Program-made: the position numbers and the translations under genes
Source of the DNA: Vicinamibacteria bacterium
Lineage (GTDB): Bacteria > Acidobacteriota > Vicinamibacteria > Vicinamibacterales > UBA8438
DNA: 46,817 bases
Direction of reading: 5' to 3'
Assembly (NCBI GenBank): GCA_022821235.1
Contig: JAJEEA010000516.1
Location: 1 to 46,817, forward strand
The notes under the pieces: model-generated
The model's input: the letters and a program-made list of their open reading frames with translations, nothing else
Told to the model about the DNA's origin: nothing
Database searches by the model: none
Part shown: one piece after another, positions 1 through 46,817 of the stretch
How positions within the stretch are numbered: position 1 is the stretch's first letter
Layout of the letters: every line of letters starts with the position of its first letter

Positions 1-913
1 GATCCGCGCCCGCGGCGATGAGCAGGGCCACCGGGGCGGTGCCGTTCCGCCCGGCCACGTCGGCGAGCAGGCGGTCCTCCTCCGGATTGCCGGTGCGCGC
101 GCAACCGGGGTGCGCTTCCAGCAGGCGCCGCGCCTCGTCGAGCCTCCCGCCGACGACGGCCACGGCCAGCCGGTCGGCGGGGGCGAGGGTGGTGTCGCCT
201 CCGCGCTCGGTCAGCAGGCTCGCCAGCTCGGAGAACCCGCGGCGCTCGGCGTGGGCGTAGGCGGTCTTCCCGCCCGCGGTGCGCGCATCGATGTCGGCGC
301 CGTGGTCCAGCAGACGACGCACCGCCTCGGGACGCCGGCGCCGCGTCGCCACGTGGAGCGGCGTCTCGGCCGTAGCGCCGGCGGTCGCCGCGAGGTCCGC
401 CCCCGCCTCCAGTCGGCGCGCGAGCTCGGCGTCGCCGTCTGGACCGTAGGCGTCGTCGAGTAACTCATGCAGGCTCGGCTCTGCCCGAGACCCGCCGGGG
501 GCGAGGCCCATCTGCGCGAACGCCGCGAGGTTGTCCCACTCGGCCCACGCCTCGATGAGACGTCCCGCCTCGAGGCGGTAGACGGCGAGATAGCGGACCC
601 GCACCGGTCGGCCGGTCGGGGCATGGTCGCCGAACGGGCCGGTCTGGGTGCCCGCGAGCAGATGGCGCGCGGCGACGCGGTCTCCCTCGGCGACGAGGTC
701 CTCGACCGTCTCCCGCGCGTCTGGGAACGTCAGGTACTCGTTGCGGAGAAACCACTTGAGATCGTCCCGGCTGCGCACCCCCGGCTCGCCGGCCGCGTCG
801 CTGTGCCGGACGAACTCCGGAGCCACCAGACGGTCCAGCGCGCCCCAGTCCTGTGCGTTGACGGCGTCGACGAACGCCAGGACGACCCGCTTGTTGCGCT
901 CGACGTCGCTCAT
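1..913 (-). CDS. SnoaL-like domain protein with ankyrin repeats (3' end outside window)
   Basis: The reading frame opens at an ATG at 913 and stays open to the left edge, so the C-terminus is missing; the ORF track omits it for that reason. Residues about 1-135 read as a SnoaL/NTF2-like fold (MSDVERNKRVVLAFVDAVNA at the start, then a FVRHSD segment and a YRLEAGRLIEAWAEWDN strand). From about residue 145 ankyrin repeats follow (TPLHVATRR, LLDHGADIDA, AYAHAERRGF, VALLIAAGAD). SnoaL domains bind small hydrophobic ligands and ankyrins mediate protein contacts; the combination suggests a cytoplasmic ligand-binding or scaffold protein, not a defined enzyme. No signal peptide and no clear Shine-Dalgarno are seen. 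The + strand ORF 467-1141 is its shadow. Confidence 0.75.
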   Translation of the reverse strand, partial: MSDVERNKRVVLAFVDAVNAQDWGALDRLVAPEFVRHSDAAGEPGVRSRDDLKWFLRNEYLTFPDARETVEDLVAEGDRVAARHLLAGTQTGPFGDHAPTGRPVRVRYLAVYRLEAGRLIEAWAEWDNLAAFAQMGLAPGGSRAEPSLHELLDDAYGPDGDAELARRLEAGADLAATAGATAETPLHVATRRRRPEAVRRLLDHGADIDARTAGGKTAYAHAERRGFSELASLLTERGGDTTLAPADRLAVAVVGGRLDEARRLLEAHPGCARTGNPEEDRLLADVAGRNGTAPVALLIAAGAD

Positions 914-1150
914 CTCAACACCCGGCGGACATTGAAGACACCGGCGCCGGATCCCGGAACGCGCGGGTACGAGCCCCTGGACTGTGAGGGAAACGGCTGC
1001 GTTCGACCCGCGATGCATCCCGCGTGGCTGTGTTTGCGCCTCGGTGGCACATGCCCGACATGCGCCCTCGTCGCGCCTCGCCACGCGGGCGCGTGGGCGC
1101 CTCGCCAGCGCCCTCCGGGCACGGTGCGACGCGGGGTGTAGCCACGGGCC

Positions 1151-2233
1151 CTATACCAGATAACGGGCCACCGCCGCCTCGTCCCAGTCCATGCCGAGGC
1201 CGGGCCCGCGCGCGGTGACCGCGCCGTCCACCACCCGCGGCGGGTCGGCGAGGACGGCGCCGGCGAGGTCCAGGTACTCCAGGTAGTGCGCCAGCGGCGT
1301 CACCGGCAGCACGTGGGCGCTGGCCTCGATGAAGAGGTGGCTCGACACGGGCACGGCGGCCGCCTCGGCCTGCCCCATGGCGCGCAGCCAGCCCGTCACG
1401 CCGCCCATCTTCATCAGGTCCGGCATGCAGAGGTCGCAGGCCCCGGCCGCGAGGGCGTGGGCCATGTCGTGTCCGAACCACCAGTTCTCGCCGGTCTGGA
1501 TGGGGACCGGAGACGCCTCACGGATGCGCGCGTGGCCGGCGAGGTCCTCGGCCGGCACCGGCTCCTCGACCCATTCCAGGTCGAACCGGGCCAGCGCGCG
1601 GATGCGACGCAGGGCCTCGGGCGCGGTCAGCGACTGGTTGTAGTCGACCATCAGCCGCACGTCCGGCCCGATGATGTCTCGCACCCCCGCGGCCCGCGCG
1701 ACGTCCCATGCCAGATCGCCGGCCCCGATCTTGATCTTGATGGCCCGGAAGCCCTGCTCGACGCTGCGCTCCAGCGCGGCCCGGTCCGCCGCCGGGTCGA
1801 CGATGCCGAAGCTGTCGTAGGCCGGCACCGGCTTCGCCCGCCCGCCGAGCAGCTCGACCACCGACCGCCGCTGCGCGCGCCCCTGCAGGTCCCACAGGGC
1901 CATGTCCAGGCCGGAGAGGGCCATGCCCACGAGCCCTTGGCGCCCCATCAGGCGGAAGCGCGCGGCCAGGTCGTCGTACACCGCGGCCGGAGAAGCCGCG
2001 CGTCCCCGCACGACCTCCTCCACGTCTTCCAGAAACGCCTTCAGCGCCCGCAGCGTGAGGGTGGTGTACCCGAAGACGTAGGCCCGGCCGACCGGCCCTT
2101 CCTCGGTGGCGACGTCCACCAGCAGGAGCGGCGAGACCGGGATGTCGCCCGAGGCAGTGCGCAGCGGCCGCGCCAGCGGCGCGGCGACGGCGCGCGCCGT
2201 CAGCGCGCGGATGGTGAGAGCGGGCTCGAGCAT
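1151..2233 (-). CDS. Mandelate racemase (enolase superfamily, MR subgroup)
   Basis: A 360-residue enolase-superfamily enzyme, expected to interconvert the enantiomers of mandelate or a related 2-hydroxy acid by Mg2+-assisted alpha-proton abstraction. All residues I know for Pseudomonas putida mandelate racemase are present at a constant offset of +2: K166 and K168 (KIKIG), metal ligands D197, E223 and E249 (MVDYNQSL, EEPVPAED, TGENWW), the D272/H299 dyad (MPDLMKMGG, SSHLF) and E319. Length matches the 359-residue enzyme, and the C-terminal KYLV/RYLV ending is similar. The start is the ATG at 2233 with GGAG seven bases upstream; the 1213-aa ORF in the track only adds antisense read-through. 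No mandelate dehydrogenase or benzoylformate decarboxylase lies nearby, so the physiological substrate is open. Confidence 0.9.
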   Translation of the reverse strand: MLEPALTIRALTARAVAAPLARPLRTASGDIPVSPLLLVDVATEEGPVGRAYVFGYTTLTLRALKAFLEDVEEVVRGRAASPAAVYDDLAARFRLMGRQGLVGMALSGLDMALWDLQGRAQRRSVVELLGGRAKPVPAYDSFGIVDPAADRAALERSVEQGFRAIKIKIGAGDLAWDVARAAGVRDIIGPDVRLMVDYNQSLTAPEALRRIRALARFDLEWVEEPVPAEDLAGHARIREASPVPIQTGENWWFGHDMAHALAAGACDLCMPDLMKMGGVTGWLRAMGQAEAAAVPVSSHLFIEASAHVLPVTPLAHYLEYLDLAGAVLADPPRVVDGAVTARGPGLGMDWDEAAVARYLV

Positions 2234-2417
2234 GACAGGCTCCGTAACGGTCGTCCCTCCTTCCACGCCAGCGTAAGGCACGGACCGCCCGCGCAGACGA
2301 TACGCCGGGGGACGAACGGAGGTCAACGCAGGTCCGGGGGCGGCCCTGCGGCCTGCGGCGGCACTCGCTGCCATCCTGCCGCAGCCGCGTTGCTCCGCAG
2401 ATCCGCGTTGCTCGGCA

Positions 2418-2617
2418 GTCGCCTGCGCCCCGTCTGCTGCCCTGCCCGGCCAGCGCCCCCGGCGCTCTCCTTGGCGCGGGGGTCTGGCCAAGGGCCGCAG
2501 GCCTGAAGCCGGTCTGCTCGACGGTCGCCTGCGCCCAGTCTGCTGCCCTGCCCGGCCAGCGCCCCCGGCGCTCTCGTGGGCGCGGGGTTCCGGCCAAGGG
2601 CCGCGGGCCCGAAGCCG
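2418..2617. repeat. Two tandem ~94-bp imperfect repeats, period 106
   Basis: Copies at 2418-2511 and 2524-2617 share roughly 90% identity by eye. Each starts gtcgcctgcgccc and ends gaagccg, and contains the inverted repeat agcgcc-ccc-ggcgct, which could form a hairpin. They fill the gap between the divergently transcribed racemase and peptidase genes. No coding potential was recognised. Confidence 0.85.
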
Positions 2618-2713
2618 CAGCCAGCCCCCCCGAGGGACCGATTCCGCCCGGTTGGCGGTAGACTCGCATCGAGCGGCGCCACGACAATCCCGGGCGCCGC
2701 GGGAGGCAAGGTG

Positions 2714-4783
2714 ATGACGATTCCCGCTTCGATCCACGGAGGACCCCATCGGCGGCTCGGCGTCTGCATGCTGCTCGCGCTCTTCCTCGCAGCCGCAAGC
2801 GCGTCCGGCCAGGACGACGGCCGGCGCCACCTGGCCCTCGACGACTACCTCTCGTGGGAGACGGTCGCCAATCCCCGCATCTCGCCCGACGGCGAGACCG
2901 TCGTCTACGAGCGGCGCTTCGTCGACCCGGTGGCCGACGGCGTCCGCGGCGAGCTGTGGGTCATCGGCACCGACGGCTCGCGGAACCGGTTCCTCACCGA
3001 AGGCGCCGGCCCGCGCTGGTCGCCGGATGGTACCCGCATCGCCTTCACGCGGTCCGGCGAGCCGCGGGGGTCGCAGATCTTCGTGCGCTGGATGGACGCC
3101 GAGGGCGCCGAGAGCCAGATCACGCGGCTCGAGAACCCGCCGTCGCAGATCCGGTGGGCCCCCGACAGCGGCTCGCTCGCGTTCCGGGCGGTCGTCTCCC
3201 CCCCGCCCGACCCGGCCTGGGACATCGACATGCCGACGGCGCCGGAGGGGGCCGACTGGACCGCCCCGCCCCGCATCGTGACCCGGCTCAGCTATCGCCG
3301 CGACGGGTCCGGTTACACCCCGGCGGGCTACCGCCACATCTTCGTGGTCGACGCCGCCGGGGGCACGCCGCGGAAGCTGACGAGCGGCGACTTCCACCAC
3401 GACGACCCGCGGTTCACCCCGGACGGCGGCGCCATCGTCTTCTCCGGCCTCCGCGAGCCGGATGCCGAGTACGCCTGGCGGCAGTCCGAGGTGTACCGGG
3501 TCGACCTGGCGACGCGCGAGGTCACGGCCCTGACCAGCCGCGACGGCCCCGACGCCGGCGCCGTCCCCTCCCCGGACGGCCGCGCCATCGCCTACACCGG
3601 CATGGACCACACGACCGACACCTACCGCGAGGAGGGCCTCTACGTGATGGCCGCCGACGGCTCGGGCCCCCGGGTCGTCGCCACCGAGATGGGGCGGCGC
3701 CCGGGCATCGTGGGCTGGGCCGCCGACGGCAGCGGCGTCTACCTGAACGCGCAGCTCCGGGGAACGAGCAATCTCCACTTCGCGTCGGTCGACGGCGAGG
3801 TCCGGCAGGTGACGAGCGGCAACCACATGCTCTCGGTGTCGTCGGTCAGCGAGAACGGCGTCGCGGTCGGCGTCGTGTCCAGCTACTACGTGCCCGGCGA
3901 CCTCGTGGCCTTCGACGTGGACGATCCGGCGTCGATGCGCACCCTGCACCGCACCAACGCCGGGCTCCTCGCCGACGTGCGCCTGGGCGAGGTCGAGGAG
4001 ATCTGGTACGAGTCGCCCGACGGGCTCGACATCCAGGGCTGGATCGTCAAGCCGCCCGACTTCGACCCGGCGAGAGAGTACCCGCTCATCCTCCGCATCC
4101 ACGGCGGCCCCCACGCGATGTACAACGCGGGGTTCGACTTCAAGAACCAGGACCACGCGGCGAACGGCTACGTCGTCCTGTACACGAACCCGCGCGGCAG
4201 CAGCGGCTACGGGAGCGCGTTCGGCAACGCCATCAAGAACGCCTACCCGGGAGAGGACTACGACGACCTGATGGCCGGGGTGGACGAGGTCATCTCCCGC
4301 GGCTACGTCGACGAGCGGAACCTGTTCGTGTACGGCGGCAGCGGCGGGGGCGTCCTGACGTCGTGGATCGTCGGCCGCACCGGGCGCTTCACCGCCGCGG
4401 TGGTCAAGGCCCCGGTCACCAACTGGCTGAGCTTCGTCGGCACCACCGACGGGTCGGGCTGGTACCGCAACTTCGAGAAGCTGCCCTGGGAGGACCCCGA
4501 GGAGCACCTGCGGCGGTCGACCCTGATGTACGTCGGCAACGTCACCACCCCGACCCTGCTGATGACCGGCGAGCGCGACCTGCGGACGCCGATGGAGCAG
4601 ACCGAGCAGTACTACCGGGCCCTGAAGCTGCGCAAGGTGCCCACGGCGATGATCCGCCTGACCGACAGTTGGCACAGCCGCAGCTCGCCCCCGACCAACT
4701 TCCTGCGGGTGCAGCTCTACCTGCGGCTGTGGTTCGAGCGGTTCATGGTGGGCGGCGCGGTGGCCACCGACCAGGAGGGGTAG
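2714..4783 (+). CDS. Exported S9-family serine peptidase (prolyl oligopeptidase / acylaminoacyl-peptidase type)
   Basis: A 689-residue protein expected to cleave short peptides in the periplasm. Residues 1-35 form a signal peptide (LLALFLAAASASGQ). Residues about 45-400 are a TolB/WD40-like beta-propeller with repeated SPDG/TPDG/APDS turns that gate access. The rest is the alpha/beta-hydrolase domain: HGGPH oxyanion motif, nucleophile S543 in YGGSGGG, D622 in GERDLRTP and H654 in SWHSRS. I chose the ATG at 2714 because GGAGG lies seven bases upstream and the signal peptide follows directly; the track start at 2576 lies inside the upstream repeat. A GTG at 2711 is an alternative. A tagact box at 2659-2664 is a plausible -10. 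Exported S9 peptidases are common in Acidobacteriota; the exact substrate cannot be assigned. Confidence 0.92.
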   Translation: MTIPASIHGGPHRRLGVCMLLALFLAAASASGQDDGRRHLALDDYLSWETVANPRISPDGETVVYERRFVDPVADGVRGELWVIGTDGSRNRFLTEGAGPRWSPDGTRIAFTRSGEPRGSQIFVRWMDAEGAESQITRLENPPSQIRWAPDSGSLAFRAVVSPPPDPAWDIDMPTAPEGADWTAPPRIVTRLSYRRDGSGYTPAGYRHIFVVDAAGGTPRKLTSGDFHHDDPRFTPDGGAIVFSGLREPDAEYAWRQSEVYRVDLATREVTALTSRDGPDAGAVPSPDGRAIAYTGMDHTTDTYREEGLYVMAADGSGPRVVATEMGRRPGIVGWAADGSGVYLNAQLRGTSNLHFASVDGEVRQVTSGNHMLSVSSVSENGVAVGVVSSYYVPGDLVAFDVDDPASMRTLHRTNAGLLADVRLGEVEEIWYESPDGLDIQGWIVKPPDFDPAREYPLILRIHGGPHAMYNAGFDFKNQDHAANGYVVLYTNPRGSSGYGSAFGNAIKNAYPGEDYDDLMAGVDEVISRGYVDERNLFVYGGSGGGVLTSWIVGRTGRFTAAVVKAPVTNWLSFVGTTDGSGWYRNFEKLPWEDPEEHLRRSTLMYVGNVTTPTLLMTGERDLRTPMEQTEQYYRALKLRKVPTAMIRLTDSWHSRSSPPTNFLRVQLYLRLWFERFMVGGAVATDQEG

Positions 4784-4946
4784 GGACGACAACCCGGCGG
4801 GCGACGCCCAGAGAGGACCGGAGCCGAGACTGCCGTCGATGCGTGAGGCATCATGCGGTCGCTCGTGTGTACCGACCTGCGGCGCGCTGCCGCCTCCGAT
4901 GGGCGGGCAGCCTCCGTAGATACGCCACCGAAAGGTAGTTCAGAGA

Positions 4947-6452
4947 GTGCTCACACGCCTCCAGGTAGACGGCTTCAAGAATCTCGATCGGATAGACGTA
5001 CGACTGGGTCCCTTCACGTGCGTCGCCGGCCCCAACGGAGTCGGAAAGTCGAATCTGTTCGACGCCATCTCGTTCCTCGCCACACTCGCAGACAAGCCTC
5101 TGGTCGAAGCCGCCTCGACGGTGCGCGGAGGGGACTCCCGACGAGGCGACGTCTGGAGCCTCTTCCGCCGTGCCGGCGACCGCGTGGCCGAAACGATGAA
5201 GTTCGCCGCCGAGTTCCTGATTTCCGGCGAGGGCGAGGACGAGCTCGGCCAGGCAGCCAAGGCTTCGATGACGTTCCTCCGGTACGAGTTGGAACTGCGC
5301 CATCGACAGGACTCCACCATTCGGACGATGGGCGCGCTGGAGATCGCCCGAGAGCGCATGGTGCACATAAACAAGTCCGAAGCGAAGAGCCGGCTCGGCT
5401 TTCCCCACAAGGAGCCCTGGCGAGACTCCGTCGTCACCGGTCGCCGTACGAGCGCCTATATCTCGACGGAAACCGAACGAGGCGACGCAGTCGTCTCGCT
5501 GCACGCGGACAGCAAGGCCGGCCTGGGCGGCGGACGTCCACGCCGCGTGCCTGCCGCCAGCCTGCCGCGCACGATGTTGTCGTCAGTCAACAACGCGGCA
5601 GAGCATCGAACATTGGTGCTCGCCCGTCAGGAGATGGTGGCGTGGACCCAGCTCCAACTGGAGCCCTCGGCTCTCCGGGCGCCCGACGAGTTCACGGCGC
5701 CACGCAGCATGGGGCCGAACGGAGCCCATCTGCCGGCGACGCTGTACGACCTTGCCCAGGCCGCGCAACGAAGTCAGCCCGGCGGAGAACGAGACATCTA
5801 TGCGCGAGTCGCCAACAGGCTCTCGGAGCTCGTCGAGAACGTCCGGAGCATCGGCGTCGACGTTGACGACAAGCGACAGCTGCTGAGTATCGTGATGACG
5901 GATCTCCAGGACACGGAGCACGTCGCCAGCGCCCTTTCCGATGGCACGCTGCGATTCCTGGCCCTGACCGTCATGGAATCCGATCCCAGGAGCAGGCGGC
6001 TGCTCTGCCTGGAGGAACCCGAGAACGGGATGCACCCGCTTCGGATCTCGGCCGTCATCGAGTTGCTGCGCGAGCTCGCGGTCGACGTCGACGAGCCGGT
6101 CGACGCGGACAACCCGCTTCGACAGGTCATCATCAACACGCACTCGCCGTCGGTGGTGGCGTGCGTTCCCGACGACGCACTGCTCATGGCTCACATCGCG
6201 CGCAGCGGCGAGGCGGAGGCATCGCGACTGACCATACGTCATTTGCCCGATACGTGGCGCGTCCATGACGGCTCCGACGAGTCGACGGTGACGCGCGGTG
6301 ATCTGTTGGCCTACTTGAGTCCCCTGGAGGTCCTCGATGAGGAAGACGACACTCCACAGCCCGCGCGCACCGCAACCAAGGTCATGCACAGAAGCGACCT
6401 CCGGCAGGTCGAACTCCCGCTTGCGCCTGCCGGGAACGGGTCTGAACCATGA
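4947..6452 (+). CDS. AAA/ABC-type ATPase of a two-gene ATPase-TOPRIM module (defence-like)
   Basis: A 501-residue ATPase of the RecF/OLD-like group (AAA_15/AAA_21). Visible are a Walker A GPNGVGKS (28-35) right after the LQVDGFKNL strand, an LSDGTLRFLAL signature-like segment, a Walker B with tandem glutamates E356/E357 (LCLEEPENGMHP), and the NTHSPSVV switch. The start is a GTG; AAAGG lies about ten bases upstream. It overlaps the next gene by ATGA, so the two are translationally coupled. ATPases of this type paired with a TOPRIM-fold protein are the architecture of phage-defence systems such as PARIS (AriA/AriB) and AbiL, where the ATPase senses and the TOPRIM partner acts as effector. Function here is inferred from architecture only. 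Confidence 0.85.
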   Translation: MLTRLQVDGFKNLDRIDVRLGPFTCVAGPNGVGKSNLFDAISFLATLADKPLVEAASTVRGGDSRRGDVWSLFRRAGDRVAETMKFAAEFLISGEGEDELGQAAKASMTFLRYELELRHRQDSTIRTMGALEIARERMVHINKSEAKSRLGFPHKEPWRDSVVTGRRTSAYISTETERGDAVVSLHADSKAGLGGGRPRRVPAASLPRTMLSSVNNAAEHRTLVLARQEMVAWTQLQLEPSALRAPDEFTAPRSMGPNGAHLPATLYDLAQAAQRSQPGGERDIYARVANRLSELVENVRSIGVDVDDKRQLLSIVMTDLQDTEHVASALSDGTLRFLALTVMESDPRSRRLLCLEEPENGMHPLRISAVIELLRELAVDVDEPVDADNPLRQVIINTHSPSVVACVPDDALLMAHIARSGEAEASRLTIRHLPDTWRVHDGSDESTVTRGDLLAYLSPLEVLDEEDDTPQPARTATKVMHRSDLRQVELPLAPAGNGSEP

Positions 6453-7085
6453 TGCCGCGGGCGACCCTGGTTACGGATGGGGCCTCTGACGTGGTACTCG
6501 TGCCGATCCTGCGGTGGCTGATGAGGCAGTTGACTGCCGAGCCGGTCGAGATCCGGTGGGCCGATCTGAGGGGATTCCGCGTGAAGCCCCGAAGCCTGGC
6601 CCAGAAGCTCGCCGTCGCCGTCCGGGAGTACCCCTGTCAGCTTCTCTTCGTGCACCGAGATGCGGAGGGACAGGATCCGCAGCGCCGTTACGAGGAGATA
6701 CGCGGAGCCGTCACCGGCACGGCCTGCCGTCACGTCTGCGTCGTGCCGGTGAGAATGCAGGAAGCTTGGCTCCTGCACGATGAGACCGCGCTTCGCGAGG
6801 CGGCGGATCGCCCGTCCGGCACCCATGACCTCGGCCTGCCGCCGCCGCATCGCTGGGAACACCTGCCGGACCCGAAGAGGGTCCTTCATGACGCGCTGCG
6901 CGCCGCCAACGGGGCGACGGGCAGGCGTGCGAAGAACTTCAGGCCGAAACGCGGCGGCGCACCGCCTGGCCGACCTGATCACGGACTGGAGGCCACTGCG
7001 GAACCTGGGGGCATTCAACCAACTGGAAGCGGACACCAGGAGCGCTGTCGAGCTTCTCGGCCTGCAGACGGTCGAAGCCGACTGA
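6449..7085 (+). pseudogene. TOPRIM/DUF4276-like partner of the ATPase, apparent +1 frameshift
   Basis: It starts ATG at 6449 inside the ATPase stop (ATGA overlap). The first frame gives a TOPRIM-like start (LVTDGASDVVLVPILRW), an acidic strand LLFVHRDAEG and a VRMQEAWLLHDE segment like the conserved EaW motif of DUF4276 proteins. After about residue 160 (RRAKNF) this frame turns into low-complexity read-through to 7189. A convincing C-terminus (AAHRLADLITDW, LGAFNQLEAD) continues in the +1 frame and stops at 7085. The shift falls at about 6935-6958, in a gcgcggcggcgc run. Either the gene is freshly inactivated, or an assembly error or programmed slip is present. Intact length would be about 211 residues, normal for this family. 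The partner ATPase looks intact. Confidence 0.7.
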
Positions 7086-7229
7086 GGACCGGAGCGCTTC
7101 GCCCCGCGGCGAGCATTCGATGCAGCCGACGCCCATCCGGGCCACGAATCGGCGGCGTCTCGCGGTCGAGGACGGCCGCCGTTGAGTAGCAGGTCGGTGC
7201 GCCCGGGGTTGTCGAGAGGAGATTCAGTG

Positions 7230-9593
7230 ATGTTGTCGACGAGGATACGCGTGGGGGCGGGCGCCGTAGCGGTCGCGGCGATGGCCGCCGGCGCCGCGTG
7301 GGCGCAGTCGGCGGCCGAGATCGGCCCGCAGGCGGCGCTGAACGCGATGGGCATCGTCGGCTACGCCGACCGGATGAGCGTGGCGCCGGGCGAGACCATC
7401 CGGTTCATGGTGAGCAGCGGGCTGCCCACCTACCGGACCGAGATCGTCCGGCTGATCCACGGCGACGCGAACCCGAACGGGCCGGGCATCAAGGAGGAGC
7501 TGGTCGAGACGCCGGCCAACGGCGACTACCCCGGCCGGCGCCAGGAGCTGCCGCTCGGCTCCTACGTGACGGTGCCGGACGCGGCGCCGCTGCGGCTCGG
7601 CGGGAGCTTCACGATCACGGCCTGGATCGCGCCGACGCGCCCCGGGGTCGTCGGCTGGGTCGCCGAGCCGGGCGCGCAGGGCGTGGTGACGAAGTGGTCA
7701 GCGGACCGCGGCTACGGCCTGATGATCGACGAGCAGGGGCGGCTGGCCCTGTGGCTCGGCGGGGCCGATGGCGAGGTGGCGCGGGTGGCGGCGGAGCCGG
7801 CGCTCCGGCGCTGGGCGCCGGCGATTCCGGGGGCGGGCCGGCCGCGGCCCCACGGCGTGCCGACGCAGTGGACCTTCGTGGCGGCGACGTTCAACGCCGA
7901 CACCGGCCGGGTGGCACTGTACCAGGAGCCGCTGGACCTCTACGCGAACGACCCGACGCGGGTCGTGGTGGAGGAGACGACGCCGGTGCGGGCGCTGGCC
8001 ACGCCCGAGGTACCTCTGCACATGGCGGCCTACGCGACCGCCGACGGGGGCGTGGCGGGGCACTACAACGGGAAGATCGACAACCCGCGCATCTACGCGC
8101 GCGCGCTCGGCCGAGCCGAGGTCGAGGCGATCGCGGACGGCGCGGGGCCGGACGACGCCGCGGCGGCGTGGGATTTCGCGGCAGACATCGAGACCGACCG
8201 GGTGCGCGACACCGCGGGGAACGGGCTCGACGGCCGCACCGTGAACCTGCCGACGCGCGCGGTGACCGGGCACCTGTGGGACGCGACCGAGATGGACTTC
8301 CGGCGCGCGCCCGAGCAGTACGGGGCCATCCACTTCCACGACGACGACCTCCTGGACGCGGGCTGGGAGGTCGGCTTCGCCTTCGAGGCGCCGGCCGACC
8401 TGCCGAGCGGCGTGTACGCGGCGCGGCTGCGGACCATAACGAGCGAGGACTACGTGCCGTTCTTCGTCCGGCCGCCGCGCGGCACCTCCACCGCGAACAT
8501 CGCGTTCCTGGCCCCGACCGTCAGCTATCTCGCCTACGCGGGGACCGGCGGCACCGGCTTCCAGCCGATGAGCCTCTACTCCACGCACACCGACGGGAGC
8601 GGCGTGACCTACTCGTCGCGGCTCCGCCCCATCACCAACATGCGCCCGAAGATCGACACCCGCAACCCGTGGCAGTTCATGGCCGACACCCACCTCGTCG
8701 ACTGGCTCGAGGTGAAGGGTTTCACCGTCGACGTCGTCACCGACCACGACCTCCACGCCGAGGGGGCGGCGCTGCTCGAGCCCTACAACGTTGTGCTGAC
8801 CGGCACTCACCCCGAGTACTACTCGTGGGAGATGCTGCAGGGCATGCGGTCGTACCTCGAGCAGGGCGGCCGCCTGATGTACATGGGCGGCAACGGCTTC
8901 TACTGGGTGACGCCCGTCGACCCCACCGGGACCTTCATCGAGGTGCGGCGGCGCGACGGCACCGAGCACTGGCAGGGGGCGCCGGGCGAGAGCCACCACA
9001 GCCTGACCGGCGAGCCGGGCGGGCTGTGGCGCTTCCGCGGCCGCGCCCCGCAGTGGCTGGTGGGGGTGGGGTTCACCGCGCAGGGGTTCGACCGGAACTC
9101 CCCGTACCAGCGGATGCCGGACAGCTTCGACCCGCGCGTCGCCTTCGTCTTCGAGGGCATCGGCGACAACGAGCTCATCGGCAACCACCCGTCGCTGGTG
9201 CTCGACTTCGGGGCGGCGGGGTCCGAGCTCGACCGCGTGGACCTCGCCCAGGGCTCGCCGCCCCACACGCTGGTGCTGGCGCGGTCGTTCGGCCACTCCG
9301 ACGCCTACCAGCACGTGATCGAGGAGGTGAACACCAGCAACTCCGAGCAGGGGGGCACGGTCAACCCGCTCGTCTATGCCGACATGGCCTACGTGGAGTA
9401 CCCCAACGGGGGCGCGGTGTTCTCGACGAGCTCCATCGCGTGGAGCGGCAGCCTGTCGTTCAACGCCTACGACAACAACGTCTCGCGGCTGACCGAGAAC
9501 GTGCTGCGGCGGTTCGCCTCGGACGAGCCGCTGCCGGGACCGACGGCGGCGTCCGCGGGGGGGGAAACCGGCGCCGCCGGCGGCGGGCGATGA
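7230..9593 (+). CDS. Exported N,N-dimethylformamidase large-subunit-like enzyme with LamG domain
   Basis: A 787-residue protein. Residues 1-28 are a signal peptide (AAMAAGAAWAQS). A LamG/concanavalin-like sandwich follows at roughly 95-290 (FTITAWIAP, WTFVAATFN, YNGKIDNPRIYARAL). The C-terminal half matches the dimethylformamidase beta-subunit domain (APTVSYLAYAG, DWLEVKGFTVDVVTDHDL, GTHPEYYSWEM, YLEQGGRLMYMGGNGFYW). The H527-x-E529 pair in GTHPEYYS corresponds to the His/Glu part of the mononuclear Fe site known for dimethylformamidase. Start: ATG at 7230, with AGGAG nine bases upstream and the signal peptide immediately after. The classical enzyme is cytoplasmic and needs a small alpha subunit; none is seen next door. 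Amide hydrolase activity is likely, the substrate is unknown. Confidence 0.82.
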   Translation: MLSTRIRVGAGAVAVAAMAAGAAWAQSAAEIGPQAALNAMGIVGYADRMSVAPGETIRFMVSSGLPTYRTEIVRLIHGDANPNGPGIKEELVETPANGDYPGRRQELPLGSYVTVPDAAPLRLGGSFTITAWIAPTRPGVVGWVAEPGAQGVVTKWSADRGYGLMIDEQGRLALWLGGADGEVARVAAEPALRRWAPAIPGAGRPRPHGVPTQWTFVAATFNADTGRVALYQEPLDLYANDPTRVVVEETTPVRALATPEVPLHMAAYATADGGVAGHYNGKIDNPRIYARALGRAEVEAIADGAGPDDAAAAWDFAADIETDRVRDTAGNGLDGRTVNLPTRAVTGHLWDATEMDFRRAPEQYGAIHFHDDDLLDAGWEVGFAFEAPADLPSGVYAARLRTITSEDYVPFFVRPPRGTSTANIAFLAPTVSYLAYAGTGGTGFQPMSLYSTHTDGSGVTYSSRLRPITNMRPKIDTRNPWQFMADTHLVDWLEVKGFTVDVVTDHDLHAEGAALLEPYNVVLTGTHPEYYSWEMLQGMRSYLEQGGRLMYMGGNGFYWVTPVDPTGTFIEVRRRDGTEHWQGAPGESHHSLTGEPGGLWRFRGRAPQWLVGVGFTAQGFDRNSPYQRMPDSFDPRVAFVFEGIGDNELIGNHPSLVLDFGAAGSELDRVDLAQGSPPHTLVLARSFGHSDAYQHVIEEVNTSNSEQGGTVNPLVYADMAYVEYPNGGAVFSTSSIAWSGSLSFNAYDNNVSRLTENVLRRFASDEPLPGPTAASAGGETGAAGGGR

Positions 9594-9760
9594 CGCCCCG
9601 CGCGCACCAGGAGCCTGCACCGTAGGAACGGAGCCGATTCGGGAAGGGTTGGCAGGGCGCCCATCCCTGCGGCCGGAGTTTCGCTCCGCCGAACCCCGAC
9701 GCGCCGCGGGGTCGCGCGGCGACGACTCGCGGGGCAGGGCTGAACGGGCGCGAGCGAGCC

Positions 9761-9866
9761 GATGTACCCGGCCGAGGCGCGGTCGGCGCTGCGACCTCCT
9801 CGCCGCGCGGGTGCGCCCGGAGGGCGGAGGCGCGATGTACCAGGTCGAGGCGTGGTCGGCGCTGCG
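9761..9866 (+). repeat. Echo of the MFS gene's 5' end (period 73)
   Basis: The first 33 bases from gatgtacc (9761-9793) recur at 9834-9866, which is the real MFS start, with only three mismatches by eye. The upstream copy would encode MYPAEARSALR against the gene's MYQVEAWSALR but is not in a productive context. It appears to be a decayed tandem duplication that includes the start codon. Confidence 0.75.
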
Positions 9867-11250
9867 CAGGGCCCGGCGCGGCGCGGGCGGGGGCCTGGGC
9901 TGGCGGCACGTCAGCGGCACTGTCTGGGCCCTGGGCTTCACGAGCCTCTTCACGGACGTCTCGTCCGAGATGGTGGCGACGGTGCTGCCCGTCTACCTGG
10001 TGCTCTACCTCGGGCTGACGCCCCTCCAGTTCGGCATCGTCGACGGGCTCTACCACGGGGTGACGGCGCTGCTGCGGCTGGCCAGCGGCGTCGCCGTCGA
10101 CCGGACCGGCCGCTCGAAGGAGATCGCCCTCGCGGGCTACGGCGCCTCGGCGGCGTCCCGGCTCGCCATGCTGGCGGCCGGCGCCTCGTGGCCGCTCATC
10201 GCCGGCGTCGTGGCGTTCGACCGGGCCGCCAAGGGCGCCCGCGCCGTGCCGCGCGACGTGCTGATCTCGCTGAGCAGCCGTCGCGACGGCCTCGCCACCG
10301 CCTTCGGCGTGCACCGGGCCCTCGACAGCGCCGGCGCCATGCTGGGGCCGCTGGTCGCCCTCGCCATACTCGGCGCCCTCCCGAACGCCTTCGACGTCGT
10401 CTTCGTGGCCAGCTTCAGCGTGGCCGTCGTCGGGCTCGGCGTGCTGGTCCTCTTCGTCAACAACGCCGAACGGCCCGCCGCCCCGGCGCCGACCGGCAAC
10501 GGCAGCGCACCGCCCACCACCCCCGCACACGCGGCGTCGGCGGGGGGGTCCGAGGCGCCTGGAGCCGCCGCCGTCGAACCGACCGCCACGGAGCCCCGGC
10601 TCGCGTTGTCAGGCGGGCTCCCCACCGGTCCGCCGCCGCCCTCGGGTCACGGCGCAACGCGGAGTCTCATCGCGGGCATCCTGCGCACCCCCGGCCTGCT
10701 GCGCCTCACCGTCGCCGCGACGATGCTCGCCGCCGCCACGGTGAGCGACGGCTTCCTCTACCTGTTGTTGCAGCGTGAGGCCGGCTTCAGCCCCGGCCTG
10801 TTCCCGCTGCTCTACGTCGGCACGTCGGGCTGCTACCTGGCGCTCGCGGTGCCGGCCGGGGGGCTGGCGGATCGCATCGGCCGGCAGCGCGCGTTCCTCG
10901 CGGGCTACGGGTTGCTCGCCGCCGCCTACCTGACTACGATGCAGTCGGGGATCGGCTTCCCCGGAATTGCGGGCTGCCTCATCCTGTTGGGCGCCCACTA
11001 TGCGCTGACCGACGGCGTGCTGATGGCGTTCGCCAGCGGCCGGCTGGCCCGGGAGCGGCGGGGCAGCGGACTGGCGCTCCTCACGACCGCGGCCGGCCTC
11101 GCCCGGCTGTCGGGCTCGGTCGTGTTCGGCGCGCTCTGGACGCGGTACGGCGCCGGGACGGCGGTGCCGGTGTTCCTGATCGCGCTCGTAGCGGCCATCG
11201 CGGGGGCTGCGGTTCTCCTGCGGGACACGGGTGGCAAGAGCGAGCGTTGA
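9835..11250 (+). CDS. Major facilitator superfamily transporter with long central linker
   Basis: A 471-residue inner-membrane protein with two bundles of hydrophobic helices. The N-half shows helices such as WALGFTSLFTDVSSEMVATV and the MFS loop between TM2 and TM3 (RLASGVAVDRTGRSKE); the C-half repeats it (LADRIGRQRAFLAGYG). Between the halves lies an unusually long Pro/Ala/Thr-rich cytoplasmic linker of about 70 residues (about 215-285). The best start is ATG 9835: CGGAGG precedes it and the first helix follows; the track start at 9649 would add an Arg-rich antisense-like extension. A TolB-like propeller gene follows 97 bases downstream, suggesting a functional pair. The substrate is unknown; multidrug or metabolite efflux is possible. 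Confidence 0.88.
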   Translation: MYQVEAWSALRRARRGAGGGLGWRHVSGTVWALGFTSLFTDVSSEMVATVLPVYLVLYLGLTPLQFGIVDGLYHGVTALLRLASGVAVDRTGRSKEIALAGYGASAASRLAMLAAGASWPLIAGVVAFDRAAKGARAVPRDVLISLSSRRDGLATAFGVHRALDSAGAMLGPLVALAILGALPNAFDVVFVASFSVAVVGLGVLVLFVNNAERPAAPAPTGNGSAPPTTPAHAASAGGSEAPGAAAVEPTATEPRLALSGGLPTGPPPPSGHGATRSLIAGILRTPGLLRLTVAATMLAAATVSDGFLYLLLQREAGFSPGLFPLLYVGTSGCYLALAVPAGGLADRIGRQRAFLAGYGLLAAAYLTTMQSGIGFPGIAGCLILLGAHYALTDGVLMAFASGRLARERRGSGLALLTTAAGLARLSGSVVFGALWTRYGAGTAVPVFLIALVAAIAGAAVLLRDTGGKSER

Positions 11251-11385
11251 TGACTCCGGCCGGGCATGGGCGGAACCGGCACGCCCCGACGGCCGGGAGG
11301 CGGTCGCGACGGTCCTTCTGAGAGACACGGGCGATAGAGGCGGAACATGGCGGCTCCGGCCGGGGATCGGCGGAACGGGCACGCG
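11211..11385 (+). repeat. Tandem echo of the MFS 3' end, period exactly 100
   Basis: Bases 11211-11285 and 11311-11385 align without gaps at about 70% identity. The first copy encodes the MFS C-terminus (VLLRDTGGKSER); the second still reads VLLRDTGD in one frame before running into the start of the next gene. The shared core ctccggccgg is best conserved. It is a vestigial duplication spanning a gene junction. Confidence 0.75.
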
Positions 11386-12777
11386 GCCCGCAGGGCGCGC
11401 GATGCCCCGTCAAACCGGCGCACGCCGACCCGCGTCGCCGCGTTCGCGCTCCTGTGCGCGGCCTCCCTCGGGCTGGCCGCCGGCTACGCCTGGTGGTCGG
11501 CGGCGCGCCGGGCGAGCTTTGTCCAGGACGTCTCCCTACCGCCGATCGGCAGTCTGGCCGAGATCGATCCGCCAACCGCGACGGCGCCATCGGACTCCGA
11601 AGGCGCGCGGACTGCGGACACCACGCAGCCACCGGCGACTCCCGAGGGCGGGGCGGCGTCTCCTCCCCGCGACGCGCGGTTGCCGGAAGATCGGTCGGGA
11701 GGCGCCGTGAGCTCCTCGCGGGAGTCGGATCCCGATCCCGGGACGGAGGTGGCGGCCGCTCGGCGGGGAAGGGGCAGCCCGGCCCCCGCAGCGGCGAACC
11801 CGGCAGCCGAGGCGGACGCCGATGACGCCCAGCCGAAGCCGGCAGCCACCGAGAACACGACCGGAGCGGCCGGCTCGACGGCGGGAGTGGACAGCGACGA
11901 TCCGCACGCGGAGCGCGTCCTGCTCCTTCGCCACACGGCGCTCGACGAGAGCTTCGGCGTGGCCAGCGTCGAGCGGCTGGACGAGGCAAGCGGCGGGCGC
12001 CGCGCGACGCCGTTGCGCTGCGACCGGGTCGACTTCGCGGGCGAGCGGGGCGTCTGCCTGACCACCGACCGCTTCTACACGACGCACGCGATCATGGTGT
12101 TCGACCGTGGGTTCGAGCCGCTGCACCGGCTGCCGCTGCACGGCGTCCCCAGCCGCGTGCGCCTCTCGCCCGACGGCCGGCTGGCCGCGGTGACGGTGTT
12201 CGTGTCGGGCCACTCGTATCTCGACGAGGGCTTCTCGACCGAGACGAGCATCGTCGACACCTACTCCGGCGAGCGGCGGGTCGCGAACCTCGAGGAGCTC
12301 CAGGTGTACCGGGACGGCGCGCCGTTCCGCGCGATCGACTTCAACTTCTGGGGCGTCACCTTCGCGGCCGACGGCGACCGGTTCTACGCGACCCTGGGCA
12401 CCGGGGGGACCACTTACCTCGTCGAGGGACGCGTCTCGACGCGCCGGGCCGATGTCGTGGCCGAAGGCGTCGAGTGCCCGTCGCTGTCGCCTGACCAGAG
12501 CCGCCTCGTCTTCAAGAAGCGCCTGCCCCTCGCGGCCGGGCTCGGGTGGCGGCTCCACGTCATGGACCTGCGGTCGCGCGCGGTCACACCGCTCGCCGAG
12601 CTCCGGTCCGTGGACGATCAGGCCGAGTGGCTGGACGACTCGACGGTCCTGTACGCCATCCCCGACACCTCCGCACCCACCCCGATGGTGACCGACGTCT
12701 GGCAGGTCCCGGCCGACGGCGGCGGCGCGCCGGAGCTGCTCCTCGAGGGCGCTTCGTCGCCGGCCGTGCTCCGCTAG
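11347..12777 (+). CDS. Membrane-anchored TolB-like beta-propeller protein
   Basis: A 476-residue protein. An N-terminal membrane anchor (AAFALLCAASLGLAAGYAWW, about 36-55) is preceded by Arg-rich cytoplasmic residues. Next comes a long, poorly ordered Pro/Ala/Ser/Glu linker (about 70-180) and a C-terminal WD40/TolB-like propeller with SPDG/SPDQ turns (VRLSPDGRLAAV, PSLSPDQSRLVF). Such proteins sit in the periplasm and contact cell-envelope partners. It follows an MFS transporter gene on the same strand; a GAGGCGG stretch before the ATG can serve as ribosome site, although this stretch lies in the 100-bp echo of the MFS 3' end. Its function is not known; a sensor or accessory role for the transporter is inference. 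Confidence 0.8.
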   Translation: MAAPAGDRRNGHAARRARDAPSNRRTPTRVAAFALLCAASLGLAAGYAWWSAARRASFVQDVSLPPIGSLAEIDPPTATAPSDSEGARTADTTQPPATPEGGAASPPRDARLPEDRSGGAVSSSRESDPDPGTEVAAARRGRGSPAPAAANPAAEADADDAQPKPAATENTTGAAGSTAGVDSDDPHAERVLLLRHTALDESFGVASVERLDEASGGRRATPLRCDRVDFAGERGVCLTTDRFYTTHAIMVFDRGFEPLHRLPLHGVPSRVRLSPDGRLAAVTVFVSGHSYLDEGFSTETSIVDTYSGERRVANLEELQVYRDGAPFRAIDFNFWGVTFAADGDRFYATLGTGGTTYLVEGRVSTRRADVVAEGVECPSLSPDQSRLVFKKRLPLAAGLGWRLHVMDLRSRAVTPLAELRSVDDQAEWLDDSTVLYAIPDTSAPTPMVTDVWQVPADGGGAPELLLEGASSPAVLR

Positions 12778-13037
12778 CGGTGTGTCTGCGGAGGGGGGTC
12801 GGCACGATCGCCCGTAGCTGACGCGACCACCCACGCCCGCGGTCTCGAGCACCGATTGAGATCCGCCGTGTCGAACTCGCGGAAGTTGAACCGCAAGTCC
12901 ATTCCGGTGACGCACCACCTGGAGTCGGCGCCGTAGAACGGCGCGGACTTCCCGGTGAGGTGGTTGGGGCGCCAGCGGAGCCGCAGGCGACGATTGGCGG
13001 GCGAGGTCCCGCCGACAGGGCCGCGCGGAGGTCAGGC
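12778..13037. other. Intergenic, possible minus-strand coding relic
   Basis: No gene is called. On the minus strand one frame gives a fairly protein-like peptide (LRWRPNHLTGKSAPFYGADS, then MDLRFNFREFD) that ends at a TAG overlapping the previous gene's stop, but an upstream TGA and the absence of a good start leave it as at most a decayed fragment. Confidence 0.3.
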
Positions 13038-13043
13038 CATAAT
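13038..13043 (+). promoter_or_regulatory. -10-like box, leaderless start of the DUF427 gene
   Basis: cataat ends five bases before the ATG at 13049 and no Shine-Dalgarno is present. Spacing fits transcription beginning at the start codon. Confidence 0.5.
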
Positions 13044-13048
13044 GACCC

Positions 13049-13459
13049 ATGGCTGAGAGACCGACCGACATCCCGCGCGGCACGCGCGCCCCGGGCTATC
13101 CCCGCGCCCCCGGACATCGCGTCGCGTTCGTGCCCCGCCACCTCCGCGTGCGCGTGGCCGCGGGCGGGACCGAGATTGCCGCGACCACCGACGTCGTGGC
13201 GCTCGAGGAGAAGGGATACCCGACGCGCCACTACCTGGCCCGTGACGGCGTCGACATGTCCCGCCTGGAGAAGACGGGCAAGACGACATTCTGCCCCTTC
13301 AAGGGGCTGGCCACCTACTACGTGATTCACGGCCCCGACGGCGAGATCCGAGACGCGGCGTGGAGCTACGAGCGGCCCTATCGCGAGGCCGAGCTCGTGC
13401 GCGACCGCCTCGCGTTCGATGCGGACGCGGTGGAGGAGACGGTCGGCTCGACGCCGTGA
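13049..13459 (+). CDS. DUF427 domain protein
   Basis: A 136-residue cytoplasmic protein that matches the DUF427 family along its whole length: the GYPTRHYLARDGVDMSRLE segment, the hallmark FCPFKGLATYY, the AAWSYERPYREAELV strand-helix and the LAFDADAV ending. The family has a compact beta-rich fold and no firmly established reaction. The length is typical. The start at 13049 is supported by the -10-like box five bases upstream, implying a leaderless mRNA. Its last codons (VGSTP and stop) are echoed about 71 bases downstream in non-coding sequence. Nothing in the neighbourhood points to a pathway. Confidence 0.88.
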   Translation: MAERPTDIPRGTRAPGYPRAPGHRVAFVPRHLRVRVAAGGTEIAATTDVVALEEKGYPTRHYLARDGVDMSRLEKTGKTTFCPFKGLATYYVIHGPDGEIRDAAWSYERPYREAELVRDRLAFDADAVEETVGSTP

Positions 13460-13580
13460 CGGGTCACCGCCGCGGCCAGGGTCGCCCCCGGCCGCCATTC
13501 TCGGCCGAGCGCGCCGGCTCGACGCTGTGACCGGTCACCACCGTTACGGTCGAGGCGCCGGTCGCGAACGGGCCGAGCGT
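13442..13580 (+). repeat. Tandem echo of the DUF427 gene 3' end, period 71
   Basis: 13442-13510, containing the end of the gene, and 13513-13580 align at roughly 70%. The shared start is g(t/c)cggctcgacgc(c/t)gtga(c)ggtcacc and the shared end is ggccgagcg. The second copy would read AGSTL-stop in place of VGSTP-stop. Confidence 0.7.
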
Positions 13581-13632
13581 CGGCGGCACCACCGACGGGT
13601 CGGACCGGGCGACGGCCTTGAGCCCGGCGTGA

Positions 13633-13638
13633 GAAAAT
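13633..13638 (+). promoter_or_regulatory. -10-like box, leaderless start of the sigma factor gene
   Basis: gaaaat ends six bases before the GTG at 13645; no ribosome-binding site is visible. This supports the GTG as the start. Confidence 0.45.
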
Positions 13639-13644
13639 CCGTCG

Positions 13645-14358
13645 GTGCGTTTCGCGACGACGCGCTGGAGCATGGTGCTCGCGGCCGGCGCCGGTCCGTC
13701 CGAACGGGCCGACCAGGCCCTCTCGGAATTGTGCGCCGGCTACTGGCATCCGCTCTACGCGTACGTGCGGCGCCGCGGCTACGACCCGGACGACGCGCGC
13801 GACCTCACTCAGTCCTTCTTCGTGCGACTTATCGAGCAGCGCAGGCTCGCGGCCGCGGACCCCGTGCGGGGGCGGTTCCGCAGCTTCCTGCTCACCTCGA
13901 TGAAGAACTTCCTCGCCAGCGAGTGGCGGCGGGAGGCGGCGGCGAAGCGCGGCGGCGTCGCGGACATCGTGTCCATCGACGCGGCCGTCGCCGAGGACCG
14001 CTACCGGGTCGAGCCGGCCGACAATCTCACGCCCGAGGCAGAGTACGAACGGCGGTGGGCGCTCGCCCTTGTCAGGCGGGCGTTGGACGACGTGCGGCAT
14101 GGCTACGCCGACCGGGGAGAGGGTGAGCTGTTCGACGCCCTCAAGGCGTACCTCGGCGCCAACCCCCGCCGAGCGCCGTACGGCGAGCTGTCACGGCGGC
14201 TCGGCCGAAGCGAGGGCGCCCTGCGGACGGCATCGTCGCGGCTGCGCGCCCGCTGGCGGACCCGGCTGCGAGAGATCGTCGCGGAGACGGTCCAGGGACA
14301 CCGCCTGATCGACGACGAGCTCGACGACCTCGTCCGGGCCCTTGCGCCCCCGTCGTGA
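13645..14358 (+). CDS. ECF-type RNA polymerase sigma factor (kinase-associated type)
   Basis: A 237-residue sigma-70-family protein. The N-terminus FATTRWSMVLAAG is the TTRWS hallmark of ECF sigma factors in Planctomycetes and Acidobacteriota. Region 2 follows (GYWHPLYAYVRRRGYDPDDARDLTQSFFVRLIE) with a lysine/serine-rich helix (RFRSFLLTSMKNFLASEWRR). Region 4 is the helix-turn-helix PYGELSRRLGRSEGALRTAS. It starts with GTG, six bases after a -10-like gaaaat. No anti-sigma gene adjoins. Instead a Ser/Thr kinase gene lies 261 bases downstream on the same strand, a linkage seen in ECF groups controlled by phosphorylation (e.g. EcfP/PknT of Vibrio parahaemolyticus). Phosphorylation control here is inference from that linkage. 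Confidence 0.9.
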   Translation: MRFATTRWSMVLAAGAGPSERADQALSELCAGYWHPLYAYVRRRGYDPDDARDLTQSFFVRLIEQRRLAAADPVRGRFRSFLLTSMKNFLASEWRREAAAKRGGVADIVSIDAAVAEDRYRVEPADNLTPEAEYERRWALALVRRALDDVRHGYADRGEGELFDALKAYLGANPRRAPYGELSRRLGRSEGALRTASSRLRARWRTRLREIVAETVQGHRLIDDELDDLVRALAPPS

Positions 14359-14362
14359 GGGC

Positions 14363-14590
14363 GCCGGCCTGCAAGCCGCGTCCCGTCGGCCCGCTCGTCT
14401 TGCGCCGTGTTGTGGGCGTCGTGACGGCCAGCCGTCGGCTTGCAGGCCGCGCGCTCGCGGTCCCGGGCGTCTTGCGCGTGTCGTCGGCGTCGTGACGGCC
14501 CAGCCGTCGGCCTGCAAGCCGCGCGCCGTCGGCCCGGTCGTCTCGTGGGTGTCATCGGCGTCGTGACGACGAGCCGCGCCGGCCTGTAAC
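14363..14590 (+). repeat. Three to four tandem ~70-bp repeats between sigma factor and kinase genes
   Basis: Units at 14363-14430, 14431-14502 and 14503-14572, plus a partial unit to 14590. Each opens gccg(t)cggc(c/t)tgca(a/g)gccgcg and ends ggcgtcgtgacg. The unit end resembles the 3' end of the sigma gene (cttgcgcccccgtcgtga), so the array may have grown from it. It makes up nearly the whole 261-bp gap. No ORF. Confidence 0.85.
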
Positions 14591-14619
14591 GAACGGCGGG
14601 AGATCGCGTAGCAACCGGC

Positions 14620-16088
<1,469 letters not shown>

Positions 16089-16092
<4 letters not shown>

Positions 16093-16271
16093 AGAAACGA
16101 CCGGACGAGGCTGAGCACCTGGAGGCGCAGGCGAACCGCCTGGAAGCGTTCGTCGACTTCAGTAGACCGGCACCGGCGGCGTTTCCGGACCTCGAGCCGT
16201 CGGCCTCTTGCGTGCCACCGCGCACGCCGAGCAGACCCGCATCCGCCGTCAACCCCGATCGCGCCAACTGA
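16089..16271 (+). CDS. Small protein coupled to the kinase gene
   Basis: A 60-codon ORF starting ATGA on the kinase stop and ending four bases before the VOC gene, so the three form an operon-like string. The first ~30 residues are charged and helical (KKRPDEAEHLEAQANRLEAF); the remainder is Pro/Ser/Ala-rich. No family recognised. The exact overlap favours translation, but composition alone would not. Confidence 0.45.
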
Positions 16272-16275
16272 CGAC

Positions 16276-16674
16276 ATGACATCCGTACGACTCTACGAAG
16301 CCGCGTTCCCGTTCGCCGACGACGTCCTGGCCCTGCCGGTCGATGACATCGACCGGGCCGCGACCTGGTACGGCGAGAGGTTCCGCCTCGTCGAGGTCGA
16401 TCGCCGCGACCACCCTGTGCCGACCGTGATTCTGGAGCGCGACGGCGTGCGCATCGGCTTCGCCGTCAACGGCGGCGACCCCGCCAACGAGGGGGCCGCG
16501 ATCCGCGTGACCGACATCGGCCGCGCCCGCGACGAATTGGAGGCCAACGGCGTCAAGACCGCCAACTGGCGGGTGGACGAGCGCGACGGCGAGCGGTACC
16601 AGGTCTTCTTCGTTGTCGCGCCGGACGGCCTCTGCTACTACTTTCACCAACCGATCGGTCGTGCCGACGAGTAG
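16276..16674 (+). CDS. VOC-superfamily (glyoxalase/bleomycin-resistance-like) protein
   Basis: A 132-residue cytoplasmic protein with the paired beta-alpha-beta-beta-beta VOC fold: ADDVLALPVDDIDRAATWYGER opens the first module (VDDIDRAATWY is the typical VOC start), RIGFAVNGG ends it, and RVTDIGRARDELEANGVKT opens the second, closing with YQVFFVVAPDGLCYYF. Such domains bind a divalent metal and catalyse glyoxalase-, dioxygenase- or epimerase-type reactions, or bind drugs; which one applies here cannot be told. It follows the coupled small ORF by four bases. The ATG at 16276 gives the normal family length. Confidence 0.85.
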   Translation: MTSVRLYEAAFPFADDVLALPVDDIDRAATWYGERFRLVEVDRRDHPVPTVILERDGVRIGFAVNGGDPANEGAAIRVTDIGRARDELEANGVKTANWRVDERDGERYQVFFVVAPDGLCYYFHQPIGRADE

Positions 16675-16808
16675 GCCCGAACCGGCCCTTGCGCCCGCGG
16701 AACGCATGGCCGAGTGGACGCGGCAAGTGTCGACCGAGCACGTTGTCGACGTCCTCCATCCCGGGAGCCGGCGCCGAGCCAAGCCGTGAGCCCCGCCGTG
16801 AGCCCCGC

Positions 16809-17062
16809 ATGCCGCCGCCGCGCATCCTGCTGATCTTCGCCCATCCGGACGACGAGAGCTTCATCGCCGCCGGCTTGGTGCGCAGCCACGCCGACCACGG
16901 CGCTCGAACGGCGCTCGTCACCGCGACCCGCGGCGACGCCGGACGCGTGGGCGATCCTCCTTTGTGCGACCGGGCAGAGCTGCCGGCCGTCCGTGAGTCG
17001 GAGCTCCGCCGGGCGGCCGCGGTCCTCGGCATCTCCGACGTGCAATTGCAGCGCGGCGGCTG
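16809..17062 (+). pseudogene. Truncated PIG-L (LmbE-like) deacetylase
   Basis: The first ~82 residues are a textbook PIG-L N-terminus: ILLIFAHPDDESF with the AHPDDE zinc motif, TALVTATRGDAGRVG, CDRAELPAVRESELRRAA and VLGISDV. The similarity then stops abruptly at about 17050, where a further ~150 residues, including the distal histidine motif, would be expected. What follows, at 17077, is a fragment of an unrelated propeller-lipoprotein gene in opposite orientation. The truncation therefore marks a recombination junction at the left edge of the RloA/RloB module. The ORF in the track merely reads through the junction. Not expected to be functional. Confidence 0.8.
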
Positions 17063-17076
17063 TTCCCGGCGGCGGA

Positions 17077-17180
17077 CTACTCCGGCGCCGCCAGATAGGC
17101 GAGCCGGTCGCCGCCGCTACGATCCCAGCCACAGTCCGTCGCCGATGCGGATCGCGGTGGTGGACGAGACCAGTCCGTTT
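17077..17180 (-). repeat. Left ~104-bp direct repeat: decayed 3' end of a propeller-lipoprotein gene
   Basis: It matches 20981-21084 at about 90% by eye, in the same orientation and starting at the same base (ctactccggc, the complement of the stop codon). On the minus strand it still reads NGLVSSTTAIRIGDGLWLGS, then hits a TAG and a one-base insertion, so it is dead. Together with 20981-21084 it brackets the RloA/RloB and ADP-ribosylglycohydrolase genes. Confidence 0.85.
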
Positions 17181-17215
17181 GGTGGCAGACTCTCACCAAG
17201 CGATCGGGGGATGAC

Positions 17216-17869
17216 TCAATCGTCGGGCTCTATGGCCTCGAGGAGTAGGTACATGCCCGACGATGGGTTGTCTTTCGGGAATTCCCTTCCGTCACCTGCG
17301 TGCTTGGCAGTCAAGGCACGCGCACGTCGAGCCGCATCGGCTCGCCGCGGCATGTACTGCGAGCCGTCCAGTCCCTTGCCCGAGCTCTTGTCATGCTTGC
17401 GGCGCAGCTTCCCGGCGGCGTCGTTGTCGAGCCAGGCCGTGTGGTCCTCGAAATGGAGCGCCAGCCACAGCTCGAAGCACGGATTCGAAATGGCAAGACG
17501 GACGTCGCTCGCTTCGGCCCTGGCTCTGGCCTCGGAAAGCCCAGGATGATTCCGAGGCCATTCGACGTCGAAAAGACACCACACCTCGTCAATCTCGCCT
17601 TGCTCCTGAGAGCTGCGCGCTCGGGCTTCGGCCGCCGCGTTCACCAGGGTCAACGGCACCGCGCCGCTCGCTTCGAGGTCTATGCGGATGTCGACCGACG
17701 CCGACTCGCGGACGGCCGGCTCCAGTTTCAGGGCCTCGATGTAGTCGGGCTCGGTCCTCGCGCCTTCACAGAACACCAGGAAAGTCCGCCTGGGAGTGCG
17801 AAACGCGACCCGGCGACGGAGCGATGGGTCCCTGCCCCGCCTGTGCCCCGTCCGCCTAGCCCTGGCCAT
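17216..17869 (-). CDS. RloB-family TOPRIM-like protein
   Basis: A 217-residue cytoplasmic protein of the RloB family. Motifs: TFLVFCEGARTEPDY with E35, EVWCLFDVEW with D101/E103, and AISNPCFELWLALHFED with E132, the acidic set expected of a TOPRIM-like nuclease. It is preceded by an Arg-rich N-terminus. The ATG at 17869 is preferred because it gives the family-length start (MARARRTGHRRGRD); the track start at 17920 would lie deeper in the upstream gene. It overlaps the ATPase gene by 14 bases, so the two are co-translated. RloA/RloB were first noted as ORFs inside type I restriction loci, and ATPase-RloB pairs occur in abortive-infection systems of AbiL type. Effector role is inferred. Confidence 0.85.
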   Translation of the reverse strand: MARARRTGHRRGRDPSLRRRVAFRTPRRTFLVFCEGARTEPDYIEALKLEPAVRESASVDIRIDLEASGAVPLTLVNAAAEARARSSQEQGEIDEVWCLFDVEWPRNHPGLSEARARAEASDVRLAISNPCFELWLALHFEDHTAWLDNDAAGKLRRKHDKSSGKGLDGSQYMPRRADAARRARALTAKHAGDGREFPKDNPSSGMYLLLEAIEPDD

Positions 17870-19145
17870 CGCGAGGCTGAGGAACGAGCCCGAGGGCTCT
17901 GCGCACGGCGACCTGGTCAACCTCGGGAACGGCCCCGAAGCGGCCTTGCAGGTAGGCTCTCTCGAGGTTCTGGGACTTCCTCACCCGTTCACCCCCGAAC
18001 TCGGCCAGACCCACGAGGTGCGTGGTAGCGTCAGGCGCTTTCTCGGTGAGCCAGACCTCGTCGCGGTTCAAGCTGTTCAGCAGGGACGTGTCGTGGGAAG
18101 TAAAGACCAGTTGAGCCCCGCGGGTATTGGTCAGGGGATCCTGGAAGATCTCGATCAGACGCGCCGAGAGCCGGGGATGGAGACTCGCGTCGATCTCGTC
18201 GAGCAGGAGGACCCGGCCGAATCTGAGCGCCGCGAACGCAGGACCGATCAGACGGAACCAGGTCCGGGTTCCGGCGGATTCTTCTTCCAGATCGAAAGTG
18301 ACCGGTTCACCTTCTCCGCGATGCACGAGACCAAGGCGACGACGAGGTCCACCGGGGCGCCCGGAGTCCTCTTCGCTGATCATCAAATCGTCGATTCCTG
18401 GATCCGCAAAGCGAAGCAGGTCCAGGACACGCCTTGGATCCTTGACGGCTGGTCGCTCCTCCGGAGTACCAAAGAGACCCAGCGCATCGGCCTCATCTGT
18501 CTCGACGAGCAAGCGTAGCGTGGGGTCGGAAGGATGCACGCCACCGGCCCCGGAAAACCGTCTCCTTCGGAGCCCCAGAACACGCGTTCTGGCCAGCGAT
18601 TTCCCGACGCGTGCGAAGTCGGTACCACGTACTCGCCGGCCAGCGGAGAGCACCAGCGTCGTTGGCGTCAGCAGGTCCCGTATTCCCCGGGTGCCGTCGA
18701 GGCCCCGGCGAAAGTCGATTTCACTCCTGCGTCGCGTGAAGAGGTTTCGACGTCGTCCTTCCGGATAGCTGTCCAAGCTCTCGAAAAGGACGGCCGAATC
18801 GTCCACTTCGAGCCGGTACCCGTATCGGACGCCCTTGGCGACCAGATCCAGATCGAACTCCGATGGAGAGACCGGCCCGTTGCCGAGCCGGTGAGCATCG
18901 CGCGGAACGTAGTCCTCCCAGCTTCGAAGCGACGTGGCGACGGCCATCGAGAGCCACGCCAAGGCGTCCAGCACGTTGGACTTGCCCGACGCGTTGGGCC
19001 CGTAGATTCCGGCGACGGTCAGGACGCGCTCCGAGAGGCCGTCGAACCCGCGCGTCGCCGCGCGATCCTCGTCGACGGCGATCATCGACAGCTCCACCGG
19101 CTCGAGAATCGAGCGGTGGTTGGCGACCCGGAATCGCAGCAACAC
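17856..19145 (-). CDS. RloA-like AAA/ABC ATPase
   Basis: A 429-residue ATPase. Walker A GPNASGKS (49-56) follows the LLRFRVANHRSI strand. An LEEESAGTR signature-like segment sits near 287, Walker B LLLDEIDASLHP with E317 near 313-324, and the FTSHDTSLL switch at 348-356. This is the AAA_15/AAA_21 layout of RloA and AbiLi proteins. The start is a GTG, preceded by taaact and six bases, indicating a leaderless transcript. The downstream RloB gene overlaps by 14 bases. The divergently oriented neighbour is a phosphatase-ADP-ribosylglycohydrolase fusion. Likely role: nucleotide-dependent sensor or regulator of the RloB effector in a defence module. Confidence 0.87.
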   Translation of the reverse strand: MLLRFRVANHRSILEPVELSMIAVDEDRAATRGFDGLSERVLTVAGIYGPNASGKSNVLDALAWLSMAVATSLRSWEDYVPRDAHRLGNGPVSPSEFDLDLVAKGVRYGYRLEVDDSAVLFESLDSYPEGRRRNLFTRRRSEIDFRRGLDGTRGIRDLLTPTTLVLSAGRRVRGTDFARVGKSLARTRVLGLRRRRFSGAGGVHPSDPTLRLLVETDEADALGLFGTPEERPAVKDPRRVLDLLRFADPGIDDLMISEEDSGRPGGPRRRLGLVHRGEGEPVTFDLEEESAGTRTWFRLIGPAFAALRFGRVLLLDEIDASLHPRLSARLIEIFQDPLTNTRGAQLVFTSHDTSLLNSLNRDEVWLTEKAPDATTHLVGLAEFGGERVRKSQNLERAYLQGRFGAVPEVDQVAVRRALGLVPQPRDGQG

Positions 19146-19151
19146 GGGCCC

Positions 19152-19157
19152 AGTTTA
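19152..19157 (-). promoter_or_regulatory. -10-like box, leaderless start of the RloA-like gene
   Basis: On the minus strand taaact is followed by gggccc and then the GTG start at 19145, a six-base spacing. No Shine-Dalgarno is present. Confidence 0.5.
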
Positions 19158-19211
19158 GCGCAGGAACGACATTTTATCGCCGGTTCCCGTCGACATCGTG
19201 CAGAATTCAGC

Positions 19212-19271
19212 ATGAAGACGCAAGACAGGAGACTTCACGCCCTGCACCGACAGCTCGCGCGGAGCACCTGA
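19212..19271 (+). CDS. Possible 19-residue upstream ORF
   Basis: ATG at 19212 follows cagaat by five bases (the same leaderless spacing seen elsewhere) and encodes a basic peptide starting MKTQDRRLHALHRQL; it stops 26 bases before the phosphatase-glycohydrolase gene. It could be a leader peptide or chance. Confidence 0.25.
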   Translation: MKTQDRRLHALHRQLARST

Positions 19272-19297
19272 CCACCACGGTGAGATCGCTTCATCCC

Positions 19298-20791
19298 ATG
19301 CAGACAAGAACCAGCGAGAACAGCCCCCTCCGCATCGCCGCGGTGACCCCGGGGGACGGCCAGGGCCGGATCGGCATCACCCTGTGTCCCGGCAAGATCG
19401 ATCCGGACGGGATCTCGGGGCCGTGGGCGCGCAACCTGGACACCGACCTCGACGCGATTCGAGACTGGGGAGCGACCGCAGTGGTCAGCCTGGTCACCGC
19501 CCGGGAGATCGACTACCTGAAGGTGCCCGATCTCGGCAAGGCGGTGCGCGGGCGGTACATGGAGTGGTGGCACACGCCGATACCGGACGGGGAGCCGCCG
19601 GACCCCGCCTTCGAACGGCGGTGGGCGGTGGCGGGCGAGGCTGTCCGGGACCGGCTGCGGCTGGGGTTCGACGTGCTCGTCCACTGCAAGGGGGGGCTGG
19701 GCCGGGCCGGGACCGTCGCCGCCCGCCTGCTCGTGGAGCTGGGCGAACGCCCGGACGAGGCGATTCGCCGCGTGCGCGAGGTTCGGCCGGGAGCCATCGA
19801 GAACGAGGCCCAGGAAGCCCACGTGGCGAGGTGCCTGCAGCGACCGCCCGCGGCTCTGCCTCGGAGCGCGGATGCCATCAACGACCGCGCGCTCGGGGCG
19901 TTCCTCGGCCTCGCGGTGGGCGACGCGGTGGGGACGACGCTCGAGTTCCGGCCCCGCGACACCGAGCCGCGCCTGGAGGACATGGTCGGCGGCGGCCCGT
20001 TCAGCCAACCGGCCGGCGGCTGGACCGACGACACCTCCATGGCGTTGGCCCTCGCCGACAGCTTGGCGGCGTCGGGGGCGCTCGACTGCCGCGACCTGAT
20101 GGATCGCTTCGTCCGGTGGTGGCAGCACGGCGAGTACTCGCACACCGGCGGGTGCTTCGACATCGGAAACACCACGCTCGATGCGCTCGACCGCTACCTC
20201 CGGACCGGCAATCCGCTCGCCGGGTCGACCGATCCGCGCAGTGCGGGCAACGGCTCGCTGATGCGGCTCGCCCCCGTCGCCCTCCGGTTCTGGAACGACC
20301 GCCCGCGCCTCGTCGCCGCCGCCGTCGACCAGTCCCGCACGACCCACGGCGCCGAGGAGGCGGTGGACGCCTGCCGGGCGTTCGCGGAGCTGCTCGCCGA
20401 CGCGATCGCGGGGTCGCCGCGCGCGGCCGTCCTGGCTCCGCGGTCATTCGAAGGCGCCGGGGCGATCGCCCGAGTCCTGGCCGGCAGTTGGCGGGGACGG
20501 TCGCGGGACACGATCAGCTCCAGCGGATACGTGGTGCACACATTGGAAGCGGCCATCTGGTCGGTCGCCCGCACCGGGAACTTCCGCAACGCCGTACTGC
20601 TCGCGGCCAACCTGGCCGACGACGCGGACACGGTGGCGGCGGTTGCGGGCCAGCTCGCCGGCGCCCTCTACGGCCTGAACGGCATCCCCGAACCCTGGCT
20701 GGAATGCCTCGTCTGGAAGGATCGACTCCTGGCGGCAGGGCAGCAGCTGGTCGAGGAATCGGTCGCCGAGCGGGAGGAGGGGGCCGGGTAG
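19298..20791 (+). CDS. Dual-specificity-type phosphatase fused to ADP-ribosylglycohydrolase
   Basis: A 497-residue two-domain cytoplasmic protein. The N-terminal ~175 residues form a cysteine phosphatase with the CX5R loop VHCKGGLGRAG (C130, R136). The C-terminal domain (about 190-480) is a DraG/ARH-type ADP-ribosylglycohydrolase: GAFLGLAVGDAVG, the Mg-binding GWTDDTSMAL, SAGNGSLMRLAPVAL and ADDADTVAAVAGQLAGALYG. The first would remove phosphate, the second ADP-ribose from macromolecules or free metabolites. Start: ATG 19298; the longer track ORF begins antisense to the ATPase gene. It is transcribed divergently from the RloA/RloB operon within the same repeat-bracketed segment, so an antagonist or immunity-like role is possible, but this is inference. 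Confidence 0.88.
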   Translation: MQTRTSENSPLRIAAVTPGDGQGRIGITLCPGKIDPDGISGPWARNLDTDLDAIRDWGATAVVSLVTAREIDYLKVPDLGKAVRGRYMEWWHTPIPDGEPPDPAFERRWAVAGEAVRDRLRLGFDVLVHCKGGLGRAGTVAARLLVELGERPDEAIRRVREVRPGAIENEAQEAHVARCLQRPPAALPRSADAINDRALGAFLGLAVGDAVGTTLEFRPRDTEPRLEDMVGGGPFSQPAGGWTDDTSMALALADSLAASGALDCRDLMDRFVRWWQHGEYSHTGGCFDIGNTTLDALDRYLRTGNPLAGSTDPRSAGNGSLMRLAPVALRFWNDRPRLVAAAVDQSRTTHGAEEAVDACRAFAELLADAIAGSPRAAVLAPRSFEGAGAIARVLAGSWRGRSRDTISSSGYVVHTLEAAIWSVARTGNFRNAVLLAANLADDADTVAAVAGQLAGALYGLNGIPEPWLECLVWKDRLLAAGQQLVEESVAEREEGAG

Positions 20792-20939
20792 CAGCGGCGC
20801 CACGACCCGGCATCCGGACCGTCGCATGCACAAGCCGTTACCTCGGGAAGCGACTCGCCCGCGGTGGTCATACCGACCGCGTCGTTCGGCGGCACTCGGT
20901 ACTTTCTCGAGGAGGACCCACTGGCGAACCGAGCGCTGA

Positions 20940-20962
20940 CCGGCTCCCGCAACCGGAGCCGG
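20940..20962. terminator. GC-rich hairpin between convergent genes
   Basis: Perfect 8-bp arms ccggctcc and ggagccgg with a 7-base loop, about 19 bases past the stop of the minus-strand lipoprotein gene and 149 past that of the plus-strand gene. No T-run follows on either strand, so terminator function is uncertain. Confidence 0.4.
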
Positions 20963-20980
20963 ACGCGCACCCGAGAAGCG

Positions 20981-21084
20981 CTACTCCGGCGCCGGCAGGT
21001 AGGCGAGCCGGTCGCCGCGGTACGACCCCAGCCACAGCTCGTCGCCGATGCGGAGCGCGGTGGTGGACGAGATGAACCCGTTCA
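20981..21084 (-). repeat. Right ~104-bp direct repeat
   Basis: The 3' end, including the stop, of the propeller-lipoprotein gene; duplicated with about 90% identity at 17077-17180 in the same orientation. Confidence 0.85.
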
Positions 21085-22054
21085 TGGCGGGGTGCACGAA
21101 GATGCGCTCGACCTCGAGGGTCTCGGGGTCGATGGCGGCGACGTTGCTCGTCTCCAGGGTCGGCTCGCGGGGGTCGGTGATGGAGTTGCCGTCCCTGTCG
21201 GTGTGGCCGGCCGCGTAGATGACGGAGCCGTCGAGGGCCTTGCGCAGGTTGTCGGGCCGGAAGCCGAGGTCGACGACGTCCTTCCGCACCGGCTCGGCGC
21301 CGCGCGACAGGCGCGTCAGCTTCTCCTCGGCCCAGCCGGCGATGTAGAGGGTCTCGCCGTCCTAGGACACCTCGATGCCGTTCGGGGCGGTGTCCTCGCT
21401 CTCGGGCAGCACCGCCCATCCGCTGCCGGCCTGCCACTCCCACACGCCGATGCCGGCGTTGGTGGTGGCGAAGCCGCCGCCGGGCAGGGCGACCACCGAG
21501 TTCAGGCGGGCGCCCTCGGGGGCCACCGCGCAGCCGGTCCAGGCGAGGGTCGGCGGACCGTCCCCCGCGTCGACCTCGAAGAACTCGATCGACTCGCGGG
21601 AACCGTGATGGACGACGAGCAGGGTGTGGGCGTCGTCGGACCCCGGCGCAAGGTAGAGCCCGTGATAGACGGACCCGGCGGGGTCGGCGAGGTCCAGCGG
21701 ACCCGGACAGTCGGGATAGGCCTCGGCGTCGAGCTGCATCTCGCTGTCCGGAGTCGGGAACAGCACCGTCGCGGTCTTGTCGCTCACGTTCACGAGGTTG
21801 ATCCGGCCGCCCTCGCGGGCGCCGGAGACGATGGCCCATTCGGCGCCGGGGACGACCACGATGTCCTCGGGGCTGACCATGTCGCAGATGAACTGCACGT
21901 CGCCCACCGGATCGCAGGGGTGCTCGCCGGTGACCGCGAACTGCGGCGGCGCCGGCGCGGCGTCGGCGGCCGGCTCCGGTTCGGGCTCGGGAGCGCCGCA
22001 GCCCACCGCGATCATCGTGACCAACCCGAATGCCGCCAGCTTCGCCGCGCTCAT
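20981..22054 (-). pseudogene. Propeller-type (SMP-30/YVTN-like) lipoprotein interrupted by an in-frame amber codon
   Basis: The frame runs for 358 codons but has TAG at codon 231 (complement of 21362-21364). Upstream it reads ...PNGIEVS, downstream DGETLYIAGWAEEKL, which is a natural continuation (VS-x-DGETLY is a classic propeller turn). A single base change, for example from AAG, would restore it. The N-terminus (MSAAKLAAFGLVTMIAVGC) is a lipoprotein signal followed by an acidic Pro-rich linker; the body has propeller motifs (NSVVALPGGGFATTNAG, STTALRIGDELWLGSYRG). GGAGG lies seven bases before the ATG at 22054. The ORF track splits it in two (21362-22159 and 20981-21289). Inactivation by nonsense mutation or a sequencing error are both possible; TAG is an ordinary stop in neighbouring genes. 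Confidence 0.8.
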
Positions 22055-22179
22055 GAAGGCCTCCTCCCAGATCCGTTTGGCGACAGGATACCATCGCAGG
22101 GCTGCGATTCTGGACCAGGGCTCGGAGCCCGTCCGGAAGCGGCGCCGGCGGACATTCAATCGGGAAAGAGGGGGGAATC

Positions 22180-22614
22180 ATGGACATGAAGCGCATCTGC
22201 GGCGTGGTCCTCGTCGTGATGGCGGTCGCGGTCGCCGGTCACACCATCGTCGAGCCCCTCTACTACACGTCCACCGAGGAGAGCCCCTACAGCCCCGTGT
22301 GGGGCATCCTGGGCTGGCTGATGATGCCGCCCCTGGCGCTCGGCGTGTGGTTCGGTCATGCCCGCAAGAAGGCCGTCGAGACCGGCGGGGGCGGGCAGGC
22401 GGTCACGCGCGAGCTCCTCGCCGCCAACGTGCATTTCTACGGCGGCCTGTTCCTCGGCATCATGTTCCTCTTCAACTGGTTCGCTCAGCTCACCCCCACG
22501 TTCACGGCGCTGGGAGCGGACACCGTCTCGCTCGTGTGGATCGTCCTCGACGCCGGGCTGCCGCTGCTGTGGGGATCGATGGGGATGTTCCTGCTGCGCG
22601 GCGCCGGGGAGTAG
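22180..22614 (+). CDS. Four-helix membrane protein of unknown function
   Basis: A 144-residue integral membrane protein. Predicted helices: VVLVVMAVAVAGHTI, WGILGWLMMPPLALGVWFG, FYGGLFLGIMFLFNWFA and LVWIVLDAGLPLLWGSMGMF. A periplasmic loop holds YYTSTEESPYSPVW and a cytoplasmic loop holds HARKKAVETGGGG. A strong Shine-Dalgarno (GAGGGGGG) precedes the ATG. I do not recognise the family, and neither neighbour points to a role. Confidence 0.75.
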   Translation: MDMKRICGVVLVVMAVAVAGHTIVEPLYYTSTEESPYSPVWGILGWLMMPPLALGVWFGHARKKAVETGGGGQAVTRELLAANVHFYGGLFLGIMFLFNWFAQLTPTFTALGADTVSLVWIVLDAGLPLLWGSMGMFLLRGAGE

Positions 22615-22694
22615 CCCACGGGCCGCGTCCGACGGACAGGCGGCATGGGTCGACGAGGCGCGACGGGGCCGACTCGACGCCGCCCCCGGGATGA

Positions 22695-22700
22695 CATAAT
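22695..22700 (+). promoter_or_regulatory. -10-like box, leaderless start of the epoxide-hydrolase-like gene
   Basis: cataat, then six bases, then ATG at 22707; no ribosome-binding site. Confidence 0.5.
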
Positions 22701-22706
22701 TCGGCG

Positions 22707-23975
22707 ATGCGCTATCCTCCTCTCACGCGACGCCAACTCCTGCAGAGCGCGGCCGCAGGCATTGCCGTGACCGCGGCAAGACCAAACGCGGGCGCGATCG
22801 TACAGGGCGCGCCAGGGCCGTATGCGGACGGCGTGCTCCCACCGGGCGTCCGCTCCCGCTTCGTCGCCGGCGTCAACGGCATCCGCATGCACGTGCTCGA
22901 GGCGGGATCGAAGGCCGGCGCGCGCGCCTGCGTCCTCCTGCTGCACGGCTTCCCCGAGCTCGCCTACAGTTGGCGGCGGCTCATGCCGGCCCTCGCCGCC
23001 GAGGGCTACCACGTCATCGCCCCCGACCTGCGCGGCTACGGCCGCACCGACGGCACCGGCGTCGGCTACGACGACGGCCTGAGCCCGTTCCGGATGCTGA
23101 ACGAGGTGCGGGACATGCTCTCTCTGGTGGCGGCGTTCGGCTACCGCGAGGTGCACCTCGCCGGCCACGACTTCGGCTCGCTGGTGGCGTCTTGGTGCGC
23201 GGTGGCCCGGCCCGACGTGTTCCGCTCCGTCGTCCTGATGAGCGCGCCGTTCGGCGGCACGGCGACGCTGCCGTTCGACACCGCCGATGCGCCCGGCACC
23301 CCGGAGGGCGCGCCCGCGGCGGACATCGACGCCGACCTCGCGGGCCTCGACCCGCCCCGCTGGCACTACCGGCGCTTCTACGCCACGCGCGGGGCCAACG
23401 ACGACCTGTGGCGGGCGCCGCAGGGCGTGCACGACTTCCTGCGCGCCTATTACCACATGAAGAGCGGCGACTGGAGCGGCAACCGCCCCGAGCCGCTCCG
23501 CGAATGGTCGGCGGCCGAGCTGGCCCGGCTCCCCCGCTACTACGTCCTCGACCTCGGCAAGGGGATGGCCGAAACCGTGGCCGAGCACATGCCGACGCCA
23601 GCCGAGATCGCGGCGTGCGAGTGGCTGCCCGACGACGAGCTGCGAGTCTACAGCGCCGAGTACGAGCGGACGGGGTTCCAGGGCGGGCTGCAGTGGTACC
23701 GCAGCGTGGCGTCGGTGTCGTCCATCTTCGGCGGCGGCATCAACGCCGACCTGCAGGTCTTCGCCGGGCGCATCATCGACCAGCCGTCGATGTTCATCGC
23801 GGGGGCGCGCGACTGGGGCATCCACCAGCGCCCGGGCGCCCTCGAGCGAATGGGCGGAACCGCCTGCACCGACCTGCGGGGCCTGCACCTGCTCGACGAA
23901 GCCGGCCACTGGGTGCAGCAGGAGAGTTCCGCGGAGGTCAACCGGCTGGTGCTCGACTTCCTGCGCTCGCTCTGA
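22707..23975 (+). CDS. Tat-exported epoxide-hydrolase-like alpha/beta hydrolase
   Basis: A 422-residue enzyme. The N-terminus LTRRQLLQSAAAGIAV is a twin-arginine signal. The alpha/beta-hydrolase core shows the oxyanion motif HGFPE, the APDLRGYGRTD loop, the nucleophile elbow GHDFGS with D155 (Asp, as in epoxide hydrolases and haloalkane dehalogenases) and the catalytic H401 in DEAGHWVQQE. A cap region with tyrosines (YYHMKSGDW, RYYVLD) may supply the epoxide-activating residues. HGFPE together with the Asp nucleophile favours an epoxide hydrolase acting outside the cytoplasm. The start is supported by the leaderless box six bases upstream. The small ORF 12 bases downstream may be co-transcribed. 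Confidence 0.85.
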   Translation: MRYPPLTRRQLLQSAAAGIAVTAARPNAGAIVQGAPGPYADGVLPPGVRSRFVAGVNGIRMHVLEAGSKAGARACVLLLHGFPELAYSWRRLMPALAAEGYHVIAPDLRGYGRTDGTGVGYDDGLSPFRMLNEVRDMLSLVAAFGYREVHLAGHDFGSLVASWCAVARPDVFRSVVLMSAPFGGTATLPFDTADAPGTPEGAPAADIDADLAGLDPPRWHYRRFYATRGANDDLWRAPQGVHDFLRAYYHMKSGDWSGNRPEPLREWSAAELARLPRYYVLDLGKGMAETVAEHMPTPAEIAACEWLPDDELRVYSAEYERTGFQGGLQWYRSVASVSSIFGGGINADLQVFAGRIIDQPSMFIAGARDWGIHQRPGALERMGGTACTDLRGLHLLDEAGHWVQQESSAEVNRLVLDFLRSL

Positions 23976-23987
23976 GGACGCAGGCCC

Positions 23988-24275
23988 ATGACGAAGGAGC
24001 CCTCGGTTTCGCTCAACGGCAAGCAACGCGCGTTCGCCAGGACCCTGGCGGAGAACGGGGGCCATACCAATGCCGGCGCGTTGCTGGAGGAGATCTGCGA
24101 CCTGCTGCGGGGGCTGCTGGAGAGAGCGCAATCGAAACGTGCGGCGCCAAGCGAGCCTCCCTCCCGGGGGCCGGAGGGCGAGCTCGTTCCCGCGAAGCGG
24201 AGGAACCGCCGCGTGTCCCGCCCCACCACCGCGAAGCGCCGTTCGCAGGGACCTCCGTCCCGAGTTCCCCGCTGA
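23988..24275 (+). CDS. Small hypothetical protein
   Basis: A 95-codon ORF starting 12 bases after the hydrolase stop. The first ~45 residues look like a helical domain (LNGKQRAFARTLAENGGHTN, LLEEICDLLRGLLE); the rest is Arg/Pro-rich and could be non-coding drift. No family recognised and no strong Shine-Dalgarno. Confidence 0.4.
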   Translation: MTKEPSVSLNGKQRAFARTLAENGGHTNAGALLEEICDLLRGLLERAQSKRAAPSEPPSRGPEGELVPAKRRNRRVSRPTTAKRRSQGPPSRVPR

Positions 24276-24378
24276 GGCTGACCGGCCTCTCCTCCGCCCG
24301 ATCATTTGCCCGCATGACATCCGCCCGTCACCGTAATGTCATACGGTTCTCCGTAAGATCGCGGCAGGAGGTTCGAAG

Positions 24379-27300
24379 ATGATTCGTCGTATGTCGTGGA
24401 GGACTACCGCTGCGCTCCTTGTCGTCACGGTGCTGGGCGCGGCCGGCGCGGCTCCGGCGCAGAACACCACCACCGGAACGCTCGGCGGCGTCGTGCGCGA
24501 CGCGCAGCTCGGAGTGCTGCCGGGCGCGAGCGTCGTCGCCGTCCACGCCCCGACGGGGACGCGGTACGAAGCCTTCACCCGCGCCGACGGGCGGTTCGAC
24601 CTGCTGAACGCGCAGGTCGGCCCCTACGACCTCGAGATCGCCCTGGGCGGCTTCGGCACGCGGGCCCTGTCGGGCGTCGTCGTCAGCCTCGGCGAGGCGA
24701 CCGAGGTGCCCGTCATGCTGCAGCTCGCCACCGTCACCGAGACGGTGGAGGTCACCGCCGAGGCGAGCGCCGTCTTCTCGCCGGCGCGGTCGGGCACGAC
24801 GGCGAGCGTCGAGTCGGGGATCATCGAGACCCTGCCGACCCTCGAGCGCAGCCTCCAGGACTTCGCGCGCACCAACCCGTTCTTCGTCAAGACGAGCCGC
24901 AACGCCGACTCCGAGAGCTTCCTGAGCGTCGCGGGCCGGAGCGGCCGCTACAACAACATCCAGATCGACGGCGCCGTCAACAACGACCTGTTCGGGCTGG
25001 CCCGGCAGGGGACCCCGGGGGGCCAGGCCAACACCGAGCCCATCAGCCTCGACGCGGTGAGCGAGCTGCAGCTCGTGGTGGCGCCCTACGACGTGCGCCA
25101 GAGCGGCTTCTCGGGAGGCGGCATCAACGTCATCACCCGCGGCGGCTCGAACCGCTTCGGCGGCACCGCGTACCTCTACAACCGCAACCAGGGGCTGGTG
25201 GGGCGCGGCATCGACGACGTGCCCATCGCGACCTTCTTCGACCGGCAGCAGGGGGCGAGCGTAGGCGGCCCGCTGGTCCGGAACCGCGCCTTCTTCTTCA
25301 CCAACGTCGACGTCCAGCGGCGGGAGACCCCGGTCGGCTACTCGCTCGACGGATCGTCCGGCGTCGACTTCGGGCGGCTCGCCGAGGGCCAGCGGATCGT
25401 CGACATCGCGCGCACCCGATACGGCTACGATGTCCCGGGCGGCTTCGGCGAGATCATCCGCGGGAACCCGAATGACAAGATCTTCGTGCGGTCCGACCTG
25501 AACCTGTCGGCCGCCCACCGGCTGTCGGTGCGGCACAACCTCGTGAACGCCACCGCCGACGTCGGCTCGCAGTCGAACTTCCGCTACCGCTTCACCGACA
25601 ACTTCTATCTCTTCCGCAGCCGGACCGACTCGACGGTGGCCCAGCTCAACAGCACGCTGGGCGGCGCGTTCAACCTGGCGCGGGTCAGCTTCCAGCGCAT
25701 TCGCGACCGCCGGGGGCCGCGGACCGCGCCCTTCCCGCAGGTCACCATCGATCTCGAGGGCGGCGAGGAGATACGGTTCGGCAGCGAGCAGTTCTCGACC
25801 GCCAACGAGCTCGATCAGGACATCGTCGAGATACACAACGACCTGACGTGGGTGCGGGGGCGGCACCAGTTCACCATCGGCACCCACAACGAGCTCTTCC
25901 GGTTCCGCAACCTGTTCATCCGCGACAACTTCGGCGTCTACGAGTTCACGAGCCCCGCGCTCTTCGAGCAGGGGCTCGCCCAGTCCTACAGCTTCAGCTT
26001 CTCGCGCACCGCCGACCCCCGTCAGGCGGCCGGGTTCCGGGTCTACCAGCTCGGGTTCTACGCCGGCGACCAGTGGCGGGTGCGCGACGACCTCACGCTG
26101 ACCTACGGCATCCGCCTCGACGCGCCCGTCTTCCCCGACGCGCCGTCGGCGAACCCGCTCGTCGAGACGCTGTTCGGACGGGCCACCGACGTCGTGCCGG
26201 CGACGCGGAACTGGTCGCCGCGCATCGGCTTCAACTACGACCCGGCCCCGCGGTCGCGGCTCCGCCAGCAGGTGCGCGGCGGCCTCGGCCTGTTCCACGG
26301 CCGCACGCCGTACGTCTGGCTGTCGAACCAGTACTCGAACACCGGGAACGAGTTCCAGCGCATCAGGGTGTTCTTCGACCCCGACAACCGGATTCCGTTC
26401 TCGGCCGACCCCCACGCCCAGCCGACCGACGTCGGCTCGGCGTCGACCAACGAGATCAACCTCGTCGACCCCGCCTACCGCTTCCCGCAGCTCCTGCGCG
26501 GCAACCTCGCCTACGACCGGGACCTCGGGTTCTTCGGCCTCGTGGCGAGCGTCGAGCTGCTCTTCTCGAAGACCGTCCGCGACATCGACTACCGCAACCT
26601 CAACCTCGTCGCCGCCGGCGCCGCGCCCGACGGGCGGCCGACGCACGCCCGCCTGCACCGCGACTTCAGCGACGTCGTCCTCCTCACCAACACCCACCAG
26701 GGCGGAAGCTGGACGGTGGCCACGAAGCTCGACAAGCGGTTCGGCGACAACTGGTTCATGACCGGCTCGTACCTCTACGGCGAGTCGCGGTCGATGAACG
26801 ACGGCGGGTCGAGCCAGGCGACGTCGAACTGGCGCTACAACTACCACGACGGCGACCCCAACGCGGTGCCCCTGGCCGTCTCCGACTTCTCGCCCGGCCA
26901 CCGGTTCAGCCTGTCGGGCTCGTACCGCATCCCCGCCGGGCCCGCCGGCGTCACCCTCTCGGCCTACTACGACGCCCAGCAGGGCCGGCCCTACAGCTAC
27001 CTCGACGGGAGCGACAGCAACCGCGACGGCACGCGGGGGAACGACCTGCTCTACGTCCCGCGCGACGCCGCCGACGTCATTGTCACCGACGGCACCTTCG
27101 ACGACCTGATGCGGTTTCTCTCGGCCGGCTGCGACGTCACGCCGGGGACGATCGTGCCTCGGAACGCCTGCCGCGGCCCGTGGATCTACTCGCTCGACTT
27201 CCGCGTCGCGGTCGACATTCCGCGGGGACCGAACGAGGTCGAGCTCTTCCTCGACGTGCGGAACCTCGTCAACGCGTTCGACGCTAGGAACGGGCTGGTG

Positions 27301-27483
27301 GAGTTCGCCTTCTTCCAGAACCTCCAGCCCGTGCGGTCGAGCGTCGACCCCGACAGCGGCCGCTACGTCTACAGCCTGAACACCCCGGCCCGGCCCGGGT
27401 TCACCGGCGACCGCTATGCGCGCGACGACCTGCGGAGCCGCTGGCAGGCGCAGTTGGGGGTGCGCTACTCGTTCGGGCGGTAA
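24379..27483 (+). CDS. Oar-like TonB-dependent outer-membrane receptor with CarboxypepD_reg domain
   Basis: A 1034-residue outer-membrane protein. Signal peptide residues 1-28 (VLGAAGAAPAQN). Residues about 33-115 form the carboxypeptidase-regulatory beta-sandwich typical of Oar/SusC-like receptors (GGVVRDAQLGVLPGASV, TRADGRFDLLNAQVGPYDLEI). The plug follows at about 130-260 (IQIDGAVNNDLFGLA, SELQLVVAPYDVRQSGFSGG, GGINVITRGGSNRFGG). The remainder is a 22-strand-type barrel ending QLGVRYSFGR. It takes up large substrates through TonB energy. GGAGG stands about seven bases before the ATG. No dedicated periplasmic or hydrolase partner is clearly linked. The 1059-aa antisense ORF is a GC-skew artefact. 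An 82-bp tail overlaps a minus-strand gene remnant. Confidence 0.94.
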   Translation: MIRRMSWRTTAALLVVTVLGAAGAAPAQNTTTGTLGGVVRDAQLGVLPGASVVAVHAPTGTRYEAFTRADGRFDLLNAQVGPYDLEIALGGFGTRALSGVVVSLGEATEVPVMLQLATVTETVEVTAEASAVFSPARSGTTASVESGIIETLPTLERSLQDFARTNPFFVKTSRNADSESFLSVAGRSGRYNNIQIDGAVNNDLFGLARQGTPGGQANTEPISLDAVSELQLVVAPYDVRQSGFSGGGINVITRGGSNRFGGTAYLYNRNQGLVGRGIDDVPIATFFDRQQGASVGGPLVRNRAFFFTNVDVQRRETPVGYSLDGSSGVDFGRLAEGQRIVDIARTRYGYDVPGGFGEIIRGNPNDKIFVRSDLNLSAAHRLSVRHNLVNATADVGSQSNFRYRFTDNFYLFRSRTDSTVAQLNSTLGGAFNLARVSFQRIRDRRGPRTAPFPQVTIDLEGGEEIRFGSEQFSTANELDQDIVEIHNDLTWVRGRHQFTIGTHNELFRFRNLFIRDNFGVYEFTSPALFEQGLAQSYSFSFSRTADPRQAAGFRVYQLGFYAGDQWRVRDDLTLTYGIRLDAPVFPDAPSANPLVETLFGRATDVVPATRNWSPRIGFNYDPAPRSRLRQQVRGGLGLFHGRTPYVWLSNQYSNTGNEFQRIRVFFDPDNRIPFSADPHAQPTDVGSASTNEINLVDPAYRFPQLLRGNLAYDRDLGFFGLVASVELLFSKTVRDIDYRNLNLVAAGAAPDGRPTHARLHRDFSDVVLLTNTHQGGSWTVATKLDKRFGDNWFMTGSYLYGESRSMNDGGSSQATSNWRYNYHDGDPNAVPLAVSDFSPGHRFSLSGSYRIPAGPAGVTLSAYYDAQQGRPYSYLDGSDSNRDGTRGNDLLYVPRDAADVIVTDGTFDDLMRFLSAGCDVTPGTIVPRNACRGPWIYSLDFRVAVDIPRGPNEVELFLDVRNLVNAFDARNGLVEFAFFQNLQPVRSSVDPDSGRYVYSLNTPARPGFTGDRYARDDLRSRWQAQLGVRYSFGR

Positions 27484-27658
27484 TCCAGCCGAATAACTCG
27501 CTGGCACGCTTCAGGAGCGCCTGCAGATTCCAGTCAGCACCCTCCTCTCGCCAGATGCGGCGACTCCGTAGATCCGCCACATGGACGGATCGCTTCCGCC
27601 CGTCCTTGCTCCAATCGGCGGAGATGAAGAAGACCGGTGTAGTCACGACGTGAGTCAC
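27401..27658 (-). pseudogene. Truncated third gene of the VapBC-type operon (RNase H-like N-terminus?)
   Basis: A GTG at 27658 overlaps the VapC stop (GTGA), the same coupling used inside the operon. The first ~54 residues look genuine: VFFISADWSKDGRKRSVHVA, then DLRSRRIWREE and WNLQALLKRASEL. The D-x-S-K-D-x(n)-SVHVADL pattern resembles the first beta-hairpin of RNase H-like folds such as DUF429. At about 27484 the frame runs antisense into the TonB receptor's 3' end and loses any protein character. The gene appears to have been cut off when the receptor gene and the operon were brought together. Family assignment is tentative. Confidence 0.5.
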
Positions 27659-28056
27659 CCCATGCGAACGTGCTGCACGACGACACCCAGCCCCGGTGCC
27701 CTGGAGAGCCTGCCGTCGGCCGTCAGCAGGATGGCGTCGTTGGCGCGCGCGGCGGCTACGTAGAGGGCATCGTACGCACTGACGTTGTGGAGATGCCGCC
27801 AAGCCAAGCGGGCCAGCGTTCGATTGGGAAGACGGTCCACTGGCCAGGCAGCCAGGTCGTTCAGAGCGGTGAGCGCAAGCCCCTCATCGAGGCGACCGCC
27901 CAGCACCGCCTCGCGTAGCGCCGACAGCACTTCCGCGTCCAGCAGCTCCGGTGCCATCAGGGCCGCGCGCTCGACGAGATCGGCCAACGCCAGCCCGATC
28001 GGCGTCTTCAGGAGGTACTCGACCGCCACCGACGCGTCGATGACGTATCGGGTCAC
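27655..28056 (-). CDS. PIN-domain toxin (VapC/FitB type)
   Basis: A 133-residue PIN-domain ribonuclease, the toxin of a type II pair. Acidic residues are in place: D7 (YVIDASVAVEYL), E in LLDAEVLSALRE, D in SAYDALYVAAARAND and D in LLTADGRLSRAPG. Such toxins cleave RNA, often tRNA or rRNA, when released from the antitoxin. The start is a GTG overlapping the antitoxin stop (GTGA). Its own stop in turn overlaps the GTG of a truncated third ORF. Length and spacing are typical. Confidence 0.9.
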   Translation of the reverse strand: MTRYVIDASVAVEYLLKTPIGLALADLVERAALMAPELLDAEVLSALREAVLGGRLDEGLALTALNDLAAWPVDRLPNRTLARLAWRHLHNVSAYDALYVAAARANDAILLTADGRLSRAPGLGVVVQHVRMG

Positions 28057-28292
28057 CGCGATCCCAACTCGCGGTCCCGGAGGGCGCGCGCCTCGGCGAT
28101 CAGCGTCGCGGCATCGACGCCGAGGTCGGTCTCAGGCCGCTGAGCCCACCGCTTGCGCCACTCCCACGCGTCCAACTCGCGCTCCACGGCGGCGACCACA
28201 GCCGCGCTCAGGGTGCGGTTCGTCTCACGGGCGAAGCAGCGCAGACGATCGTGGAGCGAGTCGGGTATGTTCTTCACCTGCAGATGGGCCAT
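28053..28292 (-). CDS. Ribbon-helix-helix antitoxin (FitA/VapB type)
   Basis: A 79-residue antitoxin. The N-terminal HLQVKNIPDSLHDRLRCFA followed by ETNRTLSAAVVAAVERELD is the Arc/FitA ribbon-helix-helix, which binds DNA as a dimer; the C-terminal part (WEWRKRWAQRPETDLGVDAA) should wrap the toxin. The start at 28292 is chosen over the track start because the ribbon strand begins there and a taccat box stands exactly six bases upstream, predicting a leaderless mRNA. The inverted repeat overlapping that box is the likely autoregulatory operator. Confidence 0.85.
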   Translation of the reverse strand: MAHLQVKNIPDSLHDRLRCFARETNRTLSAAVVAAVERELDAWEWRKRWAQRPETDLGVDAATLIAEARALRDRELGSR

Positions 28293-28322
28293 GTCATGAT
28301 GGTAGCATGACGTTGGCATGAC
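28293..28322 (-). promoter_or_regulatory. Operator-like inverted repeat overlapping a leaderless promoter
   Basis: gtcatg (28293-28298), seven bases, catgac (28306-28311), then a further catgac at 28317-28322. The 28299-28304 spacer reads taccat on the minus strand, six bases before the antitoxin ATG, so antitoxin dimers bound here would cover the -10 box. Confidence 0.6.
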
Positions 28323-28442
28323 GGGCGTCGGCAACTGCCTCTCGGACGCCATGACGACGGCCCGCTGCCGCCGCGCAAGCCAAGCTCGCGCGTGCTGCGT
28401 ACGCATGCCCTGACGCGCGCCCCGGAACACGGAAGCGGGTGG

Positions 28443-28448
28443 TAGGAT
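28443..28448 (+). promoter_or_regulatory. -10-like box, leaderless start of the NHL-repeat gene
   Basis: taggat ends seven bases before the ATG at 28456; no Shine-Dalgarno. Confidence 0.5.
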
Positions 28449-28455
28449 ACCGGCC

Positions 28456-29508
28456 ATGTTGACTCATCTCTCGGCCCGCATCACGCTCGTGGTGGCCGTC
28501 CTGGTGGGCGTGACCGTCGGGGTCACCACGCAGCCGCTGCCCAACCCGTACCGCCTCGTCGACGAGTGGCCGAACCTGCCGTCGCACATGAACGGCGGGA
28601 GATGGGGCGAGACCATCGGCGTCGACCGCGACGCGGACGGGAACATCTGGGTCTTCCACCGCTGCTTCAACAACCAACCGCCGGGGGCCGCCACTTGCGT
28701 GGGGCGGGACGACGACCCGCCGGTGGTGAAGTTCAGCCCCGACGGCGAACTCCTCGACAGTTGGGGCGAAGGGGTGTTCGCGGCCCCGCACGGCTTCCAC
28801 GTCGACCCCGAGGGCAACTTCTGGGCGACCGACTACAACGGGAGCGAGACGGTGCTCGGCATGGACGCCGGCGGGCGCGGGCACCAGGTCTTCAAGTTCA
28901 GCCCGGACGGGGAGATCCTCATGACCCTCGGCCGGGCCGGGGTCGCGGGCAACGGGCCGGACACCTTCGACCGGCCGACCGACGTCGCGGTCAACGCCGA
29001 CGGCGACATCTTCGTCACCGACGGCCACGGGCCGAACAACCGAGTGGTGAAGTTCGACCGGGACGGCCGCTTCCTGATGACGTGGGGAGGGCCGGGCGAC
29101 GGGCCGGGCGAGTTCGACCAGCCCCACACCCTCACCCTGGACAGCCGCGGGCGGGTGTTCGTCGGGGACCGTTCGAACGGCCGCGTGCAGATCTTCGAGC
29201 CGGACGGGACGTTCGTCGCCGAGTGGCGGCAGTTCGGGCGGCCGAGCGGCATGTTCATCGACGAGGACGACGTGCTCTACGTCACCGACTCGACCTCGAA
29301 CGCGACGAACAACCCCGGCTTCGACCGCGGCATCTACATCGGCAGCGCGGTGGACGGGACGGTCCACGCCTACATCCCGGATCCGGATCTCGACCGGCAG
29401 GACGAGCTGCGCATCTCGGGGGCCTCGGGCATCACCGCCGATCGCGAGGGCAACGTGTACGCCGCCGACGTCGGCCCGCAACGGATCCGCAAGTACGTCA
29501 AGCAGTAG
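28456..29508 (+). CDS. Exported NHL-repeat beta-propeller protein
   Basis: A 350-residue protein with an N-terminal signal segment (ITLVVAVLVGVTVGVTTQ) and six-bladed NHL repeats: IGVDRDADGNIWVFHR, VVKFSPDGELLDSWGEG, HGFHVDPEGNFWATDYNG, PTDVAVNADGDIFVTDGHG, HTLTLDSRGRVFVGDRSNG and GITADREGNVYAADVG. The layout resembles the peptidylglycine alpha-hydroxyglycine lyase (PAL)-like group that is abundant in Acidobacteriota. Without the metal-binding histidines checked, catalytic activity is not claimed. It starts leaderless and is divergent from the toxin-antitoxin operon. Confidence 0.85.
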   Translation: MLTHLSARITLVVAVLVGVTVGVTTQPLPNPYRLVDEWPNLPSHMNGGRWGETIGVDRDADGNIWVFHRCFNNQPPGAATCVGRDDDPPVVKFSPDGELLDSWGEGVFAAPHGFHVDPEGNFWATDYNGSETVLGMDAGGRGHQVFKFSPDGEILMTLGRAGVAGNGPDTFDRPTDVAVNADGDIFVTDGHGPNNRVVKFDRDGRFLMTWGGPGDGPGEFDQPHTLTLDSRGRVFVGDRSNGRVQIFEPDGTFVAEWRQFGRPSGMFIDEDDVLYVTDSTSNATNNPGFDRGIYIGSAVDGTVHAYIPDPDLDRQDELRISGASGITADREGNVYAADVGPQRIRKYVKQ

Positions 29509-29787
29509 CGGCGGGACCCGGCGGGACGACAGGCGGTGCGGTACAGACCGGGCCGCGGATGAGAGCCGGTGGCCTCGGGCGAGATCGGCGCCGAGGCGCT
29601 CTGTCATCGGGGATGTCCTCGTCGGGTCGATGAGGTCCGGGAAGTTGTCGCGCGGCCACGGCGACCTCCTGGCTGATGAGGCCCGCCTGGCGCAGCCGCG
29701 CCCGGAACGGGACGACCTGCGGGGCGCCGCCGTTCGGGGCGGCAGGCCGCCGGGCACAGCCGGGGAGAACCGACTGCGGCCGCCCGG
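29509..29787. other. Intergenic, no gene supported
   Basis: On the minus strand, downstream of the AAA gene, one frame gives VVPFRARLRQAGLISQEVAV and another continues RDNFPDLIDP; this might be a frameshifted gene remnant, but there is no start, family match or complete frame. Confidence 0.3.
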
Positions 29788-31383
29788 TCACATGCCCCAG
29801 ACGGTGACCGGCGCAGCGCCGCCGGCCGACTCCGGGCGGCGGAAGATCTTCTCCTCCCACGTCCTGGACGGCGAGCGGTCGAAGACGACCAGGTGCCCCG
29901 ACTCCGCCCCGCAACGGTCCATGTAGCCCCGCGTCTGGTCGACGCCCTCGCGTATCGTGCGCTCCAGCCCGTCTCGGCGCACCTTGCACTCGACGACGAA
30001 CCGCCGGTCGCGATCTCCGAGCGGCCAGACTATCAGCAGATCGACGCGGCCCCGGCCCAGGGCGTACTCCCGTTCGATGCGGCCGCCCCCGTTCGCGACC
30101 TTCTGGAGGTACGCCTGCAGCAGCAGTTGGGGCCCGGCTTCCCGGTACCGGTCGAAACGTTGCGTCCAGTGTTCCGAGTGCTCGCGGAAGAAACGCTGGA
30201 ACGCCTCCAGCAGCCGGTCCACGTTCAGGCCGCCGGCGGCGTCCACGTACGACGACGTCTCCGCCTCGACGTCGTCCTGCGCCGCCCACGTCAGCTCGCG
30301 CGGAATCACCTCCGCGTATATCGGGTTGGCGATGCGCTTGGCGTCGTCCCGCGCCAGCAGGCCGAGGTCGCGTGCGTACTCGACGTCCCGGTCCCGTTCC
30401 GCGTAGCTCCCCCGGCCGGCGGCGCCGATCAGCATGGGCGCCACCACCCGCCGCACGCGCTCCTCGCGCAGCTTGTCGGCCAGATTGTCCAGGTGCGTCA
30501 CGCGGGCCTGGATCAGCCGTTCCTGGGCGTCCAGGATGTCGCCCTCCGCGATCGGACGGGAACGGTCCCGGCCCGCCGCCGTCTCGAAGCACGCCTCCCG
30601 GCACAGGGCGTTCACCAGCCACGGCTGCCCCGCGGTGCGCGTGCAGACCGCCTCCAGCGCCGCCGACGTGAATGCCTGCCCGGTCTCGGCGGTGTGCTGT
30701 TCCAACAGCGCCCGCGTCTCCGCCCCGCTGAAGTCGCCCAGCCGCAACGACTTCGACTTGACGTTGAACGCGCTGCCGCCGAGCACCAGCGCGTTCCGCG
30801 CCCCGGACCGAATGCGGTAGTCCCGCACGTCCCGCACGCCGCACAGGACGACGCTGTGCGGGAAGCTCCGCGGCCGCTGGTCGTAGCCGGCCCGCAACTG
30901 CCGCAGCACCGACAGCAGCGTGTCGCCGACCAGCGTGTCGATCTCGTCGATAAGCAGCACCAGCGGACGCGGATCGGCCTCCGCCCACCGGGAGAGCACG
31001 TCGATCAGCGCGCCATCCGCGCCCTCGCTCTCCAGCGCCGCCGCCCGCAGGCGGTCCGGCGTCTCGTCACCCAACGTCAGCCGGGCCCGACGGGCGAGCT
31101 CGCCCAGCATCGCCCGCATCGCCCGCGCGGTGTCCTCGCGCGCCGCCTGCCCGACCTCGAAGTTCGCGTAGACGCAGCGATAGTCCCCCGCCGCTCCTGC
31201 GTTCAGCAGATCGCGGAGGGCCAGCAGCGCCGACGTCTTGCCCGTCTGTCGCGGGGCGTGCAACACGAAGTACTTCTGGCTCCGCACCAGAGCCAGCACG
31301 TCGTCGAGATCGATCCTCGTCAGCGGCGGGATGCAGTAGTGGTCCCCCGCACGGACCGGACCCTCGGTGTTGAAGAAGCGCAT
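29788..31383 (-). CDS. AAA-like ATPase with C-terminal PD-(D/E)XK nuclease, copy 1
   Basis: A 531-residue protein. The N-terminus MRFFNTEGPV-x-DHYCIPPL precedes Walker A APRQTGKT (43-50); Walker B is PLVLLIDEIDTLVGD near 140; a sensor-like region follows. The C-terminal ~90 residues form a PD-(D/E)XK nuclease fold: RGRVDLLI with D448 and FVVECKV with E465/K467. ATPase-nuclease fusions of this kind are widespread in mobile or expanded families; a DNA-processing or defence role is suspected, not proven. The start is taken as the second ATG (31383), because cacaat stands seven bases before it and the same arrangement precedes copy 2. A near-identical paralogue lies immediately upstream in tandem. 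Confidence 0.87.
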   Translation of the reverse strand: MRFFNTEGPVRAGDHYCIPPLTRIDLDDVLALVRSQKYFVLHAPRQTGKTSALLALRDLLNAGAAGDYRCVYANFEVGQAAREDTARAMRAMLGELARRARLTLGDETPDRLRAAALESEGADGALIDVLSRWAEADPRPLVLLIDEIDTLVGDTLLSVLRQLRAGYDQRPRSFPHSVVLCGVRDVRDYRIRSGARNALVLGGSAFNVKSKSLRLGDFSGAETRALLEQHTAETGQAFTSAALEAVCTRTAGQPWLVNALCREACFETAAGRDRSRPIAEGDILDAQERLIQARVTHLDNLADKLREERVRRVVAPMLIGAAGRGSYAERDRDVEYARDLGLLARDDAKRIANPIYAEVIPRELTWAAQDDVEAETSSYVDAAGGLNVDRLLEAFQRFFREHSEHWTQRFDRYREAGPQLLLQAYLQKVANGGGRIEREYALGRGRVDLLIVWPLGDRDRRFVVECKVRRDGLERTIREGVDQTRGYMDRCGAESGHLVVFDRSPSRTWEEKIFRRPESAGGAAPVTVWGM

Positions 31384-31390
31384 GACCTGC

Positions 31391-31396
31391 ATTGTG
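31391..31396 (-). promoter_or_regulatory. -10-like box of AAA-nuclease copy 1
   Basis: Minus-strand cacaat, seven bases, ATG at 31383. The paralogue has gacaat at the same distance. Confidence 0.45.
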
Positions 31397-31500
31397 GCAA
31401 CCCCGTCGCGCCTCCGCGCGACGGACGCTACCTCAGTGAACTTCGTTGTCCAACTCCATCATTCCTGAACCCGATCCTGTCGCGGACTCAGGCAAGACGG

Positions 31501-31518
31501 GCAAACGATTTCGTTTGC
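31501..31518. other. Perfect 8-bp inverted repeat between the two AAA-nuclease genes
   Basis: gcaaacga-tt-tcgtttgc, 44 bases past the stop of copy 2 and 105 bases before the box of copy 1. AT-rich against its surroundings and without a T-run; it could be an operator or a terminator stem. Confidence 0.45.
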
Positions 31519-31561
31519 AGGTGTCGTCGAGGATCGAGCCGACAGCCCCGCACGGTCGACG

Positions 31562-33160
31562 TCACATGCCCCAGACGGTGACCGGCGCGGCGCCTTCGTC
31601 GGCCGGCGCGTCGCGGCGGAAGATCTTCTCCCCCCACGTCCTGTCCGCCGAGCGGTCGAAGACGATGAGGTGGCCCGACTCCGCCCCGCAACGGTCCATG
31701 TAGCCCCGCGTCTGCTCGACCCCCTCGCGCACCGTGCGCTCCAGGCCGTCGCGCCGCACCTTGCACTCGACGACGAAGCGGCGGGTGCGGCCCCCGTGCG
31801 GCCACACGATCAGCAGGTCCACGCGTCCGCGGCCCAGGGCGTACTCGCGCTCGAGACGGCCTCCCCCGTTCACCACCTTCTGCAGATACGCCTGCAGCAG
31901 CAGTTGCGGGCCGGCCTCCCGGTACCGGTCGAAGCGCTGCGTCCAGTGCTCCGAGTGCTCGCGAAAGAACCCCTGGAAGTCCGCGAGCAGCCGGTTCACG
32001 TCGAGCGCGCCGTCGGCAAGCACGTACGACCCGGTCTCCGCCTCGACGTCGTCCTGCGTCACCCACGTCAGCTCGCGCGGAATCACCTCCGCGTAGATGG
32101 GGTTGGCGATGCGCTTCGCGTCGTGCTGCGACAGCAGGCCGAGGTCGCGCGCGTACTCCACGTCGCGGTCGCGGTCGGCGTAGCTCCTCCGATCGGCGGC
32201 GCCGGTCAGCATCGGCGCCACGACCCGCCGCACGCGATCCTCGCGCAGCTTGTCGGCCAGGTCGTCCAGGTGCGTCACGCGGGCCAGGATCAGCCGCTCC
32301 TGGGCCTCCAGGATGTCGTCCGCGGTGATGGCGCGGGCGCGGTTCCGGCCCGCCTCGCTCTCGAAGCACGCCTCGCGGCACAACGCGTTCACCAGCCACG
32401 GCTGCCCCACCGTCCGCGTCCAGATCAGCGCCAGCGCGTCTTCGGTGAACGCCTGTCCGGTCTCGGCCGTGTGTTGCGCCGGCAGCGCCCGCATCTCTGC
32501 CTCCGTGAAGTCGCCCAGTCGTAACGACTTCGACTTGATGTTGAACGCGCTGCCGCCGAGGACGAGCGCGTTCTGCGCGGTGGAGCGGATGCGGTAGTCG
32601 CGAACGTCCCGCACGCCGCAGAGAATCACGCTGTGGGGGAAGCGGCCGGGCCGGTCGGGGTAACCGGCGCGGAGCTGCCGCAGCACCGACAGCAGCGTGT
32701 CTCCCACCAGCGCGTCGATCTCGTCGATCAGCAGCACCAGCGGCCGCGGGGCGGCCCGCGCCCACCGGGACAGCACGTCGATGAGGGCGCCGTCGGCGCC
32801 CTCGGTCTCCAGTGCCGAGCCCCGCAATCCGTCCGGCGTGTCGTCGCCCAACGTCATGTGAGCCTGGCGGGCCAGCTCGCCGAGCAGGGCCCGCATCGCC
32901 CGCGCCGTGTCCTCCCGCGCCGGCTGGCCGATCTCGAAGTCCGCGTATACGCAACGGAAGTCGCCCGCGGCGCCGCTGTTCAGCAGATCGCGCAACGCCC
33001 GCAACGCCGAGGTCTTGCCCGTCTGCCGCGGCGCGTGCAGAACGAAGTAGGTCTTGTCCCGCACCAGGTCGAGCAGCTCTTCCAGATTCACCCGCTCCAG
33101 CGGGGGGATGCAGTAGTGGTCCGCCGCCACGACGGGACCCGCGATGTTGAACTTGCGCAT
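31562..33160 (-). CDS. AAA-like ATPase with C-terminal PD-(D/E)XK nuclease, copy 2
   Basis: A 532-residue tandem paralogue of the preceding gene, roughly 80% identical by eye. Same architecture: DHYCIPPLERVNLEELLDLV, Walker A APRQTGKT, Walker B LVLLIDEIDALVGD, and the nuclease motifs GRGRVDLLIV and FVVECKV. The differences are scattered substitutions; no catalytic residue has been lost, so both copies may be active. The start at 33160 follows gacaat by seven bases; the longer track ORF to 33352 instead includes a stray fragment of a third copy. The two copies are separated by 169 bases and could arise from a simple tandem duplication followed by divergence. Confidence 0.87.
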   Translation of the reverse strand: MRKFNIAGPVVAADHYCIPPLERVNLEELLDLVRDKTYFVLHAPRQTGKTSALRALRDLLNSGAAGDFRCVYADFEIGQPAREDTARAMRALLGELARQAHMTLGDDTPDGLRGSALETEGADGALIDVLSRWARAAPRPLVLLIDEIDALVGDTLLSVLRQLRAGYPDRPGRFPHSVILCGVRDVRDYRIRSTAQNALVLGGSAFNIKSKSLRLGDFTEAEMRALPAQHTAETGQAFTEDALALIWTRTVGQPWLVNALCREACFESEAGRNRARAITADDILEAQERLILARVTHLDDLADKLREDRVRRVVAPMLTGAADRRSYADRDRDVEYARDLGLLSQHDAKRIANPIYAEVIPRELTWVTQDDVEAETGSYVLADGALDVNRLLADFQGFFREHSEHWTQRFDRYREAGPQLLLQAYLQKVVNGGGRLEREYALGRGRVDLLIVWPHGGRTRRFVVECKVRRDGLERTVREGVEQTRGYMDRCGAESGHLIVFDRSADRTWGEKIFRRDAPADEGAAPVTVWGM

Positions 33161-33167
33161 CCCCTCC

Positions 33168-33173
33168 ATTGTC
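33168..33173 (-). promoter_or_regulatory. -10-like box of AAA-nuclease copy 2
   Basis: Minus-strand gacaat, seven bases, ATG at 33160; matches the arrangement in copy 1. Confidence 0.45.
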
Positions 33174-33214
33174 GCACCGCGGCGCGGGTCGTCACCGCAC
33201 GCGCCCCGGCACGA

Positions 33215-33245
33215 CGCGTTCACCAGCCACGGCTGGGTCGCCGGC
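33215..33245 (-). repeat. Remnant of a third AAA-nuclease copy
   Basis: On the minus strand this reads TQPWLVNASCRGAC, matching the internal GQPWLVNALCREAC of both full copies; the DNA core gcgttcaccagccacggctg is identical. No other part of a third gene is recognisable around it. Confidence 0.65.
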
Positions 33246-33408
33246 CGGCGCTTCGCGACCGGAGGAGTAATTCCCGTTCCGCACGTCCGCCTCCGTTCAC
33301 CGAACCGGAGATGCGATAGACTCACGCCCGCCCGAAGGCGGCCCGATGACAAGCGGCACGACGTTTCTCCGCGCTCCTACCGACGCCTCCGCGTCGACGC
33401 GCTGACCC

Positions 33409-34848
33409 ATGGACGAGAACACGCCGCAGCGACCCGTCCGCGCCCCCCGCGTGGACGCCGCCCGGCTCGGGGTGGTGGCCGCGGTCGGCGCCGCGGTGTG
33501 GCTCGTCCCGACGCCGGACGGGGTCGAGCCGCGCGCGTGGCAGCTCCTCGCGGTGTTCGTCGCGACCATCGTGGGCATCATCCTGCGCCCCCTGCCGATG
33601 GGGGCGATGGCGTTCGTCGGGGTGGCGTTCGCGGTGATGTCGGGCACCCTGACCATCGCGGAGGCGACGGCCGGGTTCGGGAACACCGTGGTGTGGCTGG
33701 TGGTGGCGGCGTTCTTCATCGCCACCGCGTTCGTCAGGACGGGGCTCGGGGCGCGCATCGCCTACCACTTCCTGCGGGCCCTCGGGAAGCGGAGCCTCGG
33801 GCTCGGCTACGGCATCGTGGCCACCGACCTCTTCCTCTCGCCCTTCATCCCCAGCAACACGGCGCGCGGCGGGGGCGTCATCTACCCGATCCTCAAGTCG
33901 CTGTGCGTCTCGCTCGGCAGCGACGCCGCCGACGGCACCCAGGGCCGGGTCGCCGGGTTCCTGACGTTCACCGCCTACCAGGGGGTGGTGGTCACCAGCG
34001 CGATGTTCCTCACCGCGATGGCCGCCAACCCGCTGGCGGCCGAGCTCGCCGCGCAGCAGGGCGTGACCATCACCTGGGCGGGCTGGGCCGTCGCGGCGTT
34101 CGTCCCCGGCATGCTGAGCCTGCTCCTCGTGCCCCTGCTGATCTACCGCCTGTATCCCCCGGAGGTCACCCACACCCCCGAGGCGCCCGAGTTCGCGCGA
34201 CAGCGGCTACGCGAGATGGGCCCCATGTCGCGGGACGAGCGGGTCCTGGTGGCGGTCTTCCTCTTCCTCCTGGGCTTCTGGATCGTGGGCGGCGAGCTGG
34301 GCATCAACGCCACCGCCACCGCGATGGCGGGCGTGGCCGCGATGCTCGCCACCGGCGCCCTCGCCTGGCAGGACATCCTCGACGAGCGCAAGGGGTGGGA
34401 CACCCTCATCTGGTTCGCGGTGCTCGTGATGATGGCGAGCCAGCTCGGCACCCTGGGCCTGGTGGGCTGGTTCAGCGACCGCGTGTCCGGGGTGCTCGGC
34501 GAGGGGCACTGGCTGCCCGCCTTCCTCGCCCTGTGCCTGATCTACTTCTACGTGCACTACTTCTTCGCGTCGAACACCGCGCACGTCAGCGCGATGTACG
34601 CCCCGTTCCTCGCCGTCGCCCTCGCGGTGGGGACCCCGCCGGTGCTCGCCGCCCTCGTGCTGGCCTTCTTCAGCAACCTGTTCGCGTCGCTGACCCACTA
34701 CGGCACCGCCGCCGCCCCGATCCTGTTCGGATCGGGAAACGTCGACATCGGCACGTGGTGGCGGCTCGGGGCGCTGATCAGCGTGGTGAACATCACCATC
34801 TGGGTCGGCGCCGGCAGCCTGTGGTGGCGCCTGCTGGGGCTGTGGTAG
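33409..34848 (+). CDS. DASS-family (SLC13/CitT-type) di- or tricarboxylate transporter
   Basis: A 479-residue inner-membrane protein with about 12-14 helices. Both signature SNT motifs are present in the two inverted repeats: FIPSNTARGGG and FFASNTAHVSAMY, which bind Na+ and the carboxylate substrate. The conserved TFTAYQGVVVTSAMFLTAMAANPL helix-hairpin and the final THYGTAAAPILFGSG also match the 2-oxoglutarate/malate and citrate translocators. It probably moves C4- or C5-dicarboxylates. A tagact box at 33317-33322 may be its -10. A short cytoplasmic N-terminus (DENTPQRPVRAPRVDAARLG) precedes TM1. It is not obviously in an operon. Confidence 0.9.
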   Translation: MDENTPQRPVRAPRVDAARLGVVAAVGAAVWLVPTPDGVEPRAWQLLAVFVATIVGIILRPLPMGAMAFVGVAFAVMSGTLTIAEATAGFGNTVVWLVVAAFFIATAFVRTGLGARIAYHFLRALGKRSLGLGYGIVATDLFLSPFIPSNTARGGGVIYPILKSLCVSLGSDAADGTQGRVAGFLTFTAYQGVVVTSAMFLTAMAANPLAAELAAQQGVTITWAGWAVAAFVPGMLSLLLVPLLIYRLYPPEVTHTPEAPEFARQRLREMGPMSRDERVLVAVFLFLLGFWIVGGELGINATATAMAGVAAMLATGALAWQDILDERKGWDTLIWFAVLVMMASQLGTLGLVGWFSDRVSGVLGEGHWLPAFLALCLIYFYVHYFFASNTAHVSAMYAPFLAVALAVGTPPVLAALVLAFFSNLFASLTHYGTAAAPILFGSGNVDIGTWWRLGALISVVNITIWVGAGSLWWRLLGLW

Positions 34849-35199
34849 CCGCGCCGGCTTCGTGCCTGCGCGGTCGAGCCGACTCGGCAGGATGCGAAGC
34901 CGGGCGATGGAACAGCAGCTCACCTTGGACTCGAAGATTGAACGGCCACCGCTCAGAATTCAATGTGATGCGGACTCGTCGCGGCGCCGGCCAGCCCTCT
35001 GAGCCGGCAACGCGGCGGGCGGCGCCGGCCGCCGGCCGGCAGGAATCCTCCTCGCGCTCGTGAAGCCCCGGCGTTCTGCACCCCGCTGGCAATGAGGGCG
35101 CATCAGAGCTCCCAGGCCGTCGATCCTGCCGTGCGTCACCTGATTCTCCGCACTCTCCGCACCGACTCGAGCGTCCTTTCGGCCCGGCGCGGCCCGTGA
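34849..35199. other. Intergenic, no gene seen
   Basis: About 350 bases between the DASS and methyltransferase genes. It contains a GC-rich self-complementary stretch around 35018-35042 (gcgccggccgccggccggc) but no ORF with protein-like composition on either strand. Confidence 0.5.
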
Positions 35200-35205
35200 G
35201 ATACT
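35200..35205 (+). promoter_or_regulatory. -10-like box, leaderless start of the methyltransferase gene
   Basis: gatact, six bases, ATG at 35212; no Shine-Dalgarno. Confidence 0.5.
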
Positions 35206-35211
35206 GCCGGA

Positions 35212-35712
35212 ATGAGCTTGGCCTACCACGACTTCGACACCCCGATCGGGACCCTGCGGGTCGTCGGCGACGACGGCGGCATCGAGCGGATCGACCTGCC
35301 CAACGCGGCGGCTAGCAATCCGGATCCGCAGTGGCGGGAACAGCGCCGATCACTGCCCGGATCCCTGCGGGAGGCGAAGCGGCAGCTCTTGCAGTACTTC
35401 GAGGGCGAGCGCCGCGACTTCGACCTGCCCCTCGCCCCCGCGGGCACCGCGTTCCAGCGCCGGGTCTGGGACGAGCTGTGCCGCATTCCCTACGGCGAGA
35501 CCGTCTCCTACGGCGAGCTCGCGCGGCGCATCGGGCAGCCGACCGCCTCGCGCGCCGTCGGCGCCGCCAACGGCCGCAACCCGCTGGCCATCGTCGTCCC
35601 CTGCCACCGCGTGATCGGGGCGGACGGAACGCTGGTCGGGTACGGCGGGGGGCTGCCGGTGAAGGAGGCGCTGCTCGCGCACGAGCGGGCAGCCTCCGGC
35701 GGCGCACACTGA
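35212..35712 (+). CDS. ogt: Methylated-DNA--[protein]-cysteine S-methyltransferase
   Basis: A 166-residue suicide repair protein that transfers alkyl groups from O6-alkylguanine (and O4-alkylthymine) to its own cysteine. The active site is VVPCHRVIG with C131; the DNA-binding helix is RAVGAANGRNPLAIV (with the conserved arginine finger), preceded by PYGETVSYGELARRIG, and the N-terminal domain is a short beta-rich module. There is no Ada-type regulatory domain, so it is the constitutive Ogt type. The leaderless -10 box six bases upstream fixes the start. It stands alone on its strand. Confidence 0.95.
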   Translation: MSLAYHDFDTPIGTLRVVGDDGGIERIDLPNAAASNPDPQWREQRRSLPGSLREAKRQLLQYFEGERRDFDLPLAPAGTAFQRRVWDELCRIPYGETVSYGELARRIGQPTASRAVGAANGRNPLAIVVPCHRVIGADGTLVGYGGGLPVKEALLAHERAASGGAH

Positions 35713-36076
35713 AGGCGGCGCCGCCCCGCACGCCGCGGGCGGCGGCCCGCTGGTCGGTTGTGGTCGGGGCCGGGGGGTGAACACGACGCTGCCGGCGCCC
35801 GAGCGGCGCACCGCGGGCCGGGCAAGCTGAACGCTGCGGCGCCGGAGCCCGGCCCGCGACCGCCACCGGGGAGACACCCGTGTCTCGCACGGGTGCGGCG
35901 GGCGAACACGGCCGGACGGCTGCGGTTGGCGCCGCCCGACCGTGGGACGCGACGGGAACCACCGTGCCACGTGCCCAACGCGGGAACCGCCGAGGACCGA
36001 CCGCATCCGGGGTGCGGTCGGCGACCTGGCGTCGATCGCTGTTCTACCCGCCGGGAGTATCCGCGGACGCAGGCAC
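35713..36076. other. Intergenic with a perfect hairpin, no gene seen
   Basis: It holds the 8-bp inverted repeat cacccgtg-tctcg-cacgggtg at 35875-35895, overlapping a second one (gagacac-cc-gtgtctc, 35871-35886), so two alternative stems are possible. No T-run. No protein-like ORF on either strand; the minus-strand ORFs here are shadow frames. Confidence 0.6.
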
Positions 36077-37075
36077 CTACCGGCCCGCCTCCTCCATGCG
36101 CGCGCCGCCGAGGGCGTTCGGCACCGAGTAGTTCCCCTCGTGGCAGGCGTACTCGAACTGCAGGTAACCGTCGTCGCGGTTGAACGGGAACGCCGCGGTC
36201 CAGGGCGCCGTGTAGGTCTCCGCGTCGTCCATGGTGACGGAGTAGCGCAGCTCGTCGGGGCCGGTGATGGTGAACCGCTCGACAATGCGCTGCGCTTCGG
36301 ACTGGCGCGACCGGATGCCCGCCGACGGCCCGCGGATGTTCTTCACGGCGCGGAAGTTCGTCGACTCGACGATCAGCGTGTTGCCCTCCCAGCGGCCGCG
36401 GGGGTCACCCTCCCACTGCCGCACCTTGTGGTCGGCGTGCGGCTTGTCGATGGGGATGATGCGGGCGTTGTGGATCATCTCGCTGTGGATCACGACGTAG
36501 CCCGGCGACTGCAGGATGAGGGTGCCGTTGTTGTACTCGGTCGGCATCATCATGCCGAGCACGCCGCGCGAGATGCACCGGTCTCCCGACTCCATGTTCC
36601 CGGCCGCGGCGTGCAGCTCGGCCATGTTCATCGCGATCGACTCGCGCGCGTTGGCGGTGTAGTCCGGCACGCGCCCGTTGGGCGGGTCCACGATGATCGA
36701 GGCCTGGCCGATGTCGACCGGCGTCTCCCAGTACCAGTCGAACCAGTAGGTGCCGTAACCGCCGACGCCCCGCGAGCTCTCGTGGCCGCGCCACTCGGAG
36801 CGCTCCTTGCGGCCGCTGGCCCGCGCCTCCGCCCGGGCCTGCAGCTCGTCTGCCGACAGCTCCCGGCCGACCAGCTCTTCCGGCAGCTCGAGCGGCGTGA
36901 ACGTCGCGTTCGAGTTGTTCCACATGCCGGTGATGTCGGGCTGCCCGTCGGCCAGGATCTCCGGCGTCCAGCCGTCCGCCGCGTCCTGCGCGAGCGCCGG
37001 CGTCCCCGACATGGCGACCAGGACGTGCACCATTCCGGCGACGATTCCGATGTACGATCCTCTCGAGCGGTTCAT
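36077..37075 (-). CDS. Secreted protein of unknown function (Acidobacteriota-type)
   Basis: A 332-residue protein with a clear signal peptide (IVAGMVHVLVAMSGTPALAQ). The mature part has the conserved feel of a large uncharacterised family common in Acidobacteriota and some Proteobacteria: QPDITGMWNNSNATFTPLEL near the start, IIVDPPNGRVPDY, RCISRGVLGMM, and the lipocalin-like repeats VRQWEGDPRGRWEGNTLIVE and ERFTITGPDELRYSVTMDD. The WEGNTLIVEST motif recurs in such proteins. No enzymatic residues can be named. A GGGAGGAAG ribosome site stands before the ATG. It is divergent from the second VapBC pair. Confidence 0.85.
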   Translation of the reverse strand: MNRSRGSYIGIVAGMVHVLVAMSGTPALAQDAADGWTPEILADGQPDITGMWNNSNATFTPLELPEELVGRELSADELQARAEARASGRKERSEWRGHESSRGVGGYGTYWFDWYWETPVDIGQASIIVDPPNGRVPDYTANARESIAMNMAELHAAAGNMESGDRCISRGVLGMMMPTEYNNGTLILQSPGYVVIHSEMIHNARIIPIDKPHADHKVRQWEGDPRGRWEGNTLIVESTNFRAVKNIRGPSAGIRSRQSEAQRIVERFTITGPDELRYSVTMDDAETYTAPWTAAFPFNRDDGYLQFEYACHEGNYSVPNALGGARMEEAGR

Positions 37076-37341
37076 GGGCTCTTCCTCCCGGCCATCCTCG
37101 GTTTCCCTGTTCCCGGTGCGCTCCCGCCCGGCTCGCCGCGCCGGCCGGGGTACGCCGTTCGCAGAATAGCACGCATGACGGCAGGCATCACCCGCACCCG
37201 CACGACCCGATGCGCATCATCATGATCCGATGGCGCGAACCCGCGAGCCGTTCGAAGCGGCCGGCTGACGACGGTGGCGACGGGGACACGGAGACCGCGG
37301 CGACGACGACGCAGATCCTGGCGCAAGGGTCGAGGCTGGGG
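37076..37341. other. Divergent intergenic region
   Basis: About 270 bases between the secreted-protein gene (minus) and the VapB gene (plus). A minus-strand tattct near 37163-37168 is a weak -10 candidate for the former. Nothing else recognised. Confidence 0.4.
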
Positions 37342-37347
37342 TAGAAT
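37342..37347 (+). promoter_or_regulatory. -10 candidate of the second VapBC pair
   Basis: tagaat within gggg-tagaata-gcccc; the flanking G and C runs form a small inverted repeat that could be the antitoxin operator. Unlike the first pair, the transcript would be leadered (28 bases, with AGGAA before the ATG). Confidence 0.45.
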
Positions 37348-37375
37348 AGCCCCCGCCATTTTCTACCAGGAACGC

Positions 37376-37633
37376 ATGAGCCTGAACATCAAGAACGCGG
37401 AGACGTGCCGGCTGGCCGCGGAGCTGGCCGGCTTGACCGGCGAGACGATGACCGGCGCGATAACCGTGGCGTTGCGCGACCGGCTGGAGCGGGAAAAGCG
37501 GGTGCGCAACGCGGACGCGCTGGCGGCGAAGCTTCACGAAATCGGCCAGCGTTGCGCCGCGCGCATGGGGCCGGGACCCTCGGCGGTCGAGCATGGCGAC
37601 TACCTCTATGACGAGCGAGGGCTGCCGAAGTGA
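37376..37633 (+). CDS. vapB: VapB-type antitoxin
   Basis: An 85-residue antitoxin of the Rv0623-like VapB family. SLNIKNAETCRLAAELAGLTGETMTGAITVALRDRLEREKRVR is the characteristic N-terminal DNA-binding part; the C-terminal GDYLYDERGLPK tail should insert in the toxin's active site. The start at 37376 has AGGAA seven bases upstream; the longer track ORF adds Arg-rich non-coding residues. The stop overlaps the VapC start by GTGA. Confidence 0.92.
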   Translation: MSLNIKNAETCRLAAELAGLTGETMTGAITVALRDRLEREKRVRNADALAAKLHEIGQRCAARMGPGPSAVEHGDYLYDERGLPK

Positions 37634-38016
37634 TCATCGACACGTCGGCGGTCGTGGCCATCCTGCTCGCCGAACCGGATGCGCCGCGTTACGAACGGGC
37701 AATCTCGACCGCCTGGCCCCGGCGAATGTCGATGATCGCGCTGCTCGAGACGACGATGGTCATCGAGGGCAGAAGCGGACCGGAGGCAGGAAACGACCTC
37801 GACCAGTTTCTGCAGGAGGCCGACATCGAGCTGACGCCGGTCACGCCGGAACAGGTCGAGGCCGCGCGCCTCGCCTGGCGGCGGTTCGGCAAGGGCCATC
37901 ACCCGGCCGCGTTGAACTTCGGCGACTGCTTCGCCTACGCACTCGCGAGCACGACCCGAGAGCCGTTGCTGTTCAAAGGCGAGGATTTCGCCCGCACCGA
38001 CGTCGAGGCGGCGTGA
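37630..38016 (+). CDS. vapC: VapC PIN-domain toxin
   Basis: A 128-residue PIN-domain ribonuclease. Active-site acids: D4 (MIIDTSAVVAILL), E in ALLETTMVIEG, D in LNFGDCFAYALA and D/E in FKGEDFARTDV. It starts with GTG inside the antitoxin stop, the usual coupling that keeps antitoxin in excess. It is clearly of a different subgroup from the first pair, which has an RHH FitA-like antitoxin. The DUF5916 gene begins 49 bases downstream and is probably independent. Confidence 0.93.
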   Translation: MIIDTSAVVAILLAEPDAPRYERAISTAWPRRMSMIALLETTMVIEGRSGPEAGNDLDQFLQEADIELTPVTPEQVEAARLAWRRFGKGHHPAALNFGDCFAYALASTTREPLLFKGEDFARTDVEAA

Positions 38017-38065
38017 CCCCGGCGGTCGGAGCGCACCCCCGACCCGCCCGAAGACGAGAGCGAAG

Positions 38066-40405
38066 ATGCGACAGAACGCCCGACTCATACTCGTGCTCGC
38101 CGTCTGCATGATGCTTGCCGGCTCGGCACCGGCCCGCGGCCAGTCGCAGGGCCCGCCGGTGAGCGGCGAGGCCCCGGCATCGGTCCAGATCACCGCCCCC
38201 GGCGCCGGCATGAGCGCGCCCATCGCCGGCAAGTGGGCGGTGGCGCAGTGGCGCGAGCAGGCGCCGAACCTCGACGGCAACGTGCTCGACGACCCCGCCT
38301 GGGCCGAGGTGCAGCCGGTCAGCGGCTTCCGCCAGAGCGCGCCCGACGAGGGGGAGCCGGCGACGGAGCGGACCGAGGTGCGGGTCGTGTTCACCGACGA
38401 CACCGTCTACTTCGGGGTCGTCTGCTACGATCGCGACCCCTCCGCCATCATCATGAGCGACAGCCGGCGCGACTCGTCGATGAACGACGCCGACAGCTTC
38501 CAGATGGTGCTCGACACCTTCCGCGACCGGCAGAACGGCTTCGTCTTCGGCACCACCCCGGCCGGGCAGGAGTACGACGGCCAGGTGACCGACGAGGGCG
38601 GCGCCCGCCGCGGCAGCCGCTCGGGGGGCGGAGGCGGCTTCTCGCGGGGCAGCGGCGCCGGATTCAACCTCAACTGGGACGGCGCCTGGCAGGTGCAGAC
38701 CGAGATCTCCGACATCGGGTGGAGCGCCGAGTTCGCCATCCCCTTCCGGACCATCCGCTACCCCGACCGCGAGGACCAGGTGTGGGGGATGAACTTCCAG
38801 CGGAACATCCGCCGGCGGAACGAGACCGCGTTCTGGGCGCCCCTGCCCCGGCAGTACAACCTCTACCGGGTCTCGCTGGCGGGGCAGCTCACGGGGGTGC
38901 GCGCCCCCGCCGGCTTCACCGGGAACCTGCAGGTCACCCCCTACGTGGTCGGCGAGATGGCCACGCGCGACCTCGAGCCGAGCAGCGGCGTGCAGGGGTT
39001 CGGCGACTACGGCGCCGACCTCAAGTACAGCGTGACGCCGGGGCTGACCCTCGACGGCACGTGGAGAACGGACTTCGCGCAGGTCGAGGTGGACCAGCAG
39101 CAGATCAACCTCGACCGGTTCAACCTCTTCTTCCCCGAGAAGCGGCCGTTCTTCCTCGAGAACGCCGGCGCCTTCTCGGTGGCGAACCAGTCCAGCGGCC
39201 GGAACCTCGGGCAGACCGAGCTGTTCTTCAGCCGGCGCATCGGCATCCAGGACGGGGCCCAGATCCCAATCATGGGCGGCGCCCGGATGTCGGGCAAGGT
39301 GACCGACTCGACGACGGTGGGTTTCCTGAACATGCAGACCGAGCAGGTCGGCACCGGGGTCAACACCGCCAACAACTTCTCGGTGGCCCGGCTGCGCCGC
39401 GACCTGCCCAACCGCTCGAGCATCGGCGGGCTCTTCGTCAACCGCCAGGGCACCGGCAGCCTCGCCCTGAACGACGACTACAACCGCACCTACGCCGTCG
39501 ACGGCCGGTGGGGCATCGGCGAGAACGGCATGGTGCAGGGCTACCTGGCCCGCACCGAGACGCCCGGCCGCGACGGGCGCGACCACGCCATGAGCGTGAC
39601 GAGCCAGTACAGCTCCCAGGCTTGGCGCGTCGGGGCCGGCTACCAGGAGAACGGGGAGGACTTCAACCCCGAGGTCGGCTACCTCAGCCGCTGGGGCGGG
39701 TTCCGGAAGGTCGACTTCTCGGTCTACAACACCACCCGGCCCGACGACAACCCCCTGAAGTACCAGGAGCTGACGCCGCACATGACCTACACGCGGTTCT
39801 GGAACCTCGACGGCATCATGGAGACGACCTTCGTCCATCTCCACTACGACGGCCAGTTCGAGGACAGCTCGCGGGCGGGGGTCTCCTACGACATCCGACA
39901 GGAGTACGTGTTCGAGGACTTCACGGTGTCGGGCCTCACGGTGCCGGCCGGCCGCTGGGACTTCGAGGAGCTCACCTACTCGTACAGCTCGAACCGGTCG
40001 GCCCCCATCAGCGCCGGCATCCGGGCCACCACCGCGGGGTTCTTCAACGGCAACATCGTCACCATCCGGCCGTCGATAAACGCCCGCTACGGCGAAACCT
40101 TCAACCTGTCGCTGAGCTACAGCCGGAACGACATCGACCTGCCCAGCGGCAGCACCGTCACCAACCTGAGCAGCATCGACATCGGCTACAACTTCTCGCC
40201 GCGGCTCTACGCCCAGACCCTCCTGCAGCACAACGACAGCGCCGACCTCTGGGCGGTGAACTTCCGCGTGGGCTGGCTGCAGGACGCCAACACCGGGTTC
40301 TTCTTCGTCTACAACGAGACCGACGGGCTCGGCGACTTCATCCCCTCCTACGCCGGCCGCAGCGTCATCCTGAAGTACAGCTACCTGTTCGACGTGCTCG
40401 ACTGA
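38066..40405 (+). CDS. DUF5916 outer-membrane barrel protein with N-terminal CBM9-like domain
   Basis: A 779-residue exported protein. Signal peptide residues 1-26 (MMLAGSAPARGQ). Residues about 60-240 form a CBM9/DOMON-like sandwich (PNLDGNVLDDPAWAEVQPVS, VRVVFTDDTVYFGVVCYDRD, WSAEFAIPFRTIRYPD), interrupted by a Gly/Ser-rich loop (RSGGGGGFSRGSG). The rest is a DUF5916 beta-barrel: DFAQVEVDQQQINLDRFNLFF with PEKRPFFLENAG is the family hallmark, and the barrel ends SVILKYSYLFDVLD. A carbohydrate-binding or transport function in the outer membrane is inferred. A purine-rich stretch before the ATG serves as ribosome site. Confidence 0.92.
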   Translation: MRQNARLILVLAVCMMLAGSAPARGQSQGPPVSGEAPASVQITAPGAGMSAPIAGKWAVAQWREQAPNLDGNVLDDPAWAEVQPVSGFRQSAPDEGEPATERTEVRVVFTDDTVYFGVVCYDRDPSAIIMSDSRRDSSMNDADSFQMVLDTFRDRQNGFVFGTTPAGQEYDGQVTDEGGARRGSRSGGGGGFSRGSGAGFNLNWDGAWQVQTEISDIGWSAEFAIPFRTIRYPDREDQVWGMNFQRNIRRRNETAFWAPLPRQYNLYRVSLAGQLTGVRAPAGFTGNLQVTPYVVGEMATRDLEPSSGVQGFGDYGADLKYSVTPGLTLDGTWRTDFAQVEVDQQQINLDRFNLFFPEKRPFFLENAGAFSVANQSSGRNLGQTELFFSRRIGIQDGAQIPIMGGARMSGKVTDSTTVGFLNMQTEQVGTGVNTANNFSVARLRRDLPNRSSIGGLFVNRQGTGSLALNDDYNRTYAVDGRWGIGENGMVQGYLARTETPGRDGRDHAMSVTSQYSSQAWRVGAGYQENGEDFNPEVGYLSRWGGFRKVDFSVYNTTRPDDNPLKYQELTPHMTYTRFWNLDGIMETTFVHLHYDGQFEDSSRAGVSYDIRQEYVFEDFTVSGLTVPAGRWDFEELTYSYSSNRSAPISAGIRATTAGFFNGNIVTIRPSINARYGETFNLSLSYSRNDIDLPSGSTVTNLSSIDIGYNFSPRLYAQTLLQHNDSADLWAVNFRVGWLQDANTGFFFVYNETDGLGDFIPSYAGRSVILKYSYLFDVLD

Positions 40406-40433
40406 CGGCGCTCCCGCGTCCAGGGGTTCGACC

Positions 40434-40643
40434 GCGACCGAGGTTCACGCATGGCGAAGGCGCCACCTGAACGGAAGCCGAATCGGAAGGCAGAGGCTTC
40501 GTCGACCGCACGCTGAACCGCATCGACACGGCCGGCAGCGACTGAGGTTCAACCCATGGCGAAGGCACCACCCGAACGGAAAGCACGCGCCGAGGCCGGA
40601 GGGTTCGTCGACCGCGCCCTGAACGCCATCGAGACCATCGGCA
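40434..40643 (+). repeat. Tandem echo of the AbgT gene's 5' end, period ~105
   Basis: 40434-40537 and 40538-40643 align at about 80%, both containing gcgac(c/t)gaggttca, then atggcgaaggc(g/a)ccacc(t/c)gaacgg and (g)ttcgtcgaccgc. The upstream copy carries its own ATG at 40451 but its frame closes after 21 codons (MAKAPPERKPNRKAEASSTA), while the second copy is the real gene start at 40556. Confidence 0.85.
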
Positions 40644-42115
40644 ACCGGCTGCCCGACCCGGCCATCCTGTTCCTGCTGCTGCTGGTGCTGACGTGGATCG
40701 CGTCGGCGATCCTGGCCCCGATCGAGTTCGCCGAGGTCGACCCGCGCAGCGGCGAGCCGTTGCGAATCGCCAACCAGTTGACGGGCACCGCCCTCGCCAC
40801 GTTCCTGGTGCAGCTCGTGCCCACCTTCACCGGGTTCGCGCCCCTCGGCGTGGTGCTGGTGGCGCTGCTCGGGGTCGGGGTGGCCGAGAAGACCGGCTTC
40901 ATCAACGCCGGCCTCAAGCTGATCCTGGGCCGGACGTCCGCGAGCCTGCTGACCCCGATGCTCATCCTGGCCGCCATCGTCAGCCACACCGCGGCCGACG
41001 CCGGCTACGTGCTCGTCATCCCCCTGGGCGGGGTCATCTTCTACGCGGCGGGCCGGCACCCCCTGGCCGGCATCTCGGCCGCCTTCGCGGGAGTCTCGGG
41101 CGGGTTCTCGGCCAACTTCATCCCGTCGGGCATCGACCCCCTGCTGCAGGGCTTCACCCAGCAGGCGGCCCAGATCCTCGACGCCGAGCGGATGGTCAAC
41201 CCCCTGAGCAACCTCGGGTTCACCGCCCTCTCGTCGCTCCTCGTCATCGGCGTCGGCTGGTACCTGACCGACCGCGTCATCGAGCCGCGCCTGCAGGACA
41301 CGCCGGTCGACGGCGACCCCGCCGAGATGCCGAAGATGGACGAGTTGAACGACGCGGACCGGCGCGGCTTCCTCGCCGGCGTCGGTGCCATGGTCGCGGG
41401 GCTCCTGGTGCTCACCCTGTGGGCGCTGCCCGAGGGGTCGTCCCTGCGCGATCCGGACGGCTCGCTGAGCAGCTTCGCCGCCCCCCTGATGGGCATGATG
41501 GTGCCCCTCATCTTCCTGCTGTTCCTGATTCCGGGGGTGGTGCACGGCTACGTCGCGGGCACCGTGAAGACGCACCGCGACATCGTCAAGGGCATGACCG
41601 CGGCGATGGGCACGATGGCCTACTACCTGGTGATGGCGTTCTTCGCGGCCCAGTTCATCGCCGCCTTCAACAACTCGAACGTCGGCCTGCTCATCGCCCT
41701 CAAGGGCGCCAACTTCCTGCGCGACCTCGCCCTGCCCCCGCAGGTCACCATCGTCGGCATCATCCTGCTGACGTCGGTCGTCAACATCTTCGTCGGCTCG
41801 GCCTCCGCCAAGTGGGCGCTCCTCTCGAGCATCTTCGTGCCGATGCTCATGGGGCTCGGCATCGCGCCGGAGCTGACCCAGGCCGCCTACCGCGTCGGCG
41901 ACAGCGTGACCAACATCATCACGCCCCTCATGCCGTACTTCCCGCTGGTCGTCGTCTTCTGCCAGCGCTACGTCAAGTCGACGGGCATCGGCACCGTGGC
42001 GTCCCTCATGCTGCCCTACTCGGTCGTGCTGCTGGTGACCTGGACCCTGTTCCTGATCGTCTACTGGATCGTCGGCCTGCCCCTGGGCATCCAGGGCGCC
42101 TACACGTACCCGTGA
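40556..42115 (+). CDS. AbgT-family transporter
   Basis: A 519-residue inner-membrane protein that matches the AbgT family throughout: FVDRALNAIETIGNRLPDPAILF at the start, VLVALLGVGVAEKTGFI, SHTAADAGYVLVIPLGGVIF, GVSGGFSANFIPSGIDPLL and the SASAKWALLSSIFVPMLMGLG region. Members take up p-aminobenzoyl-glutamate or act as sulfonamide efflux pumps using the proton gradient. No AbgA/AbgB hydrolase genes accompany it, so the substrate is undetermined. Both the start codon and the N-terminal codons are duplicated just upstream in a dead copy; the second ATG is the one followed by an open frame. Confidence 0.93.
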   Translation: MAKAPPERKARAEAGGFVDRALNAIETIGNRLPDPAILFLLLLVLTWIASAILAPIEFAEVDPRSGEPLRIANQLTGTALATFLVQLVPTFTGFAPLGVVLVALLGVGVAEKTGFINAGLKLILGRTSASLLTPMLILAAIVSHTAADAGYVLVIPLGGVIFYAAGRHPLAGISAAFAGVSGGFSANFIPSGIDPLLQGFTQQAAQILDAERMVNPLSNLGFTALSSLLVIGVGWYLTDRVIEPRLQDTPVDGDPAEMPKMDELNDADRRGFLAGVGAMVAGLLVLTLWALPEGSSLRDPDGSLSSFAAPLMGMMVPLIFLLFLIPGVVHGYVAGTVKTHRDIVKGMTAAMGTMAYYLVMAFFAAQFIAAFNNSNVGLLIALKGANFLRDLALPPQVTIVGIILLTSVVNIFVGSASAKWALLSSIFVPMLMGLGIAPELTQAAYRVGDSVTNIITPLMPYFPLVVVFCQRYVKSTGIGTVASLMLPYSVVLLVTWTLFLIVYWIVGLPLGIQGAYTYP

Positions 42116-42173
42116 GCTCCCGCCCCGGGCGGGAACGATGCCGATGATTCAGCAAGAGCAGACCGCGCTGTGA

Positions 42174-42179
42174 CAAAAT
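42174..42179 (+). promoter_or_regulatory. -10-like box, leaderless start of the MNT-HEPN gene
   Basis: caaaat, six bases, then GTG at 42186. A TTG (42183) and an ATG (42189) are in the same frame; the spacing rule seen in other genes of this window favours GTG. Confidence 0.4.
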
Positions 42180-42185
42180 GGCTTG

Positions 42186-43034
42186 GTGATGCTGCACGGT
42201 GCCCGCGCCCCCGCGGACGGCGAAGAGTTGCGCAGGGCGATCGAGGGCGTTGTCGCCGGACTTGCGCCCGACCAGGTCATCCTCTTCGGCTCCGCGGCGC
42301 GAGGAGACTTGTCGGAGCGGAGCGATCTCGATCTTCTGGTCATCAAGGAGGCCGACGGCGCGGACGAAGAGCGACGCGGCCCCCTCAGCTTGACGGACGT
42401 GACCCGTGACGTGGACATCCTGGTCAGCACCAGGACGGCGGCGGAAGCCGCGCGGGACTACGCGGGCGACGTGCGGGGCGTCGCCGTGGAGACAGGCATC
42501 ACCGTCTATACGAGAGAGGGCTTCGACGCGATCAGGACCGGACCCACGTATCTGGATGACGGCAAGGTGGTGAGAAGAACGCTGTTCAGACCCGATCACG
42601 CCCCCGAGTTCCTCGACCGGGCGGAACGGAAGTGGCGTATCGCGAATTCACCTCAGCTTCATCCCGCCGACCGGTGCGAGAACCTGCAGGCCGCGATGGA
42701 GCAGGCCATGAAGGGTCTGTCCGTCGCGCAGGGGCGCCGGATCGTCCATAGGCATGACCTCAACGCCATTTGGGACGACGCCGAGCGGGACGGTGAACGG
42801 ATCGCGGCGAACCGCAACAAGACGGACCTGGACAACCTGACCCGGTACGCCGGGATCTATCAGTACTGGAACCCGAGACCCGGAATGCCCGAGAAGACGT
42901 GGAACGCCACAAAGGACACCGGGAAGGATGTGCTCGAGCACGCCAGGAAGAGAATTCCCATCCTCGTCAGGGAAACGCACGATCGGCTGAAGGGAGAACC
43001 GGGCACACCCGAAACACCGAGCCCACAGAGCTGA
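42186..43034 (+). CDS. MNT nucleotidyltransferase - HEPN fusion protein
   Basis: A 282-residue two-domain protein. N-terminal minimal nucleotidyltransferase with the canonical FGSAARGDLSERSDLDLLV (GS-x(n)-D-x-D). The C-terminal ~140 residues are a HEPN domain: the KW-x(n)-ENLQAAMEQAMKGLSV helix and the RRIVHRHDLNAIWDDA segment. In separate-gene form these make MntA/HepT toxin-antitoxin pairs, in which the nucleotidyltransferase AMPylates the HEPN RNase to silence it. Here both are in one chain, an arrangement that may function in cis or as a substrate-specific nucleotidyltransferase. It stands alone between the AbgT gene and the convergent DUF1552 gene. Confidence 0.85.
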   Translation: MMLHGARAPADGEELRRAIEGVVAGLAPDQVILFGSAARGDLSERSDLDLLVIKEADGADEERRGPLSLTDVTRDVDILVSTRTAAEAARDYAGDVRGVAVETGITVYTREGFDAIRTGPTYLDDGKVVRRTLFRPDHAPEFLDRAERKWRIANSPQLHPADRCENLQAAMEQAMKGLSVAQGRRIVHRHDLNAIWDDAERDGERIAANRNKTDLDNLTRYAGIYQYWNPRPGMPEKTWNATKDTGKDVLEHARKRIPILVRETHDRLKGEPGTPETPSPQS

Positions 43035-43144
43035 CCTCGCGGGCCTCGAAGAAGACGACGGAGATTCGCCGACGCGGAGGGGGAACGCCGATGACGGGTG
43101 GCGGCCCGTCATCGGCGCAGGCGTTTGCGCTGCCCGCGGGCGCG

Positions 43145-44506
43145 CTACACGCCGGCGAGCGGCTCGATGGGCTCGAGCGGGAGCGACCCGGTGGCGTCGC
43201 CGAACTTCTCGGCCGGGACCCCGGCGCGCTGGAGCATCGCGACGAGGAGGTTGTTCATCGGGGTGTCCTTCGAGTGGCGCAGGACGCGGCCGCCCTTCAC
43301 CCCGCCGGCCCCGCCGATCATGACCAGGGGCAGGTCGATGTGCGAGTGCTCGTTGGCGTCGCTGATGCCGCCGCCGTGCAGGACGAGCGAGTGGTCGAGC
43401 AGGTTGCCGTCGCCGTCCGGCGTCGACCTCAGCTTGTCGAGGAAGTGCGCGGTCAGCCCGATGTGGTACTGGTTGACCTTGGCCCCCTGCTCGAACTTGA
43501 GGGGGTCGTGCTGGTGGTGCGACACCGCGTGGTGCGCGGCGTTCACGCCCAGCTCGGGATAGGCGCGGTTGGTCTGCTCCTTGCCGAGGGTGAACACGAA
43601 GACGCGGGTGATGTCGGCCTTGAAGGCGACGGCCAGCAGGTCGAACATCAGCTTCGCGTGCGCGTCGTAGTCCTCGGGCACGCCGATGGGCCGGTCGGGC
43701 AGCTCGAGGACCGACTCGCCGTGCTGGCGCTCGGCGACCTGGATGCGGCGCTCGATCTCGCGGACCGAGTCGAGGTACTCACCGACGCTGTTGCGGTCGG
43801 CGGCGCCCAGCTTCTGCTGGAGGTGGGAGATGTCCTGCGTCACCCAGTCGAGGATGCTGCGGTCCTCCTGGAGCTGCGCGAGCCGCTGCTCGGGGGTGCC
43901 GCCGTCGCCGAACATGCGCTGGAAGACGATGCGCGGGTTCGTCTCGTGGGGGTTCGGGGTGGTGGCGGTGCGCCACGAGATGCTGTTGGTGTAGACGCAA
44001 CTGTAGCCGTTGTCGCAGTTGCCGATGAGATAGGTCTGCTCCATCGCCAGCTCGAGCGACGTGAGCGGCGTGTCGCCGCCGATGTGCTGCGCGGCGATCT
44101 GGTCCGCGGTGATGCCGTTGCGGACGTCTGCGCCTTCGGTCTCCTTCGGGTGCACGCCGCTGAGACAGACGGTGCCGGCCCGCGAGTGCTCGCCGTTGCC
44201 GTCGCCGAGGGCCTCGGCCTGCTTCTGGCTGAGGCCGATGGGGACGACGACCTGGTCCTGGAACGGGGCGAGGGGGCTGAGCGTCCGCGACAGCTCGGTG
44301 AGCTTCCCGTCGCCGACCGGCTGCCACGACTTCATCACCGCCCCGTTGGGGATGTAGACGAAGCCGAGCCGGCGCACCGGCTTCGCCGCGGTGCTGGCGA
44401 GGGCGGTGGCGGCGGGCACCATCGCGTCGAGCAGCGGCAACGCGAGGCTGACCCCCATGCCGCGGAGGAACGTCCGACGGGGCAACGCCATCTTGCTGAT
44501 GAACAT
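43145..44506 (-). CDS. DUF1552 Tat-exported protein
   Basis: A 453-residue protein of the DUF1552 family. The N-terminal LPRRTFLRGMGVSLALPLLD is a twin-arginine signal. Family motifs: RRLGFVYIPNGAVMKSWQPVG, HSRAGTVCLSGVHPKETEGA, LFDLLAVAFKADITRVFVF, YHIGLTAHFLDKLRSTPDGDG and LVLHGGGISDANEHSHIDLP. It belongs to the sulfatase-like/DUF1501 superfamily of exported proteins of unknown activity and is nearly always encoded beside a DUF1592 cytochrome-like protein, as here. AAGGAG stands about nine bases before the ATG. It is the third gene of a minus-strand operon; a 136-bp gap separates it from the small membrane protein gene. Confidence 0.92.
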   Translation of the reverse strand: MFISKMALPRRTFLRGMGVSLALPLLDAMVPAATALASTAAKPVRRLGFVYIPNGAVMKSWQPVGDGKLTELSRTLSPLAPFQDQVVVPIGLSQKQAEALGDGNGEHSRAGTVCLSGVHPKETEGADVRNGITADQIAAQHIGGDTPLTSLELAMEQTYLIGNCDNGYSCVYTNSISWRTATTPNPHETNPRIVFQRMFGDGGTPEQRLAQLQEDRSILDWVTQDISHLQQKLGAADRNSVGEYLDSVREIERRIQVAERQHGESVLELPDRPIGVPEDYDAHAKLMFDLLAVAFKADITRVFVFTLGKEQTNRAYPELGVNAAHHAVSHHQHDPLKFEQGAKVNQYHIGLTAHFLDKLRSTPDGDGNLLDHSLVLHGGGISDANEHSHIDLPLVMIGGAGGVKGGRVLRHSKDTPMNNLLVAMLQRAGVPAEKFGDATGSLPLEPIEPLAGV

Positions 44507-44642
44507 GACAGTCAGTCTCCTTCAACCGAACTGTATCAGACTCCTTGAACGGGCCGTGGTCTTTACAGTTGAGTCCAATCCTGCATCGCATTCCGTTCGC
44601 CACCGTCCGGCCGCGCCGGTTGCCCGCTTGCTCAGAGGCCGG

Positions 44643-44966
44643 CTACAGGCAGTCGCCGAGAAGAGAATCCACCAAACTGCCGCAGTCTAGCTCACTCCGG
44701 CGGCTGCGGATGCAGTTTACTTCCCTGCGAACAGCAAACTCCGTGGGACTGTGGTTGCCGAGCAGGGCCAGCCGCTCGCAGGCTTCTTCAAGGTCGCGCC
44801 GCAGGGCCGTTAGCCCACGCGCACCCCGCGGGGCCGCGTCCCGGAGGCTGCCATCGACACAGATGGACTGCTCCCGCTCCCCGAGGGAAAAACCTCCCCA
44901 CGCAGCCCCAAAGCCAACGATGGCGCCAACGGCCGCGGTCACAACGGTTCGCTTCTGCAACTGCAT
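44643..44966 (-). CDS. Small membrane-anchored protein between DUF1592 and DUF1552 genes
   Basis: A 107-residue protein whose ATG lies five bases after the DUF1592 stop. The N-terminal helix TVVTAAVGAIVGFGAAWGGF is a membrane anchor or signal; the rest is a charged domain with cysteines (SICVDGSL, EEACERLALLG, NCIRSRRSELDCG, LLGDCL) that could form disulfides in the periplasm. I recognise no family. The track hides it in a longer antisense-like ORF (44643-45965). The tight spacing argues for co-translation with the flanking genes. Five cysteines in a short exported domain suggest a structural or redox role, but that is inference. Confidence 0.65.
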   Translation of the reverse strand: MQLQKRTVVTAAVGAIVGFGAAWGGFSLGEREQSICVDGSLRDAAPRGARGLTALRRDLEEACERLALLGNHSPTEFAVRREVNCIRSRRSELDCGSLVDSLLGDCL

Positions 44967-44971
44967 GGTAC

Positions 44972-46817
44972 TCACTCGGCATCCGCGACGACACCGGCCA
45001 GGCGCATCTGGAACGGCGTGCTCTGCACCACGCCGACCACCAAGGAGGCGAGGCCGTAGTCGTCCGCCGCCGAGCCGCGCACGATCCGCCGGACGGCCGG
45101 CGCGTCGTAGTACTCGATGCCGCGGCCGAGCGCATAGATCAGCAGCTTCTCGGTCACCACCGTCGCGAACTGCTCCCGGTCGCGCACGAGCAGCCCGCGC
45201 AGCTCGGCTGGCCCGTCGAACGCGGTGCCGTCGGGCATGGTGCCCGAGGCGTCGATGGCGATGCCCCCGGGCATGTGCCCGCGCCACCGCCCGATCGCGT
45301 CGAAGTTCTCGAGGACCAGCCCCAGCGGGTCCATCACGCGGTGGCAGCTCGCGCACACCGGGTTCTCGCGGTGCTGCTCCATCCGCTCGCGCATCGCCAG
45401 CACCCTGCCCGTGTCCTCGGCCGGCTCGAGCTCGGGCACGTTGGGCGGCGGGGGCGGCGGCGGCGTCCCCAGCACGTTCTCGAGCACCCACTTGCCGCGT
45501 CCCACCGGCGAGGTGCGGTCCGGATACGAGGTGACGGTGAGGATGCTGCCCTGGCCGAGCAGCCCCCGGCGGTTGCCGTCGGCCAGCGACACGCGCCGGA
45601 AGTCGCTGCCGTAGACGCCGGGGACGCCGTAGTGCCGGGCGAGCCGCTCGTTCAGGAACGTGTGGTCGGCGGTGAGCAGGTCGGTCACGCCGCGGCCCTC
45701 GCGGAGGATGCTGTCGAAGAACAGCTCCGTCTCGCGCACGAAGTCCTGCCGCAGGCTCTCGCCGAAGTCGGGGAAGAGCACGTCGGAGGGCAGCGCCCCC
45801 GAGATGTTGCGCAGGCGCAGCCACTGCCCCGCGAAGTTGCGGGCGAGGGCCTCGGAGCGGGGGTCGGCGAGCATCCGCCGCACCTGCGCCTCGACGGTCG
45901 CGGGATCCTCGAGGCCGCCCTCCTCGGCGACCGCCAGCAGCTCGTCGTCGGGCAGGCTGCTCCACAGGAAGAACGAGATGCGCGACGCCAGCTCGAGGCC
46001 GCTGAGCCGATAGGGTGTGCCCGGCTCGGCCCCGGGCGGGTCCGAGACCACCCGGAACAGGAAGTCGGGGCTCACGAGCAGGGCCCGGAGCGCGCGCTCG
46101 ATACCCGCCTCGAAGCCGCCGGCCAGCCGTCCTTGCTCGTAGAAGGCCACGAGCGGGGCGAGGTCGCGCCCGGTGACGGGGCGGCGGTAGGCGCGGCGGG
46201 CGAGGGACGACAGGATCTGCCGCGCGCAGGGCGCCTCCTCGGCCGCGTTCCCGGGCTGGCAGACGAAGATGCGGCGCCGCGCCGGGGTGTCCTCGATGCC
46301 GGTCTCGTCGAACGGCCCGGTGATGGTGAGGGTGCCCAGGTGCGGCGCGTACAGCAGGTAGTCGCCCTCGCCGTGGGGGCGGTCGAACGGCTGCCGGAGG
46401 CTCTCGGCCAGGGCCCCGGTCTTCCTGATGAAGGTGGCGGTGACCGTGCGCGGGCCGGCCGCGACGGGGACGCGCACCCGCAGGTCCTCGGGCCCGGTGT
46501 TGTAGGCGGCGCCCTGGTCCCGGTCGGGGTCGATCGGCGCCAGCGGGAACAGGGCGACCCGCTCGCCGTCCACGCTGACCTCGAGCTGGTGCGGCTCGCG
46601 GATCGGGGCGCCCGCGAACAGGTCGAGCATGGCGAGCTCGATGTCGTACTCGCCGTCCCGCGGGAAGTTGTACGACACCGAGAGCCCGCCCCGGGTGCCG
46701 AAGGGCAGGCCGTCCTGGTGCCCGTACTGGGAGAGGTCGGAGACGATGCGGAAGGTCTCGCCGGTCGGGGCCATCGGCGACGCCCCCACCGCGAGCCGGC
46801 TGATTAAGCGCGCCGCG
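44972..46817 (-). CDS. DUF1592/DUF1588/DUF1585 haem-binding protein (5' end outside window)
   Basis: The frame is open to the right edge (ARLISRLAV precedes the track's first start), so the N-terminus, where DUF1587 and a cytochrome c domain are usual, is missing. Visible domains in order: a carbohydrate-binding-like region, DUF1595 (ILSSLARRAYRRPVTGRDL), DUF1592 (LSGLELASRISFFLWSSLPD, FAGQWLRLRNI), DUF1588 with a CASCH haem-attachment motif (NPVCASCHRVMDPLGLVLE) and DUF1585 (LLIYALGRGIEYYDAPAVRR). A proline run (GTPPPPPPPNVPEL) separates the last modules. Such proteins are periplasmic, probably electron-transfer, partners of DUF1552 proteins; their reaction is not established. It starts the operon with the small membrane protein and DUF1552 genes. 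Confidence 0.9.
   Translation of the reverse strand, partial: AARLISRLAVGASPMAPTGETFRIVSDLSQYGHQDGLPFGTRGGLSVSYNFPRDGEYDIELAMLDLFAGAPIREPHQLEVSVDGERVALFPLAPIDPDRDQGAAYNTGPEDLRVRVPVAAGPRTVTATFIRKTGALAESLRQPFDRPHGEGDYLLYAPHLGTLTITGPFDETGIEDTPARRRIFVCQPGNAAEEAPCARQILSSLARRAYRRPVTGRDLAPLVAFYEQGRLAGGFEAGIERALRALLVSPDFLFRVVSDPPGAEPGTPYRLSGLELASRISFFLWSSLPDDELLAVAEEGGLEDPATVEAQVRRMLADPRSEALARNFAGQWLRLRNISGALPSDVLFPDFGESLRQDFVRETELFFDSILREGRGVTDLLTADHTFLNERLARHYGVPGVYGSDFRRVSLADGNRRGLLGQGSILTVTSYPDRTSPVGRGKWVLENVLGTPPPPPPPNVPELEPAEDTGRVLAMRERMEQHRENPVCASCHRVMDPLGLVLENFDAIGRWRGHMPGGIAIDASGTMPDGTAFDGPAELRGLLVRDREQFATVVTEKLLIYALGRGIEYYDAPAVRRIVRGSAADDYGLASLVVGVVQSTPFQMRLAGVVADAE

Follow-up and report, generated by a model that had tools for sequence, protein, structure and literature searches.

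The Rpn or YhgA-like nucleases (PF04754; COG5464), for which anti-phage and recombination-promoting activities have been reported, are encoded by genes that are gained and lost singly, lack terminal repeats, have variable ends and form tandem arrays (PMC10327210, PMC5350276). RpnA promotes recombination that is independent of RecA (PMC5350276), and Zhong et al., who found neither terminal repeats nor target-site duplications nor defined ends, rejected autonomous transposition for these genes (PMC10327210). The DUF1703 proteins consist of an AAA-ATPase_like domain (PF09820) and a PDDEXK_9 domain (PF08011) (PMC6387759; Knizewski 2007, PMC1913061). They have expanded in Cardinium cCpun, where the paralogues recombine and signal peptides are predicted for some of them (PMC6387759). 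The window analysed here, a stretch of 46,817 nucleotides from a Vicinamibacteria bacterium (contig JAJEEA010000516.1), includes two neighbouring genes and a relic of a third copy (Table 1). They belong to a family that closely parallels the Rpn genes and the DUF1703 expansions, yet is a different family.

Relation to described nucleases and ATPases

P0001 and P0002, the two window proteins, each combine an AAA+ ATPase with a probable winged helix and a predicted C-terminal PD-(D/E)XK nuclease. Walker A (APRQTGKT) and Walker B (LLIDEID), the motifs that place a protein among the AAA+ ATPases, are complete in both, as are the sequence GQPWLVN and the E..D..ExK..Q nuclease set. Walker A K49, Walker B D146 and Q483 of the nuclease motif are retained in all 37 copies compared, and nuclease residues D448, E465 and K467 in 34 of the 37. 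The predicted secondary structure of the nuclease region is H419-434, E438-443, E449-458, E461-471, H476-494 and E498-504. In Pfam only generic AAA models match above cut-off, AAA_22 in the case of P0001 and P0002, with weak matches to PDDEXK_9 and NucS_C at the C-terminus. The family has no name in NCBIfam or PADLOC, and no PADLOC model matched its proteins up to E = 1.

An AF2 model (pLDDT 80.6) had ORC/Cdc6, PABY2304 and RuvB among its best Foldseek matches. The best whole-model structural neighbours are the archaeal-type ATPases (ATPase_2, PF01637; PABY2304, PDB 2qen) and ORC/Cdc6, which share an AAA+ lid followed by a winged helix; the winged helix is considered probable on the basis of the predicted model and these AAA+ relatives rather than of a family match. 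Of 18 family members examined, four match ATPase_2 at E<=0.001, and PF01637 was not reported for P0001 or P0002 in the Pfam search. Unlike the window proteins the matched 2qen structure has no nuclease domain, and the similarity is limited to a TM-score of 0.41/0.57 and 13% identity. A sequence search of the PDB found no relative, and the family has no solved relative.

As in DUF1703, a helical linker connects the AAA+ module to a PD-(D/E)XK nuclease at the C-terminus, and there are lineage-specific expansions, intragenic recombination between paralogues and truncated copies. In contrast, P0001 and P0002 score 11.7 and 11.1 bits against PF09820 (curated cut-off 26.1) and 17.6 and 17.7 bits against PDDEXK_9 (curated cut-off 25.5), which matches three of 18 relatives at E<=0.001. 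The window genes were not listed in a PF09820 search of the host genome, BLASTP gave no meaningful match with the DUF1703 protein whose gene adjoins a family copy in the same genome, and HHalign detected a weak match in the nuclease half only. The motifs also differ: RQTGKT in Walker A and GQPWLVN in the family correspond to RPRRFGKS and GQQVYNP in DUF1703. DUF1703 and the window family are both expanded, side by side, in the host genome.

The resemblance to Rpn is one of behaviour, not membership. Both are PD-(D/E)XK single genes with many variable copies, gained and lost singly, with tandem arrays and variable ends and regions. However, proteins of the window family have an ATPase at the N-terminus as well as a winged helix, whereas Rpn has no AAA+ module and includes an intragenic C-terminal antitoxin made from an internal start; a Pfam search with results up to E = 1 gave no match to PF04754.

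The gene pair and the third-copy relic

A first-pass annotation had described two genes about 80% identical with all motifs intact, 169 bp apart, and this description agrees with our results: the proteins are 81% identical (83.7% at the DNA level) and the spacer between the listed open reading frames (31393-31561) is 169 bp. The same annotation had noted a 31-bp fragment of a third copy just upstream. The fragment is real and its length had been underestimated, as the match extends over 39 bp with gene 2 (90% identity) and over 51 bp with a copy from genus g2 (86%). Its match has an E value of 6e-12, the best among 181 other window segments being 5e-7, and its core 20-mer is confined in the 6.6-Mb genome to family members and the relic (a backwards control gave none). 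Outside the family genes the motif occurs once in the host genome, which rules out a recurrent functional 31-mer such as a recognition site or regulatory element.

Table 1. Positions of the gene pair, its modules and motifs, and the relic in the window
Feature	Coordinates	Strand	Remarks
Gene 1: AAA+ ATPase, probable winged helix, predicted PD-(D/E)XK nuclease; 531 aa, start MRFFNTEG	29788..31383	minus	Listed ORF 29788-31392
Gene 1 nuclease active-site stretch, E437..D448..E465-x-K467	29983..30075	minus	Motif survey
Gene 1 module s4 (probable winged helix), residues 296-375	30259..30498	minus	Two types, reassorting independently of s2
Gene 1 module s2, lying between Walker A and B; residues 60-128, counted from MRFF	31000..31206	minus	Alternative types, reassorting between paralogues
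Gene 1 Walker A, APRQTGKT	31234..31257	minus	Motif survey
Upstream conserved block of gene 1, in which the -10-like CACAAT precedes the ATG by seven nt	31384..31396	minus	Leaderless start proposed
Gene 2: paralogue of gene 1; 532 aa, start MRKFNIAG	31562..33160	minus	Listed ORF 31562-33169
Gene 2 recombinant tract, first ~40-45 codons	33026..33160	minus	C518 paralogue type 86-88% vs gene 1 75-77%
Upstream conserved block of gene 2, in which the -10-like GACAAT precedes the ATG by seven nt	33161..33173	minus	Same block as gene 1
Third-copy relic, family codons ~249-265, TQPWLVNASC	33197..33247	minus	Sequence match; also in sister genome G001

The family alignment and a conserved upstream block place the start of each gene at the fourth codon of its listed open reading frame. 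Of 37 copies, 19 have the block, compared with a mean of 0.19 and a maximum of 3 for shuffled sequences, in a custom test whose counts are not independent since there are orthologues among the copies. Although a scan with the standard sigma-70 consensus found no promoter, the block stands out in the custom test, and we propose that in about half of the copies this tight upstream element is promoter-like and would yield a leaderless mRNA.

Copy turnover and module exchange

The genome search identified about eight large copies, six of them full-length ORFs, together with relics in the host Vicinamibacterales MAG. Among 60 relatives searched, every carrier was found to be multicopy, with 5-17 matches each; a member of the Polyangiaceae had 31 family matches and an Aminicenantes MAG had 65. 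At the window locus itself there is no copy in some genomes (genus g2; G018 and G023), one in G002, G010 and G026 (the latter by one-sided synteny), and two in G000, the window's species, and G001. A further copy, C367, is missing from G001 and G002. The C5 copy in G001 has been reduced to its two ends by a 1457-bp internal deletion, a loss caught in progress. Relics are numerous and include, in relatives, N-terminal, internal and C-terminal pieces. Repeated gain and loss of copies, as suggested in the first-pass annotation, is thus borne out, and the single, constant copy in relatives that would have spoken against it was not found.

The copies of G060 are 88-93% identical in DNA, lie in differing contexts and lose homology 0-50 bp from the ORF, apparently as a result of recent dispersal. 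Terminal repeats, terminal inverted repeats and target-site duplications, the last two being the marks of a transposon or insertion sequence, were not seen in the Vicinamibacterales or G060 copies, the absence of duplications being weak evidence with such blurred boundaries. The Vicinamibacterales copies have no common sequence past the stop codon, and the ends of the G060 copies are undefined. Because intergenic DNA diverges fast, a precise boundary or target-site duplication is not definable, and as a consequence gain and loss are not always distinguishable. Single-gene gain and loss without these structures is the behaviour known from Rpn.

The first-pass annotation had taken the repeated gain and loss of copies to suggest diversifying selection. 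The dN/dS values, 0.14-0.18 between orthologues and 0.27 between genes 1 and 2, do not support such selection by point change and indicate that intact copies are subject to purifying selection; the differences between the two genes are spread out and track family-wide variability. To judge from the sequences, variation arises instead through recombination that swaps the Walker A-B segment (s2), the winged helix (s4) and the N-terminus among paralogues. All four combinations of the s2 and s4 types were found (AU p = 1e-7 and 1e-55; with orthologues among the copies, counts are not independent), and gene 2 itself is a mosaic. A recent tandem duplication is rejected, since the identity between genes 1 and 2 (83.7%) is lower than that between the G000 and G002 flanks (~90%) and the N-terminal tract of gene 2 is foreign.

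Possible roles of the family

A role in defence or against mobile elements is plausible by analogy with the Rpn nucleases. A defence-island context is not clear: among 63 neighbours no PADLOC model found more than a single match, ten larger neighbours gave none, and the neighbours of family copies are mostly metabolic genes and transporters. The most likely explanation is that the predicted ATP-gated DNA nuclease acts against foreign DNA and is maintained by rapid copy turnover. The fuller reading, to which we give an even chance, is that the window pair and the relic are members of a dispersed, fast-turnover family with an Rpn-like action whose copies spread passively. Each unit is one short ORF, accompanied in about half of the copies by the promoter-like block. 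The sequences show that it appears and vanishes as a single gene at fixed intergenic positions, that homology between copies ends no more than tens of bases beyond the ORF, and that old copies decay through internal deletion. ATP binding may gate the nuclease, the winged helix may bind DNA, and different module combinations could confer different recognition or triggering. The cellular role would be restriction of, or an abortive response to, foreign DNA, and selection would favour a changing stock of variants. Passive spread could occur via horizontal transfer and via recombination, either ectopic or illegitimate, and breaks made by the nuclease may assist it.

It is rather unlikely, albeit the strongest of the competing readings, that the gene is a selfish single-gene element whose ATPase-nuclease drives its own spread through breaks repaired by gene copying, as in homing or Rpn-type promotion of recombination, with no gain to the host. 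The very large numbers of copies, the density of relics, the near-identical dispersed G060 copies bounded by the ORF, single-gene presence or absence at fixed sites, placement in tandem beside resident copies in several phyla (a triple in G066) and the precedent of RpnA all point in this direction. However, neither terminal repeats and target-site duplications nor defined ends were seen, the same was observed for Rpn, where autonomous transposition was rejected, and the fixed-site orthologues are under purifying selection across the genus, which suggests a use at the level of the host.

That a gene of host DNA metabolism, such as one for a repair or recombination nuclease, was simply duplicated in tandem and its paralogues then decayed neutrally, without any conflict, is already disfavoured and improbable. 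Purifying selection on both copies, the tandem arrangement common to G000 and G001 and the lack of a defence association are consistent with it, but the gene is missing from the locus in genus g2 and entirely from all other sampled families of the order, copy number varies greatly, modules have been shuffled extensively, distribution across phyla is patchy, and the divergence of the pair exceeds that of the flanks as noted above. Equally doubtful is a class of mobile elements, so far undescribed, that consist of a single gene and in which the AAA+-winged-helix-PD-(D/E)XK protein would itself drive the copying of that gene to new intergenic sites, often beside residents, and reshuffle modules via the recombination it provokes.

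A secreted or contact-dependent nuclease directed at a host or at rivals, as proposed for the Cardinium DUF1703 proteins with their recombining paralogues and some predicted signal peptides, is very unlikely. Many carriers are MAGs from host-associated settings, largely sponges and termites as deduced from isolate names, and the lineage of the window is itself probably sponge-associated, but groundwater, soil and cyanobacterial plasmid genomes also carry the family, and the conserved MRFFNTxGP N-terminus directly abuts the ATPase and, on inspection, does not resemble a signal peptide. An assembly artefact, with strain variants or chimeras mimicking tandem paralogues and relics, is highly improbable even though the window and most relatives are MAGs and many copies lie at contig ends, as the independent MAG G001 reproduces the pair and the relic, the near-closed 6.1-Mb chromosome of G002 has eight dispersed copies, and copies are 19-40% diverged, beyond the range of strain variants.

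The family is large, little described and bacterial, and is widely but patchily distributed across phyla; no family gene was found in phage records and viral contigs. It adds a distinct AAA+-nuclease family to the short list, including Rpn and DUF1703, of single-gene PD-(D/E)XK families that are not transposons and show defence-like turnover and recombination. It also provides clear test material: the paralogues are mosaics whose swap points in the ATPase and winged-helix segments are defined, there are loci with no copy, one copy or two, and about 20 recent copies are present in one member of the Polyangiaceae. Should the family defend its hosts, many systems would await discovery in it; should it be selfish, its members would be mobile elements of minimal size whose nuclease is unusual.

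The gene pair, its relic and the encoded proteins

The window includes two intact paralogues, gene 1 and gene 2, separated by 169 bp and sharing 81% protein identity, as the first-pass annotation had recognized. All catalytic motifs are complete in both: APRQTGKT, LLIDEID, GQPWLVN and E437..D448..E465-x-K467..Q483 (gene 1 protein numbering from the MRFF start). Thirty-seven aligned full-length relatives, together with a conserved block upstream of the genes, indicate that the true start is the fourth codon of each listed ORF, from which the N-termini read MR(F/K)FN(T/I)xGPV. The fragment of a third copy reported earlier does exist, its length being 39-51 bp rather than 31 bp. It is located upstream of gene 2 and in frame with it, and matches the family genes with E = 6e-12, while the best match among 181 other window segments was 5e-7. 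Genome-wide, the 20-mer at its core is found only in family members and the relic itself, and the relic is also present in the congener G001.

Features of the gene pair and its surroundings in the window
Feature	Coordinates	Strand	Remarks
Gene 1 ORF	29788-31392	minus	534 residues as listed; proposed start 31383
Gene 2 ORF	31562-33169	minus	535 residues as listed; proposed start 33160
Relic of third copy	33197-33247		
Conserved C-terminal end of gene 1	29788-29811		P-V-T-V-W-G-M + stop
VapBC-like toxin-antitoxin pair	27655-28457		By eye, a PIN-domain protein plus an Arc/FitA-like antitoxin

Pfam analysis of the proteins revealed AAA_22 above the cut-off, weaker matches to AAA_16 and AAA_35, and sub-threshold matches to PDDEXK_9 and NucS_C at the C-terminus. 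NCBIfam profiles gave no meaningful match, and neither the PADLOC models nor a sequence search of the PDB yielded any. The best Foldseek matches are AAA+ proteins, many of them bearing winged helices (ORC/Cdc6, RuvB, PABY2304), and it is from these fold neighbours that we infer a winged helix. The last residues of the family are conserved to the extreme end in most Vicinamibacterales copies, which suggests a functional C-terminal tail. Three of 37 otherwise long copies (L056, L061, L081) have lost one D, E or K of the nuclease active site, with the Walker motifs retained. The VapBC-like pair lies 1.5 kb from the two genes.

A -10-like hexamer, NA[CT]A[AC]T, precedes the start by 4-9 nt in 19 of the 37 copies (shuffled mean 0.19, maximum 3), these counts including orthologues that are not independent; in several copies ATGACA or GTGACA is found 17 nt upstream of the hexamer. 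A scan for consensus sigma-70 promoters reported none. The sequence upstream of the start suggests, and we propose, that copies with the hexamer could produce leaderless transcripts from a unit of about 1.65 kb with its own promoter.

Distribution and turnover of copies

The nearest relatives among named records are Vicinamibacteria/Vicinamibacterales MAGs, probably sponge-associated as judged by isolate names. Counting in the window's own genome (6.6 Mb, 552 contigs), as the first-pass annotation had proposed, gave about eight large copies as well as small relics; six of the large copies are full-length ORFs. The family was found in 11 of 60 relatives, with 5-17 matches in every carrier, and carriers are limited to three genera of one family; none of 32 genomes from the order's other families contains it. 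Outside the order its distribution is patchy (Latescibacterota, Caldilineales, Blastocatellia, Polyangiaceae, Synergistales, Schekmanbacteria and Aminicenantes), and some carriers have large counts, namely 65 matches in an Aminicenantes MAG and 31 in a Polyangiaceae MAG. Plasmids from cyanobacteria, Pseudanabaena among them, and a small number of other plasmids carry remoter homologues. No family member was found in the phage records and viral contigs searched. Tandem arrays are recurrent, such as three head-to-tail copies with 67-68-bp spacers in a Blastocatellia MAG (G066 C620, L175:1-4552); these spacers are alike, and the array is clearly a tandem amplification.

The window locus, in which the copies lie between an NHL-repeat gene and an SLC13-type transporter gene, is empty in the genus g2 genomes G018 and G023 (flank probe ends 302 and 259 bp apart, respectively), has a single copy with both flanks in G002 and G010 and a single copy adjoining the transporter in G026, where the NHL side is at a contig end, and has two copies plus the relic in G001 and the window's genome (G000). 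Elsewhere in G000, the copy on contig C367 is absent from both congeners, its place being taken by plain intergenic DNA in G002 and an unrelated small ORF in G001. The C5 copy is absent from G002, and in G001 a 1457-bp deletion with its junction at a short shared sequence has left only the first ~55 and last ~92 bp. The C493 relic has no G001 counterpart. The repeated gain and loss of copies postulated earlier is thus borne out by the states of the window locus and the internal deletion of the C5 copy.

About 20 copies in the Polyangiaceae MAG G060 share 88-93% DNA identity in differing surroundings, with similarity stopping 0-50 bp from the ORF. Inverted terminal repeats and target duplications were looked for around copies and none were found; copy ends appear variable, a picture blurred by fast-changing intergenic DNA. 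The G060 copies (L155-L174) represent a recent dispersal, and their flanks share a few modules, the GGTGAACTTCACCCG palindrome and TCGAGTTTGACTCGAAGTCTTACG, in mixed combinations; these are possibly genomic repeats serving as landing places. G002 includes recent duplicates 14 kb apart (L077 and L078, C1:880967-882487 and 895167-896690) with relaxed dN/dS (0.37) and a C-terminus altered to RGVMVWRL. Three tandem GC-rich repeats of ~150-190 bp (CCACGATTCCGC..GGCGGTGGCGGAGCGTGGGATGGTCCTG) lie between the NHL gene and the gene 1 orthologue of G002 (L072:5190-5900), and the repeat recurs beside other G002 copies.

Selection, module exchange and age of the pair

Nei-Gojobori dN/dS values are 0.14-0.18 for orthologues and 0.27 for gene 1 versus gene 2, and therefore both genes are functional and constrained. 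When mapped, the differences between the two genes track family-wide variability except at residues 1-35 (ratio 0.80), an exception due to recombination in gene 2: its first ~40 codons are 86-88% identical to a paralogue of the C518 type versus 75-77% to gene 1, while codons 61-120 show the reverse pattern. The Walker A-B (60-128) and winged-helix (296-375) segments each occur as alternative types, in all four combinations, and their trees conflict (winged-helix type kept together on the first segment's tree was rejected with p = 1e-7, the converse with 1e-55). These conflicts and the low dN/dS imply that variation arises mainly by swapping rather than by positively selected point changes. The earlier interpretation was half right, since copy turnover stands and diversifying selection by point change is not supported.

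The pair shares 83.7% DNA identity and is more diverged than the flanking genes of G000 and G002, which share about 90%; its distance resembles that between g1 and g9 (81-87%). Gene 2 is not sister to gene 1 in the tree, both belonging to a nine-member clade that also includes the lone copies from G026 and from G010. The pair may be old, with one member since lost in G002, G026 and G010; alternatively, a copy that had diverged beforehand may have come to lie next to gene 1 in the ancestor of G000 and G001.

Precedents and possible role

The nearest precedent for behaviour is Rpn, for which single-gene gain and loss, variable ends, a lack of terminal repeats, tandem arrays and anti-phage activity have been reported (Zhong et al., PMC10327210). 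Kingston et al. (PMC5350276) showed that recombination independent of RecA is promoted by Rpn nucleases, and suggested that insertions at one locus had occurred independently. For architecture the nearest precedent is DUF1703, which in Cardinium comprises 25 recombining paralogues (PMC6387759). Assignment of the window genes to DUF1703 was rejected after membership tests failed. In the window's genome DUF1703 (PF09820) is also expanded (~9-11 genes, some split), as a second AAA+-nuclease family unrelated by sequence to that of gene 1 and gene 2; one DUF1703 gene directly adjoins a truncated copy of the latter family (L036:2080-3675, on G000:C488).

The sequences demonstrate that the family has the motifs of an ATPase and a nuclease, is under purifying selection, exchanges modules and turns over in gene-sized units. 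In the mechanism that we envisage, ATP would gate the nuclease, the winged helix would contact DNA and the protein would act against foreign DNA. On these precedents defence is a lead, about as likely to be right as wrong; that the genes are selfish is an unlikely alternative explanation of their role. The original observation is confirmed and enlarged: this is a new family with behaviour of a known type.
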